From Ectothiorhodospira sp. BSL-9 (GTDB lineage Bacteria > Pseudomonadota > Gammaproteobacteria > Ectothiorhodospirales > Ectothiorhodospiraceae): DNA of 64,000 nt. The first letter of the stretch is position 1, and each line of letters opens with the position of its first letter. Under the pieces are notes generated by a model that ran no database searches, had not been told where the DNA came from, and saw nothing but the letters and a program-made list of their open reading frames with translations. The translations under genes and the position numbers were made by a program. The DNA is taken from the NCBI RefSeq assembly GCF_001632845.1, contig NZ_CP011994.1, positions 434,001-498,000 on the forward strand, written 5' to 3'. Of this stretch, positions 1-64,000 are shown piece after piece.

Positions 1-1
1 A

Positions 2-367
2 TACGGTGACGAGGCCATGAAACCTCTGGTGCTGCGCGATATTGCCGAACAACTGGAGATGCATGAGTCCACCATCTCCCGGGTGACCACCCAGAAATTC
101 ATGCATACCCCCCGGGGTATCTACGAATTCAAGTATTTCTTCTCCAGCCATGTGGGCACGGCCGACGGCGGTGAGTGTTCAGCCACCGCGATCCGCGCCA
201 TGATCCGCAAGCTGGTTGCCGAAGAGCCCCAGGGCAAGCCCATGAGTGACAGCAAGATCGCCCAGGTCCTGGTGGATCGGGGTATTCATGTGGCACGACG
301 CACCGTGGCCAAGTACCGTGAGGCCATGGCCATTCCGCCATCCAACGAACGCAAGCGGCTCGTCTGA
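2..367 (+). CDS. rpoN: RNA polymerase sigma-54 factor, C-terminal part (cut by window edge)
   Basis: This is the C-terminal 121 residues of sigma-54, the alternative sigma factor that reads -24/-12 promoters with the help of AAA+ activators. The reading frame is open from base 2, so the start lies outside the window. The helix-turn-helix region (HESTISRVT) is followed by the invariant RpoN box [10 protein letters not shown] near the end, which recognises the -24 GG element. The hpf-ptsN-hprK-rapZ genes downstream are the classic rpoN neighbours in proteobacteria, and 62 bases separate it from hpf. A sigma-54 activator and a candidate sigma-54 promoter occur at 55-62 kb of this same window, so this factor is probably the one serving them. 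Confidence 0.97.
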
Positions 368-429
368 AGCAAACCCACGCAGCCGTCCTGCTCATTACCC
401 ATCCCTACCTATTTCCAAGGAGTCATCTC

Positions 430-753
430 ATGCAGATCAACCTCACCGGTCATCACGTCGACCTGACCGACGCCCTGCGCAACTACGTCAACGAGAAGTT
501 CGAGCGCCTGGAGCGGCATTTTGACAACGTCATCGACGTGCACGTGATCCTGACCGTGGAGAAGCTGCAGCAAAAGGCCGAGAGCAACCTGTTGCTCAGC
601 GGTAACAGCATCCATGCCGAGGCCAGCCACACGGACATGTACGCCGCCATCGACGCCCTGGTGGACAAACTGGATCGCCAGGTGGTGAAGCACAAGGAGA
701 AGCTCAAGGACCACCACCGGGCTGAAGGCTCCCACCGCAACCACATCGAGTGA
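430..753 (+). CDS. hpf: Ribosome hibernation promoting factor
   Basis: This 107-residue protein is the short-form hibernation factor (HPF/YfiA family), which binds the 30S decoding centre and favours inactive ribosomes in stationary phase. The sequence opens with the typical beta strand MQINLTGHHVDLT, followed by the helix with NYVNEKFERLERHFD, and ends in a charged tail. It lacks the C-terminal extension of long HPF. The start is set by AAGGAG at 416-421, eight bases before the ATG. It sits between rpoN and ptsN as in Escherichia coli and many pseudomonads, so it is probably co-transcribed with both. Confidence 0.95.
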   Translation: MQINLTGHHVDLTDALRNYVNEKFERLERHFDNVIDVHVILTVEKLQQKAESNLLLSGNSIHAEASHTDMYAAIDALVDKLDRQVVKHKEKLKDHHRAEGSHRNHIE

Positions 754-760
754 ACGCTTC

Positions 761-1228
761 ATGAACATCGGTGATCTTCTCGCCCCTGAGCGGGTGCACT
801 GCCAGACGGACGTGAGCAGTAAGAAACGTGCGCTGGAGATGCTGGGCGAGATGCTCTCCAATCATCTGCCCAAGCTCACCCAGGGCGAGATCTTCGACAG
901 CCTGCTGGCCCGGGAGCGCCTGGGCAGCACGGGCCTGGGGCATGGCGTGGCCATCCCCCATGGTCGTCTGGCCGGCGCCAGCGAGGCCTGTGCCGCGCTG
1001 CTCAAGCTGGAAAAGGGCGTCGACTACGATGCCCCAGACAGTGAGCCGGTGGACATCCTGTTCGCGCTGGTGGTGCCGGCAGACTGCACAGACGAGCATC
1101 TTCAGATCCTCGCGTTGCTGGCCAGGATGTTCTCCGATCCGGAGACGCTGGCCCGGCTGCGCAGCACCTCCGGCCCTTCGGACCTGCTGACTCTGGTGCA
1201 GGAATGGGACACCGAAGACACCGGATGA
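761..1228 (+). CDS. ptsN: Nitrogen-PTS EIIA protein (PtsN)
   Basis: This 155-residue EIIA-Ntr protein is the terminal phosphoacceptor of the regulatory nitrogen PTS. It carries no sugar but controls potassium transport, stress and nitrogen genes according to its phosphorylation state. The active-site histidine is visible as His67 in GVAIPHGRL, within the PTS_EIIA type-2 fold that fills the protein. It starts seven bases after the hpf stop, so coupling is likely. The partner phosphocarrier HPr is encoded 2.2 kb downstream in the same operon; the EI enzyme (PtsI or PtsP) that should feed phosphate is not in the window. Confidence 0.96.
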   Translation: MNIGDLLAPERVHCQTDVSSKKRALEMLGEMLSNHLPKLTQGEIFDSLLARERLGSTGLGHGVAIPHGRLAGASEACAALLKLEKGVDYDAPDSEPVDILFALVVPADCTDEHLQILALLARMFSDPETLARLRSTSGPSDLLTLVQEWDTEDTG

Positions 1229-1232
1229 CCCC

Positions 1233-2180
1233 ATGACCGACTCGCTCACCGTCAGCAACATCATGGAGGTCATGGAGGAGCGCCTGGGCCTCGTCTGGGT
1301 GGCGGGCACCCAGGGGTGTGGCCGGAGCATATCGCACCGTTCCACCCCCCATGGGAGCCCGTCCCTGGTGGGTCACCTGAACATCATCCACCCCAATCAG
1401 ATCCAGGTACTGGGGAGCGACGAGATGCGCTACCTGTGGTCGCTGCGCAAGAACTCCCAGCGAGACATTCTGGAGCAATTGTGCAGCGGCGCCTCCTCCA
1501 TGCTGATCGTCACCGATAACCTGGAGCCCCTCCCCGAGCTGCGCACCCTGTCGGAACGCCAGTCGGTACCGCTGCTGCGCACCGCCCTGCCCAGCCATGA
1601 ACTGATCAATATCCTGCGTTACTTCTTCAGCAACAAGCTGGCGGAAACCACCACCCTGCACGGGGTGTTCATGGAAGTGCTGGGAATCGGGGTGCTGGTG
1701 ACCGGCGAGAGCGCCGTGGGCAAGAGCGAACTGGCCCTGGAACTCATCAGCCGGGGCCACCGTCTGGTGGCGGACGATGCCCCGGAATTCGCCCGAATCG
1801 CCCCGGACATCCTGCGCGGTACCTGCCCGCCGGTGCTGGAGAACTTTCTTGAGGTCAGGGGTTTGGGCGTACTCAATGTGAAGGCCATGTACGGCGACAG
1901 CGCCATCAAGAACAGCAAGTACCTGCGCCTGATCATCGACCTCAAGGATCAGGCCAAGGTGCAGGCCGAGGATATCGACCGCCTGCACGGGGTGCGCTTC
2001 ACCCGGGTGGTGCTGGGGCTGGAAATCCCGGTCATCACCCTACCGGTAGCCCCGGGACGCAACCTGGCCGTCATGGTGGAAGGCGCCATTCGCAATCACC
2101 TGCTGCGCCTGCGCGGTTATTATGCCGGCGACGACCTGGCTGCCCGACAGCGCAAGCAGATGCAGAGCGAAAGCCCATGA
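1233..2180 (+). CDS. hprK: HPr kinase/phosphorylase
   Basis: This 315-residue bifunctional enzyme phosphorylates HPr on Ser46 with ATP and removes that phosphate again by phosphorolysis. The N-terminal half is the variable HprK_N domain. The C-terminal half holds the Walker A loop GESAVGKS (residues 158-165), the preceding catalytic-region His143, the GHRLVADD stretch and the signature EVRGLGVLNV. It starts four bases after the ptsN stop and overlaps rapZ by four bases. In Gram-negative bacteria HprK is thought to tune the regulatory PTS rather than classical carbon repression. Its substrate serine is present in the HPr encoded at 3455-3724, so the pair looks functional. Confidence 0.96.
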   Translation: MTDSLTVSNIMEVMEERLGLVWVAGTQGCGRSISHRSTPHGSPSLVGHLNIIHPNQIQVLGSDEMRYLWSLRKNSQRDILEQLCSGASSMLIVTDNLEPLPELRTLSERQSVPLLRTALPSHELINILRYFFSNKLAETTTLHGVFMEVLGIGVLVTGESAVGKSELALELISRGHRLVADDAPEFARIAPDILRGTCPPVLENFLEVRGLGVLNVKAMYGDSAIKNSKYLRLIIDLKDQAKVQAEDIDRLHGVRFTRVVLGLEIPVITLPVAPGRNLAVMVEGAIRNHLLRLRGYYAGDDLAARQRKQMQSESP

Positions 2181-3037
2181 AACTCATCATCGTCAGTGGC
2201 CTGTCCGGCTCCGGCAAGACCGTGGCCCTGCATGCCCTGGAGGATGCAGGCTATTACTGCATCGACAACCTGCACCTGGGCCTGCTCACGGCAGTGGTCG
2301 CCCAGCTGCGCAGCCCACGCCTCACCCTGTACGACGAGGCGGCCGTGGGCATCGACGCCCGCAGTGGCATCGAGGAACTGGATCGTTTCGACACCATCGT
2401 CGAGGAGATCCGCGCCATGGGGGTGGACCTGCAGGTCATCTTCCTCCAGGCAGAGGAAGAAACCCTGCTGCGGCGCTTCAGCGAAACCCGTCGACGACAT
2501 CCCCTCACCCGCGACGGCGTGCCCCTGTGGGAGGCCATCCATCTGGAGCGCAAACTGCTCTCCAATATTGCCAACCATGCCGACCTGGCCATCGACACCA
2601 CCCGCACCAACGTGCATCAGTTGAGCCAGACGATCCGTGAGCGGGTGGAGCAGGCCGCTGACCGGGGCATCTCCCTGCTGATCCAGTCCTTCGGCTTCAA
2701 GCATGGTGCGCCAGTGGACTCGGATTTTGTCTTCGATGTACGCTGTCTCCCCAACCCTCACTGGGAACCGCTGCTGCGCGGCCTCACCGGCCGTGACGAG
2801 GAAGTGGCCCAATTCCTGGACAATCACCCCATGGTGGAGGAGATGTTTGCCTCGTTACGCGACTTCCTGACCACCTGGATCCCGCGCTTCGAGGGTGAAA
2901 ACCGCTCATACCTGACCGTATCCATTGGTTGCACTGGCGGGCAGCATCGCTCAGTCTATCTGGCGGAGAGACTGGCGGAACATTTCCGCGGCCTCAGGGG
3001 CGAGGCGGTGAGCACCCGTCACCGTGAACTTTCCTGA
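2177..3037 (+). CDS. rapZ: RNase adapter protein RapZ
   Basis: This 286-residue RapZ/YvcJ protein in E. coli presents the small RNA GlmZ to RNase E and so controls glucosamine-6-phosphate synthase and cell-envelope precursor supply. The N-terminal P-loop GLSGSGKT is at residues 7-14 and the conserved C-terminal motif GCTGGQHRSV lies near residue 255. The start overlaps the hprK stop by four bases (ATGA), a sign of translational coupling. Length and order match the family norm. Whether a GlmZ-like RNA exists in this organism cannot be judged from the window. Confidence 0.96.
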   Translation: MKLIIVSGLSGSGKTVALHALEDAGYYCIDNLHLGLLTAVVAQLRSPRLTLYDEAAVGIDARSGIEELDRFDTIVEEIRAMGVDLQVIFLQAEEETLLRRFSETRRRHPLTRDGVPLWEAIHLERKLLSNIANHADLAIDTTRTNVHQLSQTIRERVEQAADRGISLLIQSFGFKHGAPVDSDFVFDVRCLPNPHWEPLLRGLTGRDEEVAQFLDNHPMVEEMFASLRDFLTTWIPRFEGENRSYLTVSIGCTGGQHRSVYLAERLAEHFRGLRGEAVSTRHRELS

Positions 3038-3058
3038 TCCTTGAACCGGGATGCCAGC

Positions 3059-3454
3059 ATGTCCGTCGGACTCATGATCATTACACACAATCACATCGGG
3101 GAAGACCTGCTCAGCACGGCGCGTTCCATGATGGGCACCATCCCGCTGGAAACGTACTGCCTGGCGGTCTCCCAGTCCGGTGACCCGGACATCCTCCTGG
3201 GCAAGGCCATCGACGCCTATCATCGACTGCACCAGGGGGACGGCGTGCTGGTGCTCACCGACATGTACGGTTCCACCCCCAGCAATATCGCCAACCGTCT
3301 CACCCAGCAGCCCAAGGTCCAGGTCATTGCCGGGCTGAACCTGCCCATGCTGGTGCGCGTGCTCAACTACCCCACCCTGCGCCTGCATGAACTGGTCAAC
3401 AAGGCCATCAGTGGTGGCCATGATGGCATCCTTCTTTGCGAGACCCACAGTTAA
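3059..3454 (+). CDS. Mannose-family PTS EIIA domain protein
   Basis: This 131-residue single-domain EIIA of the mannose/fructose class would be phosphorylated on a histidine by HPr. The N-terminus reads MSVGLMIITHNHIGEDLL, with His10 at the expected active-site position, followed by the family-typical TDMYGSTPSN stretch. I chose the ATG at 3059 rather than the in-frame TTG at 3041 because the core fold begins there. No EIIB, EIIC or EIID genes are nearby, so like PtsN it is probably regulatory. This orphan IIA between rapZ and ptsH is a known arrangement in beta- and some gammaproteobacteria. It abuts ptsH without a gap. Confidence 0.93.
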   Translation: MSVGLMIITHNHIGEDLLSTARSMMGTIPLETYCLAVSQSGDPDILLGKAIDAYHRLHQGDGVLVLTDMYGSTPSNIANRLTQQPKVQVIAGLNLPMLVRVLNYPTLRLHELVNKAISGGHDGILLCETHS

Positions 3455-3724
3455 ATGCCCACGCGGGAAGTCGAGATCATCAACAAGCTGGGCATGCATG
3501 CGCGGGCAGCGGCCAAGTTCGTCAACCTGGCCAGCAGTTACTCGGCTGACCTGGAGGTGGAAAAGGGCAACCGCCGCGTGAACGGCAAGAGCATCATGGG
3601 CATCATGATGCTGGCTGCCAGCCGCGGCACCACGGTGCGCCTGATCGCCGAGGGGGAGGATGCCAAACAGGCCCTGGATGCCCTGGAGGGCTTGATCGGG
3701 GATCGATTCGGAGAGCCGGAGTAG
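3455..3724 (+). CDS. ptsH: Phosphocarrier protein HPr (NPr-type)
   Basis: This 89-residue HPr passes phosphate from EI to EIIA proteins. His15, the carrier residue, is visible in KLGMHARAAAKF. Ser46, the HprK target, is in VNGKSIMGIMM, so both regulatory sites are intact and match the hprK gene of the same operon. The ATG directly follows the stop of the IIA gene. No ptsI follows, which is unusual because ptsI often completes this operon; instead a long palindrome begins at the base after the stop codon. Confidence 0.96.
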   Translation: MPTREVEIINKLGMHARAAAKFVNLASSYSADLEVEKGNRRVNGKSIMGIMMLAASRGTTVRLIAEGEDAKQALDALEGLIGDRFGEPE

Positions 3725-3777
3725 AAAAAAGGGGACAGACACCTTTTCCAAAGGAAAAGGTGTCTGTCCCCTTTTTT
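3725..3777. repeat. Perfect 25-bp-arm palindrome (REP-like element/bidirectional terminator)
   Basis: Left arm 3725-3749 and right arm 3753-3777 are perfect inverted repeats of 25 bases separated by AAA. The arms begin with A6 and end with T6, with GGGGACAGACACC in the centre of the left arm. It lies between the converging ends of ptsH and thiC. The hairpin with a T-run on either strand would serve as a rho-independent terminator in both directions. The GGGGACAGACACC core resembles a dispersed palindrome I recall from other proteobacterial genomes, so it may be a mobile REP-like unit used as a terminator. No second copy was found in this window. Confidence 0.85.
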
Positions 3778-3787
3778 CCGTACGCCC

Positions 3788-5686
<1,899 letters not shown>

Positions 5687-5728
5687 TCAAAGGGGCGGCG
5701 GTCACCACGGGGCGCGGTTGCGCGCCTC

Positions 5729-5809
5729 CGAAGCTTCCCTCCGCCGGTATGATCCGGTTCAGGTTCCAAGGGACTGTCTCAGCCCCCTTCGGGGGCACCC
5801 CTAGCTTCA
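5729..5809 (-). promoter_or_regulatory. TPP riboswitch (THI element) upstream of thiC
   Basis: Read on the minus strand, the segment contains the THI-box landmarks in order: closing stem GAAGCT, GGGGTGCCC, hairpin CCCCGAAGGGG, the CTGAGA pyrimidine-sensor motif, GGAACCTGAACCGGATCAT, and ACCGGCGGAGGGAAGCTTC (the last bases pairing with the first). This matches the consensus of the thiamine-pyrophosphate aptamer. Its 3' side lies about 50 bases from the thiC start, so translational sequestration is the likelier mode; I see no strong terminator after it. Confidence 0.95.
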
Positions 5810-5868
5810 AGCGCTCACGCTAGCCCAGATGCCAGGGCTTGGCAAGCCCGAAGGCCTCCCCGTGCGCC

Positions 5869-7359
5869 TCAGGTGATGGCCGCCTCCAGACGCTCGCACA
5901 CCGTTTCCAGCACCGTCACCCGCGCAAAGCGCTTGTCGTTGGCCGACACCAGCGTCCAGGGCGCGTATTCGGTGCTGGTGCGTACCACCATCTCGTTCAC
6001 CGCGGCATTGTAGCCCTCCCGCTGCTGGCGATTGCGCCAGTCCTCGTCGGTGATCTTGTGTTGCTTGTAAGCGACCTTCTCACGTTCCCGGAAACGCTCC
6101 AGTTGCTCTTCTTCCGTGATGTGCAGCCAGAACTTCGCCAGCACGATGTCGTGCTCCACCAACTGCTCCTCGAAGTCGTTGATCTCGTGGTAGGCCCGGC
6201 GCCAGCGGTCCTCGGCGGCAAAGCCCTCCACCCGCTCCACGAGCACACGCCCGTACCAGGAACGGTCGAACACCGTCATGCGCCCCCGGGGTGGCACGTA
6301 GCGCCAGAAGCGCCACAGATAATGATGGGCACGCTCTTCGTCGGTGGGTGCCGCCACGGCCACCACCCGGTACAGACGGGCGTCGATGCCAGAGGTGAGG
6401 CGACGGATGGCTCCGCCCTTGCCAGCGGCATCCCAACCCTCGAAGACGAGCACCATGGCTACGCCCTTGTCCTTGGCCCGCCAGGTCAGGTCGCGCAGCC
6501 GCGCCTGGGCACGGGCCAGGCGTTTCCTGTAGTCCGCCTTTTCCAGGGTCTGAGCCATGTCCAGATGGTCCAGCACCGTCACCCGGGCGGAAGGCTCAGG
6601 AGGCAGGCTGGGCGCGTGGGAGAGTGAGACGCCCTCATGGGGCGGCCCACCGGCCTGCAGGCGCTCGTTGATGGCATCGAGCAGGGTGCGGCCCACGGTC
6701 AGATCCCGGTATCGGGGGTCGGTGGCCTCGATCAGATACCAGGGGGCGAGCCCGCTGTCGGTCTCGCGGATCACCCGCTCCCCGGTCTCCACCAGGCGCT
6801 GATAGCGGATGGTCTGATCCTTGCCCTTGGGCAGCCGGTACCAACGGCTGGCGGGGTCCTTGAGGCGCTGCTTGAGCCGGGACTTTTGTTCCGAACGGGT
6901 CAGATGGAACCAGAACTTGATGATCAGGGCCCCGTCCACCACCAGCATGCTCTCGAAATCCCGGATGCGGGTGAGGGACTCATGCAGGCTGGCCTCGTCC
7001 CATTCATCCTGAATGCGCTGACGAATGGGCCGGGAATACCAGCCGCCAAAGAAGATACCGATACCGCCCCGGCGGGGCATGGACTGCCAGTAACGCCACA
7101 GGGGCGGACGCTGCAACTGATCGGAACTCTGCTCCCAGAAGGCATGGGTCTCCACGCCCCGGGTATCCAGCCAGGTGTTGAGACAGTTCACCACCTCGCC
7201 ACGTCCGACACCGTCCACCCCCTCAACGATGACGATCACCGCCGCGTCGGTTTCCCGCAGACGCCGCTGCGCCTCCAGCAGATCGGCCCGCAGTCGTGGT
7301 ACTGCCTCCTTGTAGGTCTGCTTGGATACCTTTCTGCCCAACTCCGCTGCTTCGAACAT
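5869..7359 (-). CDS. pap: Polyphosphate:AMP phosphotransferase (two-domain PPK2 class II)
   Basis: This protein of about 496 residues has two tandem PPK2 domains, the arrangement of Pap, which phosphorylates AMP to ADP with polyphosphate. The C-terminal domain has an intact Walker A (EGWDAAGKGG) and the FDRSWYGRVLVERVEGF segment. In the N-terminal domain the loop is altered to EGVDGVGRGE, as expected for the inactive half of class II enzymes. I chose the ATG at 7359 (MFEAAELGRKV), the usual family start; an upstream GTG at 7374 would add five residues. It is transcribed away from the pcm-like gene and is not obviously in an operon. Confidence 0.93.
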   Translation of the reverse strand: MFEAAELGRKVSKQTYKEAVPRLRADLLEAQRRLRETDAAVIVIVEGVDGVGRGEVVNCLNTWLDTRGVETHAFWEQSSDQLQRPPLWRYWQSMPRRGGIGIFFGGWYSRPIRQRIQDEWDEASLHESLTRIRDFESMLVVDGALIIKFWFHLTRSEQKSRLKQRLKDPASRWYRLPKGKDQTIRYQRLVETGERVIRETDSGLAPWYLIEATDPRYRDLTVGRTLLDAINERLQAGGPPHEGVSLSHAPSLPPEPSARVTVLDHLDMAQTLEKADYRKRLARAQARLRDLTWRAKDKGVAMVLVFEGWDAAGKGGAIRRLTSGIDARLYRVVAVAAPTDEERAHHYLWRFWRYVPPRGRMTVFDRSWYGRVLVERVEGFAAEDRWRRAYHEINDFEEQLVEHDIVLAKFWLHITEEEQLERFREREKVAYKQHKITDEDWRNRQQREGYNAAVNEMVVRTSTEYAPWTLVSANDKRFARVTVLETVCERLEAAIT

Positions 7360-7514
7360 GCCTGACCCCGTCACCGTATGATGCCCGCACCCGATGGGCG
7401 CAGGTCTTGCCCCACCCTGCCCAAGACCTTAACCTTCCGATCACGACTCATCACCGGGTGGCGTTCCATCATGGCCGCCCGGCATAACAACCACAAGATG
7501 CAGAGACCACCACC

Positions 7515-8171
7515 ATGAACCTCGAACAAGCCCGATTCAATATGGTTGAACAGCAGGTCCGCCCCTGGGACGTGCTGGATCCGCGTGTACTGTCGGTGAT
7601 GGAACACACCCCTCGGGAGCGTTTTGTGCCCGACAGCCAGCGTATGATGGCCTACGCCGACCTGGAGGTCCCTCTGGGCCATGGCGAATCCATGATGCGC
7701 CCCACCGTGGAAGGACGCCTGCTGCAAGCACTGGATATCCAGCCCCGTGACGTCATCCTGGAGGTGGGCACGGGCTCCGGCTATCTCACCGCCTGCCTTG
7801 CCCAGTTGGGCAGCCATGTGGAGAGCGTGGACATTCACGAAGACTTCACCCGCACCGCTCAGAGCCCCCTGAAGGATCTGCAACTGCGCAACGTCAACCT
7901 GGTCACCGGCGATGCCGCCGAGGGATGGTCCGGTCGCCATGGCCAGTACGACGTGATCGCCGTGACGGCCTCCATGGCACGTTATCGGGAGGACTTCGAG
8001 CGTCAGTTGAATCTGGGGGGGCGTCTGTTCGTGGTGGTGGGCGAACCGCCGGCCATGCAGGCCATGCTGGTGATCCGCGTGGGTGAGAACGATTTTTCCC
8101 GGCATGGCCTCTTCGAAACCTGCCTGAAACCACTGGTGGGGTTCGAAGAGCCCCCCCGTTTCGTCTTCTGA
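7515..8171 (+). CDS. Protein-L-isoaspartate O-methyltransferase family protein
   Basis: This 218-residue SAM-dependent methyltransferase belongs to the PCMT family, whose founding member repairs isoaspartyl residues in damaged proteins. The SAM-binding motif I appears as EVGTGSGYLTACLAQLG, and the N-terminal MVEQQVRPWDVLD and the HTPRERFVP loop are typical. This divergent type next to rhodanese and tolC is distinct from the pcm linked to surE/nlpD, so its substrate may differ. It starts a plus-strand run with the rhodanese (nine-base gap) and tolC. A divergent promoter region of about 140 bases separates it from pap. Confidence 0.9.
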   Translation: MNLEQARFNMVEQQVRPWDVLDPRVLSVMEHTPRERFVPDSQRMMAYADLEVPLGHGESMMRPTVEGRLLQALDIQPRDVILEVGTGSGYLTACLAQLGSHVESVDIHEDFTRTAQSPLKDLQLRNVNLVTGDAAEGWSGRHGQYDVIAVTASMARYREDFERQLNLGGRLFVVVGEPPAMQAMLVIRVGENDFSRHGLFETCLKPLVGFEEPPRFVF

Positions 8172-8180
8172 ACCCGCCCC

Positions 8181-8501
8181 ATGCAGAGACTGACGGCAAA
8201 GCAGCTTCACGATCATCTGCGGTCGAGCGATGAGCCGCCGCAGCTCATTGACGTGCGCGAACCCTGGGAATACGAGATCGTGCACCTGGAAGGGGCCCAG
8301 CTATGCCCCCTGGGGCAACTGGACGAACTGGAGGAGACTCTGGACCCGGACGAAGAAGTGGTACTGATCTGTCATCATGGCATCCGGTCCCTGCAGGTGG
8401 CCCACTATCTTGAACACCAGGGCTTCACCCGGGTGATCAATCTGGAGGGCGGCATGGACGCCTGGGCCCGCCAGGTGGACCCGAAGCTGCCCACCTACTG
8501 A
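8181..8501 (+). CDS. Rhodanese-like domain protein
   Basis: This single rhodanese domain of 106 residues is probably cytoplasmic, since no signal peptide is seen. Family members transfer sulfane sulfur through an active-site cysteine. Here the loop is CHHGIRS, so the catalytic cysteine is present. The N-terminal LIDVREPWEYEIVHLEGA and the C-terminal INLEGGMDAWA are the standard rhodanese signatures. It lies between the PCMT-family gene and tolC, a conserved order in related genomes, but the functional link is unknown. Confidence 0.92.
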   Translation: MQRLTAKQLHDHLRSSDEPPQLIDVREPWEYEIVHLEGAQLCPLGQLDELEETLDPDEEVVLICHHGIRSLQVAHYLEHQGFTRVINLEGGMDAWARQVDPKLPTY

Positions 8502-8599
8502 GAAGTCCGCAAGGTTCCCAATCCGGCCTCCATGAAGATACGATATCAGATGATGCTGATGTTCCCTGTTACCCCCACCCCTTGCGGCTGGAGATGCCC

Positions 8600-9958
8600 A
8601 TGATCCGCTTTCGCAAACCGCTGCTGGCCAGCCTGTTTGTTTCACTGACCACGGCGGCGGCACCCTTGTATGCTGCCGATTTGCTGGAGGTTTACCGCAC
8701 CGCCCAGGACCGGGATGCGGAGTTGCGCGCCGCCGAGGCCGAGTTCCGCGCCGCCCTGCAGGCCCGCCCCCAGGCACGCTCCGCGCTGCTGCCGCAGATC
8801 GAGGGCACCCTGGGCTATGCCTACACGGACACCGATGTGGATGGAGATGGGCGGGGCTCCTTCGACTTTCAGACCCGCAGCTTCGAGTTGTCCCTGAACC
8901 AGACCATCTACGATCACGCCAACTATGTGGCCCTGCGCCAGGCGGATCTGGGCATCGCCCAGGCCACTGCGGTGCGCGATGCCGCTCGTCAACAACTCAT
9001 CCTGCGGGTGGCCGAGGCCTATTTCGGTGTGCTCTCGGCCAAGGACAACCTCTCCTTCGCCGAGGCGGAAAAGGAGGCCATCGGCCGACAGCTGGAGCAG
9101 GCAGACCGCCGCTTTGAGGTGGGCCTGATCGCCATCACGGACGTGAAGGAGGCCCAGGCCCAGTTCGACCTGTCGGTGGCTGAGGAGATTGCCGCTCAAA
9201 ATCGGCTGGATCAGGCCCGGGAGGACCTGGCGGTGATCACCGGTGAGTTCTACGAGAGCATGTCGGAACTGTCCGACCGCATGCCCCTGGTGCTCCCCGA
9301 GCCCGCAGACAAGAACCTGTGGGTGGAGACGGCCCGGGAGGCCAATCTGAACCTGGTGGCGCAAAGGCTGAGCACCGAAGTGGCGGCCCAGGACATCAAG
9401 CGGCAGCGCTCGGGCCACTACCCGACCCTGGGGCTGTCGGCCAGTTATACGGACCAGGAGTTCCATGATCTGCCGAGCTTCGGCAGCGGGGCGCCAGGGG
9501 ATCCCGGGCCCGGCCAGCAATTCCTGGATCGCCGCGATGCCCAGATCGGCGTGCAGTTGCGGGTACCCATCTACACCGGTGGCCGGGTGAGTTCCCTGAC
9601 CCGGGAGGCCCGTGAGAACTTTGATGCGTCCCGCGAGCAGCAGGAACTGACAGAACGCCAGACAGTGCAACAGACCCGCAGTGCCTTCCTGTCGGTGAAT
9701 GCCGGCATCTCCCGCGTGCGGGCGCTGGAACAGGCCCTGGAGTCCACCCGGGCCTCCTTTGAGGCTGCCGAAGCCGGCTTCGAGGTGGGTACCCGTACGG
9801 CCGTGGATGTGTTGCTGGAATTGCGCCAGGTCTTCCGGGCAGAGCGGGACTTCTCCGAGGCCCGATACGATTACCTGCTCAACACCCTGCGCCTGAAGCA
9901 GGCCGCCGGCACCCTCACCCAGGATGACCTGATGAGCGTGAACACCTGGCTGGATTAA
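8600..9958 (+). CDS. tolC: TolC family outer-membrane efflux/type I secretion channel
   Basis: The protein is about 452 residues with a Sec signal peptide (FRKPLLASLFVSLTTAAAPLYA) followed by two outer-membrane-efflux repeats, which trimerise into the TolC channel-tunnel. Typical features are the N-terminal LLEVYRTAQDRDAELRAAEAE, the glycine-rich strand region and the VGTRTAVDVLLE segment of the second repeat. I chose the ATG at 8600 because GGAG at 8590-8593 lies six bases upstream; an in-frame ATG at 8594 has no proper spacing. It would serve tripartite pumps and type I exporters encoded elsewhere, since no inner-membrane partner is adjacent. Confidence 0.93.
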   Translation: MIRFRKPLLASLFVSLTTAAAPLYAADLLEVYRTAQDRDAELRAAEAEFRAALQARPQARSALLPQIEGTLGYAYTDTDVDGDGRGSFDFQTRSFELSLNQTIYDHANYVALRQADLGIAQATAVRDAARQQLILRVAEAYFGVLSAKDNLSFAEAEKEAIGRQLEQADRRFEVGLIAITDVKEAQAQFDLSVAEEIAAQNRLDQAREDLAVITGEFYESMSELSDRMPLVLPEPADKNLWVETAREANLNLVAQRLSTEVAAQDIKRQRSGHYPTLGLSASYTDQEFHDLPSFGSGAPGDPGPGQQFLDRRDAQIGVQLRVPIYTGGRVSSLTREARENFDASREQQELTERQTVQQTRSAFLSVNAGISRVRALEQALESTRASFEAAEAGFEVGTRTAVDVLLELRQVFRAERDFSEARYDYLLNTLRLKQAAGTLTQDDLMSVNTWLD

Positions 9959-9977
9959 GCTGACTGGATTGAGACTG

Positions 9978-10538
9978 ATGACCGAACTGCTCTGCAACCC
10001 TGACCGCAGCCACCTGCTGGTGGTGGACATCCAGGAGAAACTGGCGGTGGCCATGGACGAGGCCGAGCGTGCCGGGGTTTACCACAACGCAGGCCGCCTG
10101 GCCCGGGCTGCCGGGATGCTGAACATCCCGGTCACCGTGACGGAGCAGTACCCCCAGGGGATCGGTCACACGGCTGGCGAGGTCCTGGAGCAGTTACCCG
10201 AGGCGGCCCGGGTGCTGGACAAGACCACGTTCTCCTGCTGCGGCAACCCGGGCATCATGGATGCCCTCAAGAGCGCCCGACGCCCGCAGGTGATTGTCTG
10301 TGGCATGGAGGCCCATGTGTGCGTGTTGCAAACGGCGGTAAGGCTCACCCAGGAGGGTTTCCAGGTGTTCGTGGTGGAGGATGGCATCTGCTCACGCAGC
10401 CCCCGCAACCGGGATAACGCCCTGGCCCGCATGGCCCGCGCCGGTGTCACGGTGACCAACGCCGAGTCGGTGATGTTCGAATGGCTGGGCGAGTGCACCC
10501 ACCCCCACTTCAAGGATCTGCTGAAGCTGATCCGCTGA
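9978..10538 (+). CDS. Isochorismatase-family cysteine hydrolase
   Basis: This 186-residue hydrolase of the isochorismatase/YcaC superfamily shows the catalytic triad: Asp in LLVVDIQEK, Lys in LDKTTFSC, and Cys in CGMEAHVCV. It has no signal peptide. The substrate cannot be deduced, because the family includes nicotinamidases, carbamoyl hydrolases and others. The ATG at 9978 was chosen over a TTG nine bases upstream. It follows tolC after 19 bases, so it may be the last gene of the pcm-rhodanese-tolC run, and it is followed by a truncated repeat element. Confidence 0.88.
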   Translation: MTELLCNPDRSHLLVVDIQEKLAVAMDEAERAGVYHNAGRLARAAGMLNIPVTVTEQYPQGIGHTAGEVLEQLPEAARVLDKTTFSCCGNPGIMDALKSARRPQVIVCGMEAHVCVLQTAVRLTQEGFQVFVVEDGICSRSPRNRDNALARMARAGVTVTNAESVMFEWLGECTHPHFKDLLKLIR

Positions 10539-10565
10539 TCGCAACCCCCATCAATCGAAGCCCCC

Positions 10566-10655
10566 GTGGGAGCGGCCCTTGGCCGCGAATGGGCCTTGGA
10601 GCATGCAGGGTGCCTGGGATTTGCATTCGGGGGGAACCTCGGTGGGGCGGCATGC
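10566..10655. repeat. Truncated REPIN-like element
   Basis: It begins with GTGGGAGCGGCCCTTGGCCG, the same end as the two 240-bp elements at 13470 and 14699, and further in has GGAACCTCGGTGGGGCGG, matching their internal arm with changes. The second half of the element is missing. It fills the gap between the isochorismatase-family gene and the end of waaA, which run towards each other. Confidence 0.7.
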
Positions 10656-10664
10656 CCTCATTCA

Positions 10665-11939
10665 CTATATAGGCCTCGGTGCCATTGCCTCAGCCCAGTT
10701 AAGTACTCGAGCCACCGCTCCGCGATTGGACTCCAGCACCCGTGTCGCCGCGGCACTGAGAGCGTCGCGACCCTTCCCCGAATCAAGCAATCGCACAACG
10801 GCCTGCCCCAGTGCATCGGCATCCTCCACCTGGCACACCCCACCCGCGCCGGACAGCGCCGCAAACACCTCGGTGAAATTGAACACCTCAGGCCCCGTCA
10901 CCACAGGTACGCCATGGGCGGCAGGTTCCAGGGGGTTGTGCCCTCCCGTGGGCACCAGGCTGCCCCCCACAAAGGCCACATCGGCCACGCCGTAGAGCAT
11001 GAGCAGTTCTCCCATGCTATCCCCCAGCCAGACGGCCTGCGTGCCATCAGGAAGCTGCCCCCTGCTGCGGCGTGCAGGCTCCCATCCGGCCTCGCGGCAC
11101 AGGCGCGATACATTCTCGAAGCGCTCCGGATGCCGGGGCACCAGGATGAGCAAGGCATCGGGCAGTGCCTGGCGCACGAGGGCATGGGCCTTGAGCACCT
11201 GCTCATCCTCGCCGGGATGGGTGCTGGCGGCGATCCACACGGGGCGCGGCCCCACGGTGTCGCGCAGCGCACGCGCCTGATTACTCAGGGAGGCGGGGAG
11301 TGTCAGGTCATACTTGATGTTGCCGGTCACCCGGACCCGATCCGGCAACGCCCCCAAGGCCACAAAGCGTTCGGCATCCTCCTGCCCGCGGGCCGCCACG
11401 CCGTCCAGCCACCCCAGGGTGCGCTGCACCAGCGGGCGCAGTCGCCGATAGCCGCGAAAGGAGCGGGGAGACAGGCGCGCATTCACCAGCAGGATCGGGA
11501 TGCCATGGGCGTGACAGGCCCGGTAAAGGTTGGGCCAGAGCTCGGTTTCCATGACCAGCAGCCGGTCCACGGGCATCCGTTTGAGAAACCTCCCCACGGC
11601 ACCCGGCAGATCGAAGGGCAGATAGCGATGGATCACCTCACTCCCCAGGCGACGCATCACCTCGTCCGCCCCCGTGGGCGTGGTCGTGGTCACCAGCACC
11701 GGTTGCTCCGGGTGCCGTTCCCGCCAGGCATGAATCAGCGGCGCGGCCGCCACCACCTCCCCTACAGAGACAGCATGCACCCAGAGATGCGCACGGCCAT
11801 CAGGTGGCGGCCCGGGATATCCCAGGCGTTCACCCCAGCGCTGCCGATAAGCCGGATTGCGGCGGCTGCGCCAGAGCAGGCGCAGCAGGAAAACGGGCGT
11901 GAGCAGATGGATCAGGAGGTTGTAGAGTGCGTGCATCAT
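10665..11939 (-). CDS. waaA: 3-deoxy-D-manno-octulosonic acid (Kdo) transferase
   Basis: This 424-residue WaaA/KdtA inner-membrane enzyme attaches Kdo to lipid A precursor, the first inner-core step of LPS. An N-terminal membrane anchor (YNLLIHLLTPVFLLRLLW) precedes the Glycos_transf_N domain with the catalytic-glutamate motif SVGEVVAAAPL, and the GT30 C-terminal half contains FVGGSLVPTGGHNPLEPAA. I chose the ATG pair at 11939/11936; the TTG farther upstream lies inside hldE. It follows hldE by seven bases, so heptose activation and Kdo transfer are made together. Confidence 0.96.
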   Translation of the reverse strand: MMHALYNLLIHLLTPVFLLRLLWRSRRNPAYRQRWGERLGYPGPPPDGRAHLWVHAVSVGEVVAAAPLIHAWRERHPEQPVLVTTTTPTGADEVMRRLGSEVIHRYLPFDLPGAVGRFLKRMPVDRLLVMETELWPNLYRACHAHGIPILLVNARLSPRSFRGYRRLRPLVQRTLGWLDGVAARGQEDAERFVALGALPDRVRVTGNIKYDLTLPASLSNQARALRDTVGPRPVWIAASTHPGEDEQVLKAHALVRQALPDALLILVPRHPERFENVSRLCREAGWEPARRSRGQLPDGTQAVWLGDSMGELLMLYGVADVAFVGGSLVPTGGHNPLEPAAHGVPVVTGPEVFNFTEVFAALSGAGGVCQVEDADALGQAVVRLLDSGKGRDALSAAATRVLESNRGAVARVLNWAEAMAPRPI

Positions 11940-11946
11940 CAGGCAT

Positions 11947-13380
11947 CTAACCACCCGACCGAATCCGGTCAATCACCCCGGTGGTCGACACCCCATCCAT
12001 GAACGGCAACACCTCCACCGTGCCGCCCGCCTCCCGCACACAGCCCGCCCCGGCAATCTGATCGGGATGATAATCCCCGCCCTTCACCAGCACATCGGGC
12101 CGCACCGCGCAGATCAGGCGCTCTGGCGTGTCTTCACCAAAGGGCACCACCCAGTCCACCGAGGCCAGGCCCGCCAGCACGGCCATGCGGCGCTCCAGGG
12201 GGTTCACCGGCCGCTCCGGGCCCTTGAGGCGGGCCACCGAGCCATCATCGTTCACCGCCACGATCAGCCGATCACCGCGCTTGCGCGCCTGCTCCAGGTA
12301 GGCCACATGCCCGGCATGGAGGATATCGAAACAACCATTGGTCATGACGATGCGCTCGCCCTGGGCCTTCGCCTCCTCAACGGCCAGCAGAAGATCCGCC
12401 TCCGACAACAGGCTGCTCCAGCCCCCGTGATGCCCACGCAACGCGGCCCGCAGTTCAGCGGGCTTCACGTAGCCGGTACCCAGCTTGCCCACCACGATCC
12501 CGGCGCCCAGGTTGGCCAGTGCCGCGGCGGCGGCCATGTCCTGCCCCGTGGCCAGGGCGGCGGCCACCAGGGAGATCACCGTATCCCCTGCCCCGGTCAC
12601 ATCAAAGACCTCCCGGGCCCGGGTGGGCAGATGCATGGGATCATGCCCCTCACGGATCAGCAGCATGCCCCGCTCACTCAGGGTGATCAAAAGTCCCGTC
12701 AACCCAAGGTTCGCCCGGAGCTGCTCACCGCGCTCCACCAGCAGGTCATCCCTTGGGCAGGCGCCGACCACGGCCTCGAACTCAGCCAGATTGGGGGTGA
12801 GCAACGTGGCTCCGCGATAACGCTCGAAGTCCCTTCCCTTGGGGTCCACCAGCACGGGCACGCCCGCCTCACGGGCTAGGGCGATCAGCTGAGGTGCGGA
12901 TGCCAGGGTTCCCTTGCCGTAATCCGAGAGCACGAGTACCAACACCGAGGCCAGTGCATCGGGCAGGGCATCCAGCAAGGCATGGGTATCCACGTTGTCC
13001 AGCGGCTGTTCAAAATCCAGGCGCAGCAGTTGTTGATGCCGGCTCATGACCCGCAGCTTGGTGATGGTGGGGATGGTTGGATCCCGAACGAACGCGCAGG
13101 TCACCCCCGCATCGGCCAGCAGTCGGTCCAGCGAGGCGGCTGCATCATCCTGGCCCACCACGCCGGCCAGGTGCGTCTGCACCCCCAGTCGAGCCAGATT
13201 CAGGGCCACGTTGGCAGCGCCGCCGGGCCGCTCCTCCACGTCGTTCACGTGCACCACCGGCACCGGGGCCTCCGGTGAGATCCGGGCCGTGGTGCCGGAC
13301 CAGTAGCGGTCCAGCATCAGGTCACCCACCACCATGACCCGGGCGTGTTCGAAGGAGGGCATTCCAGGTTTCACCAACAT
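11947..13380 (-). CDS. hldE: Bifunctional heptose-7-phosphate kinase / heptose-1-phosphate adenylyltransferase
   Basis: This 477-residue HldE makes ADP-heptose for the LPS inner core. The N-terminal ribokinase-like domain has [14 protein letters not shown] and the catalytic [14 protein letters not shown]. The C-terminal nucleotidyltransferase domain has [19 protein letters not shown] and the late [11 protein letters not shown] stretch. The start follows a GAGG at short spacing; a GTG two codons in is an alternative. It is coupled to waaA and separated from the divergent lpxL-type gene by one of the repeat elements. Confidence 0.97.
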
Positions 13381-13469
13381 TCACCTCGCTTAGCAATCCC
13401 GCGCATGATACAAGACCGGTCCACGCTCATGGGGGGGAACACACGCTGGGCGTCGATCCGGATGTGGAT

Positions 13470-13707
13470 GTGGGAGCGGCCCTCGGCCGCGAAGGGGCCG
13501 ACCCAGGCTCCAGCCCCTTCGTCTGGCACCGGAGTGAACCTTGGTGGGGCGGTGTGCCTGTCTGCGGGACGCCGTGAATACATCCCTGTAGGCTTGATCA
13601 CCGCATCCATGCGGCGAACACCCGCGCCCAGGCACACCGCCCCGCCAAGGTTCGGATGCTTCTGTGACTTCGTTTTGAGGCCCTTTCGCGGCCAGGGCCG
13701 CTCCCAC
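13470..13707. repeat. REPIN-like element, copy A
   Basis: This 238-bp element has REP-type ends (GTGGGAGCGGCC at the left; the complementary GGCCGCTCCCAC at the right) in inverted orientation. It also has an internal pair of inverted arms around AACCTTGGTGGGGCGGTG and CACCGCCCCGCCAAGGTT. Its reverse complement is nearly identical to the element at 14699-14944. The REP end resembles the GTGGGAGCGGGC family of Pseudomonas. It holds no coding sequence and fills the gap between divergent hldE and the acyltransferase gene. Confidence 0.85.
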
Positions 13708-13755
13708 GGAAGGCATGAGCCTGGCGTGATAGAATCCCGGTTTTGCCCACAGCCC

Positions 13756-14691
13756 ATGCCCAAGCGCAAACCCCCTCCCCGACTCCACCATCCCCGCCAC
13801 TGGCCCATGTGGGTCGGCGTCGGCTTGCTGTGGGTGCTGGTCAAGGCCCTTCCCTGGCGCTGGCTGGTCCGTCTCGGGGAGGGCATCGGCGCCCTGCTCT
13901 ACCCCCTGGCCCGGGACCGGCGCCGCATCGCCCAGACCAACATCCGCCTGTGCTTTCCCGAACTGGATGCCCCAGCCCAGCGGCGCCTGGTCAAGGACCA
14001 TTTCCGAGCCATGGGGGCTGCCCTGTTCGAAACGCCCTTCGGCTGGTGGGCCTCGGACAAGCAAATGGCCCCGCTGGAACACATCGAGGGCCTGGAGCAC
14101 CTGCGGGAGGCGCAGGCGAGGGGCAAGGGCGTGCTGCTGCTTTCGGCCCACTTCACCTCCCTGGAGATCTGCGGGCGTCTGATGCTGAGGCACCAAGCCC
14201 TGTCGGCCATGTACCGCCCCAACCAGAACCCGGTGGTGGAACACTTCTTTCGCCGCAATCGGGAGCGCCACTGCACCCGGGCCATTCGTCGTGATCAGGC
14301 CAAGGACGTGATTCGTGCCCTGCGTCAGGGCGAAGTAGTGTGGTATGCGCCCGACCAGGCGTTCAAGACCCGCGCCAGTGTGATCGTGCCCTTCTTCGGC
14401 CAGCCGGCCGCCACCAACCCGGCCACCTCTCGACTGGCAAAGATCACCGGCGCCCCCGTGGTGCCCTTTTTTGGGTACCGGCTGCCTGGTGGGCAAGGCT
14501 ACCGCCTGGTAATCCACCCACCTCTGGAGGACTTCCCAGGCGACACCCCGGAGGCCGACGCCATCCGCATCAACCAGGTGATCGAGAGCGCCATCCACGA
14601 AGCCCCGGAACAGTATTTCTGGACCCATAGGCGCTTCAAGTACAAGAAACGCTGGGGCATACCGGACCCCTATCGCCTCCCCCCCGGCTGA
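13756..14691 (+). CDS. Lipid A late acyltransferase (LpxL/HtrB family)
   Basis: This inner-membrane acyltransferase of about 311 residues adds a secondary acyl chain to Kdo-lipid A. An N-terminal hydrophobic segment (WPMWVGVGLLWVLVKALPW) anchors it. The catalytic HX4(D/E) motif is seen as HFTSLE, and the substrate-binding GEVVWYAPDQAF and FFGQPAATNPATSRLA blocks follow. I chose the ATG at 13756 because the upstream open frame lies in the repeat element. LpxL, LpxM and LpxP cannot be separated here. It is an isolated plus-strand gene among minus-strand LPS genes, bracketed by two inverted repeat copies. Confidence 0.92.
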   Translation: MPKRKPPPRLHHPRHWPMWVGVGLLWVLVKALPWRWLVRLGEGIGALLYPLARDRRRIAQTNIRLCFPELDAPAQRRLVKDHFRAMGAALFETPFGWWASDKQMAPLEHIEGLEHLREAQARGKGVLLLSAHFTSLEICGRLMLRHQALSAMYRPNQNPVVEHFFRRNRERHCTRAIRRDQAKDVIRALRQGEVVWYAPDQAFKTRASVIVPFFGQPAATNPATSRLAKITGAPVVPFFGYRLPGGQGYRLVIHPPLEDFPGDTPEADAIRINQVIESAIHEAPEQYFWTHRRFKYKKRWGIPDPYRLPPG

Positions 14692-14698
14692 CATCCCC

Positions 14699-14944
14699 GT
14701 GGGAGCGGCCCTGGCCGCGAAAGGGCCTCAAAACGAAGTCACAGAAGCATCCGAACCTTGGCGGGGCGGTGTGCCTGGGAGCGGGTGTTCGCCGCATGGA
14801 TGCGGCGATCAAGCCTACAGGGAGGTATTCACGGCATCCCGCGGACAGGCACACCGCCCCGCCAAGGTTCACTCCGCTGCCAAACGAAGGGGCGGAAACC
14901 CGGGTTGGCCTTTTCGCGGCCTTCGTGGCCAGGGCAGTTCCCAC
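14699..14944. repeat. REPIN-like element, copy B (inverted relative to copy A)
   Basis: This 246-bp element starts with GTGGGAGCGGCCCTGGCCGC and ends with CAGGGCAGTTCCCAC, an imperfect inverted end. A perfect 25-bp inverted pair lies inside, at 14753-14777 and 14846-14870. By eye it matches the reverse complement of copy A over nearly the full length with only scattered substitutions. It starts eight bases after the acyltransferase stop codon. Confidence 0.85.
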
Positions 14945-14983
14945 AGGCCGCCTGGCGGATGCTGGCCGGGCAGTGGACCATGG

Positions 14984-16486
14984 TCACTGGATGGGGCGAC
15001 TCACGCCGCACGCCCCATCCAGCGCACCGGCCCAGAGCATCACGGCAAAATCAAAGGGCTCGCCGTTCCACGCCTCCAGCGAAATCACCTGAACGTCCTC
15101 CCGCACTTCACTGACATCAAGCCCCAGATAGGTCTCAAGCCAGACTTCCAGGCGCGGACTCAACTCAGCCCCGCGACTGGCCTCCCAGGCCACCATCAAA
15201 TCCCCGCCCTCCAGGCACTGCAGACGCCCCGTGGCCACGCTGGGCGAGATCACCTGGCTTTCCGGGAAATGCACCCGCAGATTACCGGCCACGAACGTTC
15301 CATCGGAGACAATGATTCCCCGCCGGAAGCCTCGGCTGGCCACCTCCTCGGCCAAGGCATCGAAGGGATGCACATGCCGCTGCCGATCCTCCAGAAAGGC
15401 CCAGTCGTTGACCCGCCAGGCCATGACCAGCAGCACCAGCACTGGCACCACCAGACAAGTCGTGAGATAGGCCCGCACCCTCGCCGGCGTGAGACTCGCC
15501 GCATCCATCATGGCGAACACATACACGGGGAAGACCCACAGCATGGGCAGCATCCAGCGATCCTTGAAGTGCGTGGCCCCCACCAGCACCATGAGCACCA
15601 GCAGAGCCAGCACCGCCAGCAGATAGCGCTGTATCGGAAACGGGCCCACCGGGGCCTGCCAGCGGGTCAAGGCGCGGACCAGGTCCCGCCGGAAGATCAA
15701 CCCCATCACGATCCACAGTGGCGTCAAAAAGGCGATCACCGCCAGCAGCAATTCCCCCAGCCCGGCCAGAGGCCAGATGCCCTCACCAAAATCCATCTTC
15801 TCAAAGCCACGCCCGGCCACATCGCGGCTTCGCACCAGCCAGTAAAGGTGCGGACCGATCACCGCCAGCGCGGCCAGACCACTGAGCAGGATGCGCCCAT
15901 CCAGCAGCAGTGCCCGCCCCCTGGGCAGGGTCAGCAGGACGAGACCGGCCGCCGCCGCAAAGACCAGGAAGTTGTATTTAGAGAGCACCCCCAGCCCGAA
16001 GACCAGGCCCACCAGCAGGTAATGGAGCAGCGTGGGCCGATCCAGCCAGCGCAACATCACGTACAGGCTTGCCGCGGCCATGAAGGTGGCCATCACCGAG
16101 TGAGTCAGATCCCGCTGTGACTCCCAGACGATCTGGGGAATCAGCAGCAGCGACAGGGTGGCCAGCACAGCGAGGCGGACATCCCCCAGCAGGCGCCGTG
16201 CTGACAGATAGACGAAGAGATACGTCAGGAAAAGCAGCGTGTTCTTCACCAGAGCCAGGGACAGAGTGTTCGCCCCCAGCACCTGGAACGCCATGGACTG
16301 CAGCCAGGCATACAACGGCGGCTGACCCGAATAGCCGGCGGCCCACCATTGGGTGACCACCATCAGCTCGGCCTCATCCAGCTCCAGCACCGATGAGCCG
16401 GTGGAGCGGATGATGACGTGCAGCAGAAAATAGGCGGCCAGCCCAAGCAACAGCCAGGGGCCCCAGGCGTGGTGAGTGTTGTTCAT
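14984..16486 (-). CDS. GT39/ArnT-like membrane glycosyltransferase
   Basis: This 500-residue polytopic membrane protein has the GT-C (PMT/ArnT, pfam PMT_2) layout. After the first hydrophobic segment comes the acidic loop SVLELDEAELMVVTQWWAAG, where the family keeps its catalytic Asp/Glu, followed by SGQPPLYAWLQS. About ten further hydrophobic segments precede a soluble C-terminal domain. Such enzymes move a sugar from undecaprenyl phosphate to lipid A, glycan or protein at the periplasmic face. It lies at the downstream end of the minus-strand glycosyltransferase run, so LPS modification is likely; the sugar is unknown. Confidence 0.85.
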   Translation of the reverse strand: MNNTHHAWGPWLLLGLAAYFLLHVIIRSTGSSVLELDEAELMVVTQWWAAGYSGQPPLYAWLQSMAFQVLGANTLSLALVKNTLLFLTYLFVYLSARRLLGDVRLAVLATLSLLLIPQIVWESQRDLTHSVMATFMAAASLYVMLRWLDRPTLLHYLLVGLVFGLGVLSKYNFLVFAAAAGLVLLTLPRGRALLLDGRILLSGLAALAVIGPHLYWLVRSRDVAGRGFEKMDFGEGIWPLAGLGELLLAVIAFLTPLWIVMGLIFRRDLVRALTRWQAPVGPFPIQRYLLAVLALLVLMVLVGATHFKDRWMLPMLWVFPVYVFAMMDAASLTPARVRAYLTTCLVVPVLVLLVMAWRVNDWAFLEDRQRHVHPFDALAEEVASRGFRRGIIVSDGTFVAGNLRVHFPESQVISPSVATGRLQCLEGGDLMVAWEASRGAELSPRLEVWLETYLGLDVSEVREDVQVISLEAWNGEPFDFAVMLWAGALDGACGVSRPIQ

Positions 16487-16542
16487 GCGAGTATCTTTTT
16501 CTGAAGCGGCTGGACGGGGCGCGACCCGTCAGGACCGATATG

Positions 16543-17628
16543 TTATCCGATGACGTCCCGATACACCGCCAGGTTGCCCTCCACCATGGCATCCAGGGAA
16601 AACCGCTGGCACACCCGTTCCCGCGCCGCACGCCCCAGCCGCAGGCGCAGATCGGGGTCATCCAGCAGGCGCAGCACCGCCTCGGCCAGGGCGGGCACGT
16701 CCCCCGGCGGCACCAGCAGGCCGGCATCATCGCCCAGGATCTCCGGCACCCCGCCGGCCCGGGCGCCCACCATGGGCACACCGGCCGCCCCTGCCTGAAG
16801 CAGTGACACCCCCAGCCCTTCCATCTCCACCGGGTGCACCACCAGATCCAGACAGGGCAAAATACGGGGCAAATCATCACGAAAACCTGCCAGCAGGACA
16901 TGCCCCTCCAACCCATGCCGCGACACCTGCTCACGGATCTCGTCCTCCAGCGGACCCTGCCCGAAGAACACGAACCGCACCTGGGGATGGGCCTCGATGA
17001 TGCATGGGGCCGCCTCAAGCAGATAACGATGCCCCTTGCGAGGGATCAACTGGGCAATCACCCCGACCACCGTCTCATCGCCGGAGAAACCAAAGGCCTC
17101 GCGCAGCACCGTCCCATCACAGTCCCGGCTGTACGCTGCCACATCCACGGCGCTGGGAACGCAGACCACCTGATCCGCCGGCACCCCTTCCGCCAGCAGG
17201 ACCTCACGAATTGCCTGGGAGATGGTGATCACCCGGTGAAATAGACGATATTTGAGTCGCGCCACCCAGGCACGCTCGGGGTTATCCACGCGTCGGGACA
17301 CCACGGCAGGCACCCCGCACAAGCGGGCCGCCACACCGCCGAATATATCCGCACCCCGGCGACTGTGCAGATGCACCAGATCAGGCTGCTCACGCTGGAT
17401 CACGCGACGCAGGCGCCACACGAACCCCACATCCAGATCGCCCCCCATGGGCAACTCGCACACCGCATCGCAGAATGGACCCGCCGCCTCGGCAATGGCG
17501 GCGCCACGGGGGCAGACCAGCACGTTGCGCACCCCGCGACGGCTCAACCCCTCGATGAGATAACGCACCTGCAGGGCACCCCCGTACAGATGGCGCCCCG
17601 CCTCCACGTGCAGGACGGTCAGGCTCAC
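16543..17628 (-). CDS. Glycosyltransferase family 4
   Basis: This 361-residue GT-B fold enzyme has an N-terminal acceptor domain beginning LTVLHVEAGRHLYGGALQVRY and a C-terminal donor domain with IPRKGHRYLLEAA. In the usual EX7E motif the second glutamate appears as glutamine (EGLGVSLLQ), unlike the four other GT4 genes in this window. The GTG start overlaps the stop of the GT9 gene by four bases, implying coupling. It probably adds a core sugar to LPS; donor and acceptor are unknown. Confidence 0.9.
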   Translation of the reverse strand: MSLTVLHVEAGRHLYGGALQVRYLIEGLSRRGVRNVLVCPRGAAIAEAAGPFCDAVCELPMGGDLDVGFVWRLRRVIQREQPDLVHLHSRRGADIFGGVAARLCGVPAVVSRRVDNPERAWVARLKYRLFHRVITISQAIREVLLAEGVPADQVVCVPSAVDVAAYSRDCDGTVLREAFGFSGDETVVGVIAQLIPRKGHRYLLEAAPCIIEAHPQVRFVFFGQGPLEDEIREQVSRHGLEGHVLLAGFRDDLPRILPCLDLVVHPVEMEGLGVSLLQAGAAGVPMVGARAGGVPEILGDDAGLLVPPGDVPALAEAVLRLLDDPDLRLRLGRAARERVCQRFSLDAMVEGNLAVYRDVIG

Positions 17629-18668
17629 GGATTCGTCTCTCCGACCGGCAGCAGCTTTTCAACCTCCCCCAATACTTCCTCGACGGTCATGTCGGTGAGG
17701 CAGTCGAATCGTCCATCGCAGGTGGGGTTGCGCTTGCAGGGGGCACAGGGCAGGTCATGGTAGATCACCACGGTGTTGTCCCGCCCCGTATCCAGATAGG
17801 GACAGGTGGACCCGAACAGGGCCACCGTGGGGATATTGAAGGCCGGCCCCATGTGGGTGAGACCGGTGTCGACGCCCACCAGCAGACGGGCACCGGCGAT
17901 GACGGCGGCCGCCTCGGTCAGCGAGGTCTCCCCCACCCGATTGTCCACTGCCTCACCCGCCTGTTCAGCAATGCGATCGGCGGCTGCACGGTCACCGGGG
18001 CCACCCAGCAGGATCAGCCGCATGCCATACCGCTCCCGAAGGCGTGGTGCCAGTGTCCCCCAGTAGGCCTCCACCCAGTGTTTTTGCGGGCGGGTGGTGA
18101 AGGGGCAGGCCACCAGATAACCCTGGGGATGATCCCCCGCCACGGTCTCAGCCACTCGGCGGTCACCTTCGGATAGCCCTACCTGCATCCGGAAATCACC
18201 AACATCGAGGCCCAATGCCTCGGCCAGGTGACGATATTCGGAGCCGATGAGCCTGATATCCCCCCCGCGAGGAACCACCCGCGTCATCAGCAGATGACTG
18301 CCCTCCCGGGAGCCCAGCCCCACCCGTTCGCGAGCCCCGGATAACCAGGTCAGCAGGCCGCTCTTGAGCAGGCCCTGGAGATCCAGGGCCAGATCGTAGC
18401 GTTCGTGACGGAGTTCGCGGACAAAACGAACGATGTCACGCCCCAGACGCAGCCATTGAAAGCCTTTCAACCAAGCGAGCCACTGAGCCTTGGGCCAGAC
18501 CACCACCCGGTCCACGAGGGGATGACCCACAACCACCGGCGCTGCCCCAGGCTCAATAACCCAGGTGATGCGCGCGTCGGGCCATCGCCCCCGGATTGCC
18601 CCAGGGAGGGGTGAGGCCATGACCGCATCCCCAATGGCCGAAAGCCGGACAAGAAGGACTGATCGCAT
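17625..18668 (-). CDS. Glycosyltransferase family 9 (heptosyltransferase family)
   Basis: This 347-residue GT9 protein opens with VLLVRLSAIGDAVMASPL, the family hallmark, and keeps the donor-binding stretch LLVGVDTGLTHMGPAFNIP. A cysteine cluster near the C-terminus (CAPCKRNPTC, then a further Cys) is typical of WaaC/WaaF/RfaQ-type members. It probably transfers heptose to the LPS core from the ADP-heptose made by HldE. WaaC and WaaF cannot be told apart by inspection. It shares one base with the preceding kinase stop and is coupled to the following GT4 gene. Confidence 0.9.
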   Translation of the reverse strand: MRSVLLVRLSAIGDAVMASPLPGAIRGRWPDARITWVIEPGAAPVVVGHPLVDRVVVWPKAQWLAWLKGFQWLRLGRDIVRFVRELRHERYDLALDLQGLLKSGLLTWLSGARERVGLGSREGSHLLMTRVVPRGGDIRLIGSEYRHLAEALGLDVGDFRMQVGLSEGDRRVAETVAGDHPQGYLVACPFTTRPQKHWVEAYWGTLAPRLRERYGMRLILLGGPGDRAAADRIAEQAGEAVDNRVGETSLTEAAAVIAGARLLVGVDTGLTHMGPAFNIPTVALFGSTCPYLDTGRDNTVVIYHDLPCAPCKRNPTCDGRFDCLTDMTVEEVLGEVEKLLPVGETNP

Positions 18669-19459
18669 TACTGGTTCTTCGGGGCGGATTCGTCAGCCCA
18701 TTGTGCACCATACTTTGATGATTCCCTGCATAACTTAGCGAGTTCGTGCACCAGCAACTCCGCATTTTCCTCGACCGGTGACCGCCCATCCAGGGTGATG
18801 ACTCGAGTTCCGGAGTGTCGCTTCAACCATTCGATGATCCATTGTATGACGGCATACTGGTCCTGATAAAGGCGCGTAATCCGATCCCTGTCCCATTGCA
18901 TGTACGGTCTCCTGGAACTGGTTTTGGCACGGACAAAACAGCGTTCCGCCGCCACCTCCGGTGGCGTGTCAACAAACACATGCACTTCGGACAGGTCAGG
19001 CTTGATCACTTCAAGCACCGCTTCCACACCCGCACGATCAGGCTTATCTTCCTCCCGCATCAAATAGAGCTTTTGAATCAAGCCCTGATCATAAATGACC
19101 ATATCCTGCTCACGAAGCCTATCGCGGGCACGCCGAAATACCAGTATCTTGTTCAGCACTCCAAGCATCCGCCGCATCTCTCGGGGTTGCCCACGAGTCA
19201 CCACGCCTACCAATGACTGATACGCTACAATAATCGTCCGTCCAGCGTCCCTCATACCGTGCTGTAGCTTACCGTCCTTCGCATAAAAAAAAGTTGACCA
19301 ATCATGACGATCCCTGAATTGCCCTACGGCCATCTTGGCAATCGTTGTCTTGCCGGCCCCCGGGAAACCCACGCACTCCAGCAGAACTGGCTTGGATTTC
19401 CTCTGCTCATCTTGTGAAGGCTTCCAACCCATCTTGGCATCTCTGGATTCGGTAATCAT
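18668..19459 (-). CDS. P-loop kinase-like protein in glycan cluster
   Basis: This 263-residue soluble protein has a Walker A loop GFPGAGKTT at about residues 31-39, after the strand PVLLECV. Further on are a likely Walker B/aspartate segment (MVIYDQGLIQKLYLM) and a basic lid-like region (RCFVRAKTSSRRPYMQWDRDR), an arrangement reminiscent of thymidylate or adenylylsulfate kinases. I do not recognise the specific family. It lies between the O-antigen ligase and GT9 genes, so it may phosphorylate a sugar, nucleotide or lipid. Its codon and base use is more AT-rich than that of hldE or waaA. Confidence 0.7.
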   Translation of the reverse strand: MITESRDAKMGWKPSQDEQRKSKPVLLECVGFPGAGKTTIAKMAVGQFRDRHDWSTFFYAKDGKLQHGMRDAGRTIIVAYQSLVGVVTRGQPREMRRMLGVLNKILVFRRARDRLREQDMVIYDQGLIQKLYLMREEDKPDRAGVEAVLEVIKPDLSEVHVFVDTPPEVAAERCFVRAKTSSRRPYMQWDRDRITRLYQDQYAVIQWIIEWLKRHSGTRVITLDGRSPVEENAELLVHELAKLCRESSKYGAQWADESAPKNQ

Positions 19460-19475
19460 GAACAGATCACATGGG

Positions 19476-20906
19476 TCAGTGAACGGTGCTGTGAGAGGTC
19501 AGACGCCGCGATAAAAAGCTGGCTATAATTACGCCAAGGATAGGAGCATACAACTGCTCGACACCGAACTTCTCAAAGAACTCTTCCGTCATCCCCCAAA
19601 ACATCAAAATAGCCACGAACCCAAGAACGAATATGCCAAGCACCCGCTGCGCAGACCCAAGACGCAGATTCCTAGATGCTTCCAGGGTGGCGAGCCCAAT
19701 CACAATCATGATCGGCAGATAACCAATAATTCCGAACCGGAACAACGCACCTAAATGGGAGTTATGAAGATTACTGATCCGCCCGGTCATTTGTGGTGGG
19801 ACATCCGGGTCGATGTTATGCCAGCCACCGTGATAATCACCAATCGCGCCCATTCCCGCGGGGCCGTATCCAATCAGCCATCGTGATTTGACCTGCTCGA
19901 ATCCATAGACCATATAGGCAAAGCGTATAGTAAAGGAACTTCTATCCATCTCCTCGAGATGCTTCCCTTGCGCCAGAGCAGCCACGGTATCTGACTCTTG
20001 ACTCCAGCGAGCCTCCACTACTCCCCATGAGGTGTAAAAAGCTGCACCGGCAAAGATCACCATGAACAACAACCCAAGGACTGACTCTTTCCACCAGAGC
20101 GGCAGTTCCTTGCGATACACCCAACACATGAATACCAAAACCACTATGCACCCGATCACAAACGAAACCCAACTGCCCCGGCTCTTGGGGGCAACCAGAA
20201 CCACTGTAGCAACTGCCAATAGAAAAACGCTCGCGATAACGGCAAGCAATGCGAAAACCTGATGACGAGACCTTTGCCTTAAAGCCCAGAATGTGGACCA
20301 GACCACCAGAACCAGAACCCCTAACGCAAACACAGGGCTGATTAAGGTTAATGAGCCATAGCCAATTTCAAAAAAAAATCTAGAATTACCTTGCATGGCG
20401 TTAAGCAGAGGCTCCAGAGATGTATTGAGAGACAGAAAAACAAGAAAGCCCAATATCCAGGCTATCAAAACACCGAGCCCATGCCTAATCCAGTCACCTG
20501 TTGCCACCAGCAACACGCCGAAAAGCATGATGATAAATGGACCACTCTTGATCCATTGTTTAACACCATACCAATGAGACTCAGCGATTGACGGGCTTTC
20601 TATCCAAGCAGCATACCCGCCACGCACTAGCACATAGCTGCAATAGAACACCACACACCAAAACAGCAGCGAGCGACCAAAATAGCTCCAGTGCCGTTTC
20701 ACGAAAATAATCGCTATCACCAGCATGAGAGCCCAAGCCAATTGTGACAGGCTGTGGGTTATCGGAGCAGTAAAACAAGCTGCATACACAGCGCCTATCG
20801 CCCAACGCTGGAGGCGCACCGACTGGACTCTTAAGCCTACTTGACCAACACTATCCCTGCCCCCCGCCACTTGTGGCAAAGCTCCGAGATATTCAATACT
20901 CTGCAT
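19476..20906 (-). CDS. O-antigen ligase-like membrane protein (WaaL/Wzy_C family)
   Basis: This protein of about 476 residues has roughly a dozen hydrophobic segments and a large periplasmic loop. In that loop, near residue 370, RISNLHNSHLGALFRFG carries the histidine-containing motif of O-antigen ligases (PF04932). WaaL-type enzymes attach undecaprenyl-linked polymer to lipid A-core in the periplasm. I prefer the ATG at 20906; a TTG directly after the upstream stop would add ten residues. It is markedly AT-richer than the flanking housekeeping genes. It could also be an O-antigen polymerase. Confidence 0.82.
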   Translation of the reverse strand: MQSIEYLGALPQVAGGRDSVGQVGLRVQSVRLQRWAIGAVYAACFTAPITHSLSQLAWALMLVIAIIFVKRHWSYFGRSLLFWCVVFYCSYVLVRGGYAAWIESPSIAESHWYGVKQWIKSGPFIIMLFGVLLVATGDWIRHGLGVLIAWILGFLVFLSLNTSLEPLLNAMQGNSRFFFEIGYGSLTLISPVFALGVLVLVVWSTFWALRQRSRHQVFALLAVIASVFLLAVATVVLVAPKSRGSWVSFVIGCIVVLVFMCWVYRKELPLWWKESVLGLLFMVIFAGAAFYTSWGVVEARWSQESDTVAALAQGKHLEEMDRSSFTIRFAYMVYGFEQVKSRWLIGYGPAGMGAIGDYHGGWHNIDPDVPPQMTGRISNLHNSHLGALFRFGIIGYLPIMIVIGLATLEASRNLRLGSAQRVLGIFVLGFVAILMFWGMTEEFFEKFGVEQLYAPILGVIIASFLSRRLTSHSTVH

Positions 20907-20936
20907 TAATTTATGACCTGAAAAATTGGCGACCAA

Positions 20937-22061
20937 TTAGCGGATCGATGCGTGAGGGGTATCAAACCCCATTACCGTGGCATAGCATTGCGCACTTTCG
21001 CAGACGCGATACGGGGCTACAGACGCACGCAACTCATGAGATGGCGGATGCCCCCCCTCAAGTATACCCTCGACAGCATTGGCCAATGCATCGTCATCGC
21101 CTACGGGTACCAACGTGCCCAGGCGCCCACCATCCAGAACCTCACGCGGCCCACTTGGACAGTCTGTGCTAACAACTGGCACTCCGAGTGAGAGCGCCTC
21201 CACCAGCACGATACCCATGCCCTCCCATCGGGCCGAGTGCGCCAGCAAGGAAGCCCCTTTAATATATGGATAGGGGTTCTCCAAAAACCCGGGAAGCCGG
21301 AAATCATCCGCCACACCGAGCGACGCCGCAAGTTGCAGCAGTTGCTCCCTCTCCCTCCCATCGCCCAGCACCACCAATCGACAGGGCCGCTTGGACCTGA
21401 CTCGTGCAAACGCTCGCACCAAGGTTGCGAAGTCCTTCCTAGCTGACAGTTCACCGACACCCACAATCACCGGAATATCGTTATTGATCGCCCCCACCCC
21501 CCAAAGCACGGGTATGGGCACCTCTGCCAGTGAGTCCAGGTCAGGCCTCACCACGGGACTGGGTACAACGTGTATCTTTCTTGGCTCTGACACCCATTGC
21601 GCCAAGTCACTGGCGACCCCTTGGGATGGCACGATAATGCCCTCTGCATAACGATAAAGCCGCGAAATGGACTGAACCTGAAGCCATCGCTCCAACCGGC
21701 CACGCTTCCGAAGATTGACTGACACGGTGGTACCGAGCCTGACGAAGTGGCGTACGGGCACGCCGGCCACCCTGGCGGCCAAGATGGCCACCCGATTGAC
21801 CTTATCCTTATCGGACAGCATGACATCAGGACGAGCCTGGCGCAGATACCGCACCAGGCAAGGAAGAGCAGTATTCACGTGTGATGCAGGCAATTCGACA
21901 ATGCGTACGCCTTCCGTGGCTTCCATGTAAGGTCCATGCTGTCGAATTCGCAGGAGATCTACTGAAACCCCGCGAGCAGCAAGCGCTGGCAACAGGTTCC
22001 CCAAAATCCGGTCCACACCACTATGGCCCGAGGTGGCGGCAAAAACAGCAAGACGATTCAA
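20937..22061 (-). CDS. Glycosyltransferase family 4
   Basis: This 374-residue GT4 enzyme has an N-terminal domain starting LAVFAATSGHSGVDRILGNLL and a donor domain with ARKDFATLVRAFARV. The EX7E motif is intact as EGMGIVLVE, followed by SLGVPVVSTDCPSGPREVL. It starts with TTG overlapping the stop of the upstream GT4 gene (TTGA). It is clearly paralogous to the GT4 genes at 22058, 26278 and 28280, which share the STDCPSGP-type donor loop. The sugar specificity is unknown. Confidence 0.9.
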   Translation of the reverse strand: MNRLAVFAATSGHSGVDRILGNLLPALAARGVSVDLLRIRQHGPYMEATEGVRIVELPASHVNTALPCLVRYLRQARPDVMLSDKDKVNRVAILAARVAGVPVRHFVRLGTTVSVNLRKRGRLERWLQVQSISRLYRYAEGIIVPSQGVASDLAQWVSEPRKIHVVPSPVVRPDLDSLAEVPIPVLWGVGAINNDIPVIVGVGELSARKDFATLVRAFARVRSKRPCRLVVLGDGREREQLLQLAASLGVADDFRLPGFLENPYPYIKGASLLAHSARWEGMGIVLVEALSLGVPVVSTDCPSGPREVLDGGRLGTLVPVGDDDALANAVEGILEGGHPPSHELRASVAPYRVCESAQCYATVMGFDTPHASIR

Positions 22062-23170
22062 ATCAACCCCATGACCTGAAGATAACGAGAGGCTGCCGCC
22101 GAACCAAAACGCTCCATGGTCTGGCGGTCGAACTCCTTAGCGCCACCGTCGAGCGCCCGTTCCAGCGCGTTCGCCATAGCAGCCAAGTCCCCCACAGCAA
22201 CCAACTCGCCGTGACGCCCACCCTCGAGGATCTCCTTCGGACCGCTGGGGCAATCAGTGCTGACCACCCTGGCACCCGCCGCCAGGGCCTCAATCACCAC
22301 GTTCCCCAGACCTTCGTAACGGGAAGACAGTGCAAAGACACCGCATCGGGCCATATAGGGTATGGGATCCGAGACATAACCGGGTAACGATAAATCGCCG
22401 GAAACGCCCTGCTCGTCGGCCAAGGCCTCCAGCGCCCCCCTCTCGTCCCCCTCGCCCAGCAACACCAACCGACAGGATCGCCGCGACCTGAGTATGGCGA
22501 AGGCGCGAATCAGGTCGTCAAACCCCTTTTGGCGGCACAACCTGCCCACACCCAGCACGACTTTCTTGCCCTGGTCACCCTGAAACCAGGGATGCTCCAC
22601 ATCTCGAGCAGCCCGGCCGGGGATGTCTACGGTACTCATGGGATTGTATATGACATGCACAAGCCCCCGAGGCACACCGAAATTCGACACCAGATCCTCG
22701 GCAACGCCACCGGAAACCGCGATGACGCCACTAGCCCTGGGATATAGCCACTTGATCAGGCGTCGTCTTCCAGGTCGACGAACCGCCTCGCTAAGCGTGT
22801 TGGTCGCCTTCACGAAGACCGGCACATTCAGTCGGCCCAGCAAGCTGGCCAGCATCACGGCCTCGGCTGAATGGGCGTCCACGGTAATTACGGCAGCAGG
22901 CCGCTCACTGCGCAGGTATTGGATGATCCGAGGCACCGCATGCCACTTGCCGCGGGTCCGCAAATCCACGGCCCGCGCTTCTGCGGGCAGACGCTCAGGA
23001 TATGGGGTAGCCCCCCCCCTGAGCAGCACGAATGTAGGGATGACGCCATGCCCCACAAACGCATTGGCCAGTACAGCCACGGTGCTCTCGATCCCGCCCC
23101 AGGCCTTGAAAGCACCGAAGATGGCCACTGATCTCGTTTGTTTCACGAAAGATTCACCTGCAATGGGCAT
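22058..23170 (-). CDS. Glycosyltransferase family 4
   Basis: This 370-residue GT4 enzyme has an N-terminal VAIFGAFKAWGGIESTVAVL and a donor domain with CRQKGFDDLIRAFAILRS. The EX7E motif EGLGNVVIE is intact, followed by AGARVVSTDCPSGPKEIL. A GTG eight codons in has the better ribosome site (AGGTGA at proper spacing) and may be the true start. It is the first gene of the minus-strand run that continues to the GT39 gene, and diverges from the phosphotransferase-like gene at 23262. Confidence 0.9.
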   Translation of the reverse strand: MPIAGESFVKQTRSVAIFGAFKAWGGIESTVAVLANAFVGHGVIPTFVLLRGGATPYPERLPAEARAVDLRTRGKWHAVPRIIQYLRSERPAAVITVDAHSAEAVMLASLLGRLNVPVFVKATNTLSEAVRRPGRRRLIKWLYPRASGVIAVSGGVAEDLVSNFGVPRGLVHVIYNPMSTVDIPGRAARDVEHPWFQGDQGKKVVLGVGRLCRQKGFDDLIRAFAILRSRRSCRLVLLGEGDERGALEALADEQGVSGDLSLPGYVSDPIPYMARCGVFALSSRYEGLGNVVIEALAAGARVVSTDCPSGPKEILEGGRHGELVAVGDLAAMANALERALDGGAKEFDRQTMERFGSAAASRYLQVMGLI

Positions 23171-23261
23171 GACGTGGAAAATCCGCTAGTGTACCAGCCG
23201 CACCGACAGGCCCCAACTCCAGCCCACTCCAAGTCACGCCATCAAGTACCCAGGGAATCTC

Positions 23262-24398
23262 ATGCGGACGTCTTCGACATCCAGAAGAAAGCGAACCAGC
23301 CTGCGACTATCGCTGGAACAGCGACTACTCGAGCGGCGGCTAGCGCCATTCGTTACGCCCAGCCTTCCAGCTTCCTGGGATGAGCTATTGACCCGTGAAG
23401 TCTGCCCATTACTGGGCCATGCATTCGATTCCTGCATAGTGTCTTCCCGCCCCCCAGGCATGACCAGGGCGACTCCTTTCAGAGAGCGCGCTCATCTACG
23501 CTTCCTGACACCCCAAGCGGCGCCCGAGAACACGTACGTCATTCGTGCAAGAACCGCCTGGCGTTTCGCCCCCAAAGAGCGTGTGAGACACACGGGCGTT
23601 GCTTCATCGGCCCGGGCCAGCCTGCTTCTGCAACACCTGGGCATGCCCACACCTCCGTTGATCTGGGTGCGTGAGTGGCAGTCACACCTGGGTTTAAAGA
23701 CCCATTTCATATCTGTGGAAAAATACATGCAGGGCGAGGCGATCAACGTGGCCAACCCCACGCACACGCGCGCCCTCATACGATGCATCAGCCAGATGCA
23801 CGCAAACACATCCGACAAATATGGATTACCCGGAAAAACACATAATCCTTCTGCTGCCTTCATGGAGAATCACCTTCGGTACGTCTTTCTGCGCCGCATC
23901 AGCAGGGCAAATAAAGAGCCTGATATTACGCTAAAAAACACAGGGATCACCGCGCTTTGGAACCTGCTCCTGGGGCATGCCAGGGCCGCGTACCGCTCTA
24001 TTCCCTATACCCGCCTGATCCACGGCGACATCAATCCTGGCAACTTTATCTTACTAGACAAGAATGAGGTCGCCGTGCTGGATTTTGACAGTCTGCGTTA
24101 TGACCAATTCTCACCCGAACTGATTCGTGCGATGCTGCAATCATCCGGCAACCCTGAATCGGCAAAAGCCAACTGGCAGCATTATTTCCAGCATTCGGGA
24201 GTACTGAGCTGGCATGACTTCAAAAGAAGCGCCGGCCTGGCCTTCACCCTCAATCTGCTCTCCACCCCCAGACTCATCAAGAACCCCAATGACTCCATAA
24301 AGATCATCAGCACACTCACAGACTTGCTTGGCAACGAACCCGACGAAACGGAGTGGACTGACATCATGCGCATCTACCGCTACACTGATGCTTCCTGA
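23262..24398 (+). CDS. APH/choline-kinase-fold phosphotransferase-like protein
   Basis: This 378-residue soluble protein has the aminoglycoside/choline-kinase catalytic layout: Brenner loop LIHGDINPGNFILLD near residue 250 and metal-binding VAVLDFDSLRYD about 20 residues on (DFD instead of DFG). The N-terminal half is basic and little conserved. In an LPS cluster such kinases (compare WaaP, WaaY, LicA) phosphorylate core heptose or make phosphocholine. The substrate cannot be assigned. It is AT-rich in its 3' half, stands alone on the plus strand and converges with the sulfotransferase gene. Confidence 0.75.
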   Translation: MRTSSTSRRKRTSLRLSLEQRLLERRLAPFVTPSLPASWDELLTREVCPLLGHAFDSCIVSSRPPGMTRATPFRERAHLRFLTPQAAPENTYVIRARTAWRFAPKERVRHTGVASSARASLLLQHLGMPTPPLIWVREWQSHLGLKTHFISVEKYMQGEAINVANPTHTRALIRCISQMHANTSDKYGLPGKTHNPSAAFMENHLRYVFLRRISRANKEPDITLKNTGITALWNLLLGHARAAYRSIPYTRLIHGDINPGNFILLDKNEVAVLDFDSLRYDQFSPELIRAMLQSSGNPESAKANWQHYFQHSGVLSWHDFKRSAGLAFTLNLLSTPRLIKNPNDSIKIISTLTDLLGNEPDETEWTDIMRIYRYTDAS

Positions 24399-24504
24399 TT
24401 CCATCATTTCAGGATACTCGGGATAACGGAAAGCAGGCCCCGCGCAGCTAATGGAGACCGCCGCATAACGGGAAAACCTTAAACGTCAGCGAGGCCTGCA
24501 GGCA

Positions 24505-25257
24505 TCACACATCGCGATGATACCCAAACTCAACAAAATCCTGCCGGTACAATTCGTACACCCTCCCCTTCAGGGAGGATGTGTAGTATTTTTCAATCAG
24601 ACCACCCGCCCGACGACGCCCAGCTTCCCGATTCCGGGCCCCGTGAAAGGCCCCCTCACCAAAGATCCGATTAACGACATACTCAAGCCCCTGATCCAGG
24701 TCTTCCACATAACCACAATAGTCGAGACGATGGGGTCGAACCGGCAGGACCGAGCATTGCGGTGCCCAATGCAGGTTATCATACAACCCGCCTTGCTCGA
24801 GATAGGTCACGAACTGCTCAAATGACACACTGCCCTCATCTGCCCCCCCTGCATGAAACTGCGCCGGATCTTTCGTCAAAACCTTGTCCAGATAGGCCGA
24901 CAGCAGGCGGGCATAGGGGTCTCTGACAAAGGTAAAAAGAAAATAACGTTCCTGAAGTGAATCCAGAGAAGTGGCTTCCGCACTCAACAACCGACCAAAG
25001 GCCCGCTTGGCTGCACGGGCCTTGGGGTCGGGGGCCAGCAACGTAATGTCCGGATCATAGGTCGCCAGGGTGTTCACCACGGTGGAATTGGCGCACTTGG
25101 GAAGCCGGAAGTAACAATACTTACGGTCATTGGAGACCACGGCACGCGCGACGACGCCACCCAGATCCACGCGTGGATCCGTCTCTGCGGCCAGGGGATG
25201 CCGCCGGAGACGGCGATTCCGCAAGCTGATCCTGAGGTTTTTGAGGGTTTGCCTCAT
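24505..25257 (-). CDS. Sulfotransferase family protein (glycan-type)
   Basis: This 250-residue protein has both PAPS-binding signatures of the Golgi-type/Sulfotransfer_2 family: a 5'-phosphosulfate loop in YFRLPKCANSTVVNTL and a 3'-phosphate site in FTFVRDPYARLLSAYLDKVL. The N-terminus is basic with no clear membrane segment. It would sulfate a sugar hydroxyl using PAPS. Its start overlaps the stop of the kinase-like gene upstream (25254) by four bases, so the two are translationally coupled, suggesting joint decoration of one glycan. The acceptor is unknown. Confidence 0.82.
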   Translation of the reverse strand: MRQTLKNLRISLRNRRLRRHPLAAETDPRVDLGGVVARAVVSNDRKYCYFRLPKCANSTVVNTLATYDPDITLLAPDPKARAAKRAFGRLLSAEATSLDSLQERYFLFTFVRDPYARLLSAYLDKVLTKDPAQFHAGGADEGSVSFEQFVTYLEQGGLYDNLHWAPQCSVLPVRPHRLDYCGYVEDLDQGLEYVVNRIFGEGAFHGARNREAGRRRAGGLIEKYYTSSLKGRVYELYRQDFVEFGYHRDV

Positions 25258-26288
25258 GATTCAATGACCTTCTGGCGCGTTGCGCACCGACGTTGAAGTT
25301 GCTGCAGATGGTGACAGGTAATACCAAGACGCTTATAACCCGGAGCCTTCTTCAATTCGGAGATGGCAGCCGCCAGAACCAACTGGTCCACGGGGCGCAG
25401 ATCCCGCTCTGTTGAGTGGCGACCGAGCATCTGCAGTGCCTGGGCCTCGCACTCGGGCAGGACATGAAGAAACCCTTCAGCCAGCAGCCCCAGTTTGACA
25501 CCTTCCCAGTCCACCACCATCAACCTGCCGTCACGACCAGTAAAAATCTCCTTGGACACATTACCGCGGTAAGGCAGGGACACCGGCGCATACATGGACA
25601 GATACTCATCCGGCAGCGAAAGCTGCCTTTCATGGAGATACCGACTCACTTCCCCGGGAGTGAGCCGCACCCGGGCAAGCCAATCACCTACCCGACGCGA
25701 ACGGGGCTTCCAGACTTCGTAGTATGCGGGCGCCACTTCAGCCATGAACCGGGAGAGCGCGTCGCCCCGACTGAGTGGCTCGCCATGGGGGTGATACTCG
25801 CAAACCATCCACTTGAGTGACGGGTCGCTGGCCAGCAGGCGCGGGGTCAAGCCCGGCTGACGACCGAAACGCCGGTGCATGCGGATATCACGATTCAGCG
25901 TGGCCCGGCAGACCGCGATCTTCATGACCTTCATGCCATCATGCTCAAAGACCAGAAGGGCATTTTCCTTGCGGTGATAACGCAACTGCCCTCGCCCCCG
26001 CAACCGTGCGCCCACACACAGGCGCGTGGCGCATACCGGCAATCGCACCAGAGTAGGCGCCCCCTTCCTCAGGGATCCCAGCAGGCGGATCCACAACGCC
26101 GGACGGAGCAGCACCTGCGACAGGGGCCAGCCCCTTCCGTTGCCCATCAGCATCAATAGCCACGGATGTTTCGGGTTAGCCCACGCGGGATCCAGATCAC
26201 GAAGCGCCTTGACGCAATCCCGTTCAATGGTGTCCAGCACCCCCGGGGCAAAAGGGCGCCACCACAGCGCCAGACGCTCACGAAGCAT
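25254..26288 (-). CDS. Kinase-fold-like protein of unknown function (possible LPS core kinase)
   Basis: The product is about 344 residues. I chose the ATG at 26288 because GGAG lies eight bases upstream and it overlaps the end of the GT4 gene. I do not recognise a named family. The order of features suggests a protein-kinase/APH fold: strand-lysine segment NALLVFEHDGMKVMKIAV, a CEYHPHGEPLS hinge, then LPYRGNVSKEIFTG and LMVVDWEGVKLG where kinases carry the catalytic and metal-binding loops. The catalytic aspartate position reads RGN rather than HGD, so it may be diverged or inactive. Coupling to the sulfotransferase and GT4 genes points to glycan modification. Confidence 0.6.
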   Translation of the reverse strand: MLRERLALWWRPFAPGVLDTIERDCVKALRDLDPAWANPKHPWLLMLMGNGRGWPLSQVLLRPALWIRLLGSLRKGAPTLVRLPVCATRLCVGARLRGRGQLRYHRKENALLVFEHDGMKVMKIAVCRATLNRDIRMHRRFGRQPGLTPRLLASDPSLKWMVCEYHPHGEPLSRGDALSRFMAEVAPAYYEVWKPRSRRVGDWLARVRLTPGEVSRYLHERQLSLPDEYLSMYAPVSLPYRGNVSKEIFTGRDGRLMVVDWEGVKLGLLAEGFLHVLPECEAQALQMLGRHSTERDLRPVDQLVLAAAISELKKAPGYKRLGITCHHLQQLQRRCATRQKVIES

Positions 26289-27405
26289 GCCCGCGCTCCG
26301 CGCTGATGCCAAAGGCATCCAGATATTGACGGGCGGCGTGTTCAGCCCGAAAGGGTGCTCCGGCTTCGACGGGGTCATACCCCGGCGTCTTCCCGCCCAG
26401 AGCACGCAGCATGGCGTGTTTCAGGCCCTCTATCGAACCCGGCTCGACCAGCACGCCATGGCGCCCGTTGCCAAGCACCTCGGCCGACCCCCCCGGACAA
26501 TCGGTGGCGACCAGGGGCACACCCAGCGCCAGGGCCTCAATCAGAGCGTTGGGTATGCCCTCCCACAGGGAGGAGAGCACGAACGCATCGGAACGAGCCA
26601 CCCAGCTCAAGGGGTTGTCCACATGGCCGGGCAAAGCCACGTCTTCCGTCAAACCCAAAGAGCCAATCAACGCTTCCAACTCCCCTCGCTGACCTCCCTC
26701 ACCCAGGATGACAAGCCGCGCCGCCTGCTGATCCCGCACCCCCCTGAAGGCCCGGATCAGCGAAGGAAAGTCCTTCTGTCGCGCCAATCGGCCCGCAGAC
26801 ATCACCACGGGGACAGTCTTGTGTTTCAACCACGGGTGATTCACGGGGCTCTCGGCGTCACGCAGCAGTTGCGGGGTGAGGGTGCCGTTGTAAATGACCC
26901 GAATGCCCACATTGTCGAGACCGACCCGGTCCTGCAGATCTTCCTTCACCCCCTGAGAAACTGCGATAATGCCTTGCGCCTTGGGGTAATGTTCCCTGAT
27001 CTGGGCGAATTTACGCGCACGCTGGCCTGGCGCATTCTTGTCGGACGTGCCGTAGGCATTACCCACGCTCAGGAAGCACCGGGTGCGCACGCCCGGCAGG
27101 CGGCAGGTACCAATGGAGACCAGATTGGCTATATGGGCTGCCGACAGAATCACCCTGGGCTGGCGTACCCGCAGATAGCGCCACAGGGCAGCGATGGATG
27201 CCCACTTATGGCGAGTCCCAAGGTGAACATGGGAAACCCGCCCGAGCATTTCATCGGGGTAGAACTGACAGCCATCCCTGAAGGTCACCACTTCCACACG
27301 CAAACCGAGGGAAACCCAGCAAACAGCCATGTTTGCCAACCTGCGCTCGCACCCGCCATGCGCCTTGAAATCACCCAACAGCACAATATCGACAGGGGTC
27401 TTCAT
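26278..27405 (-). CDS. Glycosyltransferase family 4
   Basis: This GT4 enzyme of about 375 residues has an N-terminal VDIVLLGDFKAHGGCERRLANM and a donor domain with ARQKDFPSLIRAFRGVRD. The intact EX7E motif is EGIPNALIE, followed by GVPLVATDCPGGSAEVL. I chose the ATG at 27405 (MKTPVDIVLL) over a GTG six codons upstream. It overlaps the kinase-like gene by eleven bases and is divergent from the P-loop gene at 27481. It is a paralogue of the GT4 genes at 20937, 22058 and 28280. Confidence 0.9.
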   Translation of the reverse strand: MKTPVDIVLLGDFKAHGGCERRLANMAVCWVSLGLRVEVVTFRDGCQFYPDEMLGRVSHVHLGTRHKWASIAALWRYLRVRQPRVILSAAHIANLVSIGTCRLPGVRTRCFLSVGNAYGTSDKNAPGQRARKFAQIREHYPKAQGIIAVSQGVKEDLQDRVGLDNVGIRVIYNGTLTPQLLRDAESPVNHPWLKHKTVPVVMSAGRLARQKDFPSLIRAFRGVRDQQAARLVILGEGGQRGELEALIGSLGLTEDVALPGHVDNPLSWVARSDAFVLSSLWEGIPNALIEALALGVPLVATDCPGGSAEVLGNGRHGVLVEPGSIEGLKHAMLRALGGKTPGYDPVEAGAPFRAEHAARQYLDAFGISAERGHAS

Positions 27406-27480
27406 GACTTGCGGCCCCACCACATCAAAGCCGCCGGAGCCGGGAAGACGCCCACCCGCGGAAAATGACCATAAGAAAAC

Positions 27481-28287
27481 ATGACTCTCCCACCATCCAT
27501 CCTGATTGAGATCACCGGCCTGCCGGGCTGCGGCAAATCTTTTGCGATGAAGAGACTTCTCAAACTACGCACCGCACCAATGAAGCTAACCACCCACAAG
27601 ATCCGGGTGGGCGAACTCAACCTGCAAAAATACTGGGGAGCACTCGGCATGGGCTTTCTGGCCCGCTCGCCTTCCCGCAGGAGTGCCGCGAGGCGGGCAA
27701 GGAAGGCATACCATCTGCGCAGCCGCTCCCTGGAGACCGAGGCCATGATGCGCTTTGCTCGTGAGCATCATGAACTCACCCAATGGCTGTTGAGACAGGC
27801 TGCTGCCTACGCGCGGCGACCGGATCATGGCCTCCTCATCCTCGCCTGGTTTGGACGCCTCTTTGCCGACTACCAGATGACCCGGGAAAACCTTGCGACC
27901 GGCGAAGCCGTACTGATGGACGAGTCCTTCGCCCAAAAGGCCTTTTCGCTGGTCAACCATCTGGAGATCCCCCCGGAAAAAATATCGGAGTATATCTCAC
28001 TCACACCCATGCCGGACTACGTGGTGCCCCCTTTTGTCTCCGGGTCCACGCTCGTGGAGCGCCTGGAGCAACGCGGCTGGCCGGGCTGGGCCAAGCCAGG
28101 CAGCGAGTCGGCCAAACAGCATTTCGTCGAGGACTGGCTTGCCACGCAGGACATCATCCAGTCGGCCTACCAGCAACAGGCAGTGCCCGTTATCCGTCTG
28201 GACAATAACGCCTCCGGCACGCAGCAGCTGGATCGGCAGTTGGCGGTGCTTGCCAACGCCCTGCCTGGGAGACCCGCCCTTGGTTAA
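27481..28287 (+). CDS. P-loop kinase-like protein in glycan cluster
   Basis: This 268-residue protein begins with ILIEITGLPGCGKSFAMKRL, a Walker A loop at about residues 13-20. A basic stretch (RSPSRRSAARRARKAY) follows, and a likely Walker B segment in GEAVLMDESFAQKAFSL. The organisation resembles the other P-loop gene at 18668, but the sequences are not obviously close. Its stop overlaps the start of the next GT4 gene by eight bases, so it belongs to the same glycan operon. Its substrate is unknown; phosphorylation of a sugar or nucleotide precursor is an inference from context. Confidence 0.7.
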   Translation: MTLPPSILIEITGLPGCGKSFAMKRLLKLRTAPMKLTTHKIRVGELNLQKYWGALGMGFLARSPSRRSAARRARKAYHLRSRSLETEAMMRFAREHHELTQWLLRQAAAYARRPDHGLLILAWFGRLFADYQMTRENLATGEAVLMDESFAQKAFSLVNHLEIPPEKISEYISLTPMPDYVVPPFVSGSTLVERLEQRGWPGWAKPGSESAKQHFVEDWLATQDIIQSAYQQQAVPVIRLDNNASGTQQLDRQLAVLANALPGRPALG

Positions 28288-29395
28288 CCCACCCAGGCTG
28301 GCCGTGCTTCTCTCTCTTTCCGGGGAAGGTGGCGTCGAACGCATGGTGCTGAATCTGGTTCGAACCCTGTCCTGCCTGAACTGGAACATTGATTTACTGG
28401 TCATCCGCGAGGACAGCCGGCATCTGCACAGCCTGCCGGAAAACGTGCACGTCGTGCGTCTCGGAACCCGCCACAGTGGCCTCGCAGTAGCCCCGCTGAG
28501 GGACTACCTAGTGGCGCACCAACCGCCTGTCCTCCTGGCCGCCAAGGACCGCGCCGGCCGCGCAGCCCTCAAGGCGCGCAGAATGGCCGGGGTGGACACG
28601 CGCATCTACATCCGCCTGGGCACCACCCTCTCACAGGCTCTCGAAGGCCGCTCGAACATCCGCAAATGGCTTCGTTACCGCCCCATGCGACGCCTCTACC
28701 CCAAGGCCGACGGCATCATCGCCGTCTCACAGGGCGTGGCCGAAGACATTCAGCAGATTACCGGCCTCGCCCCGGAGCGCCTGCACGTGGTGCGAAACCC
28801 GGTGATCACCCATCGACTCGCTGAACAGGCATCAGCCCCCCCCCCTCACCCCTGGCTCACCGATAACGGCGATCCCGTGATCATGGGCATGGGCCGCCTC
28901 ACACGCCAGAAGGATTTTCCCACACTGATGCGGGCCTTTGCACGCCTGCTGCGGAAACGGCCCGCCCGGCTGTTGATTCTGGGTGACGGAGCAGACCGAT
29001 CCACGCTCGAAGATTTAGCCAGGGAACTGGGCATCGCAGACCGCCTCCTATTGCCCGGCTTCGACCCCAACCCTTACGCCTGGCTGTCACGGGCTAATCT
29101 CTTCGTGCTCTCCTCCGCCTGGGAAGGCTCCCCCAATGCACTCACCGAGGCCATGGCGCTGGGTATTCCGGTGGTATCAACCGACTGTCGCAGCGGGCCA
29201 CGGGAGATTCTTCAGGGGGGGCAATACGGGCCGCTGGTACCGGTGGGTGACGCGGCAGCGCTGGCCGATGCCATGCTGGAGGTCCTCGATAGCCCTCTGG
29301 GGCCGGCATACATCAAGGAAGCCGTGGCGGAATACCATGCCGAAACCAGCGCCCGCCGCTACCTGGAAGTCATGGGCCTTGAGGTACCGAAATGA
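28280..29395 (+). CDS. Glycosyltransferase family 4
   Basis: This 371-residue GT4 enzyme starts with TTG at 28280, eleven bases after GGGAG. An open frame extends farther upstream but lies inside the P-loop gene. The N-terminal domain begins LAVLLSLSGEGGVERMVLNLV and the donor domain holds TRQKDFPTLMRAFARLLRK. The intact EX7E motif is EGSPNALTE, followed by GIPVVSTDCRSGPREIL. It is translationally coupled to the P-loop gene. Donor and acceptor are unknown. Confidence 0.89.
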   Translation: MVNPPRLAVLLSLSGEGGVERMVLNLVRTLSCLNWNIDLLVIREDSRHLHSLPENVHVVRLGTRHSGLAVAPLRDYLVAHQPPVLLAAKDRAGRAALKARRMAGVDTRIYIRLGTTLSQALEGRSNIRKWLRYRPMRRLYPKADGIIAVSQGVAEDIQQITGLAPERLHVVRNPVITHRLAEQASAPPPHPWLTDNGDPVIMGMGRLTRQKDFPTLMRAFARLLRKRPARLLILGDGADRSTLEDLARELGIADRLLLPGFDPNPYAWLSRANLFVLSSAWEGSPNALTEAMALGIPVVSTDCRSGPREILQGGQYGPLVPVGDAAALADAMLEVLDSPLGPAYIKEAVAEYHAETSARRYLEVMGLEVPK

Positions 29396-29504
29396 ACCCC
29401 TCCACCCGTTGCACTGCCTCCCTGTAATCCAGGGGTACCTGGTGGACACCCACGCCGCTGGGTTGGATACTTTGCCCCCTCACTTTAAAGCCCGCTGATC
29501 CCCC

Positions 29505-30200
29505 ATGCTCCTGTCCCTGAAACACAACTTCCTCTTCGTTCACATCGCCAAGACCGGTGGCACCAGCGTGCGGGCGGCGCTGTCGCGGTACCGGTACCAG
29601 GGGCCGTGGGGCGTGCCCCTATTCCTGGCCGACAAGCTGGATCAGATGAGCGGGCACCGGATTGGTGCCAAGTTTCCCCGTCATGCCAAGGCCATTGCCG
29701 CGCGGGAGATGCTGCCGGCAGAGGTGTATGACAAGCTCTTCAAGTTCGTCTTCGTGCGTAACCCATGGGATCTTCAGGTGAGCTCCTTCTTCCATATCCG
29801 CAAGGAGCGGCCCCATGTGCTGGAGGGGGTGGACACCTTCGAGCAGTTCGTCAGGCTCAAGTTCGACCCGGAGCGGGAGTGGAACTACATGCTCGATACG
29901 TCAAAGGAGTTGCAGCGGGACTACGTGACCGACATGAGCGGGCAGCTCATCATCGACTTCATGGGCCACTACGAGAGCCTGCAGGAGGATTTCGACTCGG
30001 TCTGTGATCGCATCGGCATCCCCCGGGTGGCCCTGCCCCATCGACGCAAGGCCGAGGGACGGGATGATTACCGGCGCTACTACACGGACGAGACCGCCGG
30101 CATCGTCGAGGCCCATTACCGGCCGGACATCGAGATGTTCGGTTACCGGTTCGACGCCCCTGCCCCTTCGGGGCGGCAGGGGGACGCCGAAGGCATGTGA
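29505..30200 (+). CDS. Sulfotransferase family 2 protein (carbohydrate type)
   Basis: This 231-residue protein starts with LLSLKHNFLFVHIAKTGGTS, the 5'-phosphosulfate loop of the Sulfotransfer_2 (chondroitin/HNK-1-like) family. The 3'-phosphate site is FVFVRNPWDLQVSSFFHIRK, about residues 82-100. The C-terminal YYTDETAGIVEAHYRPDIEMFGY is typical of bacterial members. It is the second PAPS-dependent sulfotransferase in the cluster and differs from the one at 24505, so two positions or sugars may be sulfated. It stands about 110 bases after the last GT4 gene; co-transcription is possible but not certain. Confidence 0.86.
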   Translation: MLLSLKHNFLFVHIAKTGGTSVRAALSRYRYQGPWGVPLFLADKLDQMSGHRIGAKFPRHAKAIAAREMLPAEVYDKLFKFVFVRNPWDLQVSSFFHIRKERPHVLEGVDTFEQFVRLKFDPEREWNYMLDTSKELQRDYVTDMSGQLIIDFMGHYESLQEDFDSVCDRIGIPRVALPHRRKAEGRDDYRRYYTDETAGIVEAHYRPDIEMFGYRFDAPAPSGRQGDAEGM

Positions 30201-30204
30201 GCCC

Positions 30205-30423
30205 TTAATCCTCCAGCGTGAACTCCGTGCTGCAATAGGGGCACAGAATCCGGCCATCCTTGCTGTCTTCAATGGACAGAAACACCCTCGGATGCGAGGC
30301 CCACAGCGCCGTACCCGGCATGGGGCAATGCAGGGGCAGGTCCTTGCGGGTGACACGGATGGCCGTTTGCTGGTTGGCCACCTGGTACTGATCCTGATGC
30401 AGTGCGGTATTCGGATTGGGCAT
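30205..30423 (-). CDS. Zinc-finger domain protein (zf-CHCC family)
   Basis: This 72-residue protein ends in the zf-CHCC domain shared with mitochondrial NDUFS6: LHCPMPGTALWASHPRVFLS followed by GRILCPYCSTEF, giving the Cys-His-Cys-Cys zinc ligands. The cellular role of the bacterial family is unsettled. It follows ilvE by 23 bases on the same strand, a neighbour relation I recall from other gammaproteobacteria. Its end lies only four bases from the end of the converging sulfotransferase gene. Confidence 0.9.
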   Translation of the reverse strand: MPNPNTALHQDQYQVANQQTAIRVTRKDLPLHCPMPGTALWASHPRVFLSIEDSKDGRILCPYCSTEFTLED

Positions 30424-30446
30424 GGCGTCTCACTCCTCGGGGCACA

Positions 30447-31370
30447 TCAGATATAGGTCAGCCACTCATCATGCTTGGGATGGCGGCCCTTGACCACATC
30501 AAAATACAGGGTCTGCAACTTCTCGGTGATGGCGCCGCGGCCACCGTTGCCGATGCTGCGACCATCCAGTTCGCGGATGGGGGTCACCTCGGCGGCGGTG
30601 CCGGTGAAGAAGGCCTCGTCGGCTACGTAGACCTCGTCCCGGGTGATGCGCTTCTCACGCACCTCAATGCCGCATTCATGGGCCAGGGTGATGATGGTGC
30701 GCCGGGTGATGCCATCCAGGGCCGAGGTGAGTTCAGGGGTGTAGATCACGCCCTCGTACACCATGAAGAAGTTCTCGCCACTGCCCTCGGCCACATAGCC
30801 CTCGGTGTCCAGCAGCAGGGCCTCGTCACAGCCGCAACCCTGGGCCTCCTGCAGGGCCATCATGGAGTTCATGTAGTTGCCGTTGGCCTTGGCCTTGCAC
30901 ATGGTCACGTTCACGTGGTGCCGGTTGTAGGAGGAGGTCTTCACGCGGATGCCGCGCTCCAGGCTCTCATCCCCCAGATAGGCGCCCCACTCCCAGGCGG
31001 CCACGATGGCGTGCACCTTCAGGTTGTCGGCCCGCAGGCCCATGCCCTCGGCCCCGAAGAAGCACATGGGGCGCAGGTAGGCGCTGGTGAGCTGGTTATC
31101 GCGCACGGCGGCCACCTGGGCGGCGTTGAGCTCGTCCGGGGTGAAGGGAATGGTCATGCCCAGGATATGGGCAGAGCGGAACAGGCGGCGGGTGTGGTCA
31201 CCCAGTCTGAAGATGGCCGGACCGCGGTCGGTCAGGTAGGCGCGTACGCCCTCGAACACCCCCATGCCGTAGTGCAGGGTGTGGGTGAGCACATGGGTCT
31301 TGGCCTCGCGCCAGGGCACCATCTCACCGTCGTACCAGATCAGACCATCGCGATCGGCCATGATGGACAT
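30447..31370 (-). CDS. ilvE: Branched-chain amino acid aminotransferase
   Basis: This 307-residue PLP-dependent class IV aminotransferase performs the last step of Leu/Ile/Val synthesis. The N-terminal THTLHYGMGVFEGVRAY, the lysine region MCKAKANGNYMNSMMA (KxxGNYxNS) and EGSGENFFMVYEG are diagnostic. The start is supported by GAGGAA seven bases upstream. It sits between glnE and the zinc-finger gene. ilvD, which supplies its 2-keto acids, is 22 kb away at 53566. Confidence 0.96.
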   Translation of the reverse strand: MSIMADRDGLIWYDGEMVPWREAKTHVLTHTLHYGMGVFEGVRAYLTDRGPAIFRLGDHTRRLFRSAHILGMTIPFTPDELNAAQVAAVRDNQLTSAYLRPMCFFGAEGMGLRADNLKVHAIVAAWEWGAYLGDESLERGIRVKTSSYNRHHVNVTMCKAKANGNYMNSMMALQEAQGCGCDEALLLDTEGYVAEGSGENFFMVYEGVIYTPELTSALDGITRRTIITLAHECGIEVREKRITRDEVYVADEAFFTGTAAEVTPIRELDGRSIGNGGRGAITEKLQTLYFDVVKGRHPKHDEWLTYI

Positions 31371-31445
31371 GCAATGCTTCCTCTTTAATATTCGATCATC
31401 AGTTCCCCCACCGGGGGATGGAACATCGCCGGTTGGGGCGATGGG

Positions 31446-34352
31446 TCAGGTCATCAACTGCTGCCAGTATGCGCGCACCTGGTCCCGCTCCCGGGACCAC
31501 TGGGCCGCGTCCACCCGTGTCGTCTGATCCTGAAGCGTCAGTTCGTGGATGCGATCCCTGAAGGCCCGGTAGGTATCCATCAGGAACACGGCGTCGTCCC
31601 TGGACATGAGATCGGTCTCGATCAGTGATTCCAGGATACGGATATTGTCCGGATAGGTGGACAACTCCGGATACTCTCTGGCATGCGCCAAAACCAGATA
31701 TTGCACCATAAATTCGATATCCGCGATACCGCCGGGGTCTCTCTTCAGGTCAAAGCGCGCTGGATCGCGGCTGGCGTGCTCCTTCCACATCTTCTCGCGC
31801 ATCTCCCGCACCTGGCGCTTGAGCTCCTCGGGATCCCGCTCGCGCCCCAGCACACGCTGGCGCATGGCCTGGAAGGCCTCGGCGATGCGGGCATCACCGG
31901 CCACCGGGCGGGCCCGCACCAGGGCCTGATGCTCCCAGGTCCAGGCGGAGTTCATCTGATAGTCCTCAAAGGCCTCAAGGCCGATCACCAATAGCCCGGC
32001 AGCGCCGCTGGGGCGCAGGCGCGTATCCACCTCGTAGAGCCGCCCGGCCCCGGTGAACACCCCCAGAAAATGCAGGATGCGCTGCCCCACCCGGGCAAAG
32101 AACTCGCTGTTGTCCAGGGGACGATCGCCATCGGTCATGGCCTGCTCACCCCGGCTATCGTGCAGGAAGACGATATCCAGATCGGAACCGTAGCCCAGTT
32201 CCAGCCCGCCCATCTTGCCATACCCCACCACGGCGAAACCCGGCTCGTAGGGTTCGCCATCAACGATGCAGTGGGGGCGGCCATGCTTGGCGATGAGCTG
32301 CTCCAGCACCAGCGCCAGCACCTTCTCCAGCACCACCTCGGCAATCCAGGTGAGGTGATCGCTCACCTTCATCACCGGCAACACATCCATGATGTCGGCC
32401 GCCGCCACCTTGAGCACCTGAACCTGCTTGAACATGCGCAGGCGGTCCATCACCTGTTCCAGATCATCCAGTGGAACCTGCACCAGCTCATCTTCCACCG
32501 CCTGGCGCAGCCCCTGACGATCCGGTGGGGCATACAGGCTGCGGGGGTCCAGCAACTCGTCCAGCAACAGGGGGTAGCGGGTCAGGTGATCGGCGATCCA
32601 GGGACTGGCCTCACACAACCGCGCCAGCTGCGACAGGGCCAGGGGGTTTTCCACCAGCAGGGAGAGATACACGGAGCGCCGGGCGATGGTCTGCACCAAC
32701 CGAACCAGCCGGATCAGGGTGGCATCCACCTCCTCCAGGCCGTTCAATACGCTCAGCATCAAGGGCATCAGCCGGTCCAGACGCTCCCGCCCGGTCGAGG
32801 TGAGCGAGCGGCAGGCACTGCTCTCACGCAACTGTTCCACGGCGCTCAGGGCCGCCTCCGGGTCCTTCAGCCCCAACCCGCCAAGCACGCTCAGGGAACG
32901 CTCCTGCCCCAGGCTGCCGGCCCACAGGGCCGCCAGATCACGCTGCGCCTCGGGCTGGGCGGCGGCCTCTTCTTCCTCGTCGGCGCGCTGGGGCGCCGCA
33001 AACACCTGCTCGAAGTGCCCGTGGATACGACGCATATGGCGCCCGAGGGCCACCTCGAACCCGTCCCAGTCGGAAAACCCCATGGACAGGGCAAGGCGCA
33101 ACTGGCCAGCACGATCGGACGGCAGACAATGGGTCTGCTGATCCGCCACCATCTGCAGGCGATTCTCCGTGCGCCGCAAGAAGGCGTAGGCCTCCTTGAG
33201 CTGCTCCACGGCGTATTCCGGCATGACTTCCTGGCGAGCCAGTTGATCCAGCACCGGGCGGATGCCGCGCAACTGCAGTGAGGGGTCGCGGCCGGCGCGG
33301 ATGAGTTGGAAGGCCTGGCCCACGAACTCCACCTCGCGGATGCCTCCCTCGCCCAGCTTCACGTCCCGCTCCTTGCCCTTGCGCGCCGCCTCGCGGTTGA
33401 TCATGGCCTTCATGTCCCGCAACGACGCGAAGGCCCCATAGTCCAGGTAGCGGCGATAGACGAAGGGCCTGAGCAGGGTATGCAACTGCTCGGCGCTCTC
33501 CCGGTCTCCGGCCACGGCCCGGGCCTTGATCAGGGCGTAGCGCTCCCATTCACGGCCATGGCTCTCGTAATAGTCCTCCAGGGCGTCAAAGCTCATCACC
33601 AGGGGACCGGCATCGCCAAAGGGCCGCAGGCGCATGTCCACGCGGAAGACAAAACCATCGGCGGTCTTCTCGTTAAGCACCTTGATCAGGCGCTGGCCCA
33701 GGCGGATGAAGAACTGCTGGTTCTCCAGGCAGCGCTCCCCATCCGTCTGCCCCGGCTGGGGGTAGGCGAAGATCAGGTCGATATCCGAGGAGAAGTTCAG
33801 CTCCCGCCCCCCCAGCTTGCCCATGCCCAGCACCACCAGCCGCTGGGCATGGCCCTGGGCATCCCGGGGCTCGCCGTGCCGGCGTGCCAGTTCCCGATGC
33901 TGCCAGGTGAGGGCCTCGTCGATCAGATGCTCGGCCAGGCAGGTCAGGTCTTCCAGGGCCTCGTCCAGGTCGGAAAGGCCCGCCAGGTCACGCCAGGCAA
34001 TACGAACCATCTCCCGATTGCGCACCCGGCGCAGGGCACGCATCAGGGCCGGCTCGTCGGCGGCCTCCCTCAGGGCATCCGCCACATGACGGGTCATCTC
34101 ATCATCTTCATACGCCCTCTCCAGGTCACCCGAGGTCACCAGATCCACGAACAGGGCCGGCCGGCGCACGCAGGCCCGGGCGACGAAGTCACTGTAGTAC
34201 CAGATGGTGCCGGTGGATGCCGGCCAGGCATCCAGGGACAGCCCCTCACGCTCACAGGCCTTGAGGAAGTCATCGGCGAGATGGCTCACACTCGTGCGGG
34301 CCGCCTTGGGCACGGCATCCAGTGGCAGGTCTTCGGGGGCAGGCAGGGTCAT
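31446..34352 (-). CDS. glnE: Bifunctional glutamine synthetase adenylyltransferase/adenylyl-removing enzyme
   Basis: This GlnE of about 968 residues sets glutamine synthetase activity by adding or removing AMP under PII control. Two nucleotidyltransferase domains are visible: the N-terminal adenylyl-removing half with GMGKLGGRELNFSSDIDLI, and the C-terminal adenylyltransferase half with GYGKMGGLELGYGSDLDIVF. The length is normal for the family. I chose the ATG at 34352; a TTG at 34388 overlapping the ATPase stop (TTGA) is possible and would couple the two genes. Confidence 0.96.
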   Translation of the reverse strand: MTLPAPEDLPLDAVPKAARTSVSHLADDFLKACEREGLSLDAWPASTGTIWYYSDFVARACVRRPALFVDLVTSGDLERAYEDDEMTRHVADALREAADEPALMRALRRVRNREMVRIAWRDLAGLSDLDEALEDLTCLAEHLIDEALTWQHRELARRHGEPRDAQGHAQRLVVLGMGKLGGRELNFSSDIDLIFAYPQPGQTDGERCLENQQFFIRLGQRLIKVLNEKTADGFVFRVDMRLRPFGDAGPLVMSFDALEDYYESHGREWERYALIKARAVAGDRESAEQLHTLLRPFVYRRYLDYGAFASLRDMKAMINREAARKGKERDVKLGEGGIREVEFVGQAFQLIRAGRDPSLQLRGIRPVLDQLARQEVMPEYAVEQLKEAYAFLRRTENRLQMVADQQTHCLPSDRAGQLRLALSMGFSDWDGFEVALGRHMRRIHGHFEQVFAAPQRADEEEEAAAQPEAQRDLAALWAGSLGQERSLSVLGGLGLKDPEAALSAVEQLRESSACRSLTSTGRERLDRLMPLMLSVLNGLEEVDATLIRLVRLVQTIARRSVYLSLLVENPLALSQLARLCEASPWIADHLTRYPLLLDELLDPRSLYAPPDRQGLRQAVEDELVQVPLDDLEQVMDRLRMFKQVQVLKVAAADIMDVLPVMKVSDHLTWIAEVVLEKVLALVLEQLIAKHGRPHCIVDGEPYEPGFAVVGYGKMGGLELGYGSDLDIVFLHDSRGEQAMTDGDRPLDNSEFFARVGQRILHFLGVFTGAGRLYEVDTRLRPSGAAGLLVIGLEAFEDYQMNSAWTWEHQALVRARPVAGDARIAEAFQAMRQRVLGRERDPEELKRQVREMREKMWKEHASRDPARFDLKRDPGGIADIEFMVQYLVLAHAREYPELSTYPDNIRILESLIETDLMSRDDAVFLMDTYRAFRDRIHELTLQDQTTRVDAAQWSRERDQVRAYWQQLMT

Positions 34353-34384
34353 CAGGGCAACTCGAGAGCAAGGGGTTCGGGGGT

Positions 34385-35446
34385 TCAAGGCGGCGCACTG
34401 CCGCCAAAGTCGGACTTGTTGATCGCATGATGCCGGGCTTCCTCGGGACTGGCCTGGCCTGAATCCACCAATCGCCGCAGGGCGGTATCCATGGTCTGCA
34501 TGCCCACCAACGCGCCGGACTGCATGGTGCCGGGCAGCTGGTCGGTCTTGCCCTCGCGCACCAGATTGGCCACGGCGGGCGTGTTCACCAGGATTTCCAC
34601 CGCAGCCACACGGCCACCGCCATCGGCCCGTCGCACCAGCTGCTGGGAGATCACCCCCCTGAGCGAGGTGGAGAGCATGGTGCGGATCTGCGCCTGCTTC
34701 ATGGCCGGAAAGGCATTGATGACCCTATCCACCGTGGCGGCGGCCCCGTTGGTGTGCAGGGTGCCCAGCACCAGGATGCCCGTCTCGGCCGCCGTCACCG
34801 CCAGGGAGATGGTCTCCAGGTCACGCATTTCCCCCACCAGGATGGCGTCGGGGTCCTCGCGCAGTGCTGAGCGCAGGGCGGCTGCAAAGCTGGGCGTGTG
34901 CAGGCCCAGCTGACGCTGGCTGATCAGGCAGCGCTTGCGCTCGTGGATGAACTCGATGGGGTCTTCAATGGTGATGATATGACCGCGACGACGCTCATTG
35001 ATGTCGTTTACCAGGGCCGCCAGGGTGGTGGACTTCCCCGACCCCGTCTTGCCGGTCACCAGAATCAGGCCGTGGCGCTGCATGCCCAGGCTGGCGATCA
35101 CCGGCGGCATCTTCAGCTCGTCCAGGGACAGGGCCCGGGCGGGGATGGAACGAAAGACCACCGCCAGGCCGTTGAGATGCCGGGAGAGGTTCACACGAAA
35201 ACGTGCCAGATCCTCGATGGCATAGGCGAAATCGGCCCCATCCTCCCGTTCGAAGGTCTGGCGCGCCGCATTGGGCAGGATCTCCGCGGTGAGATCATTC
35301 ACCACCTGGGAGGTGAGAGCCTCGTCGGACAGATTCTCCAACTCGCCGTTGATGCGCACACGCGGCGGGTCCCCGCCGATCAGGTGCAGATCCGAGCCCC
35401 CCCGCGCAATCAGCTCCCGCAGATAACCATCCACCTGATGCATCAC
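34385..35446 (-). CDS. Type IV pilus retraction ATPase family protein (PilT/PilU)
   Basis: This 353-residue secretion-superfamily ATPase shows the PilT order: N-terminal GSDLHLIGGDPPRVRINGEL, Walker A GKTGSGKSTTLAAL, the Asp box ITIEDPIEFIHE, Walker B LVGEMRDLETI and the His box LGTLHTNGAAATVDRVINAF. These proteins depolymerise type IV pili for twitching. It is the second of two tandem ATPases, so it may be the PilU partner, but the sequence alone does not decide this. No other pilus genes are in the window. It directly follows the ATPase at 35447. Confidence 0.9.
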   Translation of the reverse strand: MMHQVDGYLRELIARGGSDLHLIGGDPPRVRINGELENLSDEALTSQVVNDLTAEILPNAARQTFEREDGADFAYAIEDLARFRVNLSRHLNGLAVVFRSIPARALSLDELKMPPVIASLGMQRHGLILVTGKTGSGKSTTLAALVNDINERRRGHIITIEDPIEFIHERKRCLISQRQLGLHTPSFAAALRSALREDPDAILVGEMRDLETISLAVTAAETGILVLGTLHTNGAAATVDRVINAFPAMKQAQIRTMLSTSLRGVISQQLVRRADGGGRVAAVEILVNTPAVANLVREGKTDQLPGTMQSGALVGMQTMDTALRRLVDSGQASPEEARHHAINKSDFGGSAPP

Positions 35447-36541
35447 TCACCCTCCCGCCAGGTTGATCCGGGGCAACAGGCTGGAGTCGGTGACGAACCG
35501 CTGGAAGGCCTGCTTGTCGGTGGCATACTGGTAGGCATCGTCGGGATCCACTTCATTGCGCTGTATGGCCTCCAGCAGGGCCTGATCCAGGAGTTGCATG
35601 CCCTGGTCCCGGCCCGTCTGCATCTGCGAGGGGATCTGGTGCACCTTGTCGGACATGACCATGCGTGCAATGGCCCGGTTCATCACCAGGCACTCCACGA
35701 TGGCCCGACGCCCCCGGCCATCGGCTGACTTGACCAGGTTCTGCGTGACCACGCCATGCAGGTTCTGGGAAAGAAAGGTCTTGCCCTGCTCGCGCTGCTC
35801 CAGTGGCAGGGCATCCAGGATACGGTCGATGGTCTTGACCGCCGAGGTGGTGTGCAGGGTGCCCAGCACCAGATGGCCCGTCTCGGCGGCCACCATGGAC
35901 ATGATGATGGAATCCACGTCCCTGAGCTCACCCACCAGGATCACGTCCGGGTCCTGACGCAGGGCCGCCCGCAAGCCCTTGGCATAGCTGGGCACGTGGG
36001 TCCCCACCTCCCGCTGGATCACCTGGGCCCGCTTGCAGCGGTGCACGAACTCCACCGGATCTTCCAGGCTGATGATGTTCACCGCACGCCGGGTGTTGAT
36101 GTAATCGATGATGGCCGCCAGGGTGGTGGACTTGCCGGTCCCCGTGGAGCCGGTCACCAGCACCATGCCCTGGTGATGATCCACCATCCGGGTCACCACC
36201 GGCGGCAGCCCCAGGCTCTCCAGGGAAGGTACCTGGGCCGGGATGTGCCGGAAGGTGGCCCCCACCCCGGTGGCCTTGCGGAACAGGTTGGCCCGGAACC
36301 GGCCCACCTCGTCGTTTACATAGGAAAAATCCAGGTCGTCCCCGCCCCGAAACCGATCCTTCTGGGCCGGGGTGAGGATCTCCATCACATAGGCCTCCAG
36401 TTCCCGATCGCCCAGGTCGCGAAAACGGATGGGCATCAGCTCGCCGTTCATGCGCAACATGGGAGGCACCCCCACCGCCAGGTGCAGATCGGAACACCCC
36501 TGTTCCCGGGCCAGTTTGAGAAAGGCGTCGATTCTGGGCAT
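35447..36541 (-). CDS. Type IV pilus retraction ATPase family protein (PilT/PilU)
   Basis: This ATPase of about 364 residues resembles its neighbour at 34385: GCSDLHLAVGVPPMLRMNGE at the N-terminus, Walker A GSTGTGKSTTLAAI, ISLEDPVEFVHRCKR, Walker B LVGELRDVDSI and the His box LGTLHTTSAVKTIDRILDA. The two differ in the C-terminal region. I chose the ATG at 36541 over a TTG at 36562. It begins 43 bases after the HEAT-kinase gene, so the kinase and the two motor ATPases probably share a transcript. Confidence 0.9.
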   Translation of the reverse strand: MPRIDAFLKLAREQGCSDLHLAVGVPPMLRMNGELMPIRFRDLGDRELEAYVMEILTPAQKDRFRGGDDLDFSYVNDEVGRFRANLFRKATGVGATFRHIPAQVPSLESLGLPPVVTRMVDHHQGMVLVTGSTGTGKSTTLAAIIDYINTRRAVNIISLEDPVEFVHRCKRAQVIQREVGTHVPSYAKGLRAALRQDPDVILVGELRDVDSIIMSMVAAETGHLVLGTLHTTSAVKTIDRILDALPLEQREQGKTFLSQNLHGVVTQNLVKSADGRGRRAIVECLVMNRAIARMVMSDKVHQIPSQMQTGRDQGMQLLDQALLEAIQRNEVDPDDAYQYATDKQAFQRFVTDSSLLPRINLAGG

Positions 36542-36583
36542 GGCGAGGTCTCGTTCAGGCAACCAATCCAGCCGCGCAGGCCA

Positions 36584-39016
36584 TCAGACCCGCCGCTCTT
36601 GCTGGAACTCTAGCAGAGTCTTGCGCACATCCCGCATGGTGGGGAAGCGGTCCCCGGGGTCCACCGCCATCATCGTCATGACGATGGCACTGAGCTCGCG
36701 GTCTATCTGCGGGTTCATCTCATGGGGCGGTGTCGCCTGTCCCTGCACATGCTGATACATGATGGCCATCTGGTCCTCACCGCTATAGGGCACCTCACCG
36801 GTGATCATCTCGTAAAGCATCACCCCCAGGGCATAGATGTCGGCGCTGTGGGTGATCTTGCGGCCGGTCACCTGCTCCGGGGCCATGTATTTGGGGGTGC
36901 CGATGAGGATACCGGTGCGGGTGAGGCGGGTGTCCGCCGAACCGGTCACCGAGGCGATACCGAAGTCCACGATCTTGACCTGTTCCCTGTTGTTGATGAG
37001 CACATTGCCCGGCTTGAGATCCCGATGGATGACGCCCACCTCGTGGGCAGCACCGATGCCGGATGCAATGCAGGCGGCGAACCCCACGGCCCTGTCCTGG
37101 GGCATGGGGCGCTCCTGCTTGAGGACCACACCCAGGGTGGATGACGGGAAATACTCCATGGAGATGGCCAGCACCCCCTGCACCGTCAGGAAATCGTAGA
37201 TGCGGATCACGTTCTCGTGGGTGATCTTGCGGGACAGGCGCAGTTCCTGAACGAAGCGCTTGATCATCTCTTCATCGGCAGCCAGCTGCGGGTTCATGAC
37301 CTTGAGGATGATGGTCTCGGAGATCATCACATCGTCCATGAGCAGCACGGTGCCAAAGGCCCCTTTGCCCACACGGCGGATGAAGCGGTAGCGCTCTCCC
37401 AGCATTTCCCCCGGCCTGAGGGTCTCCAGGTTCAAGCCGCCACCATGGGCGCTCAGGCGACGGGTGCCCGCCGCGGTCTCGTCTGCGCCGCCCAGGGTGA
37501 GGGCCATCTGTCCTGTATCGCCATCCAGAATGGAGGTGGCTTCAGGCAGGGCCTGGCCGGAGACCCCCTGCCCCAGCGAAGAAATGGCAAACCGGGCCTC
37601 CAGCCGGGCACTGGCATCCCGCGCCATGTCCTGCAACTCACCGTCGGCATCCGCCGTGTGTTGCTGGATGGCCCTGAGAACTTCGGGAGCCGTGCGGGCA
37701 TCGGCCAGTTCCACCAGGGCATTCACCGCTTCCAGGCGCACCGAACGATCATTGCCTGCCAGATGCCGCATCAAGGGCTCCACCGCCCGGTCATCCTGCA
37801 GACGGGCCAGGTTACGCACCACCACCGGGGCCGCATCGGCGTCCCGATCCAGCATCTTCAGCAAGGCCGGCACCGCCGAGGCGTTGCCGATACTACCCAG
37901 GGCATCCACGGCGCGCTCCCGCACCCACCAGTCAGAGTCCTCAAGGGCATCAATGAGATAGGTCAGGGCCGTCTCGTCACGGGTGGAATTGAGGATCTCC
38001 ACCGCCGAGCGGCGCACGAACTCATCCTCGTCACGGATCAGTTCCACCACTGCCCGCACCACCCGGGGCCCACCAATCTGCGCCAGGGCATCGGCGGAAC
38101 GGGCTCGCACCCACCAGTCCTCATCCTTGATGGAAACCAGCAGTTCCTTGATGTTGCTGGCGTTACCCACACCATTGAGCACCTCCACGGCGGCCCGGCG
38201 TACATACTCCGAGTCATCCTGCAGCACCGGCAATAAGTGACGCATGATGTGGGGGTCGTCCAGCTGGATGATGGCGTCGATGGCCTTGTGCTGCACGTTG
38301 ATGTCCGGATCATGCAGCAGGGTGCACAGGGAGGCGGCATCCATGTCCACCGCCCCCATGGCCATCAGCGCCTCCAGGGCGGCGCCGCGCACCCCCTTGT
38401 CCTCGTCACTGAGCCGTTCCTGCAGGATGGCGCGCACCTGAGGGGTATCAAAGCGTCGCAGCACCCTGACCACCATGCGCCGGATCACCGGATCCTTCCC
38501 GGAGGCCCGACTCACCAGGTCGGGGAGCACTGACTCGTCGGCCACCTCGTCCACCACGCGGAACAGGGCATTGCGGTCCACCGGCTGCAGGTCATACGCC
38601 TCGCGCAACAGCAGGCTGGCATTGAGCCGGTGCCGGTGGGCATGCAGCACCCGCACCAGGGCCGATTTGGACACGGCGGGGTCACGAAAGGCACGGGCCA
38701 GGGGACTGGGGTCGAACCCACTGGCGCCCTCAAGCACCTGGGCAACCCGGTCCACCCGGGTCTGATTGATGTCGGCCAGGGCCTGCAGGAAGACCGGCAG
38801 GGTTGCATCGTTCACCAGGCGCCGCAGCAGTTCCATGGTGCGGGACAGACCGTCACCCGAGGCATCGGCCAGCCCATGCAGCAGGCGCCGCACACCGGCT
38901 TCCCCCAGGGACCTCAGCTTGTTCAGGCGCTTTTGCGCTTCCGCCTCGTCCAGATCCGCCGCCTCCAGCAGGCGCTGGATCTGGCGTTCGGCACGAAAAT
39001 CGCTGAACACGCTCAT
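36584..39016 (-). CDS. HEAT-repeat/serine-threonine protein kinase fusion
   Basis: This 810-residue cytoplasmic protein has HEAT-type alpha-helical repeats over about residues 90-500, seen as recurring DEDWWVRARSADALAQIG-like units, and a Hanks-type kinase domain from about 540 to the end. Kinase motifs are intact: glycine loop GKGAFGTV near 550, ATP lysine in IILKVM, catalytic HRDLKPGN near 663, DFG near 683 and APEQVTG. Having the kinase at the C-terminus is the reverse of the common order. There is no membrane segment. The start is supported by GAGGAA six bases upstream. Placement before two PilT-like ATPases suggests it controls surface motility, an inference only. Confidence 0.9.
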   Translation of the reverse strand: MSVFSDFRAERQIQRLLEAADLDEAEAQKRLNKLRSLGEAGVRRLLHGLADASGDGLSRTMELLRRLVNDATLPVFLQALADINQTRVDRVAQVLEGASGFDPSPLARAFRDPAVSKSALVRVLHAHRHRLNASLLLREAYDLQPVDRNALFRVVDEVADESVLPDLVSRASGKDPVIRRMVVRVLRRFDTPQVRAILQERLSDEDKGVRGAALEALMAMGAVDMDAASLCTLLHDPDINVQHKAIDAIIQLDDPHIMRHLLPVLQDDSEYVRRAAVEVLNGVGNASNIKELLVSIKDEDWWVRARSADALAQIGGPRVVRAVVELIRDEDEFVRRSAVEILNSTRDETALTYLIDALEDSDWWVRERAVDALGSIGNASAVPALLKMLDRDADAAPVVVRNLARLQDDRAVEPLMRHLAGNDRSVRLEAVNALVELADARTAPEVLRAIQQHTADADGELQDMARDASARLEARFAISSLGQGVSGQALPEATSILDGDTGQMALTLGGADETAAGTRRLSAHGGGLNLETLRPGEMLGERYRFIRRVGKGAFGTVLLMDDVMISETIILKVMNPQLAADEEMIKRFVQELRLSRKITHENVIRIYDFLTVQGVLAISMEYFPSSTLGVVLKQERPMPQDRAVGFAACIASGIGAAHEVGVIHRDLKPGNVLINNREQVKIVDFGIASVTGSADTRLTRTGILIGTPKYMAPEQVTGRKITHSADIYALGVMLYEMITGEVPYSGEDQMAIMYQHVQGQATPPHEMNPQIDRELSAIVMTMMAVDPGDRFPTMRDVRKTLLEFQQERRV

Positions 39017-39100
39017 GGGCAGTTCCTCGCGAAGCCCCTGGCGGGCAGGCGCGGGGTGGCATCACCCCGTTTGCCGGGACCCCACGGGGCACACAGGCGC

Positions 39101-39577
39101 TCAGTCCCGGGGGCTATCATCGGGCGAGACGCGCACGATGTAGGCCTTGTTCACCAGCGTGACTTCCGTGTCCGACAGGAACAGGCGCACAAAGCGTTGA
39201 TCGTGGATGTTGATGTAGTCGTAGAGGCGGGCGTTTTGCGGATCCAGCAACTCCCGGATGGTGCCTGTGAGGTTCGAGCCGTCCATGAGATGCAGCCGCG
39301 CGCCCAGGCAGACGCCGCTATCGTCGGGCCCGGGGGCATCCACCTCGTGCTCCACCCGCACCACCGAGTGCTTGTTATAGAAGCGCGTCTCATCCTCGCC
39401 GCACTGGATCACGAAGAAGGGCTCGGCCCCGTTGAGGATCTCCGCTGGTGTCTCCTCACCCGCGTACTGGGCACTCTGCAGATGCACGAACAGGGAGCCC
39501 ACGACCAGGCCATCAGGATGCACCCAAACCTTGACCGGTTTGAGCTTCTTGGGAATCTTCAGCGCTTCTTTGTCCAC
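39101..39577 (-). CDS. DUF6812-like protein of unknown function
   Basis: This 158-residue cytoplasmic protein is rich in short beta strands and has no signal peptide. It carries HLMDGSNLTGTIRELL and NIHDQRFVRLFLSDTEVTLV, resembling the repeating half-barrels of the DUF6812 family as I remember it. The start is GTG at 39577. It precedes the HEAT-kinase gene by 84 bases on the same strand and probably heads the operon. Its function is unknown; it may be a kinase partner or substrate. Confidence 0.72.
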   Translation of the reverse strand: MDKEALKIPKKLKPVKVWVHPDGLVVGSLFVHLQSAQYAGEETPAEILNGAEPFFVIQCGEDETRFYNKHSVVRVEHEVDAPGPDDSGVCLGARLHLMDGSNLTGTIRELLDPQNARLYDYINIHDQRFVRLFLSDTEVTLVNKAYIVRVSPDDSPRD

Positions 39578-39673
39578 GGGTGCCCCCTATGGAGGATCTG
39601 GAGATCATCGACGGATGACAGGACAGTATGCCGCAAACATCCAGCGCTGACGAAGACCGACACGCGGATCTTG

Positions 39674-39712
39674 TTGACATGGACGCAAAACAAAATAACA
39701 ATCGTTCTTGTT
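39674..39712 (+). promoter_or_regulatory. Candidate sigma-70 promoter with overlapping Fur-type operator for fbpABC
   Basis: TTGACA at 39674-39679 and AACAAT at 39697-39702 are spaced by 17 bases, as in a sigma-70 promoter. The -10 element is overlapped by a perfect inverted repeat AACAA-TCGTTC-TTGTT (39697-39712) in an AT-rich patch that stands out from the GC-rich surroundings. Position and shape fit a Fur-type repressor site ahead of an iron importer. The match to the classical Fur box is loose. Confidence 0.5.
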
Positions 39713-39765
39713 TAATTCGGGCTCAGCCGAGTACCGCACCTTCAAGATAGGGAGTGACCCCGCCC

Positions 39766-40803
39766 ATGATCAAACGCCCCATCACCGCACTGGCCAGCCT
39801 TGCCGTGGCCGCCGTGACTGCACTCACCCTGCCCCTGCCGGCCCTGGCCGATGGCGAAGTGAACGTCTACTCGGCCCGGCAGGAAGCCCTGATCAAACCC
39901 CTGATGGATGAATTTACCGAAAAGACCGGTATTCGCGTCAACATTGTCAGCGCCCGGGCCGACGCCCTGCTGCAGCGCCTGCGCAGCGAGGGCCGTAACA
40001 CCCCCGCCGATGTGCTGATCACCGTGGATGCGGGCAACCTGTACAGTGCCAAGGAGGCTGGCGTGCTCCGCCCGATCGAGTCGGAGGTACTCAAGGAAGC
40101 CATACCGGAGAGTTACCGTGACCCCGATGGCTACTGGTACGGACTGTCCATGCGCGCCCGCCCCATCATGTATGTGAAGGGCAAGGTGGACCCGGAGCAA
40201 CTCTCCACCTACGAGGCCCTGGCGGATGAGCAATGGAGACGCAGCATCTGCATACGCTCCTCCAGCAATGTGTACAACCAGTCCATGGTGGCCTCCATGA
40301 TCATCGCCCACGGCGAGGCCGAGACCGAAGACTGGGCCCGGGGACTGGTGGCCAACATGGCCCAACCGCCTCGCGGGGGCGACCGGGATCAGATCCGCGC
40401 CGCCGCCGCCGGCGTGTGCAACATCGCCATCGCCAACACCTACTACCTCGGTCAGATGCTCAACTCCAGTGACGATGCCGAGCGGGCCGCGGCCGAGGCC
40501 ATCGGCGTCTTCTGGCCCAACCAGGAAGACCGGGGCACCCATGTGAACGTGAGCGGTGCTGGCCTGATCACTCATACTGAAAACGTGGATAACGCGGTGA
40601 AGCTCATGGAGTTCATGGCCAGTGACCGCGCCCAGCAGTGGTATGCCGAGGCCAACCAGGAATACCCGGTGAAAGCCGGCGTGGAGTGGAGCAATACCTT
40701 ATCCGACCTGGGGGACTTTGAAGCCGATTCCGTCAACCTGGGTCGTCTGGGTGAATACAATGCCCAGGCCGTGCGGCTGATGGACCGTGTGAACTGGCGG
40801 TAA
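39766..40803 (+). CDS. fbpA: Ferric iron ABC transporter, periplasmic binding protein
   Basis: This precursor of about 345 residues has a Sec signal peptide (ALASLAVAAVTALTLPLPALA) and then DGEVNVYSARQEALIKPLMD, the opening of the FbpA/FutA/AfuA ferric-binding family. Later tyrosines in NTYYLGQML match the iron-binding tyrosine pair of the family. I chose the ATG at 39766; a GTG four codons upstream overlaps its own GGGAG. It delivers periplasmic Fe3+ to the permease encoded next. A candidate operator lies 50 bases upstream and a terminator-like hairpin follows. Confidence 0.94.
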   Translation: MIKRPITALASLAVAAVTALTLPLPALADGEVNVYSARQEALIKPLMDEFTEKTGIRVNIVSARADALLQRLRSEGRNTPADVLITVDAGNLYSAKEAGVLRPIESEVLKEAIPESYRDPDGYWYGLSMRARPIMYVKGKVDPEQLSTYEALADEQWRRSICIRSSSNVYNQSMVASMIIAHGEAETEDWARGLVANMAQPPRGGDRDQIRAAAAGVCNIAIANTYYLGQMLNSSDDAERAAAEAIGVFWPNQEDRGTHVNVSGAGLITHTENVDNAVKLMEFMASDRAQQWYAEANQEYPVKAGVEWSNTLSDLGDFEADSVNLGRLGEYNAQAVRLMDRVNWR

Positions 40804-40829
40804 CGGCCTGATCCTGCCCCTCACCCCAG

Positions 40830-40859
40830 CCCCTTTCCCCGATCGGGAGAGGGGTTTTT
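40830..40859 (+). terminator. Terminator-like hairpin after fbpA
   Basis: CCCCTTTCCC and GGGAGAGGGG form a stem with few mismatches, followed by TTTTT. It lies between fbpA and fbpB and could act as a partial terminator that raises binding-protein expression over the membrane components, an arrangement common in ABC import operons. Confidence 0.65.
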
Positions 40860-40946
40860 GCTTGCAGGCTGTGTTCAGAGCCGCAACGCGTTAACATATC
40901 CATCTTTTAACATCCCCATGCCCATGAACCACGACCAAAGCGCTTC

Positions 40947-42638
40947 ATGAGATCGGCCCTGGCCACCCTTGCGGGGACGATGCCCCGTGCGCGCTTGCGC
41001 AGGCCCGATGGCTGGACCCTCAGCACCCTGCTGATCGCCGGCGTGCTCTCCCTGCCCATCCTGGTGATCTTTGCTCACGTGTTCATCCCTGCCTCGGAGG
41101 TATGGCTGCACCTGCGGCAAACCGTGCTGCAGGATTACGTGGTCAACTCGCTGGTGCTGATGCTGGGCGTGGGCGTGGGCGTGCTGCTCATCGGCGTGCC
41201 CACTGCCTGGCTGGTGAGCATGTGCGACTTCCCGGGCAGGCGCATCTTTGAATGGGCCCTGCTACTGCCCCTGGCCATGCCCGCCTACATCATCGCCTAC
41301 ACCTACACCGGCATGCTGGACTTCGCCGGACCGGTGCAGATGCAGATCCGCGATCTCACCGGCTGGGGATACGGGGATTACTGGTTCCCGGAGATCCGCT
41401 CCCTGCCCGGCGCCATCGCCATGCTCACGCTGGTGCTCTATCCCTATGTGTATCTGCTCAGCCGGGCCGCCTTCCTGGAACAGTCCATCTGTGTGCTGGA
41501 GGTTTCCCGCACCCTGGGGTCCAGCCCCTGGGCGGGTTTTCGGCGCGTGGCCCTGCCCCTGGCGCGCCCAGCCATCATCACCGGCCTCACCCTGGCCCTG
41601 ATGGAAACCCTGGCCGACTACGGCACGGTGGAGTATTTCGGGATTCCCACCTTCACCACCGGCATCTTCCGCACCTGGTTCGGCCTGGGCGACCCGGGGG
41701 CCGCAGCGCAACTGGCGGCCCTGATGATGACCTTTGTGCTGGTGCTGATCGTGCTGGAGCGCTATTCCCGGCGCCGCGCCAGGTTCCATCACACCAGCGC
41801 CCGCTACTCCCGCCTGCCCCGCTACCGCCTCAAGGGCTGGGCCCGCACCGGCGCCCTGGTCGCCTGCCTGCTGCCCATCGTGCTTGGATTCCTGGTGCCT
41901 TCCACCCAGTTGTTCCAGTGGGCTATGAAGACCACCCACATGTGGATGCAGCCGCAGTTCCTGGGTCTGGTGTGGAACAGTGTGTCTCTCGCGGCCATTG
42001 CCGCGGTGCTGGCGGTGTTTCTGTCCCTGATCATGGCCTACGGCAAGCGCCTGGGGCCCTCCCGGACCACCAACGCCGCCGTGCGCGTCGCCAGCATGGG
42101 CTACGCCATTCCGGGCACCGTGATCGCCGTGGGGATCATGCTGCCCTTCGCCTGGATCGACAACACCGTCGACAGCTTCATGCGCGAGGCCTTTGGCATT
42201 TCCACAGGGCTGATCCTCTCCGGCACGCTGGTAGCCCTGGTGTTTGCCTATTGCGTGCGTTTTCTGGCCGTCTCCCTGAACACGATCGATGCAGGCCTGG
42301 CCAAGATCAAGCCCTCCATGGACGATGCCGCCCGCTCCCTGGGCTCCGGGCCACGCACCGTGCTCAGGCGCGTGCACATGCCCATCATGCGCGGCAGCAT
42401 CCTCACCGCCCTGCTGCTGGTGTTCGTGGATGTCTTGAAAGAACTGCCCGCCACCTTGATACTGCGCCCCTTCAACTTCAACACCCTGGCGGTGCGCGCC
42501 TTCGAGCTGGCCTCGGATGAGCGTCTGGCGGACTCCGCCAGTGCCGCTCTGGCCATCGTCCTGGTCGGGATCATCCCCGTGATCCTGATCAGCCGCACCA
42601 TCAGCCGCTCAAGACCCGGACATGACACGCCTGCTTGA
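40947..42638 (+). CDS. fbpB: Ferric iron ABC transporter permease (double-domain)
   Basis: This 563-residue inner-membrane permease has two fused BPD_transp_1 domains and about twelve hydrophobic segments, as usual for FbpB. The two coupling (EAA) loops are recognisable as VSRTLGSSPWAGFRRVALPL and AARSLGSGPRTVLRRVHMPI, placed in the first and second half. It overlaps the ATPase gene by 17 bases, so the two are made together. It is about 140 bases from fbpA, with the hairpin between. Confidence 0.94.
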   Translation: MRSALATLAGTMPRARLRRPDGWTLSTLLIAGVLSLPILVIFAHVFIPASEVWLHLRQTVLQDYVVNSLVLMLGVGVGVLLIGVPTAWLVSMCDFPGRRIFEWALLLPLAMPAYIIAYTYTGMLDFAGPVQMQIRDLTGWGYGDYWFPEIRSLPGAIAMLTLVLYPYVYLLSRAAFLEQSICVLEVSRTLGSSPWAGFRRVALPLARPAIITGLTLALMETLADYGTVEYFGIPTFTTGIFRTWFGLGDPGAAAQLAALMMTFVLVLIVLERYSRRRARFHHTSARYSRLPRYRLKGWARTGALVACLLPIVLGFLVPSTQLFQWAMKTTHMWMQPQFLGLVWNSVSLAAIAAVLAVFLSLIMAYGKRLGPSRTTNAAVRVASMGYAIPGTVIAVGIMLPFAWIDNTVDSFMREAFGISTGLILSGTLVALVFAYCVRFLAVSLNTIDAGLAKIKPSMDDAARSLGSGPRTVLRRVHMPIMRGSILTALLLVFVDVLKELPATLILRPFNFNTLAVRAFELASDERLADSASAALAIVLVGIIPVILISRTISRSRPGHDTPA

Positions 42639-43665
42639 GATCGACCACGTCAGCGTGGGCTACGACGGTACCAACGTCGTCCACGATGTCACCCTGAACC
42701 TGAACACCGGCGTCATTGGCTGCCTGCTGGGCCCCAGCGGCTGCGGCAAGACCACGTTGCTGCGCTCCATTGCCGGCTTCGAGCCCATCAGTGACGGCCA
42801 GATCCGGCTTGATGGCCAGGAGGTGAGTCGCCCGGGCCGCACCCAGCCGCCGGAGCGTCGCCAGGTGGGCATGGTCTTCCAGGATTTCGCCCTGTTCCCG
42901 CACCTCACCGTGGCCGAGAACATCGCCTTTGGCATCCGCGGCCAAACGGCTGCCCAGCGCCGTCAGCGGGTCACGGAACTGCTGGGCCTGATCTCCATGG
43001 ACGGCTATGGTGAGGCCTACCCCCACGCCCTTTCCGGCGGGCAGCAGCAGCGCATCGCCGTCGCCCGGGCCATGGCGCCTCGCCCCCGCGTGCTGCTGCT
43101 GGATGAGCCCTTCTCCAACATGGATGTGGAACTGCGCGAGGGCCTGGCCCGGGAGGTCAGGGCCATCCTCAAGCAGGAGGAAATCACCGCCATGCTGGTC
43201 ACCCATGACCAGAACGAGGCCTTTGCCTTCGCCGACCGCATCGCCGTGATCCACGCCGGCCGGGTGCTGCAGTGGGACACCGCCTACAACCTTTACCACA
43301 AGCCTCAGGACCGTTTCGTGGCCGACTTCATCGGCCAGGGCCGCATGCTCCCCGGCCAGGTGCTCAGCGAGCACGAGGTGAAGACGGAACTGGGCACCAT
43401 CACCGGCAATGTCCCCCAGAACTGCAGCCCCGGGGCCCCGGTGGATGTCCTGGTCAGACCCGACGACATCATGCCCGATGACGACAGCGAGGTTTTCGGG
43501 GAGGTGATGGACAAGGCCTTTCGTGGCGCCAGCTTCTTGTACAACCTGCGACTGGGCAGCGGCACCCGGGTGCTGTGCCTGACCCCCTCCCATTACAACT
43601 TCGCCCTGGGGGAACGCATCCCCCTCAAACTGGGCTTCAATCACCTGGTCATCTTCCCCCGCTGA
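42622..43665 (+). CDS. fbpC: Ferric iron ABC transporter, ATP-binding protein
   Basis: This 347-residue ABC ATPase shows Walker A GPSGCGKTTLLRSI, Q-loop VFQDFALFPH, signature LSGGQQQRIAVARAM, Walker B VLLLDEPFSNMD and switch LVTHDQNEA. A C-terminal TOBE-type domain with VDVLVRPDDIMPDD follows. It powers the FbpB permease. Its stop overlaps the end of the converging vgrG-like gene by 17 bases. Confidence 0.95.
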   Translation: MTRLLEIDHVSVGYDGTNVVHDVTLNLNTGVIGCLLGPSGCGKTTLLRSIAGFEPISDGQIRLDGQEVSRPGRTQPPERRQVGMVFQDFALFPHLTVAENIAFGIRGQTAAQRRQRVTELLGLISMDGYGEAYPHALSGGQQQRIAVARAMAPRPRVLLLDEPFSNMDVELREGLAREVRAILKQEEITAMLVTHDQNEAFAFADRIAVIHAGRVLQWDTAYNLYHKPQDRFVADFIGQGRMLPGQVLSEHEVKTELGTITGNVPQNCSPGAPVDVLVRPDDIMPDDDSEVFGEVMDKAFRGASFLYNLRLGSGTRVLCLTPSHYNFALGERIPLKLGFNHLVIFPR

Positions 43666-45757
43666 GGTGATGCTCCACCCGGCCCCGCAGGTGCACGGCC
43701 GGACCCGCCAGATGGATGGCACGCCCATGGAGGATCACCACACCACGGGCCGGCAACAGGGTGATCCCCGCCTCGGGGGTGCCGATGACGATGGGGTGCC
43801 CACCGCGGGATCGGATATGCAGATCCCGGTCTGCCCACAGGGACACGTCCCCTTCCACCTGCCAGCGGCCGTCACCCGCGACCACCTCCAGGACCACCCG
43901 GTCACCGCTGGAGAGGTTCAACCCTCGGGCGGCCGATGCCTGCAGCCCTCCTTCACTGACCATGGCCACGTGTCGACGGGCGCGCCCACGCCAGTCAGCC
44001 GCAGCCCCATGGAGACATGGTCCCGCGACCTGAACCGAGGACTCGCCGGCCACGCGCTCGTGTCGATCGCCGCCGGCCCGCGCATCCAGGTCACCGCCGC
44101 AGCGGATGTGCAGGCAACCACCGGTGGTGGCGATCAGCGCCCCCTGGCGGCAGATCAGGGACAGCGTGGCCGCATCCGCGTGGGCATCCAGGGCCAGCAG
44201 GTGCTGCTCGTCGCGGGTGAACAGCCTCAGTAGCGCCCTCCCCTCCCGATCGTCCATCAGCAGGGTGTGACCGCCGGCACTGCGGTAGCGGTTCGCCGTG
44301 TCATCCCGGGCGTTCACCGGATTGGCATGAGCCCCATCGAACCCGGCTCCGGCGATCACTGCAAAACCATCCGGATCACCGCCCAGGATCATCAGGCTCA
44401 CGGGTTGACCGGGATGCAGCGGCGCATGCCAGCCACTGGCCTGCCCGTCCTGCCCGGGTGGAGCGGCATAAGGGGTCAGGCGCGCCCAGCGGGGCCCCCT
44501 GTCAGGCTCCATGAGGCCCGCATCCTCGAACAGGCCACGGGCCCGCTGGCGCCCGGCCTCATCCTGATCCGGGCCATTCAATCCCTGAATCCGGGCCTGC
44601 AGCATATCCGGCACCGCCCCGTGACGACGAGGCTCGGCGGGTCGATAGGAGGCATCACCAGGGCACAGCCGTACCCGATTGCGATAGGCCCATCGACCCG
44701 ATGCATCGGAGTGCACCCGATGCAGCACGGACTCCACACGCCAGACCCCCGAGGGGACTGAGGGGTGGTCCGGTGCAGATATCCGCACCCGCTCACCGGG
44801 CTCCAGATCCGGCACCGTGGTCTCCAGCAACAATGTGCGAGCCCGACAGGCCTCGCGCTGAGCCAGGAAACGTGCACGCCATTCCAGGCTTCGGCTGTCA
44901 TGCAGCCCCCAGCCCGGATGATCTTGAATCCCTTCGCCATGCCCGGTGTCTGCCAAGGTCTCGCAGGGCCGGCCATCTGCCAGCCGGCCCCGCACGCGTA
45001 TCTGTCGGCAGACCTGGCGATGATGCTCCCGGGCACTCAGAACCCCCGGGGCTCGATCCCCCCAACCACGGGAGGGTCCCAGCCAGTCCAGCACCCGGGG
45101 CTCGCTGGCATCCATGCCATCTGCCAGTCGCAGCGTCTCCATGCCCTCGACCGCGGCCAGCCGTGTGTGGATCCCGGCCCGGGCCAGCACCCGGAAGAGC
45201 AGATCGGCGTCACTCTCGTCCGCCTGCAGGATGGCCCCGCGACGCGGGTGATCCAGGGTGAGATGCCCGGCGTCCACCGCCACCCCCAGCGGTTCCAGCA
45301 GTTCACGGGCGAGGTCCACCGCATCCAGGCCGGTGAACAGGCGGGTGTGGCGATGCAGGGTCAGTCCCGCCAGGCGGCTGCGCAGGGACAGGCGCCAGCG
45401 TCGCCCCACATCCTCAGCCATACCACTGGGGCGACAGGCCATCAGGATGCCCTGCCAGTCACGCACAGGGCCGGGTGCGGCAGACAGCATCAAACGGGCC
45501 GATGACCCCAGACGCTCCAGACAGGCCGGCCCGGAGTGGATCACATCCACCTCCATGCGGGTGATACGGGACAGCCCCTCGCGCAGCCGCAGGGCCACGA
45601 CGGGCAGATCCAGGCCGCCCAGGGTCAGGCGCAAGGTCAGGCCCGGGGCAACCCGGGATGAACGGGCGTGATGGGGGTGTTTGATGGGCACATCCATGGG
45701 CATCGAAGGGCTTCCCTGGTCCGTGGGATAAGGCATGAACATATCACCGCCGGGCAT
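43649..45757 (-). CDS. Stand-alone VgrG-like type VI secretion tip protein
   Basis: This protein of up to 702 residues has the VgrG layout. A gp27-like part (about 40-370) is recognisable from RDWQGILMACRPSGMAEDVG and QADESDADLLFRVLARAGIH. A gp5-like OB region ends in LGGDPDGFAVIAGAGFDGAH (about 470-490). A C-terminal repetitive strand region follows. The OB segment is shorter and less conserved than in canonical VgrG. An ATG at 45736 has a better ribosome site (GGTGA). No Hcp, PAAR, effector or other T6SS gene is adjacent, so it is an orphan; a phage-tail relative is an alternative. Confidence 0.75.
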   Translation of the reverse strand: MPGGDMFMPYPTDQGSPSMPMDVPIKHPHHARSSRVAPGLTLRLTLGGLDLPVVALRLREGLSRITRMEVDVIHSGPACLERLGSSARLMLSAAPGPVRDWQGILMACRPSGMAEDVGRRWRLSLRSRLAGLTLHRHTRLFTGLDAVDLARELLEPLGVAVDAGHLTLDHPRRGAILQADESDADLLFRVLARAGIHTRLAAVEGMETLRLADGMDASEPRVLDWLGPSRGWGDRAPGVLSAREHHRQVCRQIRVRGRLADGRPCETLADTGHGEGIQDHPGWGLHDSRSLEWRARFLAQREACRARTLLLETTVPDLEPGERVRISAPDHPSVPSGVWRVESVLHRVHSDASGRWAYRNRVRLCPGDASYRPAEPRRHGAVPDMLQARIQGLNGPDQDEAGRQRARGLFEDAGLMEPDRGPRWARLTPYAAPPGQDGQASGWHAPLHPGQPVSLMILGGDPDGFAVIAGAGFDGAHANPVNARDDTANRYRSAGGHTLLMDDREGRALLRLFTRDEQHLLALDAHADAATLSLICRQGALIATTGGCLHIRCGGDLDARAGGDRHERVAGESSVQVAGPCLHGAAADWRGRARRHVAMVSEGGLQASAARGLNLSSGDRVVLEVVAGDGRWQVEGDVSLWADRDLHIRSRGGHPIVIGTPEAGITLLPARGVVILHGRAIHLAGPAVHLRGRVEHHLSGGR

Positions 45758-46256
45758 GGCTTTGAAGGGCAGACGAATGACATGAAAAAAGCCCCTAAAA
45801 GCTCTTCAAAAATGCGTCCCGAAGCGTTATGGTGGCGCCCGTTCCCGGAGGGATGCGAACAATGGCCCACAGCCACCCCGTCCGCCTCCCTGAACAGGTT
45901 GCAAACCCTGCCCGGGGGCCTTTGTGAGGCAATAGAGGATTCACCTCTCGTATGGACAGTTGCAGTACAAACGGCACACGCGCGGCGGCCCTTCCGGCCT
46001 TGCCCAGGATGGTGTGCAGCGTCCATCGGGACGAGCGCCCCGCAATGGTCATCTGACCTTCCCGGGCCCTCCCCCCAGGCGCCGCCATCCGGCACGCACG
46101 GGAGAGCCCGACCCCCGACTTCACGTCCCCACGCCCGGCCCGGCCGGTGCCGTGGTGATGTGGCATTGATATCGGGATCATCTCTCCCCACCCTCCGCCC
46201 GTTGCCACATCCGCCAGACCGCGCAGCACGCCCCCGGGCAAGAAGGAAACGATGAG
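45758..46256. other. Intergenic region without recognised gene
   Basis: These 500 bases separate the divergent vgrG-like and MgtE-N-like genes. Open frames exist on both strands but have the composition of chance frames in GC-rich DNA (Pro/Arg/Gly-rich, no family features). I see no tRNA, riboswitch or repeat. The AT-rich start near 45780-45830 probably holds the vgrG promoter. Confidence 0.5.
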
Positions 46257-46649
46257 ATGACCGAGATGATGACCAAGGCCAATGACCGCTTCGAAACCAG
46301 CCACAACCAGGCCATCCACTGGATAGATGAGCGCCAGGACCCCGCACTGCAGACTGTGGACCGGGCCGTCAGACAAGGGCATTACCAGGCTGCCCGCACC
46401 CGGTTTCTGAAACTGGCCGAGTCATCCCAGATCGGTGTTCTCCAGCACATCCCCCAGCAGGATGCCGTGCGCCTGGCTGGCGGCCTGCCCACCTATACCG
46501 TCGCCCGTCTGTTCGAGCGCCTGCCCCGCCATCTGGGTCGTGCCATCGTCCAGTCCCTGCCGGAGGGCAAAAGACAGGGCGTGGTGGTCATCCTCAACCA
46601 TCGCCGTCACGACCCCCGCAACCTGCAGAGACGTCAGCTACAGGGCTGA
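46257..46649 (+). CDS. Small MgtE N-domain-like protein
   Basis: This 130-residue soluble protein contains the alpha-helical superhelix repeats of the MgtE intracellular N-domain: VLQHIPQQDAVRLAGGLPT, then VARLFERLPRHLGRAIVQSL and PEGKRQGVVVIL. In full MgtE this domain senses Mg2+ and gates the channel, but here no CBS or membrane domain follows and the frame ends cleanly. GGAA lies eight bases before the ATG. It could be a free-standing regulator or a relic. The neighbours give no clue. Confidence 0.62.
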   Translation: MTEMMTKANDRFETSHNQAIHWIDERQDPALQTVDRAVRQGHYQAARTRFLKLAESSQIGVLQHIPQQDAVRLAGGLPTYTVARLFERLPRHLGRAIVQSLPEGKRQGVVVILNHRRHDPRNLQRRQLQG

Positions 46650-46662
46650 CTCCCCTGCCCCG

Positions 46663-46697
46663 GCGAGGCCAGCGCGGTAAACACCGGGTGGCCTCGC
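46663..46697. terminator. Intergenic hairpin after the MgtE-N-like gene
   Basis: GCGAGGCCA (46663-46671) and TGGCCTCGC (46689-46697) form a perfect 9-bp stem with a 17-base loop, 14 bases after the stop codon. No T-run follows, so it is at best a weak terminator or an RNA-stabilising stem ahead of tamA. Confidence 0.45.
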
Positions 46698-46817
46698 AGG
46701 AGGCATACCCCATATCCATGAGTTATCCTTGGTTGCATCACCAAGGACCCGGCCCCGCTTCCACGTGAACCAAGCGACCCTCCCGGTGTCCGATGGCAAA
46801 GGATCATCAAGCGCCCC

Positions 46818-48599
46818 ATGACACCCGCCCTCACCCCTGAATTCTCCATCCATCCTTCGCGGCGTTCACGTCCCAGGATCCGGCTGACGGCGTCGTTGGC
46901 GGGAGTCCTCCTGCTCTTAATGATGTCGAGTGCGTGGGGCAACCCCAGGGTGGAAATCACCGGCGGCGACAGCGAGATTCGGGATAACATTCGCGCCCAC
47001 CTGGGGCTTGCCCGCGAAGGCTGTGACCTGCCCCCCTGGCGGGAACGCCCGCTGGTGAGGGCGGCCCGGGAGGATGCCCGCAACGCCCTGCGGGCCCTGG
47101 GCTATTACAGCCCCCAGATGGACATCGATTTCCAACGCATCGACGACTGCTGGCGACTGAATGTCCAGGTGGACCCGGGTCCGCCGGTACGCATCCGTTC
47201 CATGGATGTGGCCTTGAGCGGCGCCGCCAATGAGGATTCTGCCTTCCAGGAATACCTGCGCGAGCTGCCCCTGCGTGAAGGCCAGCGCCTGCGCCACAAC
47301 CAGTACGAGCAGATCAAGGGCGGCCTGAACCGACTGGCCTCATCCCGTGGTTATTTTGATGCCCGCTTCACCACCACCCAGATCCGGGTCCAGGTCAGCG
47401 AGCAGGCCGCCGACGTGGTGGTGCACATGGACAGCGGCCCGCGTTACCGCTTTGGTCCGGTCAGTCTGGAGCAGGACATCCTCCACGATGAACTGGCCCA
47501 GAAATTCGTTCCCTTCCAGCAGGGGAGCGACTTTGAGAGTCGACGCCTGATCCAGATGCAGCAGGCGTTCATCGACAGCGGTTATTTCTCCGATGTGCGC
47601 GTGGATACCCACCCGGAGGATGCCGAGGATCTGGAAATACCCATCACGGCCACCCTGGGCGCCCGCAACAAATGGTCCTATCTGGCCGGCGTGGGGGTGA
47701 GCACGGATATCGGCCCCCGGCTGCGTCTGGGCCTGGAAAATCACCGAGCCAATCTATCCGGGCACCGCTACGGCGCAGATCTGGAACTGTCACCGGTGCG
47801 TTCCAGTATCGGCCTCAACTATCAGATCCCCCTGGGGGACCCGGCCCGGGAACGACTGGATCTCACCGCCGGGTATCAGACCGAAAGCACCGACACCGCC
47901 GACGGGGATCTGTTCACCGTGGGCGTGGCCCACATCCAGCAAAGACCCTCGGGCTGGACCCATACCCGATTCCTGCGCTACGAGCACGAGGATTACAAGA
48001 TCTCCGATACCCGGGGCACCTCAAGGCTGTTGACCCCCGGCCTGGAATGGTCCCGTATCCAGGCGGATCACCCCATCTTCCCGCGCCAGGGCTGGCGCCT
48101 GAGCGCCAACGTACGCGGCGCATCCGAAGATCTGCTCTCCACCGTCACCTTCGGCCAGGCCACGGGTCGGGCCAAGCTGATCACGCCCCTGGGCCAGGGG
48201 CGCCTGCTCACCCGGGCAGATGCCGGCACCACGGCAGTGGATGAATTTGCCGAGCTGCCCAGCTCCGTGCGGTTCTTCGCCGGCGGCGACAACAGCGTGC
48301 GCGGCTACGGTTACCAAAAGCTGGGGCCCACCAATGATGACGGCGAGGTGATCGGTGGACGGCATTTCATCACCGGTAGCGTGGAGGCCGAGTATCCCAT
48401 CATCGGTCAATGGAGTGGCGCCGTCTTCGTGGACGGCGGTAATGCCTTCGAGCGCCTGGATGACTACAACGCCAAGTACGGCGTCGGGGCCGGCGTGCGC
48501 TGGCGCTCGCCCATCGGGCCGATCCGGGTGGATATCGCCCATCCCACCGATGGCGATGACAGCTTCCGGCTGCACCTGACCATGGGGATGGATCTGTGA
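46818..48599 (+). CDS. tamA: Translocation and assembly module outer-membrane protein TamA
   Basis: This 593-residue Omp85-family protein has a signal segment (LTASLAGVLLLLMMSSAWG), three POTRA domains starting PRVEITGGDSEIRDN, and a C-terminal 16-strand barrel. The barrel contains FFAGGDNSVRGYGYQKLGP (the Omp85 lid-lock region) and ends with FRLHLTMGMDL. With TamB it inserts autotransporters and other proteins and supports lipid transport to the outer membrane. It overlaps tamB by four bases (GTGA). BamA is excluded by length and POTRA number. Confidence 0.95.
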   Translation: MTPALTPEFSIHPSRRSRPRIRLTASLAGVLLLLMMSSAWGNPRVEITGGDSEIRDNIRAHLGLAREGCDLPPWRERPLVRAAREDARNALRALGYYSPQMDIDFQRIDDCWRLNVQVDPGPPVRIRSMDVALSGAANEDSAFQEYLRELPLREGQRLRHNQYEQIKGGLNRLASSRGYFDARFTTTQIRVQVSEQAADVVVHMDSGPRYRFGPVSLEQDILHDELAQKFVPFQQGSDFESRRLIQMQQAFIDSGYFSDVRVDTHPEDAEDLEIPITATLGARNKWSYLAGVGVSTDIGPRLRLGLENHRANLSGHRYGADLELSPVRSSIGLNYQIPLGDPARERLDLTAGYQTESTDTADGDLFTVGVAHIQQRPSGWTHTRFLRYEHEDYKISDTRGTSRLLTPGLEWSRIQADHPIFPRQGWRLSANVRGASEDLLSTVTFGQATGRAKLITPLGQGRLLTRADAGTTAVDEFAELPSSVRFFAGGDNSVRGYGYQKLGPTNDDGEVIGGRHFITGSVEAEYPIIGQWSGAVFVDGGNAFERLDDYNAKYGVGAGVRWRSPIGPIRVDIAHPTDGDDSFRLHLTMGMDL

Positions 48600-51500
48600 T
48601 ACGCCGCGTCCTGATCAGCCTTGTCGTGATGCTGTTGCTGCTGGTGGTCCTGGTCACCGGCCTGGTGACGGCCCTGGTGGCCACCGAACCCGGCGCCCGC
48701 CTGGTGGTGAAGCAGGGCGTGGGCTTTGTGCCGGGGGAACTGCGCATCGAACAGGTGAGCGGCACCCTGCTCACCGGCCTGCGGGCCGGGGGGGTGGTCT
48801 ATACCCACGAGGCCCTGACCGCCACCCTGGAAAGTCTCGACCTGCAGATGGAACTGCTGCCACTGGCAGGCTTGGCGGTGCATATCAATGCACTGGATGC
48901 CCAGGGCCTGGATCTCATTCTCACGCCGGATCCCGACGCGCCACCGTCGGATCCGGACGCGCCCTTCACCCTGCCCGATGCCATTCCCATGCCGGTCACG
49001 GTGGATCTGACCCAGGCGGTGATTCAGAACATCCGCTTTCGCACCCAGGAGCAGGCCGAACCGATCCTCGTGGACGCGGTGCGCCTGAGCCTGCATCTGG
49101 ATGCCGAGCGTGCCCTGATCCGTGATCTGGACGTCCAGACGCCCGACATCCAGGTCCGGGCCTCCGGCCGCGCGGCCCTGGCCCAACCTTACCCTCTTGC
49201 CCTGTCGCTGGACTGGCAGCTGGATCTGCCCGAGGCCGCCCTGGAGCTCTTCCCGGACGAACCCGCCCACGGGCGACTGGCCCTGGAGGGGGACCTGGGC
49301 AGCCTGGCGATCCATCACCGGCTGCTGGGCCCGGTGTCCCTGCTCAGCGCCGGTCGCATCGATCAACCGATCACCGATCTCCATCTTGACCTGACCCACC
49401 AGTGGGAACCCTTCGAGCTGGATCTGGCACCCGAACAGCGCCTGTCCGTGGCCTCGGGCACCCTGACCACACAGGGTGGCCTGGAGGCCTATGAACTGGG
49501 CCTGCGCACAGCCCTGCAGGTCACCGACCTGCCCGCCCTGAACCTGGCGCTCACCGCCGATGGGAACCTGGAATCCCTGAATCTGGCCCCCTTGTCCGTC
49601 AGCAGTCCGGCCGGCAACCTGGAAGTGGCCGGTCGCCTGGGCTGGGTCGACGATCCGGACTGGGCGCTGCAAGTCCGTGGCCGGGACCTGAATCCCGCCG
49701 AGTTCGTGGCGGACCTGACCGGTCGCCTCAACCTGGACCTGCATACCCGGGGGCGTCTGGATCCGGAACAGGGGGTGGTGGCCCAGGTGGACCTGCAACG
49801 CCTGGCGGGTCAACTGCGTGACTATCCCGTGACTGGCCAGGGTCAGGTGGCCATCGCCGGTAACACCCTTAACATCCCCGGGCTGAGACTGGGGGTGGGT
49901 GATAATCGCCTGAGCACCCGCGGTCAGGTGAGCGACACCCTGGCGCTGGACTTTGACCTCAACGCCCCGGACCTGCCTGCCCTGTGGCCAGGACTGGAAG
50001 GCAGGGTGATCGCCAGCGGACAGGTGAGCGGTCCCCTGGAGGCCCCGGTGGTCTCCGCCCGGGCAGACATCCGCGACCTGGGCCTGGGGAATCTCTCCCT
50101 GGCTCGACTGGATCTGGACCTGGAGGCCGGGGTGAGCCCCGACAGCCCCATGCGCCTGGACCTGGAAGCTCGCGACCTGCGGCTTGGTCAGGATCTGGAA
50201 CTGACCAGCCTCAGCCTGCAGGGTCGCGGCACAGCGCAGGCCCATGAGATCAACCTGGACCTGGAGGCGGATCAGGGTCAACTGGGTCTCACCCTGGACG
50301 GCGCCCTGGACGAGGGGCCCGCCTGGGCGGGCCAGCTCACCCGCCTGGACCTGGATCAGCCCCAGGCAGGTACCTGGCAACTGGAAACCGCCGTGGGCCT
50401 CAATGCTTCCCCCCAGGCGGCAGGCCTGGAGGACAGCCTCTGCCTGATACAGAACCAGGGCCGCCTGTGCCTGGACGGCAACTGGTCGGCCGAGGCGGGC
50501 GCCTCGGCCGACCTGCAACTGACCGATCTCTCCCTGCAGATTCTGAATCCCTTCCTGCCCCCCAACCTGCGCGTTGATGGCTCGCTCGGGGCCACGGCCA
50601 GGCTGCGCCTGGACGATCAGCTATGGCTTGAGGCGCGGGTGCAACCCAGCGCTGGCGAGATCCGCCTGCGGGACCTGGATGACGAGGAACACATCATTCC
50701 CTACCAGGACGGGCAGGTGGATCTACTCGTTGAGGACCGGGACATCACCGCCCGCCTGGCGCTGGGCTTTCTGGAGGGCGGTCAGGTGGATGGCCGACTG
50801 GATGCCCGTCAACGGGACGATGGCGACCTGGACCTGGACGGCGACGTCCAGGTGGCCCTGGACGAATTCCGCTGGCTGATGCCGCTGGTTCCCCAGGTGA
50901 CTGACCCCGGCGGGCGCCTGCGGGTGGACCTGACCGTGGGCGGCACCGCGGCAGATCCCCGCATCGAGGGCCTGTTGACCCTCACCGAAGGCACGGCCTT
51001 CATCACCGAGGCGGGCATCACCGTGGAGGCCCTGAACCTGGAACTGCGCAACGAGGGTCTGGAACGCCTGGTGTTCGAGGGTGACATGCGCTCCGGTCCC
51101 GGCACCCTGGAGGTGGACGGCGAGGTGCAACTGGACGGCGAAGACATGCCCATCATCATCAACGTGCGTGGGGATCGTTTCCAGGCCGTGCGCCGTCCCG
51201 ATGTGCAGGCCCTGGTCAGCCCGGATCTGCGCATCACCCTCATCGGGCAGCGGGCCATCGTCACCGGTCAGGTGGAGATTCCCGAGGCACGGGTGGAACT
51301 GGTGGAACTGCCGCCCCAGGCGGTGTCCGTCTCCCGGGACGAGCTGATCCTGGATGACGGGGAAGAGGCGGGTGAGGCCCTGGTGGTGATCGCCCGGGTG
51401 CGGATCATCCTGGGAGATGATGTGCGCATCAGCGGCTACGGCCTTGACGCCCGCCTGACCGGCGACATCGCCGTGCAGGACTCGCCGGGCAGACCCACGC

Positions 51501-52093
51501 GACTGGTGGGCGAAGTGCGTGTGGCTGAAGGGCGCTACAAGGCCTATGGACAGGATCTCACCGTGGAACGGGGCATCATCGTATTCCAGGGCCCGCCGGA
51601 GAACCCGGGGCTGAACATACGGGCCTCCCGACGCGTGCCCGCCTACGACGTGGTCGTGGGGCTGGAGATCGGCGGCACTCTGGAAGAGCCTCGCTCCCGG
51701 GTCTTCTCGGAGCCTTCCATGGAGGACAGCGATGCGCTGGCCTTCCTGGTGACGGGTCGCCCCCTGTCGGGCGCTGGCGAGGGAGAGGCCACCGACATCG
51801 TGGCGGCGGTGGCCATGTTCGGCATCGAAAGGGGCGGCTTCATCACCGACCGCATTGGCCAGGAGGTGGGCCTGGACGAGTTTACCGTGGACACGGGCAC
51901 CGAACTGGAGGACTCGGCCCTGATGATGGGCAAATACCTCTCGCCGCGCCTGTTCCTGCGCTACAGCGTGGGCCTGTTCGATCGGGTGAATACCGTCATG
52001 CTGCGTTACCAGCTCACCCGCACCCTGAGCCTTGAGACCCGGTCCAGCAGCGAGGCCCAGAGCATGGACCTGCTCTACCGGCGGGAGCGTTGA
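48596..52093 (+). CDS. tamB: Translocation and assembly module inner-membrane protein TamB
   Basis: This 1165-residue AsmA-like/DUF490 protein has one N-terminal membrane anchor (ISLVVMLLLLVVLVTGLVTALVA). A very long beta-rich periplasmic part of repeated D/L-rich strands (LDLQMELLPLAGLAVHINAL and the like) follows, then the conserved C-terminal TamB domain with LRYQLTRTLSLETRSSSEAQ. It spans the periplasm and works with TamA; YhdP-like lipid-bridge roles are also proposed. Its GTG start is coupled to tamA. Confidence 0.95.
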   Translation: MIRRVLISLVVMLLLLVVLVTGLVTALVATEPGARLVVKQGVGFVPGELRIEQVSGTLLTGLRAGGVVYTHEALTATLESLDLQMELLPLAGLAVHINALDAQGLDLILTPDPDAPPSDPDAPFTLPDAIPMPVTVDLTQAVIQNIRFRTQEQAEPILVDAVRLSLHLDAERALIRDLDVQTPDIQVRASGRAALAQPYPLALSLDWQLDLPEAALELFPDEPAHGRLALEGDLGSLAIHHRLLGPVSLLSAGRIDQPITDLHLDLTHQWEPFELDLAPEQRLSVASGTLTTQGGLEAYELGLRTALQVTDLPALNLALTADGNLESLNLAPLSVSSPAGNLEVAGRLGWVDDPDWALQVRGRDLNPAEFVADLTGRLNLDLHTRGRLDPEQGVVAQVDLQRLAGQLRDYPVTGQGQVAIAGNTLNIPGLRLGVGDNRLSTRGQVSDTLALDFDLNAPDLPALWPGLEGRVIASGQVSGPLEAPVVSARADIRDLGLGNLSLARLDLDLEAGVSPDSPMRLDLEARDLRLGQDLELTSLSLQGRGTAQAHEINLDLEADQGQLGLTLDGALDEGPAWAGQLTRLDLDQPQAGTWQLETAVGLNASPQAAGLEDSLCLIQNQGRLCLDGNWSAEAGASADLQLTDLSLQILNPFLPPNLRVDGSLGATARLRLDDQLWLEARVQPSAGEIRLRDLDDEEHIIPYQDGQVDLLVEDRDITARLALGFLEGGQVDGRLDARQRDDGDLDLDGDVQVALDEFRWLMPLVPQVTDPGGRLRVDLTVGGTAADPRIEGLLTLTEGTAFITEAGITVEALNLELRNEGLERLVFEGDMRSGPGTLEVDGEVQLDGEDMPIIINVRGDRFQAVRRPDVQALVSPDLRITLIGQRAIVTGQVEIPEARVELVELPPQAVSVSRDELILDDGEEAGEALVVIARVRIILGDDVRISGYGLDARLTGDIAVQDSPGRPTRLVGEVRVAEGRYKAYGQDLTVERGIIVFQGPPENPGLNIRASRRVPAYDVVVGLEIGGTLEEPRSRVFSEPSMEDSDALAFLVTGRPLSGAGEGEATDIVAAVAMFGIERGGFITDRIGQEVGLDEFTVDTGTELEDSALMMGKYLSPRLFLRYSVGLFDRVNTVMLRYQLTRTLSLETRSSSEAQSMDLLYRRER

Positions 52094-52162
52094 CCCAGCC
52101 CCCTGTTACCGCGCACTGAGCGGGAGTAGGCTGGATGCAAACCCATCGACAAAGGCCCTGCC

Positions 52163-53563
52163 ATGGCCAAGCTCACCTTCCTGGGCGCCACCGGCGAAGT
52201 CACCGGCTCGCGCTACCTGATCGAGACCGAAACCACCCGCCTGCTGCTGGAGTGTGGCCTGCAGCAGGGCGGACGCCAGGCCAGCGAGGCCAACCAGGCC
52301 TCCCTCAAGCCATTGGCCGACAGCGTGGATGCGGTCGTCCTCTCCCATGGCCACCTGGACCACGCCGGCCTCCTGCCCAAGCTGGTGAGGGATGGCTATC
52401 GAGGCCCCGTGTACTGCACCACCGGCACCCGGGACCTGTTGCACATCATGCTGCGGGACTCCGCGCATGTGATGTCCAAGGACGTGGAATGGGAAAACAA
52501 ATGGCGCCAGCGGGCGGGCCGCGACCTGCTCGAACCGCTCTACAGCATGAACGACGTGGAAGCCGCCCTGGACCAGTGTTGCGCCGTGGACTACGGCCAC
52601 CTGCAGGCGGTGGGCAAGGACATCCAGCTCAAGTTCCACGATGCCGGACATATCCTCGGTTCGGCCATCGTCGAGATGATCCTCCAGGACGGCGGGCGCT
52701 CCCGCCATCTGGTCTTCTCCGGAGACCTGGGCAATCCGGACTCGGTGCTCATGAACACGCCGGCCCGTCTCACCCATGCCGACCTGGTGATGCTGGAGAG
52801 CACCTACGGTAACCGGGATCACCGTCCTCTTGAAGAGACCATCGAAGAACTGGCCAGCATCCTGAAAGAGGCCCATGAGGCCGGCGGTAACGTGCTCATC
52901 CCCGCCTTTGCCGTGGGTCGCACCCAGGAGGTGCTCTACCACCTGGGCCGACTGCATCATCAAGGGCGCCTGCCCCAGCAGAAGGTCTTTCTGGACAGCC
53001 CCATGGGCATCCAGGTCACCGAGCTTTACGCCAAGCGCCGCAAACTGCTCAATGGCGCCGATATGGATGAACTGGACCGGGCATCAGGGGGTGACCTCCA
53101 GCGTTATCTGCCCCAGTTGCAGTTCACCCGGCGGGTGGAAGAATCCATGTCCATCAACCAGATCACGGGGGGCGCCATCATCATTGCCGGTGCCGGCATG
53201 TGCAACGGCGGGCGCATCACCCACCACTTCAAGTACAACCTGTGGCGCCGCCAGACGCACCTGATCATCGTCGGCTTTCAGGCGCGAGGCACCCTGGGGC
53301 GACAACTGGTGGACGGGGCCAGGAAGATCAAGGTGCTCGGCAACGAACTGGCGGTGGCGGCCAAGGTACACACCCTGGGTGGCCTGTCCGCCCATGCCGG
53401 GCAGTCGGCACTGCTGGACTGGGCCGGGGCCTTCAGGAACCAGCCGGTGTTCCACATGGTGCACGGTGAACCCGAGGCCCGGGCGGCGCTTGCGGAAGCC
53501 CTGCGCACCCGGGCCCAACGCGATGCCCGGGTGCCGGAACTGGGACAGACGGTGGAGATCTGA
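52163..53563 (+). CDS. Metallo-beta-lactamase/beta-CASP RNA-processing-type hydrolase
   Basis: This 466-residue enzyme has the metallo-beta-lactamase motif LSHGHLDHAG, the ESTYGNRDHR region, a beta-CASP insertion with PAFAVGRTQEVLYHLGRL and the C-terminal RMMBL motif (KVHTLGGLSAHAGQ). AGAGMCNGGRITHHF is typical of the YpeA/CPSF-73-like bacterial group. Such enzymes may act as ribonucleases, but the bacterial substrates are poorly known. No signal peptide. It stands 70 bases after tamB and converges with ilvD, with two bases between the stops. Confidence 0.92.
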   Translation: MAKLTFLGATGEVTGSRYLIETETTRLLLECGLQQGGRQASEANQASLKPLADSVDAVVLSHGHLDHAGLLPKLVRDGYRGPVYCTTGTRDLLHIMLRDSAHVMSKDVEWENKWRQRAGRDLLEPLYSMNDVEAALDQCCAVDYGHLQAVGKDIQLKFHDAGHILGSAIVEMILQDGGRSRHLVFSGDLGNPDSVLMNTPARLTHADLVMLESTYGNRDHRPLEETIEELASILKEAHEAGGNVLIPAFAVGRTQEVLYHLGRLHHQGRLPQQKVFLDSPMGIQVTELYAKRRKLLNGADMDELDRASGGDLQRYLPQLQFTRRVEESMSINQITGGAIIIAGAGMCNGGRITHHFKYNLWRRQTHLIIVGFQARGTLGRQLVDGARKIKVLGNELAVAAKVHTLGGLSAHAGQSALLDWAGAFRNQPVFHMVHGEPEARAALAEALRTRAQRDARVPELGQTVEI

Positions 53564-53565
53564 CC

Positions 53566-55428
53566 TCAGCGCTTGAGCTTCAACTGGGACAGATCCCGCA
53601 CGGCACCCTGTGAGGCCGAGGTGGCCATCAGGGCATAGGCCTGCAGGGCCTGGCTCACCACGCGCTGGCGGCTCACCGGCTGCCAGGCCCGCTCCTCTCC
53701 CCGGGCTTCCATGGCCTGGCGCCGGCGATCCAGCTCCGCATCCTCCACGGCAATACGGATGCTGCGTGCGGGGATATCGATCTCGATGGTATCCCCCTCT
53801 TCCACCAGACCGATCGCACCGCCCTCGGCGGCCTCCGGGGACACATGACCGATGGAGAGCCCCGAGGTGCCCCCGGAGAAGCGACCATCGGTGATCAGGG
53901 CACAGGCCTTGCCCAGCCCCTTCGATTTCAGGTAGCTGGTGGGATAGAGCATCTCCTGCATCCCCGGGCCGCCCTTGGGGCCCTCGTAGCGGATGATGAC
54001 CACGTCCCCTGCCTTGACCTGATCCCCCAGGATCGCCTCCACCGCCGCATCCTGGCTCTCGAACACCCGCGCCGGGCCGGAAAACTTCAGAATGCTCTCG
54101 TCCACGCCCGCCGTCTTGACGATGCAGCCGTCCAGGGCCAGGTTACCCGCCAGCACCGCCAGCCCCCCGTCAAGGGAATAGGCGTGGGGCACATTCCGGA
54201 TGCAGCCCTGCTCGCGATCCAGATCCAGGTCATCCCATTTTTGCGACTGGGAGAAGGCCTCCTGGGTGGGCACCCCGCCTGGGGCCGCCAGATAACGCTC
54301 CCGGGCCACTTCCGAGCGCGTGGTGCGCGCCACGTCCCATTCATCCAGGGCCTGTCCCATGCTGGGACTGTGTACCGTGGGCACATCCGTGTGGATCAGA
54401 CCGCCTCGCTCCAGCTCGCCCAGGATGGCCATGACCCCGCCCGCCCGGTGCACATCCTCCATGTGATACTTCTGGGTGGCCGGAGCCACCTTGCACACGT
54501 TGGGCACCTTGCGGGAGAGGCGGTCGATGTCTTCCATGGTGAAGGGCACCTCTCCTTCCCGGGCCGCCGCCAGCAGGTGCAGCACCGTGTTGGTGGAGCC
54601 GCCCATGGCAATATCCAGGCTCATGGCATTCTCGAAGGCCTTCATGCTGGCGATGGAGCGGGGCAGCACTGAGTCATCGTCCCCCTCATAATAGCGCCGC
54701 GCCAGATCCACCACCTGACGACCCGCCTCCAGGAATAGATCCCGGCGGCCCGAGTGAGTGGCCAGCAGGGAGCCATTGCCAGGCAGTGACAGGCCCAGGG
54801 CCTCGGTGAGGCAGTTCATGGAGTTGGCGGTGAACATGCCCGAGCAGGAACCGCAGGTGGGGCAGGCGGAGCGCTCGTATTCCATCACGCTCTCATCGCT
54901 CTCCCCGGGAGTGGCCGCTGCCACCATGGCGTCCACCAGATCCAGACTGATCACCTGGTCGCCACGGCGCACCTTGCCCGCCTCCATGGGGCCGCCGGAG
55001 ACGAATACCGTGGGGATGTTCAGGCGCATGGCGGCGTTGAGCATCCCGGGGGTGATCTTGTCGCAGTTGGAGATGCACACCAGGGCATCGGCGCAGTGGG
55101 CGTTGACCATGTATTCCACGGCATCGGCAATCACCTCCCGGGAGGGCAGGGAATAGAGCATGCCGCTGTGGCCCATGGCGATGCCATCATCCACCGCGAT
55201 GGTATTGAACTCCTTGGCCACACCGCCGGCCTTCTCGATCTCCCGCGCCACCAGTTGCCCCAGGTCCTTGAGGTGCACGTGCCCGGGCACGAACTGGGTA
55301 AAGGAGTTGGCGATGGCGATGATGGGCTTGTCGAAGTCCCCATCCTTCATGCCGGTGGCGCGCCACAGGGCGCGCGCCCCGGCCATGTTGCGTCCGTGGG
55401 TGGTGGTGCGTGATCTGTACTGAGGCAT
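53566..55428 (-). CDS. ilvD: Dihydroxy-acid dehydratase
   Basis: This 620-residue Fe-S enzyme makes 2-keto acids for valine and isoleucine. I chose the ATG at 55428 ([19 protein letters not shown]), the standard family start; the upstream open frame is not conserved-looking. Cluster and active-site signatures are [13 protein letters not shown] and [19 protein letters not shown], plus the late [20 protein letters not shown]. It is monocistronic, and 296 bases of intergenic DNA separate it from the divergent sigma-54 activator gene. Confidence 0.97.
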
Positions 55429-55724
55429 GAGACTTATCCGGCAATTGTTGCTGTTGGCGCACAGTCTACACCGCCACCCGATCCGTTCCGAGTATCCGCG
55501 TCGGCAACAAGGTCGGATCGCCCCGTGGGGTCTTCGCCGGGAGAAGCCTGCAAGGCCTGGGCTGCTGATGCCGGCAGCGGTGGGTGAATCGTCAACATTC
55601 TTTACAACACATGCGCGCACGGATAACAAAAAAACACCCAAAATACTGATTTTATTGACTAATCAATTTACGGCACGAGATATGCTGATCAGGCTAGGGA
55701 TAAGCGGATTGCAGGCAATCAGGC

Positions 55725-57095
55725 ATGGATTCAGGTGCCCTAAAAGCACACCGACTTCTTTGGGTGGACCTCTCGGAACACCCAGAACCACCTGATCTGA
55801 CGAATTCCTGGGAGATCCTGGTGGTCTCCTGCCTCGCCGAGGCGGAAGCAATCCTCAGGGACCCCAGCGTCATGATAGGCGTCTTCCCGCTCAAGCATGA
55901 CTTGCTGAGCCAGTTGCCCACCCTCGAGCGTTTCCTGCAACAGCATGGAACCCGGGAGTGGATTGCACTGGTGGAACCGGAACTGCTCTGGGACCCGCGT
56001 GTTCGCGAGATCCTGCGCCACTGGTGCTACGACTTCCACTCCCTCCCGGTGGATACCTATCGCCTGGAGGTGGTGCTGGGGCATGCCTTCGGCATGGCTG
56101 AGCTGCTCATGCACTCCGGCATGCACTGCAACTCCCTCGATCAGCAGGATCCTCTCACCGGCGAGAGCCCCCCCATGGATCAGGTCCGCCGCACCATCTG
56201 CAAGGTGGCCCGCGTCGCCGCGCCGGTGCTGATCACCGGCGAGAGTGGCACCGGCAAGGAGCTGGCGGCCCGCGCCGTGCATGACGCCTCCCCCCGGGCG
56301 GGCCGACCCTTCGAGGCCATCAATTGCGCCGCCGTGCCGTCCGCACTCATTCAGTCGGAACTCTTTGGCCACGAGCGTGGGGCCTTCACCGGCGCCCATC
56401 GCACCCGGGGTGGCCGGGTGCAGTCTGCCCATGGCGGCACCCTGTTCCTGGATGAGATCGGTGACCTGCCCCTGGAGGTACAGGCCTCATTGCTCAGATT
56501 CCTGCAGAATCAGACGGTGCAGAAGGTGGGTAGCGACCATGAAGAGAAGGTCGATGTGCGCGTCGTGGCCGCGACCCATGTCAACCTCACGGAGGCAGTG
56601 AAGGAAGGTCGATTCCGGGAGGACCTGTTCTATCGCCTGGATGTCCTGCACTTCGAGATGCCCCCCCTGCGGGAACGGGACGGGGATGGCGTATTGCTGG
56701 CTCATCACTTCTTCCAGGCCTTCGCCCGCGACCGCAGCGCCCGCGTGAAGGGTTTCAGTGCGTCCGCCCTGGAAGCCATCCGCCAGCACCACTGGCCCGG
56801 CAATGTCCGGGAGCTGATCAATCGCGTGCGGCGTGCCATGGTGCTGTGCGAGAACCGATTCATCCAGCCCGAGGATCTGGGGCTCGAGGACGCCCTGGAG
56901 AACACCCTCCCCCAGGCCTCCCTGGAGGAGGTACGGGCAGAGGCAGAGCGCACTGCCATTGTCCGCGCCCTGCGGGCCTGCGAGGGCAACGTCTCTGCGG
57001 CTGCCCGCCGCCTGAATGTCTCGCGCATCACACTCTACCGGCTGGCTCGACGCCACGAAATCCCCCTGCAGGGGCAAACGGCAGTCAAGAGCTAG
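55725..57095 (+). CDS. Sigma-54-dependent activator with VpsR-like N-terminal domain
   Basis: This 456-residue AAA+ activator has an N-terminal domain (1-130) resembling the degenerate receiver of VpsR. At the usual phospho-aspartate strand it reads [13 protein letters not shown], so no acceptor Asp is visible there. The central AAA+ domain has Walker A GESGTGKE near 172, the sigma-54 contact loop GAFTGA near 221 and Walker [14 protein letters not shown]. The C-terminal Fis-type HTH is [20 protein letters not shown]. It is followed by the FapF-like gene, and a sigma-54 promoter match lies before the repeat-protein gene, so it probably controls this locus. VpsR relatives bind cyclic di-GMP, which is plausible here. 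Confidence 0.9.
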
Positions 57096-57187
57096 AGAGT
57101 CGAATGGCGAGGCAAACACGGCATCGCTCAACGTGCCCGCCCCATAGCTGCCGCGCTGGATCATCCATACAAGGGAGCCCGAAGGTC

Positions 57188-58246
57188 ATGAGATTCACCC
57201 GCAAACACCTGGCAATTGCCTGCTCCACTCTGCCACTGCTGCTGACTCACGCAGCCTGGGCCCAGGAACAGCCGCCAGAAGAGGTGGGTGAGAGGCCACC
57301 CCAGGAAGAGGCCCAGCCGGACGTGGCGGCGGTGTTCCAGGAGCGTGGCCTGCTCACACCCAAGGGGGGCTGGGTGGTGGAGCCCTCCCTTCAGTATGTG
57401 CACAGCTCATCCACCACGGTGGCCATTGACGGGTTCACCATCCTGCCGGCCATTGCCATCGGACTGATCGACCTGACCGAAGTCCAAAGGGACACCCTCA
57501 CCGCGGCGCTATCCTTCCGCTATGGCCTGTCCAATCGCATGGAAGTGGGTATCCGCATACCGTATGTCTGGCGGGATGAGTCGCTACGTCGTCGAGAAGT
57601 CCTGGTGGGCACTTCTGGCGATCAGGTCACCGGCTCGGACGGGCAAGGCCTGGGGGACATCGAATTGGCCGTGCATTATCAATTCAATCGGGCCGTGACG
57701 GGCAGGCCCTTCTTTATCGGCAACCTGCGCGTGAAAGCACCCACGGGCACTTCCCCGTTCGACGTGGATCGCGAACTTATCGAAGATGATGATACCGGGC
57801 GCCCCATCACGGAGATATTCATTGAACAGCCCACCGGCTCGGGCTTCTGGGCCATCCAGCCCAGCCTCACCATGACCTATCCCACCGACCCGGCGGTGAT
57901 TTACGGCAATATCAGCTACCTCTGGAACATCGAACGGGATGTGGGCGATGGGATCGGCAAGATCAACCCGGGCGACGCCCTGGGCATCAGCGTGGGCACA
58001 GGCATTGCCCTGAACAATCAAACCTCCATCAGCCTGGGCTACGACCACAGCATGGTATTCAAGACCAAGTATGAAAATGCCCCGCCGCTGGACCCTTCCT
58101 TTGACCGCATCCAGGTGGGAAGCTTCCTATGGGGTTTATCACACCGCTTTTCCCCACGGACCAGCATGAACCTGTCGGTAGGCATCGGGGCCACCTCGGC
58201 CGCCCCGGACACCCAGGTCACACTGCGCATTCCCATGCGGTTCTGA
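57188..58246 (+). CDS. FapF-like outer-membrane beta-barrel (amyloid export pore candidate)
   Basis: This 352-residue precursor has a signal peptide (FTRKHLAIACSTLPLLLTHAAWA), a Pro/Glu-rich linker and then AVFQERGLLTPKGGWVVEPS. A run of amphipathic strands follows, ending in aromatic MRF, as expected for an outer-membrane barrel. The GLLTPKGGWVVEPSLQY segment and the gene context resemble the FapF/phenol_MetA_deg-like transporters next to Fap amyloid genes. The start at 57188 has GGAG nine bases upstream. It lies 92 bases after the activator gene and converges with the minus-strand operon. Other porin roles remain possible. Confidence 0.75.
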   Translation: MRFTRKHLAIACSTLPLLLTHAAWAQEQPPEEVGERPPQEEAQPDVAAVFQERGLLTPKGGWVVEPSLQYVHSSSTTVAIDGFTILPAIAIGLIDLTEVQRDTLTAALSFRYGLSNRMEVGIRIPYVWRDESLRRREVLVGTSGDQVTGSDGQGLGDIELAVHYQFNRAVTGRPFFIGNLRVKAPTGTSPFDVDRELIEDDDTGRPITEIFIEQPTGSGFWAIQPSLTMTYPTDPAVIYGNISYLWNIERDVGDGIGKINPGDALGISVGTGIALNNQTSISLGYDHSMVFKTKYENAPPLDPSFDRIQVGSFLWGLSHRFSPRTSMNLSVGIGATSAAPDTQVTLRIPMRF

Positions 58247-58265
58247 CAGGCGGAAGTGACCGGGC

Positions 58266-58838
58266 TCAGTAGCCCCTCAACCCCTGAATCATCTGCGCAT
58301 CCATGACGCGCCGCATGTCCATGCGGTTGAGGTTCATGCCCGACAGGTCCACGTTCAGGGTCGTCTGGTTACTGATGATCTGGTCGCTGACCTGGTTTTG
58401 CACAATCGAGGTCCAGTTCGAACCGGACAGTGCCTGAACGGTCAGGCCATCCAGGGCATTCTGGATGTGGATACCGCCTGCGGCCACCCTGGGACGCAGA
58501 CCCGAGTGATCCATGATCACCGTATGGGCCACCACTTCCCCATTGATGGCGGTGGTGCGCTCGATCCCCAGCGCCAGTTCAAAGCCATCACGGCGGATCA
58601 GCCCGCCCCGCTGCTCCGCCAGCTCATGGTCCGGCACCAGCGCCCAGTCCATCATCGCCATCGGGTCGGAGCCATCGACAGCAAACCCGATGCCCACGGT
58701 TTCAGGCCATTCACCCAGGGCCGGCGACATCACCACCAGTAGTCCCAGGCCCACCACAGCCCCACGCAGGAATGCCCGGGACGAACGGCACACCGTCTTT
58801 TTCAGTGCGTCGTTTGGGAATTCAGATAGCGGTTTCAT
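58266..58838 (-). CDS. Secreted protein with double-glycine motif, FapA-like position (function unknown)
   Basis: This 190-residue protein has a basic N-terminus and a membrane or signal segment (FLRGAVVGLGLLVVMSPALG). After it comes PDHELAEQRGGLIRRDG, which fits the leader pattern ELxxxxGG cut by C39 peptidases (Gly-Gly at about 78-79 from this start). It is followed by FELALGIERTTAINGEVVAH. The C-terminal half has IVQNQVSDQIISNQTTLNVD, an Asn/Gln-rich strand pattern like that of the other secreted proteins here. An in-frame GTG four codons upstream is an alternative start. It directly follows the C39 gene. I do not recognise a named family. Confidence 0.72.
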   Translation of the reverse strand: MKPLSEFPNDALKKTVCRSSRAFLRGAVVGLGLLVVMSPALGEWPETVGIGFAVDGSDPMAMMDWALVPDHELAEQRGGLIRRDGFELALGIERTTAINGEVVAHTVIMDHSGLRPRVAAGGIHIQNALDGLTVQALSGSNWTSIVQNQVSDQIISNQTTLNVDLSGMNLNRMDMRRVMDAQMIQGLRGY

Positions 58839-58855
58839 GTCTGCCTGCACCTCGG

Positions 58856-59587
58856 CTACCAGTCAGAATGACGTGGCAGGGCCAGGAGAAAATCCGCCAG
58901 CCCGTCACGCGCCAGGGCTGTGCCATAAGGGGGAGTCGTCAGCGCCTCCCAGGTCACCGGAGCATTGAAATATTCCCGCCCAAGGTCCAGGCGGTCACGA
59001 ATCAGAAAAAGGATATCGTTACTGCGAATATCCTCGAACTCGGCCCGACTGTAATCCTTCACCCCCAGGGCGGGGTCACCCACCAGAACGCGGTCGCCCT
59101 TGATGCCCTTGACCACGACGAAATGGCGATAGCCCTCGATATCCACCAGGGCGATGGCGGGTATGCCCAGTTCCTCGAGTTTTTCCAGCGGGATTCGAAA
59201 ACCATCCGAAGCAAGGCCCTGGGTCGCCAGGTAACGCTTCATGTCCAGCATGGAAAAACCCTGCTGCCGGATACGCGCCTGATCGCCCATCTCGTACATG
59301 AGGTCAAATGTTTCCCGCTCCCGGGTGGGGCGACCATAGTGATAAGTCAGCACCGTGGCCAGCGCGGCCGATCCACAACTGAAATCATACTGCTGACGCA
59401 CCACCCTCTTGAAACGCATGCCTTGCAGGCTGGTCACCGACATCTCGTGGGTACCCATGGCACCCGGGATGTGCACCATGCCCGATGTCAGGCCGGTATG
59501 CGGCATGGCCAGTGCCAGCGCGCCCAGCGTCAATGCCATCAGGCCCGCATGGGCACACCTGGAACCTCTCTTGCCGGCGACCTTCAT
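58856..59587 (-). CDS. C39-family cysteine peptidase, FapD-like
   Basis: This 243-residue precursor has a signal segment (HAGLMALTLGALALAMPHTG) and then a peptidase C39 domain. The catalytic cysteine is in QQYDFSCGSAALATVLTYHY and the catalytic histidine in GYRHFVVVKGIKGDRVLVGD, with DP as the usual third element. Unlike bacteriocin exporters it has no ABC or membrane domain, matching periplasmic FapD. I chose the ATG at 59587, which follows the preceding stop by seven bases. It probably processes a protein of this operon; the neighbour at 58266 carries a double-glycine site. Confidence 0.88.
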   Translation of the reverse strand: MKVAGKRGSRCAHAGLMALTLGALALAMPHTGLTSGMVHIPGAMGTHEMSVTSLQGMRFKRVVRQQYDFSCGSAALATVLTYHYGRPTRERETFDLMYEMGDQARIRQQGFSMLDMKRYLATQGLASDGFRIPLEKLEELGIPAIALVDIEGYRHFVVVKGIKGDRVLVGDPALGVKDYSRAEFEDIRSNDILFLIRDRLDLGREYFNAPVTWEALTTPPYGTALARDGLADFLLALPRHSDW

Positions 59588-59594
59588 GACGGAC

Positions 59595-59954
59595 TCACGG
59601 CGCCACATTGACATTGAGAATGAGGGATTCCTGAATGACCACGTTATGACCCGAATTCTGGATCACGGTACTGATGCCCTGAGCGTGATCAAAGGCCCCT
59701 GCCCCCAGCACGTTGTCACCGCTGGCAAAGGCCCCCTGCATCTGGGTATTCGACACTTGAGCGTTGGAGGTCATCTGCCCCAACTGTACCGATGAAATGT
59801 TGTACATGGCCCGCTGATCCTCCAGGGCTTCAGCTGCCACCGCCTCCGGCAGGTCCAGTGAACCCGCCTGAGCCAAAGACGTGCCTGCAAGTAACACCAT
59901 CAAGGCCAGGGGAAAAACCCCCCTTCCCCCTCTACCACCTTGCTTCGCGACCAT
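59595..59954 (-). CDS. Small secreted protein of the amyloid-like operon
   Basis: This 119-residue precursor has a signal peptide (GVFPLALMVLLAGTSLAQAG). The mature part is rich in Asn, Gln, Ser and Ala without cysteine and ends with ISTVIQNSGHNVVIQESLIL. That end matches the C-terminus of the 500-residue repeat protein upstream (ITQVSQNSGTNSLTQQQVSV) in spacing and key residues. The ATG at 59954 follows GGAGG by eight bases. It may be a minor subunit, nucleator or FapE-like component. Confidence 0.78.
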   Translation of the reverse strand: MVAKQGGRGGRGVFPLALMVLLAGTSLAQAGSLDLPEAVAAEALEDQRAMYNISSVQLGQMTSNAQVSNTQMQGAFASGDNVLGAGAFDHAQGISTVIQNSGHNVVIQESLILNVNVAP

Positions 59955-59993
59955 CACCCTTCACCTCCAGGGTTGTGGAGTTGGCCTGAAACC

Positions 59994-60024
59994 GGGGGCA
60001 ACGGGTCGATCGCCCGTTGCCCCC
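59994..60024 (-). promoter_or_regulatory. Strong intercistronic hairpin
   Basis: A perfect 12-bp inverted repeat (59994-60005 with 60013-60024) with a 7-base loop lies between the repeat-protein stop and the next gene of the operon. No T-run follows on the minus strand. It looks like an mRNA-stabilising or partial-termination stem that would let the first gene be expressed above the downstream ones. Confidence 0.7.
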
Positions 60025-60056
60025 GATCACCTCTCAACAGACTTCAGGCATGGGTA

Positions 60057-61559
60057 TTACTGACCCAGGCCCAGGTGTGCCTGCACGGACACTTGCTGCT
60101 GAGTGAGGCTGTTGGTCCCGCTGTTCTGGGACACCTGGGTGATGCCCGCAGAATTGCTCAGGCCACTCTCACCGATGGTGTTATAGGCGGTGTAGGAGGA
60201 GTCCGACTCGATATGCAGGTAGGTATCGGTCACCGCGCCGCTGAGGTCGTTCTCGCTCACCACCATGGAACCGACATTGAAGGAATCGGTGATGCTGTTG
60301 TCGGTGAAGGTGCTGTTGTCGTTATTGCTATTCACGACGTTATTGCTGTCGTTCATGCTGTTGTCGGAGTTATCCGACGAGTCGTTACCGGAATCAGACA
60401 CGGTGGTGTTGCCGGAGTCGGCAATATTCGTGCTGTTGTCGGAGTTGTTGCTGTTATCCGAGTTATCGCTGTTGTCGGAATTATCGTTCAGCGAATCCGT
60501 CCAGGCCATGCTGTTATCGGAGTTGTCGCTGTTATCCGAGTTATTGCTGTTATCGGAGTGATCGCTATTATCCGAATTGTCGTTCAGCGAGTCCGTCCAG
60601 GCCATGCTGTTATCGGAGTTGTCGCTGTTATCGGAATTATCGCTATTATCCGAGTTGTCGTTCATCGAATCCGACCAGGCAAAGTTATTGCTGTTGTCGG
60701 AGTTATTGCTGTTATCCGAGTTGTTGCTGTTATCGGAGGAGTCATTACCAGAATCCGCAACGCTCAGATTCCCCGAGTCATTCACACTGTTATTGGAGTT
60801 ATCGTTCCCGGAATCGGCAACGCTGGTGTTACCGGAATCTGCGATACTGGTGCTGGCGTCAGTCTGGGAATTGTCATTGCCGGAGTCGGCGATGCTGCTG
60901 CTGGAGTCATTCTGGGAGTTGTCATTCCCGGAATCAGCCACGCTCGTGTTGCCAGAGTCAGCAATGCTGGTGCTGGCATCGGTCTGGGAATTGTCGTTAC
61001 CCGAGTCGGCGATACTGGAACTGGTATTTCCGGAATCAGCAACATTGGTGCTGGAATCATTCTGGGAATTGTCATTCCCGGAATCAGCCACGTTGGTGTT
61101 ACCAGAGTCAGCGATGCTGGAGCTGGTGTTGCCGGAATCGGCCACGTTGGTGCTGGAATCATTCTGGGAATTGTCATTCCCGGAGTCGGCCACGTTGGTG
61201 TTACCAGAGTCGGCGATGCTGCTGCTGGCATCATTCTGGGAATTGTCATTTCCAGAATCGGACACGTTCAGGTTACCTGAATCATTCGTGCTGTTATTGG
61301 AACTATCGTTGCCTGAATCCGCCACATTGGTGTTGGCGGAGTCGTTCACGCTGTTGTTGGAACTATCGTTAGCGGAGTCGGTCCAGCTGTTATTGCCTGA
61401 ATCAGCTGTCGAGCTGTTGAATGACTCGGAGGCATTGTAGGAATTCTGATCCCCGAACTCACCTTCGCCGGTGTTGTTCGCGTCTGCCCAAGCGGGGGCG
61501 GACATACCGAAGGCCAGGGCAATTGCAGCGGAGATTGCGGTCTTCTTGAACGTCATCAT
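60057..61559 (-). CDS. Secreted Ser/Asp/Asn-repeat protein, candidate functional amyloid subunit
   Basis: This 500-residue precursor has a signal peptide (KTAISAAIALAFGMSAPAWA). The first repeat zone, about 45-255, is built on ADSGN(T/D) units (about sixteen copies) linked by NDNSQNDSS-type spacers. A second zone, about 255-390, is of SDNSDN stretches with three AW(T/S)DS(L/M)NDNSDNS blocks. The last 80 residues are non-repetitive and end in GITQVSQNSGTNSLTQQQVS. I see no Lys, Arg, Cys or Pro after the signal peptide, so it is strongly acidic. The ATG at 61559 follows AGGAGG. Context suggests a fibre or adhesin; similar C-termini are annotated as adhesins or heme-utilisation proteins, from memory. 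Confidence 0.82.
   Translation of the reverse strand: MMTFKKTAISAAIALAFGMSAPAWADANNTGEGEFGDQNSYNASESFNSSTADSGNNSWTDSANDSSNNSVNDSANTNVADSGNDSSNNSTNDSGNLNVSDSGNDNSQNDASSSIADSGNTNVADSGNDNSQNDSSTNVADSGNTSSSIADSGNTNVADSGNDNSQNDSSTNVADSGNTSSSIADSGNDNSQTDASTSIADSGNTSVADSGNDNSQNDSSSSIADSGNDNSQTDASTSIADSGNTSVADSGNDNSNNSVNDSGNLSVADSGNDSSDNSNNSDNSNNSDNSNNFAWSDSMNDNSDNSDNSDNSDNSDNSMAWTDSLNDNSDNSDHSDNSNNSDNSDNSDNSMAWTDSLNDNSDNSDNSDNSNNSDNSTNIADSGNTTVSDSGNDSSDNSDNSMNDSNNVVNSNNDNSTFTDNSITDSFNVGSMVVSENDLSGAVTDTYLHIESDSSYTAYNTIGESGLSNSAGITQVSQNSGTNSLTQQQVSVQAHLGLGQ
60430..61330. repeat. In-frame minisatellite within the repeat-protein gene
   Basis: Short degenerate units recur throughout on the minus strand, including GATAACTCCGACAACAGC-type and GCCGACTCTGGTAACACC-type words with synonymous variation. 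All units keep the reading frame, so length changes by recombination would preserve the protein. There are no unique spacers of constant size, which excludes CRISPR. Confidence 0.8.
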
Positions 61560-61633
61560 GAAATCATTCCTCCTCACATTAGCTGTCGTCCGGCCGGCGG
61601 GCGAAGGGCCTTACCAGTCCGTGCCCCTCCCGT

Positions 61634-61650
61634 TGCAACAAGCAGGCCAA
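61634..61650 (-). promoter_or_regulatory. Candidate sigma-54 promoter of the amyloid-like operon
   Basis: On the minus strand TTGGCCTGCTTGTTGCA matches the -24/-12 consensus TGGCACG-N4-TTGCW, with GG and GC exactly ten bases apart and the -12 box perfect. It lies 75 bases before the ATG of the repeat protein, after a T-run. It fits control by RpoN and the activator at 55725. The remaining intergenic DNA up to the argE start (61930) shows no gene and probably holds the activator site. Confidence 0.7.
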
Positions 61651-61929
61651 CATAAAAAAAGTGCGATAAACCATTACCTTGCACGGCGTCAGCTTCATCA
61701 ATGCCCACAAGTGCACAGTTTTGCGGTCGAAACCTGTTCAGTTGCTGTTACACATCGAGGCATCAGTACATGATGAAATCCGCCACAGACCCCATCCAGG
61801 CAGGCTCTGCAGGGAAAACACCCGACCTGTTACGCTGCTGATACACCCCCACCCGATCCCGGCTGGCTTCGCATTGTTGCGTTGAGGCAGGGGGCGTATC
61901 TTGGAAGGAAAGCCATCCGGAGCGCCGCC

Positions 61930-63081
61930 ATGCCCCAGCCCGACCTCATGCACATGCTCAAGCGCCTCATCGAAATCCCCTCGGTGAGCAGCGTCTCGCC
62001 AACCTACGACATGGGGAACCGGCCGCTGATCGATGAGCTGGCCGGGTGGTGCGAGGCGGGAGGATTTCGGGTGGAGGTCAGGCCTCTGGAGGGGGTGGCC
62101 GACAAGGCCAACCTGGTGGCCAGCCTGGGCGAGGGGCCGGGCGGGCTGGTGCTGGCCGGGCACACCGACACCGTGCCCTGCGATCCCCATCTGTGGTCCC
62201 AGGACCCCTTCCAGGGCATCATCCGTGATGATCGGCTCTACGGACTGGGCAGCTGTGACATGAAGAGTTTCCTCGCCCTGGCCCTGGAGGCGGCGGCAAG
62301 CTTCGAGCCAAAGGATTTCCGACACCCGCTGGTAATCCTGGCCACCGCGGATGAAGAAAGCTCCATGCGCGGGGCCCGTGCCATCGCCGAAGCCGGGCAA
62401 CCCCTGGGGCGACAGGCGTTGATCGGCGAGCCCACCAACCTGCGGCCCGTGCGCATGCACAAGGGCATCCTCATGGAGGGCATCCGGGTGAAGGGTCAGG
62501 CCGGCCATTCCAGCGACCCCAGCCTGGGTAACAGTGCCCTGGAAGGCATGCATCGGGTGATGAGCGAGATCCTGGCCTGGCGGGATGAACTCCAGGCCCG
62601 GCATCGCAACCCGCAGTTCCAGGTGGCGGTACCCACCCTGAACCTGGGTCACATCCATGGCGGTGACAACCCCAACCGCATCTGCGGCCAATGCGAGCTG
62701 CATATCGACCTGCGCCCCCTGCCTGGCATGGAGCCCGGCGCGCTGCGCCAGACCCTGACCGAGCGTGTGGACAAGGCCCTGCAGGGTTCGGGTCTGGATT
62801 ACGAGGTCTTCCGTCTGATTCCGGGCGTACCCCCCATGGAGACGCCCGCCGACAGTGAACTGGTGAGGGCCACCGAGGCCCTCACCGGCCATGCCGCCGA
62901 GTCGGTGGCCTTCGGCACGGAAGGCCCCTTCCTGCGGCAGATGGATATGGACGTGGTGATCCTGGGCCCCGGCGACATCCGTCAGGCGCATCAACCGGAT
63001 GAATACCTGGCCCTGGACCGCATCGAACCGATGCTGAAGATCCTGCGCGGCCTGATCCAGCGATTCTGTATCAAGGCGTGA
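61930..63081 (+). CDS. argE: Acetylornithine deacetylase
   Basis: This 383-residue M20A-family metallopeptidase yields ornithine in arginine synthesis. Metal and catalytic motifs are LAGHTDTVPCD, YGLGSCDMK, ILATADEESSMRGARA and the late VAFGTEGPFLRQ. I chose the ATG at 61930 because GGAG lies eight bases upstream; an in-frame codon at 61882 would add 16 unconserved residues. It is followed after 121 bases by argA, the first enzyme of the same pathway. Succinyl-diaminopimelate desuccinylase is a relative, but the argA context favours ArgE. Confidence 0.93.
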   Translation: MPQPDLMHMLKRLIEIPSVSSVSPTYDMGNRPLIDELAGWCEAGGFRVEVRPLEGVADKANLVASLGEGPGGLVLAGHTDTVPCDPHLWSQDPFQGIIRDDRLYGLGSCDMKSFLALALEAAASFEPKDFRHPLVILATADEESSMRGARAIAEAGQPLGRQALIGEPTNLRPVRMHKGILMEGIRVKGQAGHSSDPSLGNSALEGMHRVMSEILAWRDELQARHRNPQFQVAVPTLNLGHIHGGDNPNRICGQCELHIDLRPLPGMEPGALRQTLTERVDKALQGSGLDYEVFRLIPGVPPMETPADSELVRATEALTGHAAESVAFGTEGPFLRQMDMDVVILGPGDIRQAHQPDEYLALDRIEPMLKILRGLIQRFCIKA

Positions 63082-63202
63082 CTTCCAGCCAACAGCGCGG
63101 TGACTCACCCGGTGCCCATAGGCGGATCGCGCCAGCATTTGGCAGCGGGGCGGGCAATTGCTTATGATCGTGCCGCAAACGCACGCACCGCCTAAGGACC
63201 TG

Positions 63203-64000
63203 ATGGCCTTGAAGAAAAACCTCACATCCCCCCATGTCGCCTGGTTCAGGGACGCCGCCCCCTATATCAACGCTCACCGGGAACGCACCTTCGTCATCTG
63301 TTTTGGTGGCGAGGCGGCCCTGCAACCGGGCTTTGCTGCCCTGCTGCACGATATCGCCATCCTGCAGACCCTGGGGGTGCGACTGGTCCTGGTGCATGGG
63401 GCGCGTCCGCAGATCGAGGAGAGGCTGCGGGCCCGGGGGGCACAGATACAATACGTGAACGGTTTGCGGCTCACCGACGATTCCGCCCTGCAGGCGGTCA
63501 AGGAGGCGGCCGGCTCGCTGCGCGCAGAGATCGAGGCGCTGCTGTCCATGGGGCTGGCCAATACGCCCATGTCTGGCGTGCGGGTGCGGGTATCATCCGG
63601 AAACTTCGTCACGGCGCGCCCGCTGGGCGTGCGCGATGGCGTGGACTATCAGCACACGGGGGAAGTACGGCGGGTGGATACCGAGGGCATGAAACACCAC
63701 CTGCAGGCCGGGGACATGGTCCTGCTGCCCCCCATGGGCTATTCCCCCACTGGCGAGATCTTCAACCTCACTGCGGAGGACGTGGCCACCGCCGCCGCCG
63801 CCGCCCTGGGGGCTGACAAGCTCATCTTCTTCAGTGACACACCCGCCCTGCGCGACGGCAGCCGGCGCCCCATCACCCAGATGACCGCAGACCAGGCTCA
63901 GGCGCTGCTGGACGGGCGTCGTCGCCTGCCCGAGGAACTGGCCCTGCACCTGAAGTGCGCCATCAGCGCCTCGCGGCAATCGGTGGAGCGCGTTCACCTG
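63203..64000 (+). CDS. argA: N-acetylglutamate synthase (cut by window edge)
   Basis: The first 266 residues of ArgA are present; the frame is open to the window end. The amino-acid-kinase domain begins HVAWFRDAAPYINAHRERTF and contains VLVHGARPQIEERL, TGEVRRVDTEGM and PPMGYSPTGEIFNLTAEDVA, which separate ArgA from ArgB. The acetyltransferase domain lies mostly outside. AAGGA lies five bases before the ATG. It catalyses the first step of arginine synthesis and is normally inhibited by arginine. Confidence 0.95.
   Translation, partial: MALKKNLTSPHVAWFRDAAPYINAHRERTFVICFGGEAALQPGFAALLHDIAILQTLGVRLVLVHGARPQIEERLRARGAQIQYVNGLRLTDDSALQAVKEAAGSLRAEIEALLSMGLANTPMSGVRVRVSSGNFVTARPLGVRDGVDYQHTGEVRRVDTEGMKHHLQAGDMVLLPPMGYSPTGEIFNLTAEDVATAAAAALGADKLIFFSDTPALRDGSRRPITQMTADQAQALLDGRRRLPEELALHLKCAISASRQSVERVHL

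Follow-up and report, generated by a model that had tools for sequence, protein, structure and literature searches.

On our analysis, the strongly acidic, repetitive 500-residue protein considered here is probably the main subunit secreted and assembled by a Fap-like export system, a reading to which we assign a probability of about 0.67. The gene lies in a 64,000-nucleotide stretch of Ectothiorhodospira sp. BSL-9 (positions 434,001 to 498,000 of NZ_CP011994.1, forward strand; hereafter the window), whose host genome is a single contig of 3.55 Mb. The whole locus is best read as a system for a secreted matrix or fibre that is Fap-like but divergent, its subunits usually having one repeat each and an exchangeable coat, and the sequence comparisons suggest that the amyloid-like part of the subunit is probably its short C-terminal tail rather than the conspicuous repeats. 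Titles and opening lines of abstracts in the open-licence literature contained no description of such a system from Ectothiorhodospira or Thioalkalivibrio. The features are listed in Table 1.

Table 1. Features of the subunit locus, in window coordinates
Feature	Position	Strand	Remarks
Predicted sigma-54 -24/-12 site	61634..61650	-	TTGGCCTGCTTGTTGCA; 74 nt upstream of the ATG
Subunit gene, 500 aa	60057..61559	-	ATG at 61559, stop codon ending at 60057; encodes a signal peptide, a low-complexity S/D/N coat and a single Fap-like module at the C-terminus
Sec signal peptide	61485..61559	-	Residues 1-25, MMTFKKTAISAAIALAFGMSAPAWA; assigned by eye
ADSGN zone	60711..61409	-	Residues 51-283, 8-residue period
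SDN zone	60426..60710	-	Residues 284-378, three AW(T/S)DS(L/M)NDNSDNS blocks
C-terminal module	60066..60266	-	Residues 432-498; appears distantly related to the Fap repeat
Small secreted protein, 120 aa	59595..59957	-	LEDQRAM (diverged LxxxRGG), one module copy
Secreted C39 peptidase	58856..59614	-	FapD relative; Cys in DFSCGSAAL
FapE-like protein, 194 aa	58266..58850	-	LAEQRGG at residues 77-83
LAEQRGG	58602..58622	-	Predicted C39 recognition or cleavage motif; [LM]xxxRGG[FLIM] in 34/34 loci
FapF-like outer-membrane beta-barrel	57188..58246	+	Convergent with the operon
Sigma-54 activator	55725..57095	+	VpsR domain, GAFTGA loop

Counted from A25, the subunit chain comprises 476 residues, including 121 Ser, 104 Asn, 74 Asp (16%), 6 Glu and 3 His, so that Asp and Glu total 80; Lys, Arg, Cys and Pro are entirely absent, as the first-pass annotation had observed for the part following the signal peptide, and the computed pI is ~4.05. 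N-termini resembling the signal peptide are present in relatives. The same annotation had described about sixteen ADSGN units followed by SDN runs with three AW(T/S)DS(L/M)NDNSDNS blocks, and this description is accurate: there are exactly 16 ADSGN units together with 2 SDSGN, and the Trp residues of the three blocks are at positions 295, 321, and 353, with a diverged fourth copy, WTDS, whose Trp is at 59. Self-identity of the ADSGN zone at lags of 24, 16, and 8 residues is 0.37, 0.35, and 0.29, above the highest of 300 shuffles (0.26), while in the SDN zone the values at lags of 26 and 3 residues are 0.57 and 0.54 (shuffle maximum 0.42, 300 shuffles). Alignment with the closest relative, L032, over 417 codons gives pS 0.62, pN 0.09, and a dN/dS of ~0.07, a value biased downwards because the alignment of repeats favours identity; the last 75 codons of the subunit give a dN/dS of ~0.065, and both the small protein and the C39 gene ~0.13. 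With that bias in mind, the substitution pattern indicates that the amino acid sequence of the subunit is maintained by selection. A composition free of Lys and Arg is not general even within the genus, as the subunits of L033 and L036 contain 11 and 8 Lys, respectively. On the strand opposite the subunit gene, a 446-aa ORF with Val/Ile/Arg-rich repeats (59940-61280, plus strand) is read as an antisense shadow of the subunit repeat codons.

The neighbouring genes place the subunit within a recognizable export context. Reading away from the subunit, the genes for a small one-module protein, a C39 peptidase, and a FapE-like protein follow on the minus strand, the C39 gene overlapping that of the small protein by 20 nt. 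In the NCBIfam scan, the C39 protein matches FapD (E 2.4e-41, 141.5 bits) and the barrel matches FapF (E 1.4e-41, 142.7 bits), in both cases short of the equivalog cut-offs of 330 and 700 bits; the barrel also matches the solved FapF structure 5o67 (phmmer E 1.2e-31). These cut-offs are strict, since the Fap operon of L132 has a FapC at 206.7 bits (cut-off 195), while its own FapB (90 versus 190) and FapE (80.5 versus 250) fall short, and failing that for FapF is weak evidence because none of the 229 class genomes, true Fap operons included, reaches 700 bits. The window FapE-like protein does not match NCBIfam FapE at E<=1, and no FapA-like family was detected at that threshold among the six window proteins scanned. 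The VpsR domain of the activator scores 54.5 bits against a cut-off of 23.7. By eye, only a short stretch separates the signal peptide of the barrel from the barrel itself; a coiled coil in FapF has been reported to be vital for secretion (PMC6173800). It has been pointed out that FapD- and FapF-type proteins are members of larger families (PMC3792158), and their presence alone is therefore no proof of amyloid export.

To place these genes in a wider context, loci were assembled starting from either the peptidase or the C-terminal module. From the upper part of a list of C39 matches covering 96 relatives, 19 loci were taken, one per genome, and the weaker G056 was added. A module search of the class returned 14 of 369 genomes (12 of 271 genera, E<=0.001), and one of the phylum returned 10 of 398 genomes (8 of 213 genera, E<=1e-5), with several of the phylum matches falling in the small protein rather than in a subunit; all of the new genomes, nine and seven, respectively, were taken, and three genomes were common to both searches. 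Excluded from the counts were L050, which is a true Fap operon, the contig fragments L094-L096, which lack a C39 gene, and L051, a different second locus. The resulting set of 34 consists of 33 relative loci with a C39 region plus the window, and because these loci were chosen for a C39 relative or a module, the counts describe the family and not bacteria at large. Among the nine other genomes of the genus, seven contain the C39 gene at E<=1e-101, while G004 and G006 lack it; a contig scan with patterns derived from one sequence found relatives only in E. marina and E. haloalkaliphila. Within the set, a protein bearing the LxxxRGG-type pattern of Table 1 adjoins the C39 gene at every locus (0/34 on the opposite strand), and the small protein is likewise found in 34/34, its own motif reading [LM]xxxRGG at 9 loci; at 4 loci RG is followed by a different residue, 19 loci, the window among them, have RA, and 2 have SG. 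A barrel relative is present within ~3 kb of the C39 gene on the same stretch in 33/33 relative loci, and an activator relative on the same stretch in 21/33.

The module occupies the last ~67 residues of the subunit and was absent from the first-pass annotation; its consensus includes AGITQVxQNSGxNSLxQQQVSVQA. The profile used here spans 67 positions and was built from 13 segments of ten subunits of the family. A C-terminal copy is present in all 34 subunit genes scored, from 31 loci and with the window included, although much of this uniformity is a matter of selection, because the profile derives from ten of these genes and was itself the means by which L086-L111 were detected. One clear copy is present in 31 of the 34 subunits, with an additional weak one (E 0.066) in L108, while the subunit of L047 and both of those of L090 contain four; scores are weak, at 19-36 bits, in L048, L093, and L107-L111, and none of 41 reversed sequences was matched. 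The tail of the small protein is homologous to the module (hhalign E 5.1e-10, prob 96.6). No solved structure matched the module profile at E<=10.

The rest of the chain varies considerably. Subunit length ranges from 331 to 503 aa across the eight genomes of the genus that have the gene, and the middle of the protein is S/D/N-rich in the genus and family to which the window belongs, as well as in L049, L086, L088, L089, and L093. It is Gly-rich in L048, L092, L107, L108, and L109, and in L047 and L090 three further modules take its place. The first-pass annotation had proposed the ADSGN and SDN zones as two separate functional modules; a modular architecture is upheld, but the better division is between a variable low-complexity coat and the conserved C-terminal module rather than between the two repeat zones. 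L087 carries a tandem pair of different module-bearing subunits, each with a sigma-54-like site upstream, whose composition is between the S/D/N and other types. Three contigs of G409 (L094-L096) encode 177-aa 'TEGALSP' proteins, paired on two of the contigs, and the final segment of these proteins is related to the module; the C39 gene is not in view on these contigs.

Reference Fap operons were obtained through a FapF-family search from which eight loci were fetched, seven of them with Fap repeats and one, L137, with none; L050 also has repeats. Aligned with 36 Fap repeats from eight operons, the module profile gave an hhalign E of 1.9e-5 (prob 77.6, score 26.5), a score equalled by none of 150 column-permuted decoys (best 16.3), and the small-protein profile gave E 4e-4 (prob 34.7, score 21.4; best decoy 16.5). 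A pair of conserved glycines spaced by nine residues can be read in the same register in the module and the Fap repeat. The module profile weakly matched 3/3 true FapB proteins (best E 0.001) and 0/4 FapC proteins, and the best NCBIfam match of the four-module subunits scanned was FapB (E 0.023 and 0.081), which alone is not significant. Taken together, these comparisons moderately support the view that the module and the Fap repeat are distant homologs, while homology of the export genes to the Fap machinery is well supported. The canonical pattern X15GX4NX3GX6NX7, which is the published minimal pattern of the Fap repeat (PMC3792158), occurs three times in 7/7 FapB/FapC proteins used as a positive control but is absent from the window subunit and from 31 of the 33 other subunit genes; the single match in L092 and the two in L108, both of them Gly-rich proteins, are probably due to chance.

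For the FapE-like proteins, five FapE sequences aligned with the RGG proteins at E 5.5e-4 (prob 29.9), with none of 100 decoys scoring as well, and at E 7.2e-6 (prob 84.3) over the first 45 residues, a comparison run without decoys. A related motif, [LM]xxxRG[RK][YF], is found in seven FapE-type proteins from Fap loci, which were picked by that pattern and include the five just mentioned; that of L132 was the one compared with the NCBIfam FapE model, and the pattern recognised no FapE-type protein in the Fap locus of L136. The combined pattern [LM]xxxRG[GRK] is a conserved candidate motif for FapD-type peptidases. The idea that FapE is a FapD substrate is not new, as the literature already suspected it, and only the motif is new: mass spectrometry reported in 2017 suggested complete N-terminal processing of FapE alone, and FapE was suspected to be a FapD substrate (PMC5557850). 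The FapD target was called unclear in that paper, and in 2018 it was still described as awaiting determination (PMC6173800), while a 2025 review names FapE and FapF as presumed targets of FapD (PMC12822426). Secretion of FapC was reported to need the catalytic cysteine of FapD (PMC6173800).

The two systems share a C39 peptidase, a FapF-type barrel, a FapE-like protein with an [LM]xxxRG motif, and secreted subunits with Asn/Gln repeats in a related register and with variable linkers. They differ in that the subunits described here usually have one diverged repeat where Fap has three, reach ~800 aa with an S/D/N or Gly-rich coat, and are accompanied by a small one-module protein located between the subunit and the peptidase, FapA not being recognised; in addition, the Fap order fap(A)BCDEF is replaced by subunit, small protein, C39, and FapE-like protein, with the barrel convergent in the window. 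Because the family departs from Fap in both repeat and gene order, it is not a Fap member, and by these sequence features the window system is outside Fap proper. The Fil system of Acinetobacter also combines a C39 peptidase with a barrel (FilB/FilC), but the window proteins score lower against FilB (128.1 bits, cut-off 475) and FilC (49.7, cut-off 630) than against FapD and FapF, and no other Fil family was detected at E<=1 among the six window proteins scanned. Curli (CsgA/CsgB) is likewise a secreted amyloid with Asn/Gln repeats of similar appearance; however, a curlin repeat was detected neither in the window subunit (E<=1) nor in those of L090 and L047 (E<=10), and membership in curli was rejected. 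The curli secretion machine differs from the Fap-like one.

Structure prediction, which the first-pass annotation had recommended for the mature chain, gave models of low confidence. The AlphaFold model of the window subunit (17 rows, mean pLDDT 39.3) contains two strands at residues 442-463 and no secondary structure in residues 1-441, the repeat zone having a pLDDT of ~34-45, while that of a four-module protein has many strands at a mean pLDDT of 32.6. The sole match of the latter at E<=10 in a fold search of the PDB was FapC (9u4u_A; E 6.4, prob 0.01), which is not significant, and claims about the fold gain nothing from either model.

It is against this background that other explanations have to be weighed. 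The subunit may be a soluble or gel-forming matrix polymer in which the module only guides export through the barrel or serves as an anchor for the chain, while the acidic repeats bind water and cations. The extreme hydrophilicity and charge of the chain, the disordered though low-confidence model, and the single clear module in most subunits fit this explanation, but the distant relation of the module to an amyloid repeat does not, nor do the three subunits with four tandem modules, which would be needless for an export tag; we consider it unlikely, although the least so of the alternatives. It is also conceivable, with a still smaller chance, that the whole S/D/N chain forms a cross-beta or beta-solenoid core, in which each ADSGN period would correspond to a rung, with the module acting only as a cap. 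The regular 8-residue and 3-residue periods, the high Asn content, and the preservation of the sequence by selection are all compatible with such a core, and a FapC linker region has been reported to fibrillate by itself (PMC12822426). However, Asp makes up 16% of the window protein with no basic partner, relatives that keep the module have a Gly-rich or otherwise altered zone in its place, and the repeat zone was modelled without secondary structure. That model lends no support to a beta-solenoid of ADSGN units, although its confidence is too low to weigh heavily against one. The amyloid link suggested in the first-pass annotation finds its support in the gene neighbourhood and the C-terminal module and not in the S/D/N repeats.

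High Asp content and repetition would also suit a calcium-binding RTX-like protein or the stalk of an S-layer protein or adhesin, unrelated to Fap. We regard this as highly improbable, as no RTX or adhesin family, and indeed no family of any kind in Pfam, NCBIfam, or PHROGs, matched the subunit at E<=1, and relatives of FapD, FapE, and FapF adjoin it; RTX identity was rejected on these grounds, and the calcium binding proposed in the first-pass annotation is unsupported because of the same lack of family matches. The other suggestion made there for the acidic repeats, adaptation to salt, is plausible for Ectothiorhodospira.

Returning to the Fap-like export and assembly system as the preferred reading, a working model can be outlined. 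The VpsR-type activator would switch on the unit via the -24/-12 site, which scores 24 of 26 in a home-made weight scheme, a value above anything in 500 shuffles of 400 nt (none >22) and reached by 0.5% of 200 shuffles of 300 nt. A GG-N10-GC site is located 74-98 nt upstream of the gene in 16/16 relatives L032-L047 (genus, family, and G072), and this shared position is stronger evidence for the predicted promoter than the score; that of L039, for instance, is alone not rare (29 of 300 shuffles). Across the family, scores fall in the top 5% of their own shuffles for 27/34 subunit genes, including L049 and L086, which lack the GC, and outside it for 7/34, namely L041 (0.07), L048, L089, both L093 genes, L110, and L111. 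The subunit would then cross the inner membrane by Sec and stay unfolded in the periplasm, possibly aided by its charged low-complexity sequence. The C39 peptidase would cleave the FapE-like protein at LxxxRGG, or at the very least bind it there, and so license export; it may also act on the small protein at the looser motif, LEDQRAM in the window. The subunit would exit through the FapF-like barrel, and outside the cell, the C-terminal modules may stack in a Fap-like cross-beta arrangement, with the small protein perhaps nucleating or capping the assembly and the FapE-like protein perhaps anchoring it. The acidic S/D/N part would remain outside this core as a hydrated, negatively charged coat fitting the saline habitat, and the product would be a biofilm matrix or surface fibre. 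Amyloid formation by the subunit is what we infer from its relationship to Fap, and chains with a single repeat might not suffice to build a stable amyloid. In FapC, cryo-EM has resolved one cross-beta layer per repeat, and the linkers were suggested to be flexible 'fuzzy coats' (PMC12392863); by analogy, the window subunit looks like an extreme of this design of repeat plus coat.

A further proposal, which we put forward tentatively and with somewhat less than even confidence, is that the family constitutes a separate amyloid-export lineage that is sister to Fap, with one usual cross-beta repeat, an exchangeable coat, and LxxxRGG marking the C39 cut. A 2025 GTDB-wide analysis concluded that Fap has become fixed in evolution, three being the almost invariable number of repeats in FapB and FapC, and its screen required homologs of the FapB/C repeat near other fap genes (PMC12822426). 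If the sister lineage is real, surveys starting from the canonical repeat would miss it. Since the family uses one to four diverged modules while keeping D-, E-, and F-like functions, repeat number and coat would be far freer than thought, and the natural series of coats would permit tests of linker effects on fibre properties. The novelty is limited by a 2018 report that noted FapD-FapF gene pairs in five additional phyla (PMC6173800).

Several minor observations were made along the way. The host genome contains a second locus, L051 (~3400.9-3406.3 kb), with a C39 gene (39% identity), a FapF-like barrel (138.6 bits), and three further secreted-looking ORFs; by eye, the N-terminus of this barrel looks like a coiled coil, the locus as a whole looks Fil- or Fap-like, and transposase-like ORFs are close by. 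One relative's genome, G092, has seven C39 peptidase matches. Elsewhere in the window, again by eye, neighbouring genes at 46818-52093 (plus strand) resemble TamA and TamB, and a 702-aa ORF at 43649-45757 (minus strand) is VgrG-like in appearance.
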